A DNA stretch of 29,532 nt, from IMG/VR virus record IMGVR_UViG_3300045912_000402, positions 1 to 29,532 of that record. One strand, 5' to 3'. The notes under the pieces are model-generated. The model was not told the DNA's origin. It searched no databases and saw nothing but the letters and a program-made list of their open reading frames with translations. The translations under genes and the position numbers were made by a program. How positions within the stretch are numbered: the stretch's first letter is position 1; every line of letters starts with the position of its first letter. Shown here in pieces: positions 1-29,532 of the stretch. This stretch comes from a virus.

Positions 1-1
1 C

Positions 2-145
2 ATGGTGCTGACTTCGAACTTGAAGCCTCCCCAGTTGCGTGAGCAGGTGGGCGCGCGGGCAGTGAGCCGGTTGGTTGAGGCGTGCGCGTGGATTGAGATG
101 CAGGGCGAAGACTACCGGCTCGGGAGAAAGGGGGGCGAAAGATGA
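2..145 (+). CDS. Small ORF or 3' end of an upstream gene, unknown function
   Basis: A reading frame open from the left edge encodes 47 residues from the first visible ATG and stops in an ATGA overlap with the next gene. The window begins one base before that ATG, so it may be an internal methionine of a longer protein. The sequence is mildly basic and helical, with no recognised motif. The stop-start coupling to the next gene is the main sign that it is translated. Function unknown. Confidence 0.45.
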   Translation: MVLTSNLKPPQLREQVGARAVSRLVEACAWIEMQGEDYRLGRKGGER

Positions 146-372
146 AGCCCTCGGAAAAGATCGGCCGCGAGGGGAAGCTGCGCAAGGGCTTCAAGACCCT
201 GGACGGCGGGGTCTTCAAGGCCGGGGAAGTGGTGCGAGTGGAGCGGGCGGGATCGCGGGGGCTCACGGTGTCGAAGCCGGCACCGGTGTTCTTCGCCAAG
301 GGAACCGTGAGAGACGGCCGGTTGTGGGCCAGCCGTGTACCCAGCCACTACGTGGACGTGGCAGGGGAGTAG
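142..372 (+). CDS. Small hypothetical phage protein (76 aa)
   Basis: This 76-residue basic protein starts at an ATG that overlaps the upstream stop (ATGA), with the purine-rich stretch gggggcgaaa just upstream as a ribosome site. The pattern of alternating hydrophobic and charged residues through the middle suggests a small beta-rich domain, perhaps nucleic-acid binding. It has no Cys, membrane segment or recognisable motif. It sits immediately before the RdgC-like gene and is probably co-transcribed with it. Function unknown. Confidence 0.6.
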   Translation: MKPSEKIGREGKLRKGFKTLDGGVFKAGEVVRVERAGSRGLTVSKPAPVFFAKGTVRDGRLWASRVPSHYVDVAGE

Positions 373-399
373 GGCAACCCGAGATACAGGAGGACGACG

Positions 400-1545
400 A
401 TGGGACTTCTCAACGGCAGCATCGGCATGCGGCGCTACGCGATCGCAGACGGGGACCCCGAGGAGATCGGGTACAAGACGCAGGAGATCCAGGCGCACGC
501 CTTCCGGGGCTTCGCCGAGGAAGACGAGCGGGAGATGGTGGCCGGATGGCTCCCCCTGACGGACGAGGGGGACTTCGCCGACCGCAACGGCTGGCTGGTG
601 GATGGGCGCTTCGGTTTCCTGCGCCTGCGCACGGACACGCGCACGGTGCCGGCCTACCTGCTCCGGGAGGTGTCCCGCGAGATGGAGCGCGAGTGGAAGT
701 CCCGCGCGGGCCGGGAGGACCTGACCCGCGCTGAGCGAAACGAGATTCAGGTCATCGCCTACGGGCGGCTCCTGGCCCGGGCCCTGCCCCGGACGCGCCT
801 CACGGACGTGATGGTGGACCTGGAATCGGACGCGGTGGCGTTCCTGAACACGGGGGACGCGGCCAACGACGTCTTTCGGGCGCTCTTCGAGAAGACCTTC
901 GGCGTGAAACTGCGGCACCTCTCGCCCGGGGCCGCCGCGCTCGCGTGCTTCCCCTGGGAGGCTCACGGGGCGCGCTGGAACAAGCTCTTCGGCGGGGGAG
1001 AGCCCGCGGCGGTGCTGCGATACCTGCCGGAGCGAGGGTGGGCGCCGGACTTCCTGACCTGGCTGTGGTTCCGCACGGAGAGCGAGAACGGCGAGCTCGA
1101 GCCGCAGGTCGCAGGGAAGGTGGTGTTGTGGGTGGAAGACCGGCTGCGGCTGGTGGGAATGGACGGGGAGAGCCACGACGTGACGCTCAAGACCGGCGAC
1201 GTGGGGAAGTCTGCGGAGGCTGCCTCGGCGTTGGGCGGCAAGAAACAGACGGCGGAAGCCCGTTTCGGGATGATCCGGGAGGACCGGGAGTACCGCTTCC
1301 TCGTGAAGGCGGAGACCTTCGACCTGTGCGGGCTCAAGGCGCCCAAGGCATCGGTGGAAGGCGACGATGCCGACGCCTGGAAGGCGGCCGCCTTGGTTCG
1401 CGCCAACGGTCTGGCCGAGGTGGCGCAGGTCCTGGACTGCCTCTACGCCGAGTACCTGGAACTGCGGCTCTCGGGCGCCTGGGAGCGCGCGACGCACCCG
1501 GAGATGCAGCGCTGGGCCGAAGCCAAGGCCCAGGTCCAGGGCTGA
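400..1545 (+). CDS. RdgC-like recombination-associated DNA-binding protein
   Basis: This 381-residue protein resembles the RdgC family, whose bacterial members form ring-shaped DNA-binding dimers that modulate RecA-dependent recombination. The resemblance lies in the N-terminal half. There is an early segment in which the protein reads out its own residues against a target (WLPLTDEGDF, then a GRFGFLRLRTDTR strand). A basic helix (REVSREMEREWKSRAGRE) follows, and then the LPRTRLTDVMVDLESD segment that aligns in spirit with the RdgC centre. Bacterial RdgC is about 300 residues, so this one is longer at its C-terminus. The start is set by an aggagg SD six bases upstream. It directly precedes a VRR-NUC nuclease gene, which fits a DNA repair or recombination pair. 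The family call comes from recognition without an alignment. Confidence 0.7.
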   Translation: MGLLNGSIGMRRYAIADGDPEEIGYKTQEIQAHAFRGFAEEDEREMVAGWLPLTDEGDFADRNGWLVDGRFGFLRLRTDTRTVPAYLLREVSREMEREWKSRAGREDLTRAERNEIQVIAYGRLLARALPRTRLTDVMVDLESDAVAFLNTGDAANDVFRALFEKTFGVKLRHLSPGAAALACFPWEAHGARWNKLFGGGEPAAVLRYLPERGWAPDFLTWLWFRTESENGELEPQVAGKVVLWVEDRLRLVGMDGESHDVTLKTGDVGKSAEAASALGGKKQTAEARFGMIREDREYRFLVKAETFDLCGLKAPKASVEGDDADAWKAAALVRANGLAEVAQVLDCLYAEYLELRLSGAWERATHPEMQRWAEAKAQVQG

Positions 1546-1548
1546 GCG

Positions 1549-1944
1549 ATGCCGCGCCCCTGCACCGGACCACGCCGCCGCACCCGGCCCGTGCACCGCG
1601 AGGACGCGGAGCAGGCGAGCGTGGTCCGGTGGGCCAACCTCAACGCCGGCCGCGTGCCGGCGCTTTCCCTACTGTTTCACGTGCCCAATGGAGGAGGGCG
1701 AAACCCCAGAGAAGCCGCGAGACTCAAGGGGTTGGGGGTGCGCCGGGGGGTGCCGGACCTTTGGCTCCCCGTGGCCCGCGGCGGCCACCATGGCCTCGTG
1801 ATCGAACTCAAGGCCCCCGGGGGAACGACCACGGCAGAGCAGCGCCAATGGATCGACCGACTGCGGGCGCAGGGCTACCGCGCCGAGGTCTGCCACGGAT
1901 GGCATGCGGCGACCACTCTCCTGGCGGAGTACCTGGGAGTATGA
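1549..1944 (+). CDS. VRR-NUC domain nuclease
   Basis: This 131-residue protein has the signature of the VRR-NUC branch of the PD-(D/E)XK nucleases, common as stand-alone phage enzymes thought to act as structure-specific DNA endonucleases. Visible motifs in order are an N-terminal acidic helix (E18, D19, E21), HVPNGG near residues 44-49, GVPDLWLP with the catalytic Asp70, and VIELKAP with Glu86 and Lys88. TTAEQRQW follows around 94-101, then the closing GY-V-HGWHAA strand-helix. All expected active-site positions are present, and the size fits phage members. It begins three bases after the RdgC-like gene and overlaps the next gene by ATGA, so the three are probably translated as one unit. Confidence 0.9.
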   Translation: MPRPCTGPRRRTRPVHREDAEQASVVRWANLNAGRVPALSLLFHVPNGGGRNPREAARLKGLGVRRGVPDLWLPVARGGHHGLVIELKAPGGTTTAEQRQWIDRLRAQGYRAEVCHGWHAATTLLAEYLGV

Positions 1945-2117
1945 GCCGCAACCCGGCGCGCAGCCAGAGGCTGGCCGCTTTCTACGAGGCGGTGCGCCTC
2001 AAGAAGCCGCTGCCTGTGTTTTGCCCACGCTGCGGGCGGCTCGTGGCCCTGGTGTGGGGCACCTACCAAGTGCCGTGCGGCTCATGCGGCGCGCAGGTGT
2101 CGGGGGTGCGGCTCTAG
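1941..2117 (+). CDS. Small zinc-ribbon protein (58 aa)
   Basis: This 58-residue protein starts in an ATGA overlap with the nuclease stop. The N-terminal half is a basic helix. The C-terminal half carries CPRC (C28, C31) and CGSC (C46, C49), spaced as a four-cysteine zinc ribbon with a short beta hairpin between the knuckles. Such peptides are common in phage DNA-metabolism blocks and usually mediate nucleic-acid or protein contacts. A specific role cannot be assigned. Tight coupling to the nuclease gene suggests they may act together. Confidence 0.7.
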   Translation: MSRNPARSQRLAAFYEAVRLKKPLPVFCPRCGRLVALVWGTYQVPCGSCGAQVSGVRL

Positions 2118-2175
2118 GGCCGCGATTGGGGGGCAAGGTCTTGCGGATGAGGCGCACAACGGGTACGGGCAGACG

Positions 2176-2265
2176 ATGATGGGTGCTCCAGAGTGGCTCT
2201 TGCTGGGAATGGCGGCGGTGCTGGTAGGCATTGCGTGGGTCTTGCGCGGAGGAAAGCCCTCATGA
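2176..2265 (+). CDS. Tiny predicted single-pass membrane peptide (29 aa)
   Basis: An open frame from tandem ATG codons (2176 and 2179) encodes 29 residues. A hydrophobic stretch (WLLLGMAAVLVGIAWVL) is long enough to cross a membrane once, and the tail is basic (RGGKPS). The stop overlaps the next gene's ATG as ATGA, the same coupling used by its neighbours. The SD upstream is weak. It could be a small lysis-related or regulatory membrane peptide, or simply a translational-coupling ORF. It is too short to assign to a family. Confidence 0.45.
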   Translation: MMGAPEWLLLGMAAVLVGIAWVLRGGKPS

Positions 2266-2876
2266 AACAGGCACAGACGCCCGCCCCTCACGAAAGGGTC
2301 AGCCGACTGTGTGGTGCCCGCGCGAAGAGCCGCCCGGGGGGTACGTGCCGCAAGCCGGCGGGATGGGGGACCGACCACGTCGGGGAGGGGCGGTGCAGGA
2401 TTCACGGCGGGGTCTCCGGCACGCTCAAGCACGGCCGCTACAGCAAGGTGAAGCACACGGCGTTGCGGGAGTTGATCGAACGCCACGAGCAGGACCCGGA
2501 GCCGCTCAACATCCACCCCGAGCTCGCCGCCGCGCGGGCGCTTTTCGAGAGCTACATCGACCGGTATCAGGCGTGGGCGGACGCCCTGCTGGCCTGGCAC
2601 GAGAGCTGGAAGCTGGGGGAGGACAAGGGCAAGCCCACGCAGCTTCCCGACATCGCCGATGCCTACCGGATTCTGTCGGAGGTGACCAAGATCGCAGAGC
2701 GCATCGAGAAGGTGCGCTCTGCCAATGCCATCAGCCGGCCGGAGCTCCTGCGCGTGCTCTCGGAGATGAGCCGCACCGTGGACCGGCGCATCGACGAGAG
2801 CACGTTGCCAGACGACGAAAAGAAGGTGCTGCGGGGAAAGATCAGCGGTGACTGGGCTGCAATCCGTCTGGCGTGA
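2262..2876 (+). CDS. HGG-motif protein, probable terminase small subunit
   Basis: The ATG at 2262 overlaps the preceding stop (ATGA) and is preferred over an upstream in-frame ATG at 2193 that lies inside the membrane-peptide gene. The 204-residue product begins with a cysteine/histidine motif (C17, C29, C45, H48, closing in CRIHGG). This motif is typical of phage HGG-motif proteins encoded just before the large terminase. The rest is helical and charged, as expected for oligomeric small terminases that bind the packaging site and hand DNA to the motor. The position overlapping the large terminase start supports the role. The assignment rests on context plus the motif rather than on a classic small-terminase fold. 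Confidence 0.7.
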   Translation: MKQAQTPAPHERVSRLCGARAKSRPGGTCRKPAGWGTDHVGEGRCRIHGGVSGTLKHGRYSKVKHTALRELIERHEQDPEPLNIHPELAAARALFESYIDRYQAWADALLAWHESWKLGEDKGKPTQLPDIADAYRILSEVTKIAERIEKVRSANAISRPELLRVLSEMSRTVDRRIDESTLPDDEKKVLRGKISGDWAAIRLA

Positions 2877-4509
2877 CCATCCGCTCTTCGGCGGGCTCGG
2901 CAAGCAGGCCATGCTGGCAGAGGGTCTGCGGCTGGCCTGTTGCGAGCTCGATCAGGAGCACGGCGAGCCGCTGCCCCTGCGGGACTTCGTTCCCCGGGTG
3001 TTCGAGACGGTGGACCCCGGCTCCCGGTACCTGCCCAACTGGCACGTGGACCTCATGGCGGAGTACTTGGAGGCCGCTGCGGCTGGGGACCTCCGGCGGC
3101 TCGTCATCAACGTGCCGCCGCGCTACCTCAAGAGCATCACGGTCAGTGTTGCCTGGCCGGCGTGGCTCCTCGGTCGGGACCCCTCGGCCCAGATCATGGC
3201 GGCGAGCTACTCGGCGGACCTGGCGTTGCAGCACTCGGTGGATTGCCGGCTCGTGGTGACATCGGACTGGTACCGGCACAGGTTCCCCCGGGTGCTCCTG
3301 GCCCGGGACCAAAACGAGAAGAGCCGCTTCCAGACCACGGCCCGGGGGCACCGGATCGCCACGAGCGTCGGGGGGTCGGCCACGGGCAGCGGGGGAAACG
3401 TCCTCATCGTGGACGACCCGCTCAACCCCAAGCAGGCAGCGAGCGACGCCCAGCGGGAGCACGCGAACACGTGGTTCGACCAGACGTTCTCGACCCGGCT
3501 GAACGACAAGAAGTCCGGCGTGATCGTGGTGGTGATGCAGCGGCTGCACGAGCGGGACCTGACCGGGCACCTCTTGGAACAAGGGGGTTGGGAGCACCTG
3601 AAGTTGCCGGGGGTGGCGCGGGAGCGGGCAATCATCTGTTTTCGGGAGCCGCTCCCCCCGGAGCGCAGCGCGGGGTTGATCGCCGCCGCAGAGGACGCAG
3701 TGCCGGAGCCGTTGCCTCCCCACGTCCAGGAGGCGGACACGGCGCACGTCTACGTCCGCGAGGAGGGGGACATCCTCCACCCGGACCGGGAAGGCCCCGA
3801 AGAGATCGCCGACGCCAAGCGCCGCCTCGGCTCCTACGGCTACGCCGGACAGTACGACCAGGACCCCTCGCCGGCCGAAGGCGGGATCATCAAGCGCTGG
3901 TGGTGGCGGTGGTGGCAACCCAGAGGCGCGAAGCTGCCACCGGTGCGCGTGCGCAAGGCCGACGGCACGTGGCAGGAGTGGGAGCCGGTGGAGTTGCCCG
4001 CGGATCTCGTGGGGCACCTCCAGAGCTGGGACATGGCCTTCAAGGACACCAAAGACAGCGCCTACGTGGTGGGGCAGGTGTGGGCCAAGAAGGGCGCGGA
4101 CCGCTTCTTCCTGGACCAAGACCGGGAAAAGCGCGACTTCCCCAGGACCCTGGAGGCGGTGGAGGCTCTGTCGCGCAAGTGGGGCCAGACCAAGCTCAAG
4201 CTCGTGGAGGACAAGGCCAACGGCCCGGCGGTGATCGCGACCCTCAAGCACAAGATCGCCGGCCTGGTCGCCGAGCCGGTGCACGGGGACAAGCAGGGCC
4301 GGCTCATCGCCGCGAGCCCCGCGGTGGAGGCGGGCAACGTGTACCTGCCCCACCCTCACGTGGCGCCGTGGATTTGGGCCTTCGTGGACGAGATCGCCGC
4401 GGCCCCCACCGGCAAATATATGGACCAGGCCGACGCCTTCAGCCAGGCGATGTCCCGGCTCGATCGGGGCACGGCGCCGCCGCAAATGCAAAAGCGGCTC
4501 TACCGATAG
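2848..4509 (+). CDS. Terminase large subunit (packaging ATPase and nuclease)
   Basis: This 553-residue protein is the DNA-packaging motor that pumps DNA into the prohead through the portal and cuts it. The N-terminal ATPase shows a deviant Walker A (PPRYLKS, residues 90-96), a hydrophobic strand with Walker B (VLIVDD, 185-190) and a coupling-motif region around VVVMQRLHERD (227-237). The C-terminal RNase H-like nuclease shows the expected acidic residues in SWDMAFK (Asp395), VEDKANG (Glu454, Asp455) and DQAD (Asp526, Asp529). The GTG start at 2848 is preceded by ggggaaag about seven bases upstream and overlaps the small-subunit gene by 29 bases. The length is typical and all key residues are present. 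Confidence 0.97.
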   Translation: MTGLQSVWRDHPLFGGLGKQAMLAEGLRLACCELDQEHGEPLPLRDFVPRVFETVDPGSRYLPNWHVDLMAEYLEAAAAGDLRRLVINVPPRYLKSITVSVAWPAWLLGRDPSAQIMAASYSADLALQHSVDCRLVVTSDWYRHRFPRVLLARDQNEKSRFQTTARGHRIATSVGGSATGSGGNVLIVDDPLNPKQAASDAQREHANTWFDQTFSTRLNDKKSGVIVVVMQRLHERDLTGHLLEQGGWEHLKLPGVARERAIICFREPLPPERSAGLIAAAEDAVPEPLPPHVQEADTAHVYVREEGDILHPDREGPEEIADAKRRLGSYGYAGQYDQDPSPAEGGIIKRWWWRWWQPRGAKLPPVRVRKADGTWQEWEPVELPADLVGHLQSWDMAFKDTKDSAYVVGQVWAKKGADRFFLDQDREKRDFPRTLEAVEALSRKWGQTKLKLVEDKANGPAVIATLKHKIAGLVAEPVHGDKQGRLIAASPAVEAGNVYLPHPHVAPWIWAFVDEIAAAPTGKYMDQADAFSQAMSRLDRGTAPPQMQKRLYR

Positions 4510-4522
4510 GAGGACACGAGCC

Positions 4523-4900
4523 ATGAGCGAGCACGAAGCAGTCCAAGGACCCGACGGAGAGGAAGAGACGATCTCCCAGGTCATGTTGCCGGACGGGCGC
4601 ATCTTTCTGGGGAGGGTGGTGGCATGCGTCCCGGAGCAGCTCGTCATCGCGCAGCCGGCCTACGTGGCGGGCGACGGGACGGGCAATGCCGCCATTCAGT
4701 GCCTGGAGAAGCCCCACGCGAGCTTTCAGGGGCCGATGCGGATCGCGAACCCCCACAACGTGATTCTCCACGAGCTTGATCCTGCGAGCGAGATCGTCCG
4801 CGCGTACCGCGCCGCTCGCTCGGGCATCCACCTGCCCCAGGGCGGGGTGGTGAGGCCACAGACGGACCTGCGCGTAATTTCCAACAAGGGCACACACTGA
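4523..4900 (+). CDS. Conserved-looking hypothetical phage protein between terminase and portal
   Basis: This 125-residue protein has an acidic N-terminus, then a small beta-rich core (MLPDGRIFLGRVVACVPEQL followed by further strands). It ends with a helix (ELDPASEIVRAYRAARSG) and a polar tail. An aggaggaca-type SD precedes the ATG. Proteins of this size and layout recur between terminase and portal genes in many phages, but I know of no defined function. It has no Cys pair, catalytic motif or membrane segment. An accessory role in packaging or head assembly is suggested only by position. Confidence 0.7.
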   Translation: MSEHEAVQGPDGEEETISQVMLPDGRIFLGRVVACVPEQLVIAQPAYVAGDGTGNAAIQCLEKPHASFQGPMRIANPHNVILHELDPASEIVRAYRAARSGIHLPQGGVVRPQTDLRVISNKGTH

Positions 4901-4952
4901 GCGCCGGCGGGGCCTCCCCGGGCCCGGACGCTCTTTCTCCGGAGGGCCGACG

Positions 4953-6515
4953 ATGGCAGACGACGCGCCGAAGATCCAGACGTTCCACCGGGAGCATACG
5001 GTCTACGAAGCCCGCTGGCGCCTCTTCTCCGATACCTACTACGGCGAGGGAGGCTTCGCGGACGGCTCCTACCTCGTGCCCCACCCGGTGGAGCTCGACA
5101 ACGGCCAGGAGAGCGAGGCGTTCAAGAAGCGAAAGGAGGTGACGAAGTACGAAAACGACGCCGCCTGGATCGTGGACAGCCTGCACTCGCATCTCTTCAA
5201 GCGGCCCGTGGCGCGCTCCACGAAGGATGCGGAGCTGGCCGCCTGGCTGGAAGACGTAGACGGCAACGGGACCTCGCTGGGGGATTTTCTCCGGCAGGCG
5301 CAGAGGCAGGCGCGGATCTTCGGCCACGTGCTCGTCTTCATGGACCGGCCGAGCTCGAAGGAGCTGGCAGCCAAGGCCGCGGCCGTGGGCACCGTGACGA
5401 AGGCCGATGAGCGGGCCGCCGGAGTGGCGCCCTACGTGTACGCCCGGTCGCCCCTCCAGGTGATCGATTGGGCCCGGGACCGCACAGGGGCCTTCGAGTG
5501 GGTCAAGGTGCTCGAAACCCACACCGTGTACGGCACGCTGCCCCCGGGGCAGACCGACCCGCTCCTGGAGGCCGGCACGAAGACCTTCACGCGGCTCTGG
5601 ACCCGCACGGCCACGGAGCTCTGGGACACGAGCGACCCGGAGAAGCCTGTGCTGGTGGACGCCCGGGACCACAACCTGGGCGTGGTGCCGGGCGTGATCC
5701 TCTACGCGCAGCACGGCAAGGACGGCGAGCTCTCCGGCAAGAGCGACCTGTGGGACATCGCGCCGATCGCGGTGAAGAAGTTCAATCTGGAGTCCGAGAA
5801 GCGAGAGCTCCAGAGAAACAACAGCTTCAACATGCTGACCATCCCGCGCATGGAAGGGGAAGAGGTGGGGGAGCCCGACCCCGAGACGGGCGAGCGGCGC
5901 ATCTCCGTGGGGTCCGGACGGGTGCTCCTGTTCAACGGGGCAAGCAGCCATGCACCCGCGTTCATCGGGGCCGACGCGTCTCACGTGGAGAGCTACGCCC
6001 GCGACATCGCCGCGGCCACGGACCAGATCATGCGGCTCGCGAACATGAAGCAGAAGGGCGGCGTGTCGCAGTCGGGCGTGGCGTGGGCCTTCGACTGGGA
6101 GCAGACCAACAACGTGCTGGCGCGCCAGGCGGGCCTGCTCAAGGAGGCGGACATCAAGCTCATCGACCTCTGGCACGTGTGGCAGGCCGGCGCCGCGGAC
6201 CTCGTGCGCTGGGATGCGGTGGACTACCGGCCGGAGTACCCGGAGACCTTCAGCTACTCGGACGACGCCGAAGAGATCGCCAAGGCCCGGGAGGCGCAAG
6301 AGGTGGACTGGGGGAGCGCGATCTTCGAGCGGGAGCTCGCCAAGACCCGGGTGCGCCGGCTCTTGCCGAACCTGCCCAAGGAGACGGTGGCCGAGATCGA
6401 CGCAGAGATCGATGCGTGGGCCCCCGGGGAAGAGCCGGAGGGTTCGAGCTACGACCCGACCCGCGTGGCTCTGCTCGAAGAGGCCAGGGCCAGAGCGGCG
6501 GGAGGTGGCGCGTGA
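4953..6515 (+). CDS. Portal protein
   Basis: This 520-residue protein is the likely dodecameric portal, the vertex ring through which DNA enters and leaves the capsid. Position after the terminase, length and domain order fit. There is an N-terminal helical region (YEARWRLFSDTYYG) and a mixed alpha/beta body that includes GHVLVFMDRP near residue 125. Further on come the long helix and clip region and a C-terminal crown helix rich in Glu and Arg. The segment around residues 345-400 (ADASHVESYARDI through the SQSGVAWAFDWEQTNN stretch) resembles a portal family seen in siphoviruses and podoviruses. The SD ggaggg lies seven bases before the ATG. The stop overlaps the next gene as GTGA. Confidence 0.88.
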   Translation: MADDAPKIQTFHREHTVYEARWRLFSDTYYGEGGFADGSYLVPHPVELDNGQESEAFKKRKEVTKYENDAAWIVDSLHSHLFKRPVARSTKDAELAAWLEDVDGNGTSLGDFLRQAQRQARIFGHVLVFMDRPSSKELAAKAAAVGTVTKADERAAGVAPYVYARSPLQVIDWARDRTGAFEWVKVLETHTVYGTLPPGQTDPLLEAGTKTFTRLWTRTATELWDTSDPEKPVLVDARDHNLGVVPGVILYAQHGKDGELSGKSDLWDIAPIAVKKFNLESEKRELQRNNSFNMLTIPRMEGEEVGEPDPETGERRISVGSGRVLLFNGASSHAPAFIGADASHVESYARDIAAATDQIMRLANMKQKGGVSQSGVAWAFDWEQTNNVLARQAGLLKEADIKLIDLWHVWQAGAADLVRWDAVDYRPEYPETFSYSDDAEEIAKAREAQEVDWGSAIFERELAKTRVRRLLPNLPKETVAEIDAEIDAWAPGEEPEGSSYDPTRVALLEEARARAAGGGA

Positions 6516-6769
6516 GGAGCGTGCGAGCCGGAGCAGGCTCCTCTTGGAGACGGCCCGCCATGCGGCGGTTCCTGCACATTGCCCACGCCGACATGAACCG
6601 GATCATGCTCGGCTCGGTCCCTGGCAAGGGGCTCGTGTTCTGCCAGGTACAGGGCGTGGGAGACAAGGTGCCGCCCAAGATCGTGTGGCAGGAGGGGCAG
6701 CGCCTCGGCTGGCGGTTTCGCTGGTGGCTGGCAGGGCGGGTGCTGCGCCTCGTGCTCGGCCGGGCGTAG
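6512..6769 (+). CDS. Small basic hypothetical protein (85 aa)
   Basis: The 85-residue reading frame starts at a GTG overlapping the portal stop (GTGA), with gggaggt six bases upstream. An alternative ATG at 6560 also has a fair SD (ggaga) and would give 69 residues. The protein is strongly basic and ends with a Trp/Arg-rich helix (RFRWWLAGRVLRLVLGR) that is amphipathic or weakly membrane-seeking. No family is recognised. Location between portal and MuF suggests a head-assembly or virion accessory role, which is only inference. Confidence 0.6.
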   Translation: MRSVRAGAGSSWRRPAMRRFLHIAHADMNRIMLGSVPGKGLVFCQVQGVGDKVPPKIVWQEGQRLGWRFRWWLAGRVLRLVLGRA

Positions 6770-6770
6770 G

Positions 6771-7208
6771 ATGCGCGTGGTGGCGAACCCGAACAACTGG
6801 AGCTGCCTGGCCGCCTGTGCGGCGACGATCGCCGGCAGCTCCGTGGCCGCCTTCGCAACACACGCGGGGCACGACGGCAGCGCGTGCGACGGCTCCTCCG
6901 GCCACCCGGACGGGCGGCGAAGCTTCGCCCTGGCAGAGGCGCGCCGCTTCCTGCGACAACACGGCTGGCGCCTGGACTACCTGGGGGGCGGGCCGGGAGT
7001 TGCCAAGCACCTCACGAGCTGTCGGGTGGGGCTGGTGTCGCTCCTGCCGGCCACCGGTCCGGCCTATCCGCATTGGGCCGTGTGGGACGGCACGGACCGC
7101 GTGCTCCTGGAGGTGGGGCCCTGCCGGCCGGTGGGACCCCGGCCCCTGTCCGAAGTGGTCTCCCGCATCGCCGAGGCATGGGAGGTGAGCCGGCGTGGCG
7201 TCGTCTGA
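6771..7208 (+). CDS. C39/papain-like cysteine-protease-fold protein
   Basis: This 145-residue protein starts one base after the preceding stop. It has the opening NPNNWSCLAAC, with candidate nucleophile Cys12 at the head of a helix, and the later segment PHWAVWDG, with candidate His101 and Asp106. That is the order and spacing expected in a compact papain-like or C39-like peptidase fold. A GHDGS element near residues 33-37 is shared with a recurring phage protein family I recognise by its NPNNWSC opening. Whether it cleaves anything is unknown. Possible roles include head-protein processing or a transglutaminase/amidase-like activity. Its stop overlaps the MuF gene start by 14 bases, so the two are probably made together. 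Confidence 0.6.
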   Translation: MRVVANPNNWSCLAACAATIAGSSVAAFATHAGHDGSACDGSSGHPDGRRSFALAEARRFLRQHGWRLDYLGGGPGVAKHLTSCRVGLVSLLPATGPAYPHWAVWDGTDRVLLEVGPCRPVGPRPLSEVVSRIAEAWEVSRRGVV

Positions 7209-9999
7209 CCTCTGGGCCGGAGCACATATCTCGGAAGACCTGCGCCGGCACCTGGCCGGGGCCATCCTGCGCAACCAGTCGCTCATCGAAGCCCTCGCCG
7301 GCAGGCTCGCCCGGGGCCTGAAGAGCGAGCTCTCCGGGGCGACCTCGGTGACGCAGGAGGCGGAGCAGCGCATTCGGGCTGCACTGGACGCCCTGACCAG
7401 TACCAACGCCGACGACCTGCTGCAAGGGCTCGCCGAGGTGGCCCGAGAGGCCCAAGACCGGGTGCTCGTGGGCCTACTCGACCGCATGGGGCTGTCGCGC
7501 ACGGTGGAGGCGGGCATTCAGCTCCAGAGGCCCAACGAGCTCGCGGCGCGGCTCTTCACGGAGCAGCGCACGGTGGGGCTGCTCTCGGGCAAGCCGGCAC
7601 AGTTCAGCCTGTCGCAGCATCTTCACGACTTCAACCGCATGAGCAAGGAGGCGTTCACCGGGGAGCTGCGTCGGGTGATCCACGACGGCACCTCGGCGGT
7701 GAAGGCGGCCACGCAGCTCCTGGCCCACGACGCCATCACGCCCGTCTCGAACCGCTACGTCGAGGAGATCCGCCAGCGGATGCGGCTGCTCTCGGGCAAC
7801 CTCTCCCCCGAGACGCGCCAGGAGCTGCGGGAGCTCCTGGGGGAGTACCGCAAGTACGCCAAGGGGCTCACTCGGGCCGGAGAAGCGGGCTTTCAGCACC
7901 TGGGAATGCGCGCCGACACCATGCACCTGATCGAGCGGCTGGAGAAGGCGACCACGGTGGAGGCCGTGGAAGCGGCCGTGGACCGGTGGATGGTACAAAA
8001 GCAGGTCTACCACGCGAAGGTGGTGGCCCGTACCGAGCTCAACCGCGGCTACACGGAGGCGATGCGGGAGACGGCCCGGAAGAACCCGGCCGTGGTGGGC
8101 TGGGAGGTGAAGCTCTCGGGGTCGCACCCACGGCCCGACATCTGCGACGACCTAGCCGGGAAGTACTACTTCGACGGCCGGGAGGGGGGCAAGCAGGGCA
8201 GTCCCGACATGGCGTTGCCCCCCTGGCATCCATCGTGCCTGTGCAACTCGAGGCCGATCCTCGACACGGGATACTTCCGCAAGCGGGCCGAAGAGCTGCG
8301 GGCGGCTCGGGCGGAGCAGGGATCTTCCCCGGCGGCGGCAGCCGCGACAGGCCAGGGCGCCGCGCCGCCGGCCCTCGATGCCCACACCAAGGAGCGGATC
8401 GCCGCCAAGGTGACCAAGGGAGACCTGACGCGGCACCTGGCCGAGAAGACGGGCCTGCCCCGGGAGCGCTTCAAGAATCTGCCCAAGGCGCGCCTGTCCG
8501 AGCTTCTGGGAATGGAGGCGGAAGAGGTGAAGGGGGCGCTGGGGCTCCCCACGAACCCCGACTCCTGGAAGCAGGTCGGCAGCCGGCTCGGCTCGAACGA
8601 GGGCGGGACCTTCGAAGCCCCGGGCGGCAAGCGCTGGTACGTGAAGTTCTACGGCGATCCCGACCAGGCGCGGGGCGAGGTGGTCGCCGCTCGGGTGTAC
8701 CGCGAGCTGGGGGTGGAGACCCTGGAGCCGCAGCTCGTCACCATGCGCGGGCGCACCGGGGTGGCCACGGCCTGGCGCGAGGGCTTGCAGCGGCTCACTG
8801 CCGAACAGCTCCTGGAGCACAGGGAGGACCTGGCGAAGATTTACCAGGCATCGGTCGTGACGAAGAACTGGGACGTGGTGGGCCTGGACCTGGACAACAT
8901 CGTGCTCTCGCCCTCGGGGCGGCTCGCGGTGGTCGATACCGGCGGAGCCTTCCGGTTCCGGGCACAGGGTTTGGCAAAGACCTTCGGCCCCGACATCGAC
9001 GAGGTGCGCACGCTTCGCGACGCGGCGGTCAACCGGGAGGGCGGCCGGGTGTTCGGCGAGCTCTTCCGCCGCGACGTGTGGCTCGAGGCTCAGGGTGCCC
9101 AGCCGGTGCTCGGGCTCAAGAAGTCGGGCGTGGAGGCGATGTTCCGGGAGGCCGGCTTCGGGGAAGGCGACGTCAAGGAGCTGACCGGTTCCCTCTGGGC
9201 CCGCCGGCAAGCCCTCATCGACCGCTATGACCTCCAGGGAAAGCTCACGTACCCGGGCTTCGGGAAGCACCTGGAGGAGTTCAAGAAGTGGGAGCGCGGC
9301 ATCTTCGAGACGGCGCAGGAAGCCACGAACACGACCCCGATACTTGTGAACCGGTTCGAGTCGTACGTGGCCCAGAGGTTTGGTCCGGAAGGCCAGACGG
9401 CGCTCAAGAGGTGGTTCAACGAATGGAGCGGCTCGTCTCGGACAACGCCCGCGGCCGGTCTGGTGAAGGACTGGACGCACGAACGGATGGGGGTGCGGCC
9501 GGGGTACCACAACGGAGAGGTGGGGGCAGGAGCGCGGCGGGTCGCGAGCGAACACGCATCGCGAGTGGAACGGGCTTCGCGGTTGAGCAAGACCAAGCTC
9601 TTCGAGCTCCTGGATGCGGAATACGAGTTCCATCAGTACTACCTGCGGCGGGTGCACGGCTGGGACGAGTTCGAAGTCGTTCGGGAGATGGACTCAAGGG
9701 AGCTTCGCGCTACCGTGTCCAGAGGGTGGTGGGAGGCCGGTAGCGCAACGTGCACGGCGCACCCGCGGGGCGTGTTCGTGAACACGGAGGCGATCTCCGC
9801 AAGGGTGCGCGTCGAGGACATCTTGAAGACGTGGCGGCAGGGTCCACGGTACATGCCGTTCTATGACACGACCGAATACCATGGAACCTGGCAGTTGCCG
9901 GATGCAGGACACGCAAACGGTAGAAGGGAACACGAGTACATTGCGATCGGGCGGAAGCGGCCTGCAACGGTCATCAAACGAAACGGCCGCTACCTCTGA
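7195..9999 (+). CDS. MuF-type minor head protein fused to kinase-like and ADP-ribosyltransferase-like C-terminal domains
   Basis: This 934-residue protein starts at a GTG with the strong SD gggaggtga upstream. Residues 1-355 are a MuF/SPP1-gp7-type head protein: helical first, then the signature VARTELNRGY (277-286), HPRPDICDDLAG (311-322) and LPPWHPSCLCNS (341-352). A low-complexity Ala/Gly/Pro linker (375-395) follows. Residues about 460-625 look like a compact kinase fold: a GSNEGG loop, strand RWYVKFY with Lys484, helix Glu495, NWDVVGLDLDN with Asp560 and Asn568, and VVDTGG with Asp581. Residues about 715-934 fit an ADP-ribosyltransferase layout: a W-GSS-like start, strand EVVR with Arg830, a GSATCT segment (849-854), VRVEDIL (871-877) and a terminal E912-x-E914 pair. 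Typical MuF proteins lack such extensions. The whole resembles the phage MuF polymorphic toxins. Head assignment is firm; the two extra domains are inferred from motifs. Confidence 0.85.
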   Translation: MASSDLWAGAHISEDLRRHLAGAILRNQSLIEALAGRLARGLKSELSGATSVTQEAEQRIRAALDALTSTNADDLLQGLAEVAREAQDRVLVGLLDRMGLSRTVEAGIQLQRPNELAARLFTEQRTVGLLSGKPAQFSLSQHLHDFNRMSKEAFTGELRRVIHDGTSAVKAATQLLAHDAITPVSNRYVEEIRQRMRLLSGNLSPETRQELRELLGEYRKYAKGLTRAGEAGFQHLGMRADTMHLIERLEKATTVEAVEAAVDRWMVQKQVYHAKVVARTELNRGYTEAMRETARKNPAVVGWEVKLSGSHPRPDICDDLAGKYYFDGREGGKQGSPDMALPPWHPSCLCNSRPILDTGYFRKRAEELRAARAEQGSSPAAAAATGQGAAPPALDAHTKERIAAKVTKGDLTRHLAEKTGLPRERFKNLPKARLSELLGMEAEEVKGALGLPTNPDSWKQVGSRLGSNEGGTFEAPGGKRWYVKFYGDPDQARGEVVAARVYRELGVETLEPQLVTMRGRTGVATAWREGLQRLTAEQLLEHREDLAKIYQASVVTKNWDVVGLDLDNIVLSPSGRLAVVDTGGAFRFRAQGLAKTFGPDIDEVRTLRDAAVNREGGRVFGELFRRDVWLEAQGAQPVLGLKKSGVEAMFREAGFGEGDVKELTGSLWARRQALIDRYDLQGKLTYPGFGKHLEEFKKWERGIFETAQEATNTTPILVNRFESYVAQRFGPEGQTALKRWFNEWSGSSRTTPAAGLVKDWTHERMGVRPGYHNGEVGAGARRVASEHASRVERASRLSKTKLFELLDAEYEFHQYYLRRVHGWDEFEVVREMDSRELRATVSRGWWEAGSATCTAHPRGVFVNTEAISARVRVEDILKTWRQGPRYMPFYDTTEYHGTWQLPDAGHANGRREHEYIAIGRKRPATVIKRNGRYL

Positions 10000-10235
10000 G
10001 GCCAGGCTTCCTTGACGAGGTCCACCAGGCCAGGGAAGTCCTTCCGGATGTCGTCAACGCGCCCCCCGCTGGCGATGTAGTCCGAGAAAACCTGGCCATA
10101 TTCCAGGAACATCTGGAACGAGTGACACCGGCCGGCGAATGTGCGCTCGCCGATGTACTCTCGAATCGGCCCCAGCGCATCGTAGCGCCTGCGCAGTTCG
10201 TCCAAGGCAATCACCGGTTCACGAGGAGCAGCCAT
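9990..10235 (-). CDS. Convergent 81-aa protein, candidate immunity gene for the MuF toxin
   Basis: This is the only persuasive - strand gene in the window. It encodes 81 residues from an ATG at 10235, with a near-ideal SD (aaggaag at 10248-10242, six-base spacer). It stops inside the last codons of the MuF gene, so the two 3' ends overlap by 10 bp. The protein is soluble and helical (LDELRRRYDALGPIREYIGE), aromatic in the middle (HSFQMFLEYGQVFSDYIASGG), with no membrane segment and no recognised family. Upstream in-frame starts exist but lack an SD. Immunity genes usually lie directly next to toxin C-termini, and opposite orientation would let it be expressed separately from late genes. Immunity function is inference. 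Confidence 0.7.
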   Translation of the reverse strand: MAAPREPVIALDELRRRYDALGPIREYIGERTFAGRCHSFQMFLEYGQVFSDYIASGGRVDDIRKDFPGLVDLVKEAWPQR

Positions 10236-10554
10236 GTGGATCTTCCTTTCCGATGCCTTCCTGTCCATCGTTGCCCACCGGGAAAAACCGGGGGTCCTTC
10301 TCGTGCGGGCCCGGGCCCCCGGCGACATCTCTGCCGTCTTTCCGACCGCCGAGGTGAAGGTCACACCCGGCGCCGACTACCGCTACCGGGCCGAGGTGCC
10401 GGCCGCCGCGGTGGCGGAAGTGCTCGCGGCACGGGTGCGCGACATCGCGTACCCGAACTTCAAGGACACCGTGCGAGACCCGGCGCGTCACGATGCCTAC
10501 CTAGACGTGTGGGCCGACATGCGGGTCTTCGGCCGCACGAAGTCTGCGGCTTGA
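10234..10554 (+). CDS. Conserved-type small protein of unknown function (106 aa), divergent from the - strand gene
   Basis: This 106-residue protein starts at an ATG with gaggag five bases upstream. Its start codon shares the tetranucleotide CATG (10233-10236) with the start of the - strand gene, so each gene's SD lies inside the other gene. The sequence follows a small-protein pattern I have seen in diverse bacteria: an MW-F opening, LLVRAR, a DYRYRAEVP strand, then IAYPNFKDTV and HDAYLDVWADM near the end. No enzymatic motif is obvious and I know of no established function. It sits among accessory genes just after the toxin-like MuF, so a role in regulation or immunity is possible but unproven. 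Confidence 0.8.
   Translation: MWIFLSDAFLSIVAHREKPGVLLVRARAPGDISAVFPTAEVKVTPGADYRYRAEVPAAAVAEVLAARVRDIAYPNFKDTVRDPARHDAYLDVWADMRVFGRTKSAA
10242..10248 (-). promoter_or_regulatory. Ribosome binding site deciding the start of the - strand gene
   Basis: On the - strand the bases read aaggaag, six bases before the ATG at 10235. The site lies inside the first codons of the divergent + strand gene. No similar site precedes the longer in-frame alternatives, so it supports the 81-residue product. Confidence 0.65.
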
Positions 10555-10607
10555 CCTAGCCCTGTGGCGCCCTTATCGTTACACAACCCTACGTTGCCAG
10601 TGTACAC

Positions 10608-10614
10608 GAGGAGG
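10608..10614 (+). promoter_or_regulatory. Ribosome binding site favouring a TTG start at 10621
   Basis: The perfect SD gaggagg is followed by a six-base spacer and then TTG at 10621. It runs straight into the in-frame ATG at 10615, far too close for that ATG to be used efficiently. The site therefore argues for a TTG start. Confidence 0.55.
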
Positions 10615-10620
10615 ATGCCG

Positions 10621-10818
10621 TTGTCTACGAAGCCGTCGCGCACAACGACCACGCCCCAAGACCCCCCACCCCCGCAGCCCGCCCCTATCCGCTTCGACTA
10701 CAGCATGAAGCTCCACCTCGGCATCCGCCCGCCTACCCAACCCGGCGACAAGCCCACCGGGTACGTGCTCCAGGAGTACCCGGGTGGGAAGGAAGGGGAG
10801 AAACACCGCAATGGATGA
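10621..10818 (+). CDS. Small Pro/Thr-rich hypothetical protein (65 aa)
   Basis: This 65-residue protein is read from the TTG start set by the upstream gaggagg. The N-terminal third is rich in Ser, Thr, Pro and Gln and probably disordered. The remainder (KLHLGIRPPTQPGD and onward) may form a few strands. There are no Cys, membrane or catalytic features. Its stop overlaps the start of the zinc-ribbon membrane-protein gene by eight bases, so the two are likely co-translated. An in-frame ATG at 10564 would give 84 residues but has no SD. Function unknown. Confidence 0.5.
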   Translation: MSTKPSRTTTTPQDPPPPQPAPIRFDYSMKLHLGIRPPTQPGDKPTGYVLQEYPGGKEGEKHRNG

Positions 10819-11185
10819 GTTGACTCTCTGCCCGGGCTGCAAGGGCAAGGTGCCAGAGGGCAAGGAGTTCTGCCCATGGTGCCAGAAGCGGCTGCGAGAA
10901 CCGAAGCAACCACCTCTGACCCTGGCGCGCGTGCTCCGGGGTGACTACGTGCCGCCGCCGGCTTCTCTTCTCTTTGCCCGGGTTGCCATGTTTGGCGTCT
11001 GCTTGGTCGCGCTCGTGTCTCTGGCCGGCGCCGCCGTAGCGTTCTTCGGCGTGCTGTCTGGCGGCCCCTTCGGACATGTCGTGACGGGTTGGACCGGCAT
11101 GGCGGTAGGCGCCATCTTTCTTGCCTTGGCCGCCGCGCTGGGCCTTCTCCTGAAGATCGAAGAGCACTTGCGCCCGCGCGCCTAA
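10811..11185 (+). CDS. Zinc-ribbon membrane protein (124 aa)
   Basis: Starting at the ATG at 10811, which overlaps the previous stop, the product has an N-terminal zinc ribbon (CPGC at 7-10, CPWC at 21-24). A short basic-Pro linker and two predicted membrane helices follow (about residues 53-80 and 91-115), and the tail is short and basic. Zinc-ribbon plus two-helix proteins are common, mostly uncharacterised, bacterial and phage proteins. In an accessory pocket next to a putative toxin it could be a membrane-located immunity or superinfection factor, but nothing in the sequence proves this. An upstream in-frame ATG at 10784 would add nine residues. The gene ends 30 bases before a strong terminator. 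Confidence 0.7.
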   Translation: MDELTLCPGCKGKVPEGKEFCPWCQKRLREPKQPPLTLARVLRGDYVPPPASLLFARVAMFGVCLVALVSLAGAAVAFFGVLSGGPFGHVVTGWTGMAVGAIFLALAAALGLLLKIEEHLRPRA

Positions 11186-11215
11186 CCCCCCTTCCCCCCT
11201 CTGCCCCTCACTTTT

Positions 11216-11246
11216 GGCCCCCGATCGTTGCGATCGGGGGCCTTTT
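11216..11246 (+). terminator. Strong rho-independent terminator
   Basis: There is a perfect 12-bp stem: ggcccccgatcg at 11216-11227 pairs with cgatcgggggcc at 11231-11242 around a ttg loop, followed by tttt. It closes the unit that contains the MuF protein and the small accessory genes, ahead of the scaffold and capsid genes. No matching A-tract lies on the left, so it is built for + strand transcripts. Confidence 0.9.
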
Positions 11247-11264
11247 CGTGTTTTCTGCCACTTG

Positions 11265-11305
11265 ACAACGCGACCGCGTGCGTACCCGCCAGTGCACAAC
11301 GCGAC
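11265..11305 (+). repeat. Pair of 10-bp direct repeats (acaacgcgac), period 31 bp
   Basis: The 10-mer acaacgcgac occurs at 11265-11274 and again at 11296-11305, each followed by a short CG-rich tail. It lies in the non-coding gap between the terminator and the scaffold gene. A 31-bp period is close to three helical turns, so a protein could bind both copies on one DNA face. The first copy is fused to a TTGACA hexamer, but I see no matching -10 box. Operator function is speculative. Confidence 0.35.
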
Positions 11306-11400
11306 TCGCGGCCCCCCGGGACGCCCCCGGAACCCTTCCGGCGGCGAAACGGCGGGCAACCACGTCCCCGGGCGCGAAGGCCCGGCCCACGTGTCACCCC

Positions 11401-11407
11401 AAGGAGG
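11401..11407 (+). promoter_or_regulatory. Ribosome binding site deciding the GTG start of the scaffold gene
   Basis: The consensus aaggagg lies six bases upstream of GTG at 11414. The open frame extends back through the terminator to 11228, which is non-coding, so this site defines the true start. Confidence 0.8.
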
Positions 11408-11413
11408 AACGCC

Positions 11414-12247
11414 GTGAAGAAGGTCCGCTACAAAGGGAAGGTCTACGCCCACGACGAAGCCAAGGGCACTCTGACCGAGCTCGACGCCTCCGGAAACGCC
11501 ACGACGAACGTCCTGACGGAGTTCGACAAGGCGGAGCTGGAGCCGGCCGAGGGCGGCGGGGGCGGCGGGGGCGCCAACGAGGCGGCGCTGAACGCGCTGC
11601 GCAGCGAGCTCGGGCGGGCCAAGGCGGAGCTCCAGAAGCTCCAGGGCTCGCTCGGCGGCCTCAAGCCCGACGAGATCTCCTCCCTGGTGACGGAGCTCCA
11701 GGAGCGGCGGGCCAAGGAAGAAGAACATCGCCAGGAGCAGCTCAAGAAGGAAGGAAAACTTCAGCAGCTCCTGGACGAGTACAAGCAGAAGGCCGAGACG
11801 GAAAAGGCGCAGATGGCGAAGGAGCGCGAAGAAGCCCGCGCGGAGCTGCGAAACTTCCGCATCCAGACGGAGTTGATGCGCCACGCAGCCCGGCCCGACG
11901 CGGTGAACGCCGACCAAGTCTCGAGTCTCATCCGACCCTACGTCTCTGTCGGAGAGGACGGGAACCTCCTCGTCCTCGACGATGACGGCAAGAGCGTGCG
12001 GCTGGGCAAGGACGCCAAGCCTCTGACGGGGCCGGCCGGGGTGAAGGAGTTCGTGGACGATTTCTATGCGCGCAACCCCTGGTTCGTGCGCGGCCATTCC
12101 GGCGGGGCCGGCAGCGGCGGCGGGGCCGGGGGGGGCGCCGGCAGCGGAGCGATCCGCTCGAAGAAGGACTTCAAGAACGATGACGAGCGCGCCGCGTTCA
12201 TCCAGGAGCACGGCCGCGACAAGTACCTGGGCCTGCCCAACGGGTAA
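11414..12247 (+). CDS. Capsid scaffolding protein
   Basis: This 277-residue acidic/helical protein is encoded just before the major capsid gene. It has a short beta-type N-terminus and a Gly run (47-53). A long coiled-coil region follows (about 55-155), rich in Glu, Lys, Gln and Arg. Then come a segment with strands (LLVLDDDGKSVRLG), a second Gly/Ser/Ala linker (about 229-246) and a C-terminal charged helix region ending KYLGLPNG. Such proteins assemble inside the prohead, bind the coat protein through the C-terminus and leave before or during packaging. No separate maturation protease domain is visible. The GTG start is fixed by the aaggagg SD. Confidence 0.85.
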   Translation: MKKVRYKGKVYAHDEAKGTLTELDASGNATTNVLTEFDKAELEPAEGGGGGGGANEAALNALRSELGRAKAELQKLQGSLGGLKPDEISSLVTELQERRAKEEEHRQEQLKKEGKLQQLLDEYKQKAETEKAQMAKEREEARAELRNFRIQTELMRHAARPDAVNADQVSSLIRPYVSVGEDGNLLVLDDDGKSVRLGKDAKPLTGPAGVKEFVDDFYARNPWFVRGHSGGAGSGGGAGGGAGSGAIRSKKDFKNDDERAAFIQEHGRDKYLGLPNG

Positions 12248-12271
12248 GGCCCGGGAAGGAGCTTTCCAGCC

Positions 12272-13264
12272 ATGGCCATCGGTACCGCAGGCGACTTCAA
12301 GATTTACCCGGAGCAGTTCTTCGGGGGCATGAGCGAGGTGATCGAGCAGGAGGCCGAGGTGTTCAACGCGGCCTCCGGCGGGTCGCTCGTGCTCGCCCCC
12401 GCGCGCCTGAAGGGCGACTACGAGAAGGAGTCGTTCCTCAAGGCCATCACGAACCTGGTGTCGCGCCGGGTGACCACCGGCAGCGCCGCGTACGCGGACG
12501 CAGGCGACCTGCCCATGACCCAGGGCGAGATCGTTGGGGTGAAGGTCAACCGAAAGATCGGCCCCGTGGCCAACACCCTGGACGCGTGGCGCAAGATCGG
12601 CGCCAACCCCCAGACCATGAGCTTTCAGCTCGGCAAGCAGATCGGCAAGGCCGTGGCCCTGGACTACGTGAACACGTCCATCGCGGCCGTGACCGCGGCG
12701 CTCAAGGGTGTGGCCGCGCTCAACTTCGACGCCACCGGGGCTCCCACCAAGACCCTGACCCACAGCCACATGGTGTCGGGTATGGCGAAGATGGGCGACG
12801 CCGCGAGCTCCATCGTCGCTTGGGCCATGCACTCCAAGCCCTACTACGACCTCATGGGGCAGGCCATCGCCGACAAGATCTTCGAGATCGCCGGAGCGAC
12901 CATCTACGCCGGCACGGTGGCCACCTTCGGCAAGCCCGTGGTGGTGACCGACGCCCCGGCGCTGTGGGACCTCAACGGCTCGGCCACGGACACGTACAAC
13001 GTGCTCGGGCTCGTTCCCGCGGCGGCCGTGGTGAAGCAGAGCGAGGATCAGGAAGTGGTCTCCCAGCTCGTGACGGGCAAGGAGAACCTCGTCATGCGGG
13101 TGCAGGGCGAGTACGCCTTCAACGTCAACGTCAAGGGCTTCACCTGGGACGTGACCAACGGCGGCGCCAACCCCACGGACGGGGCGATCGCCACGAGCTC
13201 CAACTGGGACAAGGCGGCGACCGCGGACAAGAGCCTGGCCGGGGTCTGCATCAAGGTCCAGTAG
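12272..13264 (+). CDS. Major capsid protein
   Basis: This 330-residue protein is the likely coat subunit of the icosahedral head, presumably of HK97 fold. It opens with a helical N-arm (YPEQFFGGMSEVIEQEAEVF). A long central region alternates strands and Ala-rich helices (IGKAVALDYVNTSIAAVTAALKG is typical of a spine helix). The C-terminal half is beta-rich with conserved-looking aromatic positions (YAFNVNVKGFTWDVTNGG). There is no cleavable delta domain, because the separate scaffold does that job. Codon use is extremely G/C-biased, as for a highly expressed gene. It is followed by a GC-rich hairpin. Confidence 0.88.
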   Translation: MAIGTAGDFKIYPEQFFGGMSEVIEQEAEVFNAASGGSLVLAPARLKGDYEKESFLKAITNLVSRRVTTGSAAYADAGDLPMTQGEIVGVKVNRKIGPVANTLDAWRKIGANPQTMSFQLGKQIGKAVALDYVNTSIAAVTAALKGVAALNFDATGAPTKTLTHSHMVSGMAKMGDAASSIVAWAMHSKPYYDLMGQAIADKIFEIAGATIYAGTVATFGKPVVVTDAPALWDLNGSATDTYNVLGLVPAAAVVKQSEDQEVVSQLVTGKENLVMRVQGEYAFNVNVKGFTWDVTNGGANPTDGAIATSSNWDKAATADKSLAGVCIKVQ

Positions 13265-13279
13265 CCCGCGCAAAGGGGA

Positions 13280-13308
13280 GGCCCGGGTCCGTGATAGGGG
13301 CCCGGGCC
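13280..13308 (+). terminator. GC-rich hairpin without U-tract after the capsid gene
   Basis: ggcccggg at 13280-13287 pairs perfectly with cccgggcc at 13301-13308 across a 13-base loop. No T run follows, so it is not a canonical terminator. It may protect or attenuate the capsid mRNA, lowering expression of downstream genes. It lies 15 bases after the capsid stop and before the next gene's SD. Confidence 0.45.
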
Positions 13309-13330
13309 CTGCCCCACCCGAGGAGGGACG

Positions 13331-14284
13331 ATGCCCCCGACGTTGCTCGTGTACGACCACCAGGGCCGGCCGGAGTTCTCGGCGCTGGCCCTGGCCTTTG
13401 CCCGGGGCGCCGAACGACGCGGCGCGACGGTGCAGTTTCGCAACCCCAGCGTGTACCAGAGCCGCGGCGGGTACGAGCCGGCCGCGGCGGTGCTCGTACA
13501 CGGGATCAACGGTCCCTGTGGGACGATCGTGCGCGACCACCTGGCGGCCGGCGGCTGCCCGATCGTGCTCGAGATGGGGTACGTGCGCCGGGGCGACGGC
13601 CTCGACGCCTACTGGTCTTTGGGCATCGGGGGCCTCAACGCCCACGCCGACTTCCGAAACGGCCGGATGCCGGGGGACCGCTGGGAGGCGCTGGGGGTGC
13701 CGCTCGCACGGTGGCGGGACCCGGGGACCGGCACGATCGTGCTCGTGGCCGGGCAGGTGCCGGGGGACGCCAACGTGGCGGGTCTCGACACCCGGCGCTG
13801 GGCGGAGGCCACGATTTCCGAGCTGCGCGGGCACACGGACCGGCCTATCGTGTACCGGCCCCACCCCAAGGATTTCAACCCCGGCGGCGTCGACGGCGTG
13901 CCGCTCTCGCGACGACCGCTCCACGAGGACCTGGCGCAGGCGTGGGCGCTCGTCACATGGAACTCGAACAGCGCCGTCGAGGCGGTGCTGGCCGGGGTGC
14001 CGGTGTTTTGCCTCTCGCGGGCGATGGCGAGCCCCGTGGGCCTGGACGACCTCTCCCGGATCGAGACGCCCGCGACGCCCGACCGGCAGCAGTGGGCCCA
14101 CGACTTGGCGTACACGCAGTGGCGCCTGGACGAGATGGAGGCGGGCTTGCCCTGGCGCCACCTGATGGAGGGCTGGCCGGACGCGGTGGACGTGCCCGCG
14201 ACGGAGCCGGCCGCCGAGATGCCCCCGGTGGACACTCCCGAGGCGCCCCCGAAGAAGCGCCCTATCCGGAGGGCCCGGACGTGA
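13331..14284 (+). CDS. Glycosyltransferase-fold-like phage protein
   Basis: This 317-residue protein with a strong gaggaggg SD looks like a two-domain Rossmann (GT-B-like) enzyme. The N-terminal domain has a strand/helix pattern and VLVHGINGP. The C-terminal domain has IVYRPHPKDF (173-182) and then LVTWNSNSAVEAVLAGVPVF (residues about 207-226). This is the typical surface-polysaccharide-transferase segment in which a small residue-rich helix follows a strand and contacts the nucleotide sugar. A WAHDLAYTQWRLDEMEAG segment (255-272) is shared with a recurring phage protein. The tail is Pro/Glu/Lys-rich. Substrate unknown: it could decorate capsid or tail proteins or act on host glycans. It is unusual between the coat and head-tail genes. 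Confidence 0.6.
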   Translation: MPPTLLVYDHQGRPEFSALALAFARGAERRGATVQFRNPSVYQSRGGYEPAAAVLVHGINGPCGTIVRDHLAAGGCPIVLEMGYVRRGDGLDAYWSLGIGGLNAHADFRNGRMPGDRWEALGVPLARWRDPGTGTIVLVAGQVPGDANVAGLDTRRWAEATISELRGHTDRPIVYRPHPKDFNPGGVDGVPLSRRPLHEDLAQAWALVTWNSNSAVEAVLAGVPVFCLSRAMASPVGLDDLSRIETPATPDRQQWAHDLAYTQWRLDEMEAGLPWRHLMEGWPDAVDVPATEPAAEMPPVDTPEAPPKKRPIRRART

Positions 14285-14379
14285 GCCGCGGCGCCCCCCC
14301 GGCATCCCACTCGCCCGGGACTCCTCCTCCCTGGACGGCCGGGTGCGGGCGCCGCCTTTCCCTGGAGGGTGCCTGAGCC

Positions 14380-14865
14380 GTGGCGAGCCGCGCCCTGACG
14401 GTGGAGGCGCCCAACATCGGCCTCCTGACCCGGCTCTTCGAGCTCTTCCCCCAGGTCTTCGCCGACAAGGTCGACATCGCCTTGGACATGGCCGGCGCCA
14501 TGATCGCGGGTGAAGCCAAGGACACGACGGCCTTCACGGACCGGACGGGGAACCTGCGAAACTCCATCCAGCACGAGGTGCTCTCCGGCCAGGCGGTGGT
14601 GGTGTGGCCCGGGATGGAGTACGGCGCGGCGGTGGAGCTGGGGACCGACCCGGCCACGGTCGGCCAGAAGATCTTCCCCAAGACGGCGAAGGTGTTGGCC
14701 TGGCCCGATCCGTCCGGCGCGGGAATGGTCTTCCGGGCGTGGTCCACGGTGGCGGCGCGCAAGGCCCGACCCTTCATGCAGCCGGCGTTCGAGGCCAAGC
14801 GCGCCGAGGTGGAGCAGCTCTTCGCCGACATGATCGACGTCACACTCGCCGAGCTCGGAGCCTGA
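14380..14865 (+). CDS. HK97 gp10-like head-tail joining protein
   Basis: This 161-residue protein has the hallmarks of the HK97-gp10-like family, a component at the neck that connects head and tail in siphoviruses. These are an N-terminal long helix with DRTGNLRNSI (around 54-63), the strand MEYGAAVELGT (78-88) and a C-terminal ARPFMQPAFEAKR segment followed by a helix. The GTG start has a ggaggg SD about ten bases upstream. The length is slightly above the usual 120-150. It forms the first of a run of joining genes ending at the tail tube. Confidence 0.85.
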   Translation: MASRALTVEAPNIGLLTRLFELFPQVFADKVDIALDMAGAMIAGEAKDTTAFTDRTGNLRNSIQHEVLSGQAVVVWPGMEYGAAVELGTDPATVGQKIFPKTAKVLAWPDPSGAGMVFRAWSTVAARKARPFMQPAFEAKRAEVEQLFADMIDVTLAELGA

Positions 14866-14868
14866 TCG

Positions 14869-15231
14869 ATGGCGGAGTACAGCGGGACCCGAGACGTGAA
14901 GGACCCGGTGCTCGCCGCGGTGACGGCGGAGGCCGACCACGCGGAGGCCGAGCGCGCCCTCAACCGCGAGATGAAGGCGCGCGGCATCGACCCGGCCATC
15001 GTGGCGGATCCCGAGTTGCTGACAGACGCCTCCGTGGCCTATGCGTGCATGGTGCGCTCGAAGTACGAGATGCAGGCCGACGGCGATGCCTACCACCTGC
15101 GCCTGAAGGAGTACCGCAAGGCGTGGGAGGAGGCGCTCGAAGACCTGACGGCTGCCATGGTGACCGACGCCGTGAACGCTTCTGGCGGGGCGGGCTCGGC
15201 GGTGACCACCCTGGTAGCGAGGCGGGGATAG
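14869..15231 (+). CDS. Hypothetical protein, possible head-tail connector (120 aa)
   Basis: This 120-residue, mostly helical protein starts three bases after the gp10-like stop. Helical segments include AEADHAEAERALNREMKARG and KEYRKAWEEALEDLTAAMV. It has no Cys or membrane segments. Genes of this size and position usually encode head-completion or connector proteins, but the sequence shows no diagnostic motif, so the role comes only from gene order. The fit to a helical adaptor is reasonable. Confidence 0.7.
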   Translation: MAEYSGTRDVKDPVLAAVTAEADHAEAERALNREMKARGIDPAIVADPELLTDASVAYACMVRSKYEMQADGDAYHLRLKEYRKAWEEALEDLTAAMVTDAVNASGGAGSAVTTLVARRG

Positions 15232-15234
15232 CGG

Positions 15235-15726
15235 ATGAAGAGCCTCGCCGACCTCCTGACGGCCTGGAAGGCGCACCTCGAAGGTGACGCCGACCTGGCC
15301 GGCTTCGCGGCCGAGATGGCCCGCGACGTGCCCGGGACCTCCGGGCGCATGGAGGTGCGGCTCGGCAACGAGTTCACCCGCAAGCTCGTTCCCCCGTCGC
15401 TGTACCCCTTCGTGCTCCTGACGCTGGGGAGCGAGAAAGAGCGAAGGGATACCCTGTCCGCGGTGAAGGTGCGCCGGGAGGTCCGCCTGCATGGCGGCAT
15501 CAGCGATCCGGACACCGAACGCGGCACGCTGCGGGCCGTGGCCTTCGAGGAGCTCCTGGCCGACGTGGCTTGGCGTTTCCTGGCGGGTCAGGTCTACGAC
15601 CCGGAGCGCAACCCCGGGGGCCTCATCCTCGGCTTCGAGGTGCGTCCCCTTCTCTCGGACCAGGACCTCAACCGGCCCGCCGTGCTGCGCACGCTACCGG
15701 TGGAGGTCTCCTACGTCCTGGAGTGA
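15235..15726 (+). CDS. Probable tail terminator or tail-completion protein
   Basis: This 163-residue protein lies between the gp10-like gene and the tail tube, where siphoviruses usually encode the tail terminator. The pattern fits a mixed alpha/beta fold: an N-terminal helix (SLADLLTAWKAHLEGD), strands around LYPFVLLTLGSE and VRREVRLHGG, a helix, then paired strands (LILGFEVRPLL and LPVEVSYVLE). This is the usual terminator layout, but no residue-level signature is visible. It starts three bases after the previous stop, consistent with coupled translation. Confidence 0.65.
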   Translation: MKSLADLLTAWKAHLEGDADLAGFAAEMARDVPGTSGRMEVRLGNEFTRKLVPPSLYPFVLLTLGSEKERRDTLSAVKVRREVRLHGGISDPDTERGTLRAVAFEELLADVAWRFLAGQVYDPERNPGGLILGFEVRPLLSDQDLNRPAVLRTLPVEVSYVLE

Positions 15727-15730
15727 CGCG

Positions 15731-15880
15731 ATGGCAGATCCCAAACTCTGGACGCATACCTGCCGGTGCGGAACCCGGGTGAACGCGGCCGAGCCGCCCC
15801 GACGGGAGCTCACGTACTCCTGCCCCGGGTGCGGCAAGGAGATCGCGGTCAAGCCGCCCGCACCCGCGAAGGAGAAATAA
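15731..15880 (+). CDS. Small zinc-ribbon protein (49 aa)
   Basis: This 49-residue peptide starts at an ATG four bases after the upstream stop. It carries two cysteine knuckles (CRCG at 11-14, CPGCG at 31-35) typical of a zinc ribbon, then a Lys/Pro-rich tail. It lies between the presumed tail terminator and the tail tube gene, an unusual spot for such a peptide. It may be a small tail-assembly or structural factor. The ORF is short, but the four cysteines and tight spacing make it believable. Confidence 0.65.
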   Translation: MADPKLWTHTCRCGTRVNAAEPPRRELTYSCPGCGKEIAVKPPAPAKEK

Positions 15881-15883
15881 CCC

Positions 15884-16603
15884 ATGTCCGTGCAACTGGA
15901 GCGTGGCAAGGGCCACGTGATGCAGATCGTGTCCGGGAAGTACCTGGGCAAGCTGGCCGCGGGCGCCGCAACCGACGCCTGGGTCCAGAAGTTCGGGTAC
16001 GGCCCGAAGAAGAGCTCCGAGACCCACTCCGCCTTCGGATTCGAGGACCCGGTCATCGTGCAGGACACGTACGAGGGCGTGAAGGGCTCCTTCGACGTGC
16101 TCCCCAACGCCTCGAACCTGATCGATGCGGTGCTGACCCAACAGGACCTGGCCAGCGCCGTCGGCTTCGACTTCGCCGAGGCGCAGGCGTTCCACCTGGT
16201 GTCGAACGTGCGTGACAGCCTGGGGAACTTCTTCCGCAGCCACTGGCTGCGCGGCTGCAAGATCGTGGACGCGCCCTTCGACTCGGCCGTGGACGGCAAC
16301 GCCACGCAGCGCTACGACTTCGAGGGCACGGGCGCGACGAAGTTCAAGCACCCCATCGGCGTGCGCCACGTGGCCGGGACCAACACGCCCAACCAGGTGG
16401 TCAACTTCGCCAAGGCCGACGGATCGACCAATGCGACGGCGGTGGCGTACAAGGGCAACTCCGCCCTGACGGTGCTCAAGGACGGGGTGCCGCTGGTGAA
16501 GACCACGGACTACACGGAGACGAGCTCGGCGGTGACGGTGATCGCCGCGGTGCCCACGACCTCGAAGATCACGATCCTCGCCCTGTACGACCCGGCCGCG
16601 TAG
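15884..16603 (+). CDS. Major tail tube protein (probable)
   Basis: This 239-residue protein is beta-rich, with an ATG preceded by ggagaaat. Features such as VQDTYEGVKGSF and many alternating strands, plus position before the chaperone-frameshift pair and tape measure, match a siphovirus tail tube protein. The C-terminal third (TAVAYKGNSALTVLKDGVPL and on) looks like an added Ig-like or surface-decoration domain, found in many tail tubes. No sheath gene follows, which argues against a contractile tail. A strong terminator comes right after, as often seen behind a highly expressed tube gene. Confidence 0.75.
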   Translation: MSVQLERGKGHVMQIVSGKYLGKLAAGAATDAWVQKFGYGPKKSSETHSAFGFEDPVIVQDTYEGVKGSFDVLPNASNLIDAVLTQQDLASAVGFDFAEAQAFHLVSNVRDSLGNFFRSHWLRGCKIVDAPFDSAVDGNATQRYDFEGTGATKFKHPIGVRHVAGTNTPNQVVNFAKADGSTNATAVAYKGNSALTVLKDGVPLVKTTDYTETSSAVTVIAAVPTTSKITILALYDPAA

Positions 16604-16650
16604 GCGCCGGCACAACTCGACCTGTCGCGGGGGTGACAGATTGGCGAAGC

Positions 16651-16690
16651 GGACCCCGCCCGGGAGTGACCCTCCCGAGCGGGGCCTTTT
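16651..16690 (+). terminator. Rho-independent terminator after the tail tube gene
   Basis: ggaccccgcccgggag (16651-16666) pairs with ctcccgagcggggcc (16672-16686), with one bulged A and one mismatch, and is followed by tttt. It separates the tube gene from the chaperone/tape-measure block and lies upstream of the 16710 start. It argues against the earlier in-frame TTG at 16641, which would put the hairpin inside a coding sequence. Confidence 0.8.
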
Positions 16691-16709
16691 GCTGAAGGGG
16701 AACCGGCAG

Positions 16710-16964
16710 ATGCTGCGGCGCTACGCGTGGAACGTGCTCATCGCCCTGGACCAGCTCGGCAACGCCCTGGCCGGCGGGGACCCGGACGAGACGATTTCGA
16801 GCCGGATCGGCAAGGTGTGGCGCCGTCGCCGCCGGCCCGACTGGCGCAGGTACCCGCTGCACCGGGCGCTGGGATGGGTCTTGGAGAAGTGGGATCCGGG
16901 CCACCTGCGCCGGGCGATCGAAGACGACGAAGGCGAAGACGCAGTGCGAAGGAGGAGGGACTGA
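16710..16964 (+). CDS. Conserved small phage protein with GGDPDETISSR motif (84 aa)
   Basis: This 84-residue protein begins at an ATG eight bases after aagggga, and not at the earlier TTG. Its opening (RRYAWNVLIALDQLGNALAG) is followed by GGDPDETISSRIGK, a pattern I recognise in many Gram-negative phage proteins of this size, often annotated as hypothetical. A mildly hydrophobic helix near the N-terminus may touch a membrane. The basic RRRRR patch and acid-rich C-terminus are also typical. No biochemical role is established. It overlaps the next gene as TGATG. Confidence 0.7.
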   Translation: MLRRYAWNVLIALDQLGNALAGGDPDETISSRIGKVWRRRRRPDWRRYPLHRALGWVLEKWDPGHLRRAIEDDEGEDAVRRRRD

Positions 16965-17644
16965 TGGCGAAGAATCAAAAGAAGCTCGCGCAGCAGGAGG
17001 CGGCGCAGGCGGTAGCCCGGATCGTGGACGGCAAGCTCTGGACCGAGTTCGGGGGCCGGGCGCTCGTGCTGCATCGGCTCACGGCCGCGCAGGCGAACCG
17101 GCTCACGCTCGTCTACCACCGGGAAGTGGCCCGGCTGACGGCCGAAGGCGAGCTCTTGAGCGAGGCTCTCCTGGACGGGCTCGTGGCCCAGCGCGCCAAG
17201 GCGGCGGGCATCGACCCGCGGGCCCTGGACCCGGAGGTGCGCCAGGAGGTGCTGCGCCGGGTGTACGCGGTCGTGCCGGAGGCCTTCGGGGCACAGGGCG
17301 AGGCGGCGATCGCGGCCAAGGCAAAGGCCGTGGGAGACGCGTTCACGCCGGAGGAAGTCGTGATACTCGAGGCCATGGCGGCCGTGGACCGGCTCAAGGC
17401 GAGCCTGGAGGGCGCCACGGTGGAGACGGCGGCCCGAGCGCTCCAGCTTCAGCACGAGCTGTGGACCGTGGCCCGGGGAGAGGAGGACGCCCCCTTCTGG
17501 CCCTCGCTGGAAGCGATGCTCGCCGAGCCGGACGATGCCTTCCGCGACCTCCTGGGGCAGTACCGGGCCTGGAAGGCAGGGGCGGGCCCCGATTTTTTCT
17601 CCAGGTTGCCAGGTCGGAGACCTGGCAAAGCCGCTGGCGCCTGA
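16964..17644 (+). CDS. Tail assembly chaperone, zero-frame product (gpG-like)
   Basis: This 226-residue, mostly helical protein is read in the zero frame and ends at TGA 17642-17644. It sits directly before the tape measure gene and contains the frameshift site in its last codons, exactly as lambda gpG-type chaperones do. The helices (ALLDGLVAQRAKAAGID, VVILEAMAAVDRLKASLEG) are typical. These proteins bind and keep the tape measure soluble until the tail tube forms around it. The ATG at 16964 has ggagga a few bases upstream. No membrane or catalytic features are present. Confidence 0.85.
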   Translation: MAKNQKKLAQQEAAQAVARIVDGKLWTEFGGRALVLHRLTAAQANRLTLVYHREVARLTAEGELLSEALLDGLVAQRAKAAGIDPRALDPEVRQEVLRRVYAVVPEAFGAQGEAAIAAKAKAVGDAFTPEEVVILEAMAAVDRLKASLEGATVETAARALQLQHELWTVARGEEDAPFWPSLEAMLAEPDDAFRDLLGQYRAWKAGAGPDFFSRLPGRRPGKAAGA

Positions 17645-17883
17645 GCGCCGACGGAAACCCCTACGGCCGGCCGCCGGCAGAGTGGACGGACGACCAGGTG
17701 GAGCTGGTGACCATGAGCCGGATCCTCGACGGGGTGGCGGCGATTCCGGAGAAGACGCGGGGGCCCCTGGAGAAGATCGAGACGTGGGCGGACGTGCAAA
17801 GGGTGCTCGCCCTGGCCCAGCGCACGCAGGGCGGCCCCCGGCACAAGGGCCACGACTACAGCGAGTACAGCGAGGTGCTGTGA
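16964..17883 (+). CDS. Tail assembly chaperone, -1 frameshift fusion (gpGT-like, about 306 aa)
   Basis: A -1 slip on T TTT TTC (17593-17599) joins the first 212 codons of the chaperone to a second frame read from 17599 to the TGA at 17881-17883. It adds about 94 residues. The added part is LQVARSETWQSRW, then the GRPPAEWTDDQ region and a helical stretch, closing with HDYSEYSEVL. It has no start codon with an SD of its own, so frameshifting is the natural way to make it. In lambda the longer form recruits tail tube protein to the tape measure; the layout here predicts the same role. The ratio of short to long product is set by the frameshift rate. Confidence 0.88.
17593..17628 (+). other. Programmed -1 ribosomal frameshift site with stem-loop
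   Basis: The slippery heptamer tttttc with its leading t (T TTT TTC in the zero frame) spans 17593-17599. After a six-base spacer, ttgccaggtc (17606-17615) pairs perfectly with gacctggcaa (17619-17628) around a gga loop, giving a 10-bp stem. This arrangement is the textbook stimulator of -1 frameshifting. Confidence 0.88.
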
Positions 17884-17903
17884 CCCACGGGGAGCGGCGG
17901 TAA

Positions 17904-20900
17904 ATGGCGGAACGCAGCGAAGTCGAAATCCTCCTACGGGCCATCGATCAGGTGACGGCGCCCTTCCGCACGGCGGGCCGGGCGACGGGCGACCTGACGA
18001 AGGCGCTGGCGGAGGCCGACGGGCAGGCCCGGCAGGTGGGCCCTGGGGCCGAAGCCGCGGGCCAGGCGTTCCAGCGGATGGGGGGGCACGCGGGGCAGGC
18101 GGCGGCTGCGGTGCAGACGCTGGTATCGGCGCTGGGGGTGCGCGCCGCGGTGCAGGGCATGGTGGGGGCCGTCACGGGGGCGGTGCGCACCTTCTCGGAC
18201 TTCCAGCTCGGCTTGACGGAGGCCGGCGCCGTGGCGGGGGCCACCGCGCAGGAGATCGCGATCCTGCGCGAGCGGGCCTTGAGCCTCGGCGAGTCCACCA
18301 AGTTCAGCGCGAAGGAGGTGACGAGCGCCTTCTACGAGATGTCGTCTGCGGGCCTGAGCGTGACGCAGCAGCTCGCGGGGATCGAGGGCGTTCTTGACTT
18401 CGCCGCCGCGGGCAACATCGCCATCGGGGAGGCGGCCGGGGCCGCCACCGTGGGCCTCAAGGCGTTCCGGCTCGAGGCCACAGAGACGACCCGGGTGGTG
18501 GACGTGTTCACCAAGGCCGTGACGGCGAGCTCGTTCAAGGCAGGGGAGTTTCAGCAGGCGATCGCCTCCGGCGGCGGCGTGGCGGCGCAGGCGGGGCAGA
18601 GCCTGGAGAGCTTCATTGCTGCCGCGGCGCAGCTTCGAAACATCGGCGCGGCGGCGTCCGACGCCGGCACGAGCATCAAGGCGGCCCTGATGCAGGGAGT
18701 CATCAACCCGAGCGTCGAGGCCCAGAAGAAATACGGCTACCTGATCGAGCAGTTCCGCGACGGCACCGGGAAGGTGAAGCAGTGGGCCGACATCGTGGCG
18801 GTGGTGGAGCGGGAGACCGGGAAGATGGGCGATGCCCAGCGGGACGCCGCCATCGCCACGATCTTCGGCGCCGACGGCATCCGAGCCATGACGGCCAGCC
18901 TGGCCGCGGGTTCGGAGAAGGTGCGGCAGTTCACCGAAGACCTCCAGAAGGCGGAGGGCACGGCCAAGTCTATCGCCGGGGTCATGATGCAGCAGCTCGA
19001 CGGCTCCCTGAAGGAGCTCGCCGGCAGCCTGGAGACGTTTCGGATCAAGGTGGGGACCGACCTCGAAGAGCCGGCCCGGGGCGTGCTCGGCGCCATCACG
19101 GAGCTCATCCGGGGCTTCAACGGCCTGGACGACGCCACGCGCCAGTCTGTGCTCATCCTGGGGGGCGGGGTGGGGCTGACGGCAGTTGCCGTGCTGGCCA
19201 CGGCGGCGGTGCTGGGGCTTTCGGCGGCGCTCGGGGGGGTGCTGGCGGGCGCGGGGGCGATCCTGGGCCCCATCGCGGCCGTGGGGGCGGTAGTGACGGT
19301 GCTCGCCGCGGGGCTCTACCGGCTCCAGGCGCAGGCGAAGGAGACGGGGCAGGTCTTCGGCATGACGGTGGACGAGAACGTGGCGGCGGCGCACCGGCTC
19401 AAGGGGGCTGCGGCAGAGGTGGCCGCGAGCCTCAAGGCGATGGGGGAGGCCGGGGAGCAGGGCCGCAAGAAGATCATCGAGACGGACGACGCCGTGCGCA
19501 AGGTGCAGGCACTCCAGAAGGAGTACGAGGGGCTGCGGGGGGAGACCACGCTCACGGCGGAGCAGAAAGAGCGACTGCGGACCGTGGTGGGGGAGCTCAA
19601 CACGTTGATCCCCAGCCTCAACCTCAAGCTGGACGGGGAGAACCGGGCACTCTCCGAGGTGCGCGGGGAGCTGCGGGCGTACATCGAGCTCAAGGGGCAG
19701 GAAATCCGGGCGGAGCGGGAGGCTGTGGCATCGAAGGCCCGGCTCGCCGCAGACGAGCTCGGCATTCTCTACGTGCTGGCCCGCGAGCGGGAGCGCGTGG
19801 CCCGGGAAGCCTTGCAGAAGGCCCAAGAGACCGTGGCCGCCGGCGACCGGGCCATCGCCAAGGGCGGCGACAAGGTGCCGGGGAACTACTTCCAGGCGAA
19901 GGAGGCCGTCGCGGGGCTGACTTCCGAGCTCGGAGCCGCTGGCGCCGAAGCGCAGCGACTTCAGGGGGAGATTGCGCGCACCGGCGAAGAGGTGCGGCGT
20001 CTCCAGAACCTGCCCGAGCCCGAGTTCCTCAAGTGGCTGCGGGGCGAGAAGACGCCAACGCAGAGCCCTACGAAGGCCGTGGATGACGGTCTGGACCACA
20101 CCTTGACGAAGGTGCAGGGGGCGTTCGGGCTCCTGGAGCAGTGGCAGGTGGACACCCTGAAGGCCCTGGACGACGCCAAGGGCAAGGCACTTCGGATGAC
20201 GGGGGACATCCTGGAGGCGCAACGAGGGCTCTTCGACGCCGGGGCCCTGGACCCCGCCGCGTTCATCGGCGTGCTCACGGAGATGATGACCGAAGAGCTC
20301 ACCGTCGCCGACGCCACGAGCGAGCGCTACAAGGCCATCTACGCGGCTCGGCAGAAGGCCATCCAGGACACGATCCGCCTGAACCTGGACCTCGCCGAGA
20401 GCGAGCGCATCAGCCCGGAGGAGGCGGGCCGAAGGAACCAGGCGCTCGTGGCGCTTCTGGAAGCCACGGGGGACCGCCGGGTGCTCCTGGAGAAGGGTGT
20501 GCAGGACGCCATCGGCCAGCTCCAGGACAAGGCCTTCGCGGACTTCGTGAAGCGGGAGCAGCGCCGGGTGGACTCGGGTGCGCTCTCCCAGGCGGGGATG
20601 CTCGAGCTGATCGACGCGGAGATCCGCAAGCGCGAAGCAGCCGGCGACACGGACCGCAAGGTGCTCGACGAGATGCGCGAGGTGCGCCGCCGGTTCGCGG
20701 AGCAGGTGCGCGGGGACCAGGACGCGCAGGTGCGGTGGGAGACCGAGACCCACCAGCGCACCCTGGAGAGCTACCGGGACTACCTGGCCCAGCGCCTGGA
20801 CGACACGCGCGCCGGCACGGAGGAGTACCGGCGCATCTTCAGCGACTGGCAGGCGGCGAGCCGCGAGGTGGACATCGCCACCCCGATTCGGCGCCAGGCG

Positions 20901-21626
20901 GCCGAGGTGGAGCGGCTCCAGACGACCCTGGAGGTCGCCAAGAAGGAGTTCCAGGAGCTCTACCGGGCCGCCTCGCCCTCGGAGCAGAAGGCGGCGGCGG
21001 AGGCGCAGTTTGAGACGATCCGCCGCACGACGGAGGCGACCCGGGCGCACTTCGAGCTCTTGCTCCAGAAGGCGAAGCTCGAGACCGACCCGGAGCGCCG
21101 GGCCGCCCTGGAGCAGGATGCGCTCCGGGCCCGCGGGGCGCTGGTGGACGCCCTGTCGGAGTACAGGCGCTTCGCCGCGGAGGTGGAGGGCCGCGCGGGT
21201 ACGGGGTTCCTTCGGCAGTTCCAGTGGGACGAAGAATCCATCCGCGACCTGCTCCAGACCCTGGACGCCGAGATGCGGGTCAAGGTGACGCTGCCCACGG
21301 GAGAAGTGGTGGAGCGCGCCGAGACGGCCGTGGAGCGGGCCCACCGGCTCATGGAGGAGGCGGGGCAGACGGGCGCGGGCATCACGGACACCCTGCGGCG
21401 CATGGAAGAGAGCAACCGCGCGGACCGGGCTGACGCGGCCACGAAGATGGAGACCGTGGGGCGCCAGATCGCGGACCACGCCTCGGCGGTACAGGAAGCG
21501 GCCCGCCAGACGGCGCGCATGGCCGACCGGGTGCTCCAGACCATCGTGGTCAACATCGGCAAGCTCGAGCTCGGCCGGGAGCTCGAAGACGCCGTGCGGC
21601 GGCAGCTCTCCGCCGTGCTGGCATAG
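17904..21626 (+). CDS. Tail tape measure protein
   Basis: This 1240-residue protein is the largest complete gene in the window and sets tail length. Residues about 85-395 resemble the TP901-type tape measure core, with Ala/Gly-rich helices such as LGLTEAGAVAGATAQEI and the FSAKEVTSAFYEMSSAGLS stretch. About residues 412-470 form a strongly hydrophobic Gly/Ala/Val segment, likely the membrane-insertion part. Long charged coiled coils (about 500-1150) follow, rich in Glu, Arg and Gln. Using about 0.15 nm per residue, a tail near 185 nm would be expected. No peptidase or transglycosylase domain was visible. The gene follows the chaperone pair, with ATG after ggggagcgg. Confidence 0.95.
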   Translation: MAERSEVEILLRAIDQVTAPFRTAGRATGDLTKALAEADGQARQVGPGAEAAGQAFQRMGGHAGQAAAAVQTLVSALGVRAAVQGMVGAVTGAVRTFSDFQLGLTEAGAVAGATAQEIAILRERALSLGESTKFSAKEVTSAFYEMSSAGLSVTQQLAGIEGVLDFAAAGNIAIGEAAGAATVGLKAFRLEATETTRVVDVFTKAVTASSFKAGEFQQAIASGGGVAAQAGQSLESFIAAAAQLRNIGAAASDAGTSIKAALMQGVINPSVEAQKKYGYLIEQFRDGTGKVKQWADIVAVVERETGKMGDAQRDAAIATIFGADGIRAMTASLAAGSEKVRQFTEDLQKAEGTAKSIAGVMMQQLDGSLKELAGSLETFRIKVGTDLEEPARGVLGAITELIRGFNGLDDATRQSVLILGGGVGLTAVAVLATAAVLGLSAALGGVLAGAGAILGPIAAVGAVVTVLAAGLYRLQAQAKETGQVFGMTVDENVAAAHRLKGAAAEVAASLKAMGEAGEQGRKKIIETDDAVRKVQALQKEYEGLRGETTLTAEQKERLRTVVGELNTLIPSLNLKLDGENRALSEVRGELRAYIELKGQEIRAEREAVASKARLAADELGILYVLARERERVAREALQKAQETVAAGDRAIAKGGDKVPGNYFQAKEAVAGLTSELGAAGAEAQRLQGEIARTGEEVRRLQNLPEPEFLKWLRGEKTPTQSPTKAVDDGLDHTLTKVQGAFGLLEQWQVDTLKALDDAKGKALRMTGDILEAQRGLFDAGALDPAAFIGVLTEMMTEELTVADATSERYKAIYAARQKAIQDTIRLNLDLAESERISPEEAGRRNQALVALLEATGDRRVLLEKGVQDAIGQLQDKAFADFVKREQRRVDSGALSQAGMLELIDAEIRKREAAGDTDRKVLDEMREVRRRFAEQVRGDQDAQVRWETETHQRTLESYRDYLAQRLDDTRAGTEEYRRIFSDWQAASREVDIATPIRRQAAEVERLQTTLEVAKKEFQELYRAASPSEQKAAAEAQFETIRRTTEATRAHFELLLQKAKLETDPERRAALEQDALRARGALVDALSEYRRFAAEVEGRAGTGFLRQFQWDEESIRDLLQTLDAEMRVKVTLPTGEVVERAETAVERAHRLMEEAGQTGAGITDTLRRMEESNRADRADAATKMETVGRQIADHASAVQEAARQTARMADRVLQTIVVNIGKLELGRELEDAVRRQLSAVLA

Positions 21627-21638
21627 CGGGAGGCGGCG

Positions 21639-21956
21639 GTGGCCCAGCTCGTGGTGGTCGGCAACGACACGCGGCTCCGCAAGGCCCTGGTGGCCTTGAC
21701 GGACATCCCCGGCCACACGACGCCGCTCTACCTGGGGGCCCGGTACGAGGGCAAGGACATCCAGCTCTCGGGGTACGTGAAGGGAACGAGCCATGCCGAT
21801 GCCAAGGCGTTTCTGGCGAGCCTGGAAGCCGACTTCAAGGCGCAGGAGCAGTGGACCGTGGCCGGCTTCACGGGCTACGTGGACAGCTTCGCCTACAGCG
21901 AGGTGCCCAACGCGAAAGGGCACCGGGTGAGCATCACGCTTCGGAGGTTCGACTGA
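21639..21956 (+). CDS. Small distal-tail protein of unknown function (105 aa)
   Basis: This 105-residue protein starts at a GTG after ggaggc. It looks like a small mixed alpha/beta domain with strands (LVVVGNDTRL, ITLRRFD) and one helix (SHADAKAFLASLEADFKAQ). It sits just after the tape measure, where distal tail proteins are encoded, and its stop overlaps the HEXXH gene start (TGATG). It is too short for a full Dit protein. Role inferred only from position. Confidence 0.7.
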   Translation: MAQLVVVGNDTRLRKALVALTDIPGHTTPLYLGARYEGKDIQLSGYVKGTSHADAKAFLASLEADFKAQEQWTVAGFTGYVDSFAYSEVPNAKGHRVSITLRRFD

Positions 21957-22378
21957 TGCCGGCAGCCGCCAAACAGAAGGTCATCCTGACCCTGGAGGAG
22001 TTGCTGGAGCGCCTGGCCTACTGGCAGACGCACCTCGGTCTGACGGAGTGGGAGTTCGTGCTCAAGGTCGGTCGCTTCTCCGGTCTGAGGGACTGCCAAG
22101 CCGACGTGAACTGGAACCTCAGTAAGCGGCAGGCCCTGATCAAGATTCTCGACGCGGCGGACTATGACGCGAACGGGTTCGACTGGCCGCAGGACATGGA
22201 GGAGAGCCTGCTCCACGAGCTGCTGCACTGCCATCTGGCCGTGCTTCACCGTGAGGATGAGACCGACCTTGCCGAGATTGGCCACGAGTGGGCCGTGAAC
22301 AGCCTAGCGCGGGCTCTCGTGACGCTGGCGAGGCAGGCCCGCGGCTGGATCGTGCGCCCCGGAGAGGACCAGACATGA
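21956..22378 (+). CDS. HEXXH-motif protein, possible metallopeptidase-like tail factor
   Basis: This 140-residue protein has LLHELLHCHLA with the motif HELLH at residues 87-91 (His87, Glu88, His91), the zinc-binding site of many metallopeptidases. A later GHEWAVNSLARAL stretch (Glu111) could supply a third ligand. The N-terminal half is mixed helix and strand (EWEFVLKVGR). No signal peptide is present. Small HEXXH proteins occur in phages, but substrates are unknown. A tail location might suggest local cell-wall or protein processing, but that is conjecture. Starts and stops overlap both neighbours (TGATG, ATGA). Confidence 0.75.
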   Translation: MPAAAKQKVILTLEELLERLAYWQTHLGLTEWEFVLKVGRFSGLRDCQADVNWNLSKRQALIKILDAADYDANGFDWPQDMEESLLHELLHCHLAVLHREDETDLAEIGHEWAVNSLARALVTLARQARGWIVRPGEDQT

Positions 22379-22974
22379 AGGCGCGCCTCATCCATCTCGT
22401 AGGCGTTCGCGAGCACCACCGGGTCTACTGGGGAGACGCCTGCCCGCGCGGCCCCTACCACAACGCGATGGTCCACGTCCGAGATCACGCAGGGGCCGAC
22501 CCTCGTGCCGAGCCGATGTACTCCGTCGTCCTGCGGGCCGAGGACCTGCTGCCGGAAGGCCCGTGGCCGGCCGCCTGTGATGGCTGCGGTGCCCCGGTGC
22601 CCGATCGTCACGGCGCCAACTACCAGGTCTTCCGCCAGAAGCTCTACGACACGGCGAGCGGCAAGCCGGAACCGGGAGACCTCTTCTGGGCCGACTGGTA
22701 CGGGACCCGGGATGGCGATGGCGGCTGCGTCTTCCACGACAACTGCGACGGGCGCCACCTCTTCGCGGTGACCCCTAGCGGCCACCACTGGGACATCGAC
22801 GGGCGGGCGAGCAACTGCACGATGCCGACCGAGCGTCTGCACCGGTGCTGGATCCGCCACGGGGAGCCGCCGCTCGTCACCGTGGACAAGCTGGGGGTGA
22901 CCTGCGCGGCCGGGGCCGGCAGCATCGCGGTCCCCGGGTATCACGGGTTCCTGAGGAACGGAGCATTCACGTAG
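22375..22974 (+). CDS. Conserved-type phage tail-region protein of unknown function (199 aa)
   Basis: This 199-residue protein starts in an ATGA overlap. It includes CDGCGAP (about 68-74) and a His/Asp-rich C-terminal part with GHHWDIDGRASNCTM, HRCWIRHGEPP and CAAGAGSI. The DIDGRASNC and RHGEPP patterns are ones I associate with a protein recurring in phage tail regions, with no known function. Cys and His could bind metal. The upstream HEXXH gene is tightly coupled, so the two may form one complex. It ends three bases before the hub/fibre gene. Confidence 0.75.
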   Translation: MKARLIHLVGVREHHRVYWGDACPRGPYHNAMVHVRDHAGADPRAEPMYSVVLRAEDLLPEGPWPAACDGCGAPVPDRHGANYQVFRQKLYDTASGKPEPGDLFWADWYGTRDGDGGCVFHDNCDGRHLFAVTPSGHHWDIDGRASNCTMPTERLHRCWIRHGEPPLVTVDKLGVTCAAGAGSIAVPGYHGFLRNGAFT

Positions 22975-22977
22975 CCC

Positions 22978-25470
22978 ATGGCCTCCTACCTCCCCGCCAC
23001 CAACGCCAGGGCGATCCGCCTGAGCTACACGCTCTACGGCGGGCCGCAGACGGCGCAGTTTGCGGTGACGCACGCCGTGGCGGCGGGGTTCGCCCTGGGG
23101 CAGGTGGTGGCGATCGGGGAGCATTGGATCGGCGAGGTCGTCACCAAGCGGCGGATGGACGACTACCAGACCGAGGTGATCCTCTCGGGGCTCGCCCGCA
23201 GGCTCGAAGGGCTCTACTGGCGCGGCCGGTACAACACCACCAAGGACGACGGCACTCCCGAGTACGGTTCCCAGACGGCGGCCGACCTGGGGGCGGTACT
23301 CACGGACCTGCGCCCGATCCTCCAATCCGTGGGCCTCGACTGGACGGAGACGCTCTCCACGGGGATCGTCCCGATGGAGGCGGAGTTCCAGGGCACGGTG
23401 CGGGAGATCCTGGACAACATCGCACAGGCTGCGGGCATGGCATGGACGGTGGACACGGTGCAGAGCGCCGGGCGCTACCTCGTGCGGTTTCGCAGCATCA
23501 CGCTGCCGGCACCGGGCACTCCGGAGGAGGTGTCGGCCGAGACGGTGCGCAACGTGCTCGTGATCGAGGGCGCGCCCAAGCCCCCCTTCAACCGCGACGG
23601 GAAGACCGACGCAGAGGCCTGGGCCTACTACACAGATCTCGAGGACTTCACGGGGCTCTACGGCGACGGGTTGGCGCGCTTCCACTCGGAGCGGCGCATC
23701 TGGGTCTACCAGCACGCGGCGAGCGTGGCGACCTACGGCCGCCGCGAAGAGCGCGTGAGCGTGCCCTACATCGGCGACGGCGCCGCGACCTCGGGCAGTG
23801 CCTGGCAGCTTGCCCAGACGTTCTTCGCCAACTTCGCGCAGCCGCGGGCGTCGACCAAGCGCGCGGACGTGATCCAGGGGCCGGGGCCGGCGGCACACGA
23901 GTCTCTGCCCTGGGAAGTGGGGGCCCGGGCGGTGGACGTGGCGGTCCTCCCGGCCGGCGGCGCGACGATCGCGCTACGGGCGGACTACAAGACGAGCACG
24001 GGGGAGCTTCTGAACTCGGCGCTCTTCCGCTCCGGCGCGGCGATCCGGGCGATCCCCGGGAAGGGTGGCGTGGACGACCGCACGCCGCCCACGGTGACGC
24101 TCTCCACCTCGCAGCCGGCGGATGCCCAGGGCGCCCCGGAGCTCGGCGCCCCCGCAGTCTTCTACGCGACGGCCGTGGACCGGGGGACCGGGGTCCGTGC
24201 CGTGGAGCTCACGCTTCGGGGAACCCACCACAGCACGGGGTTGCCTCACGCGGTGACGCTCGCGATGGTCCAGGACGGCGCGGACCCGACGCGGTGGGGC
24301 AAGGAGTACAACTGGGCGGGGCAGTTCCGGCGCGGGACGAAGCTCGAAGCCTACGCCAGGGCCGTGGATGGGGCAGGAAACTACGCCTTCAGCGCCATCG
24401 GCGCCCACACCCTGGACAAGGATCCGCCGGTAGTGACCGTGTCGGTAGAGAACACGGGCACCGTGGAAGACCCCGGCGCCGCCTCCTATGCGCAAGTGAC
24501 GGGGCCCTTCAAGTTGTGGATCAACGTCCAGGACAAGAGCAAGGCTACGAAAGTCGAGGTGTGGGCGAACAACGTGATGCGGTCGGACATCACGGCCAAC
24601 TGGGACGAGGAGTCGAAGCGCTACTTCTTCACGTCGACGGCTTCGAGCTTCAACGGGAAACACCGGTTCCAGGCCCGGGTGACCGACGCCTTCGGCCAGA
24701 CCACGACCTCGCAGGAATTCTACCTGGAGGGCCGGCGCAAGGGCACGGACCCTGGAACCACAACCAACGACTGGGCCGACGGCGCGAAAGAGGAAGACGG
24801 GCTGGCGACGGACGAGCGCATCCACGGGACCAACGTCGCCCCCGGCACGATGCCCGCGGACCGCCTCGCCGGGGGGCTTCCCGCGGGAGACGCGATCCAG
24901 GAGACCGTCGGCGGTGTGACGCGCCGCTGGGGGTGGACACCCATCGGGCTCGCCCGGGGCCTGGCCCTGACCGTGGCGAGCGTGGTGCGGGCATGGTTCA
25001 CGGACACGGGGGACCTCGTGCCGGCATCGGACGGCGGCCAGGACCTGGGGGCGCCGGACCAGAAATGGTACGAAGTCTTCACGGAGAACGTAACGGCCAC
25101 GAACTGGGGCATCGACGATGCCGGCTGGCCGCTGGGGGGTCTCAAGAGCTACATCGACGCCTCCGGCGGCGGGTCCGGCGGCTTCGCCGAGCGCCTGGAG
25201 CTCACCGCCTTCAGCGGGACCGTGACGCTCTCGCTGGTGCTCATCAGCAACGTGGCGCATCTGGTGGCAAAGGACCAGGCAGGCAACGAGGTCTTCCGGT
25301 TCAACTTGGAAGCGGACGAGTTCACGTTCGGCGACCCGACCGACGCCGCCAAGCGGATGATCCTGCGACCCCGGGCGACCGGGACCACGAAGATGCTGGA
25401 AGCGCCTGGATGGTCCGTGCGCGCCGACGGCGTGGCGACCGGCATCCGGGTCGGGTTCAAGCAGGGGTAG
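22978..25470 (+). CDS. Tail hub/fibre protein with Ig-like repeats
   Basis: This 830-residue protein has three parts. Residues about 1-340 resemble siphovirus tail-tip/hub proteins: beta-rich, with GEHWIGEVVTKRRMDDYQTE near 41-60 and TVREILDNIAQAAGMAW near 141-157. Residues about 365-590 look like two Ig-like repeats; the first has TPPTVTLST, DRGTGVRAVELTL and AYARAVDGAGN, the second DPPVVTVSVENTG. Residues about 600-830 are a fibre-like tail with QDLGAPDQKWYEVF near 686-699, like the repeats of phage fibres, and a beta-rich end. It likely forms the tail tip and contributes to host binding. No lysozyme domain is visible. Confidence 0.8.
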   Translation: MASYLPATNARAIRLSYTLYGGPQTAQFAVTHAVAAGFALGQVVAIGEHWIGEVVTKRRMDDYQTEVILSGLARRLEGLYWRGRYNTTKDDGTPEYGSQTAADLGAVLTDLRPILQSVGLDWTETLSTGIVPMEAEFQGTVREILDNIAQAAGMAWTVDTVQSAGRYLVRFRSITLPAPGTPEEVSAETVRNVLVIEGAPKPPFNRDGKTDAEAWAYYTDLEDFTGLYGDGLARFHSERRIWVYQHAASVATYGRREERVSVPYIGDGAATSGSAWQLAQTFFANFAQPRASTKRADVIQGPGPAAHESLPWEVGARAVDVAVLPAGGATIALRADYKTSTGELLNSALFRSGAAIRAIPGKGGVDDRTPPTVTLSTSQPADAQGAPELGAPAVFYATAVDRGTGVRAVELTLRGTHHSTGLPHAVTLAMVQDGADPTRWGKEYNWAGQFRRGTKLEAYARAVDGAGNYAFSAIGAHTLDKDPPVVTVSVENTGTVEDPGAASYAQVTGPFKLWINVQDKSKATKVEVWANNVMRSDITANWDEESKRYFFTSTASSFNGKHRFQARVTDAFGQTTTSQEFYLEGRRKGTDPGTTTNDWADGAKEEDGLATDERIHGTNVAPGTMPADRLAGGLPAGDAIQETVGGVTRRWGWTPIGLARGLALTVASVVRAWFTDTGDLVPASDGGQDLGAPDQKWYEVFTENVTATNWGIDDAGWPLGGLKSYIDASGGGSGGFAERLELTAFSGTVTLSLVLISNVAHLVAKDQAGNEVFRFNLEADEFTFGDPTDAAKRMILRPRATGTTKMLEAPGWSVRADGVATGIRVGFKQG

Positions 25471-25473
25471 GCG

Positions 25474-25956
25474 ATGGCACTTGCAGCCATGTACGAAAGC
25501 GACGGTCAGACGGTGCGCGACGCCGGGGCGCCGGTCCTGTGGGGGGAGCCTGGCGATTGGGACGCGATCATCGTGAACACCAGACAGCGCCTTGCGGCCT
25601 GCTACGCCATCGTCGGGGAACTGGGAACGCCGACCTGGACGCGGGGCACGACCGACGACCTCGGCAGCCCGGACGGCTTCTTCGTCTCGCACGTGACCGA
25701 CCTGCGAAACGACGTGTGGGATCTTCAAGACTGGCTCGGGCAGACCCGGGCGACCTGGAGCACGCCGACCCTTGCGCCCCGGTACGCCTCGGGCGGTGAG
25801 GAGATCAACGCGACCACGTTCACGGATGCTCGGGACGTGCGGATTCTGAACGAGGTGCTCAACGCCCTGGACGGGATTGAGATCGCGCTGGGGATCGGAC
25901 TTGCCGCACCCCAGAACGCACGGGTCGAAGTGCTCGGGGTGAAGGTGGGCGCGTGA
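25474..25956 (+). CDS. Tail-region hypothetical protein (160 aa)
   Basis: This 160-residue protein begins three bases after the hub stop. It is rich in Asp, Thr, Trp and Gly, with alternating strands and short helices (DLRNDVWDLQDWLGQ, DVRILNEVLNALDGIEIAL). There are no Cys, metal or membrane features. Such proteins near the tail tip are often minor fibre or baseplate parts, but no family is recognised. Its stop overlaps the next GTG start (GTGA). Confidence 0.65.
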   Translation: MALAAMYESDGQTVRDAGAPVLWGEPGDWDAIIVNTRQRLAACYAIVGELGTPTWTRGTTDDLGSPDGFFVSHVTDLRNDVWDLQDWLGQTRATWSTPTLAPRYASGGEEINATTFTDARDVRILNEVLNALDGIEIALGIGLAAPQNARVEVLGVKVGA

Positions 25957-26564
25957 TCGCAACCGTGAAGTGGGACGCCGTCGGTTCCCCCACCGGCTAC
26001 GTGGTGGCCCGATGGGACGACAGCGACAGCAGGTGGTGGGTGCTGCGTGGTGACGGCACGGCGAGGCACGAATGGTTCTCGACGTTTCTCGGGCGGGATC
26101 GGGCAACGCTAGGCACTGCGTACGCAGGACTCGTGCTCCACGTGCCCGGCAGGCTTCAGTACACCCTGGAAGATCAGACCACGCACATCCACGGCGGCAC
26201 GCATTATCAGGTGATCGCGTACAGCCAGCCGCTCGCGGCGATCAGTCAGTACACGACCCTGGCGCCGGCCTCCGACGTGGGGTGGCTCTCGCAGCCGCCG
26301 ACCGACCATCGGGTCAAGCTGCGCCGCCGGTACTATCTGGCGCCCAAGACGCGGACCATGAACGTTCAGCGAGCCAACGCGGTGACGCACGCCCGGTTCA
26401 AGATCGAGACCAACGTCGCCGGGCAGAGCTACGCGGCACTGTCGGGCTTCGGGCTGAGCTGGACGAAGACCCGGGTGCTCGAGCTGTGCGGGGCGCCGTC
26501 GCTGGCGGTCGAGGGCGAGGTTCGCGCCCACGATATCAGCCAGAACGTGGCGATCTGGACGTAG
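25953..26564 (+). CDS. Tail-region hypothetical protein (203 aa)
   Basis: This 203-residue beta-rich protein starts at a GTG overlapping the previous stop. The first part (TVKWDAVGSPTGYVVARWDD) is reminiscent of a fibronectin-type or Ig-like strand pattern, but the typical tryptophan-Gly pairs are not clear. Later strands include LEDQTTHIHGGTHYQVIAYSQ. No catalytic motif is present. Probably an external tail-tip or fibre component, from position and strand content only. Confidence 0.65.
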   Translation: MIATVKWDAVGSPTGYVVARWDDSDSRWWVLRGDGTARHEWFSTFLGRDRATLGTAYAGLVLHVPGRLQYTLEDQTTHIHGGTHYQVIAYSQPLAAISQYTTLAPASDVGWLSQPPTDHRVKLRRRYYLAPKTRTMNVQRANAVTHARFKIETNVAGQSYAALSGFGLSWTKTRVLELCGAPSLAVEGEVRAHDISQNVAIWT

Positions 26565-26567
26565 ACG

Positions 26568-27074
26568 ATGCCCATCACCATGGCGTGCCAGACGCTGATC
26601 CTGGCCGACGAAGACCTCGACGAGAAGGTCAAGGTCTACTACGACGAAGGGGCGGGGCGAGTGGTGATCCGCCCCAAGGCAGGTGTTGCCTTGGGGCTCG
26701 GCCCAGACACGATCGGGCTCAAGTGGGACGGCGGCTCGAAGACCTGGATCCGTGACATCGAGCTCGTCTTCAACGGGCCGATCGCGCAGGCGGCCAGGCC
26801 GGTCGACGAAGGTCCCCACTCGGAACAGGACGTGATCGTGGCAATCGGCTCCCTGACGATCCAGGACAGGTTCAACTACGACCGGGCCGTCTTGCGCTGG
26901 CTCCCAGTCGAGGAGCAGGCCGCCGCTGGACGCAGCTATGGCGTGGACGTGGTGGAGCTCGATGTCCTGGACGCCTTGACGGGTGTCGTCCTGACAGGGG
27001 GTGCCGACGTGGATGCCGATTCACACGTTGGCATTCACGTATCCGCTGGCCCACGCTACTACCCATTCGCCTAA
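26568..27074 (+). CDS. Tail-region hypothetical protein (168 aa)
   Basis: This 168-residue protein is mainly beta (VVIRPKAGVALGLGPDTIGLK, WIRDIELVFNGPI, DVIVAIGSLTIQDRF), with acidic loops. It starts four bases after the previous stop and is followed, ten bases on, by the large terminal ORF with its own aaaggaga SD. No recognised family. It could be a fibre subunit or an adaptor between hub and fibre. Confidence 0.65.
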   Translation: MPITMACQTLILADEDLDEKVKVYYDEGAGRVVIRPKAGVALGLGPDTIGLKWDGGSKTWIRDIELVFNGPIAQAARPVDEGPHSEQDVIVAIGSLTIQDRFNYDRAVLRWLPVEEQAAAGRSYGVDVVELDVLDALTGVVLTGGADVDADSHVGIHVSAGPRYYPFA

Positions 27075-27084
27075 AGGAGAGACC

Positions 27085-29532
27085 ATGTCTTTCGGTACTC
27101 CAGATGCACAGATCGCAGCGGCTGTTGATACGAACACGATCAACCTGGAACAGCATGTCGGCTCCGTTGACGCGCTAGGAGGCGACAAGCTCAACCTGGT
27201 GCCCGAGGGCGGTGTGGGGCTGACCAGTCGGATCGTGGACCCGAATGGTGTCACGCGAGCTCTGCCTGGCAACCAGTTCTATACCACGCTGTCCGGCGAG
27301 TTCGTCTTGCCAGTCTCGGTCACGGATGACGGCGGCAACGTACTGAGCTATCAGCTCATACAGACTCGCATCGTCAAGGGCATCAGGCGCTATCTCGTGC
27401 CAAGCACGCACGTCGTCATCGACTGCAACCGTCCATGGGGCTTTGTGGCTGGGCAGCCAACGATCCACGTTCGTAACGGGGACCTCGAGACTGGGCGTTT
27501 CGACCCGGTGACCTTCCAACTCCTCCACCACTACGACGTGGGGCACCCGAACCGAAGCGGCTGCGGGTTGGACGTGCAGGTGCTCGCCTCCAGCGCCCTG
27601 CTCACCGTCGAGAAGAGCAGCCCATCGTTCCCGCAGGTCGTCACGCTCAGGGCCCACGTAACCCCGGCGATGGCATGGCAGACCGACCCGGCGACCGGCG
27701 TGCGCTACTTCGACCTGGACGTGCCCAAGATCGGGCTCGCCTTCCCCGGGGTTCACGACGCCTACCGGCTGAGCTTCATGCTCGATCGGGTGAGGCTGCG
27801 GGTCTGGGACGGCTACGTGTCCACCCTGGCCGCGACCGACCTCGCGGTCATGTCGGACCAGATGTTCCGGCTCATCCACCGCACCCTCCCTGTGCTCTCC
27901 CAGTCCTACCAGTGCCGGGTGCGCGTGGCCGGCAACATCGGCACCCTCGCCGCCCCGGGGCTCCAGGACGGCGACTGGGTCAACGTGACCGGCGCCCAAG
28001 CCTTCACGCAGTACACCGTGAACGTGGTAGAGAGCTACGCGGAGACCACTGCGGGCGGCGCCTCCGTGACCCCGTCGCGCCTGCCCAACGCCACGGCCAG
28101 TACCATCGTTGAGATGCCGACGGCGTCGCCGGTGAGCGTGATCGTCAACCAGGTGGTGAAGCCGCCGCCGGCCTGGGCCGGTGTTTCCATCCCGCCCCCG
28201 CCCGCGTACCACTGGCTCTCGATCTACCTCGACGTGGACCACCGCTACATCCTCCACGTCCTGCCTCTGCCGGTGAACCCCAATCGGATACCTGTCCTCA
28301 ACGGCTGGCCAAGCGCGATCCCGGTCAGCTTCTGGATCGAGGACACCCTGGACAACACCAGCACCGACTGCCCGTACCCCATCTGGTTCGGCTGGAAGGA
28401 GGAGAACAGCGCCTTCTCCGTGCTCGATCCGAACCTGCCGCTCACCACCCCGATGCCGCGGCAGCGAGTGTTCGGGCCGATGGACATCAACCCGATGAAG
28501 ACCCACACGGTCTATCGGACATGGATCATCGTCCCGGGCAACACCATCGCCTCCCCGAGCACGCTCCGGGTCAACGGCGTGGACCTCGCCACGTTCAACG
28601 TGCGCGCCTTCGACCCCACGGACGCGCGCGACGCCAACTTCTTTGGCGACTGCCTGCTGTGGGTGGCGCTGGGGAACTTCGTCCACCTGATCGAGAACGA
28701 CCCCCGGCACACGGCGCTGCACCGGGCCAGCTTCCTGGTGAACCAGCTCGCGCGCTTCGCCGTGAGCCTGGGCAACCAGGAGCACGTCTCCGCCTTCGCA
28801 CAGTACGGCTTCGGCGGCAACGCCACCAAGAGCGCCGCCTGTGCCTACCTGCTGGGGACCACCAACTGGAACGGCTGCCTGGACGACTGGATGCAGAAGG
28901 CTCAAGCGCACCTCGTCGCCAGCGGCGAGGGCTTCCTATCCTCGGTGGGCGCCTTCACCGCCGGAACGCAGAACGGCTTCGCCCTGGGGCTTCCTTTTGG
29001 CACCTCGACTGCCTACTACACCGGCAGCCCCAAGCTCGACGTGAACCGTAACATAGTCGGTATCGTCATGGCGTACCACTGGCTCGACTTCGCAGCCGGC
29101 ACGCCCAAGACGGTGGGCGGCGGGCTCCATTCGAGCGTGTGCGTGGTCACGGACTGGAACGGCTACGTCCGCACCGTGGGGCCGGTGGTTGGTGCCCCGG
29201 CGCCCATCGACCTGTCCAATGGGCCCTTCCTGGCCCTGGCCGCCACCGGCACGTTCTTCGCCGACCTGGACCTGGACAACACCGACGCTTACTGGTGCGA
29301 CATCTCCGTCAACGGCCGCGCCTACGTCGAAGCGGACCCTCTCGACCCGGAGCAGGCGTACTGGTGGCAGACCCGGATCGACCCCACCACCGGGCAGCTC
29401 TGGACCCCGACCTACGCGGACCCGCCCGGGTACAAGGCTGACGGGCAGGAGACCCCGTACCTCGTGGACCACGCCAAGATCGTGGCATACGACCCCCTGA
29501 GCCCCGACGAGAAGGCCATCACCACCCTAGAC
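27085..29532 (+). CDS. Very large tail-tip/fibre candidate, 3' end outside window
   Basis: The frame opens at an ATG after the strong SD aaaggaga and runs without a stop for 816 codons to the right edge, so the gene is incomplete. It is beta-rich with few long helices. There is a Pro-rich spacer around residues 345-372 (KPPPAWAGVSIPPPPAYH). The central parts carry scattered Trp and Cys, with aromatic strands such as YHWLSIYLDVDHRYILHV. Length, composition and position at the distal end of the tail block fit a receptor-binding or fibre protein, but no enzymatic or trimerisation motif was found. Codon use is slightly less G/C-biased in the first 600 bases, which is common in exchangeable host-range genes. 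Confidence 0.75.
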   Translation, partial: MSFGTPDAQIAAAVDTNTINLEQHVGSVDALGGDKLNLVPEGGVGLTSRIVDPNGVTRALPGNQFYTTLSGEFVLPVSVTDDGGNVLSYQLIQTRIVKGIRRYLVPSTHVVIDCNRPWGFVAGQPTIHVRNGDLETGRFDPVTFQLLHHYDVGHPNRSGCGLDVQVLASSALLTVEKSSPSFPQVVTLRAHVTPAMAWQTDPATGVRYFDLDVPKIGLAFPGVHDAYRLSFMLDRVRLRVWDGYVSTLAATDLAVMSDQMFRLIHRTLPVLSQSYQCRVRVAGNIGTLAAPGLQDGDWVNVTGAQAFTQYTVNVVESYAETTAGGASVTPSRLPNATASTIVEMPTASPVSVIVNQVVKPPPAWAGVSIPPPPAYHWLSIYLDVDHRYILHVLPLPVNPNRIPVLNGWPSAIPVSFWIEDTLDNTSTDCPYPIWFGWKEENSAFSVLDPNLPLTTPMPRQRVFGPMDINPMKTHTVYRTWIIVPGNTIASPSTLRVNGVDLATFNVRAFDPTDARDANFFGDCLLWVALGNFVHLIENDPRHTALHRASFLVNQLARFAVSLGNQEHVSAFAQYGFGGNATKSAACAYLLGTTNWNGCLDDWMQKAQAHLVASGEGFLSSVGAFTAGTQNGFALGLPFGTSTAYYTGSPKLDVNRNIVGIVMAYHWLDFAAGTPKTVGGGLHSSVCVVTDWNGYVRTVGPVVGAPAPIDLSNGPFLALAATGTFFADLDLDNTDAYWCDISVNGRAYVEADPLDPEQAYWWQTRIDPTTGQLWTPTYADPPGYKADGQETPYLVDHAKIVAYDPLSPDEKAITTLD

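Follow-up and report, generated by a model that had tools for sequence, protein, structure and literature searches.

The locus examined here raises the question of whether two overlapping reading frames just upstream of a phage tape measure gene are one gene joined by a programmed −1 ribosomal frameshift or something else. The window, by which we mean the whole stretch of DNA analysed, is a tailed-phage record of 29,532 bases with head and tail genes in the usual order. We conclude, with a probability of roughly 0.9, that the gene belongs to the known class of G/GT tail-assembly-chaperone −1 frameshifts. The system itself is well known in tailed phages, and the only mildly distinctive element is the hairpin.

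All elements of the signal lie on the plus strand. The zero-frame gene (16964..17644) starts at ATG16964, encodes 226 aa and, judged by its open reading frame, coding signal and position, is a candidate gpG-like tail assembly chaperone; its stop codon TGA (17642–17644) lies 14 codons past a slippery heptamer, T TTT TTC (17593..17599). The heptamer can be read directly and is in phase, as the codons from ATG16964 run GAT TTT TTC TCC and give X XXY YYZ. It is followed by a 6-nt spacer, tccagg (17600..17605), and a perfect hairpin (17606..17628) in which the arms ttgccaggtc (17606–17615) and gacctggcaa (17619–17628) form 10 Watson–Crick pairs around the 3-nt loop gga. From 17599 the −1 frame reads CTC CAG GTT GCC AGG (LQVAR) and continues as an extension of 94 codons plus TGA (17599..17883; stop codon 17881–17883), which ends 20 bases upstream of the tape measure ATG. 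The sequence-only reading of this locus had described the in-phase heptamer, the 6-nt spacer, the 10-bp stem with its 3-nt loop and the open −1 frame of 94 codons, and each was recovered exactly at its place.

The gene order around the signal is that of a tail module. A terminase gene (2848–4509), a Gp13-like major capsid protein gene (12272–13264; Pfam E 7e-100) and an HK97-gp10-like neck protein gene (14380–14865) precede a gene (15884..16603, plus strand) that is, from its position only, a candidate for the major tail tube protein; its product has no PHROG match, and its CBM_X2 match (E 0.04) is weak and below the cut-off. On the other side lies a clear tail length tape measure gene (17904..21626, plus strand), whose 1240-aa product matches PHROG 1533 (E 7e-68) and Pfam PhageMin_Tail (E 1e-35). 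The frameshift site thus sits between the candidate tail tube gene and the tape measure gene, and this position, together with the architecture, suggests the label "tail chaperone". The small gene directly 5′ of the chaperone gene (16641..16964, plus strand) belongs to PHROG 3342 (E 1e-16), a family of unknown function, and has relatives at 29 loci in viral contigs. None of the 12 records searched contains a match to the tape measure protein of the window, so the PHROG 3342 gene does not point to the tail module.

Several other genes of the window deserve mention in their own right. An RdgC-like gene (400–1545, plus strand; E 1.6e-6) and then a VRR-NUC nuclease gene (1549–1944, plus strand; E 2e-12) lie just upstream of the packaging genes. 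At the usual place of head morphogenesis genes, a 934-aa protein (7195–9999, plus strand) carries a DRAT-like (ADP-ribosyltransferase) match at residues 735–821 (Pfam E 4e-7); this may be a fused enzyme domain that the head carries. A glycosyltransferase-like gene (13331–14284, plus strand; DUF6716, E 1.5e-4, below the cut-off) lies between the major capsid and neck genes; the head module of Tunturiibacter phage Tunturi_4 likewise holds a glycosyltransferase, there after the terminase.

Evidence that both frames have coding character, and for where one gives way to the other, came from codon usage. The score, which was blind to the heptamer motif, had been trained on ten genes elsewhere in the window and was applied to each of the three forward frames. 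Frame 0 scored positive in all 45-nt blocks up to 17593, and frame −1 scored best in all blocks over 17594–17863, with positive values from 17639 on. The best single change point was 17600, the first base 3′ of the heptamer, with neighbouring codons scoring only slightly lower. Over the extension (17602–17880) the −1 frame scored +63.3 versus −74.4 and −56.1 in the other frames, a value reached by none of 3020 off-frame controls, and its GC content at the three codon positions (0.68/0.49/0.93) is close to that of the tape measure gene (0.73/0.47/0.93). The −1 frame might alternatively be a separate gene translated from its own start, such as ATG17713, which is preceded by GGTGGAG and so has a Shine–Dalgarno-like GGAG about 9 nt upstream. 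However, the stretch before this ATG (17602–17712) is already coding in the −1 frame (+15.2 versus −25.5 and −18.4, a level that none of 3398 off-frame controls reached), which is evidence against a separately initiated second gene, and that frame has no ATG, GTG or TTG between positions 17461 and 17698. Two separate genes are therefore highly improbable, and a single frameshifted gene remains the preferred reading.

The combination of heptamer and hairpin is far from what chance would give. Among the 23 in-phase XXXYYYZ heptamers in all window genes, TTTTTTC at 17593 is the only one with a T6 or A6 run. Synonymous shuffles of all window genes yielded about four in-phase XXX(AAA|TTT)N heptamers per window; the expectation falls to 0.0033 once a perfect stem of 9 bp or more is required to follow at a distance of no more than 12 nt. 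The 61 nt from 17600 to 17660 fold at −31.8 kcal/mol (z −4.2), a stability equalled by none of 200 shuffles, and the minimum free energy fold contains a second predicted hairpin (17631..17654, plus strand) across the zero-frame stop; for 17600–17650 the z value was −4.0. The longer stretch 17560–17720 folds no more stably than its shuffles (z −0.5), as expected for GC-rich DNA, although the hairpin with the 3-nt loop is still predicted there, and the relevant feature is therefore the local hairpin. Elsewhere in the window, perfect Watson–Crick stems of at least 10 bp with a loop of 3–9 nt occur only at 2694, 11216 and 26671.

Searches for relatives of the two coding parts gave little. Neither the zero-frame protein nor the −1 extension matches any Pfam, PHROG or NCBIfam model. 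No close relatives of the chaperone, the extension or the N-terminus of the tape measure protein were found in viral contigs, no chaperone relatives in genome contigs and no relatives of the two chaperone parts in a phage collection; a capsid-profile scan of the genome contigs also found nothing. The single-sequence structure prediction for the zero-frame protein was poor (pLDDT 48, pTM 0.30). Members of the G/GT class differ widely in sequence (PMC5009743), and a missing profile match hence does not bar membership.

Neither the exact hairpin sequence nor a second copy of the record was found in viral contigs. Because the window is a single virus contig of metagenomic origin and no second copy was found, an assembly or sequencing error is the most serious rival explanation: the true run would be seven T's, and both frames would form one ordinary gene of 306 codons. 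The frame break does sit on a homopolymer, as such an error would require. Against this, a chance error would leave the perfect 10-bp hairpin at 6 nt as a coincidence (the 0.0033 expected occurrences given above), along with the spacing and the synteny. Moreover, no other in-phase heptamer in this GC-rich window has a T6 run, and the same arrangement occurs in many phages, including a cultured isolate, Tunturi_4, with the identical heptamer. We regard an error as very unlikely.

The wider occurrence of the arrangement was assessed in 80 virus loci fetched by capsid-protein alignment and in phages chosen by tape-measure similarity, by searching the sequence 5′ of each large ORF for a heptamer that is in phase and has a −1 extension ending beside that ORF. 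The scan returned 24 records besides the window: 3 of the phages picked for their tape measure and 21 of the loci selected by capsid protein. Among the latter, L088 was dropped because its match, located 5′ of the capsid gene, is probably noise. The remaining 20 are a count and not a rate, as the scan filters records and does not amount to a census. The counterparts, present in three of the four phages picked by tape-measure similarity and in these 20 contigs, have a canonical heptamer and an extension of 65–153 codons that ends at most about 20 nt from a tape-measure-sized gene. The architecture is thus common to about 20 contigs and to named phages at the same place, the correspondence being one of position, not of homology. 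At seven loci (L089, L094, L096, L103, L104, L108 and L110) the heptamer is TTTTTTC and lies as far from the zero-frame stop as it does in the window. Not all seven are independent: L108 is a near-copy of L110, and L094, L103 and L104 resemble one another. Other common heptamers are GGGAAAC and AAAAAAC.

Pairwise shuffling tests gave no convincing homology between the parts of the window gene and the counterparts (Tunturi_4 extension, p 0.07; L086 extension, p 0.004 among 42 tests). This fits PMC5009743, according to which G-T frameshifting is widely conserved although sequence similarity is low. The sequence-only reading had joined the two frames as a tail chaperone frameshift. That interpretation, very probably right, is now strengthened by the codon-usage switch, the adjacent tape measure gene and the counterparts, although neither coding part matches a family model.

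Slippage of RNA polymerase on the T6 run, instead of ribosomal slippage, would also join the frames, and a homopolymer of six T's could allow it at a low level. Six T's are, however, short for efficient transcriptional slippage; the phase, the 6-nt spacer and the downstream hairpin match ribosomal −1 slippage; and many counterparts have mixed heptamers, such as GGGAAAC, that are not homopolymers. Transcriptional slippage is accordingly the remotest of the alternatives; both it and internal initiation are less likely than a homopolymer error.

The signal, the switch of coding frame and the synteny are features of the sequence itself, and from them we infer how the ribosomal frameshift would work. 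Most ribosomes would read through TTT TTC and terminate 14 codons on, giving the gpG-like protein of 226 aa. Some ribosomes, delayed by the hairpin that begins 6 nt past the heptamer, would slip as both tRNA-Phe move together from U UUU UUC to UUU UUU, and would add 94 codons to yield a minority gpGT-like fusion of 306 aa (..GPDFF-LQVAR..SEVL), whose junction peptide would span ..AGAGPDFFLQVAR. By analogy with lambda, the short form would coat the tape measure protein, and the fusion, like gpGT, would recruit tail tube subunits and link them to it (PMC5009743).

A stimulatory role for the hairpin is plausible, though the counterparts lack a comparable stem: none of those listed has a perfect stem of at least 8 bp at 2–10 nt past the heptamer, the best being 7 bp in L063. 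It is a tentative and rather doubtful idea that the perfect hairpin is a lineage-specific stimulator that gives the short and the fused chaperone an unusual ratio in this phage, while the counterparts manage with the heptamer and without a stem of this kind.

With this locus, an uncultivated phage adds a clean, GC-rich case to a well-known recoding class, which is seen at work across chaperones that lack detectable sequence similarity. Because the class spans such dissimilar chaperones, codon usage and the heptamer alone are enough to annotate a pair of ORFs upstream of a tape measure gene as a single frameshifted gene. The compact hairpin would also be a convenient basis for a reporter construct.

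The closest cultured phage by capsid protein (51%) is Tunturi_4 (PP885687.1, our locus L032), whose counterpart came from a scan separate from that of the capsid loci. Its ORF10 has the identical in-phase TTTTTTC at record position 9335, with a −1 extension of 112 codons (9335–9679). Unlike the window, it has no stable stem after the heptamer (z +1.2) and two annotated ORFs between the heptamer and the tape measure gene, which in the window follows directly; the two chaperones are not detectably homologous. The frameshifted chaperone of Tunturi_4 appears to be unannotated in the deposited record, which shows only the C-terminal part of the extension, as a separate ORF11. The lambda heptamer is G GGA AAG and thus differs from that of the window; no sequence similarity to gpG/gpGT was found, and the strong hairpin is a feature of the window. 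The −1 frameshift heptamer of the P2-type E/E′ genes is T TTT TTG, and Shewanella phage SppYZU01 and Aeromonas phage AeroV_348, both picked by tape measure, have TTTTTTG at the same place. The frameshift efficiency of P2-type E/E′ is 2–3 fold higher than that of lambda (PMC5009743). This pair shares with the window a T6-type heptamer and the gene position; its heptamer ends in G whereas that of the window ends in C and is followed by a perfect hairpin.
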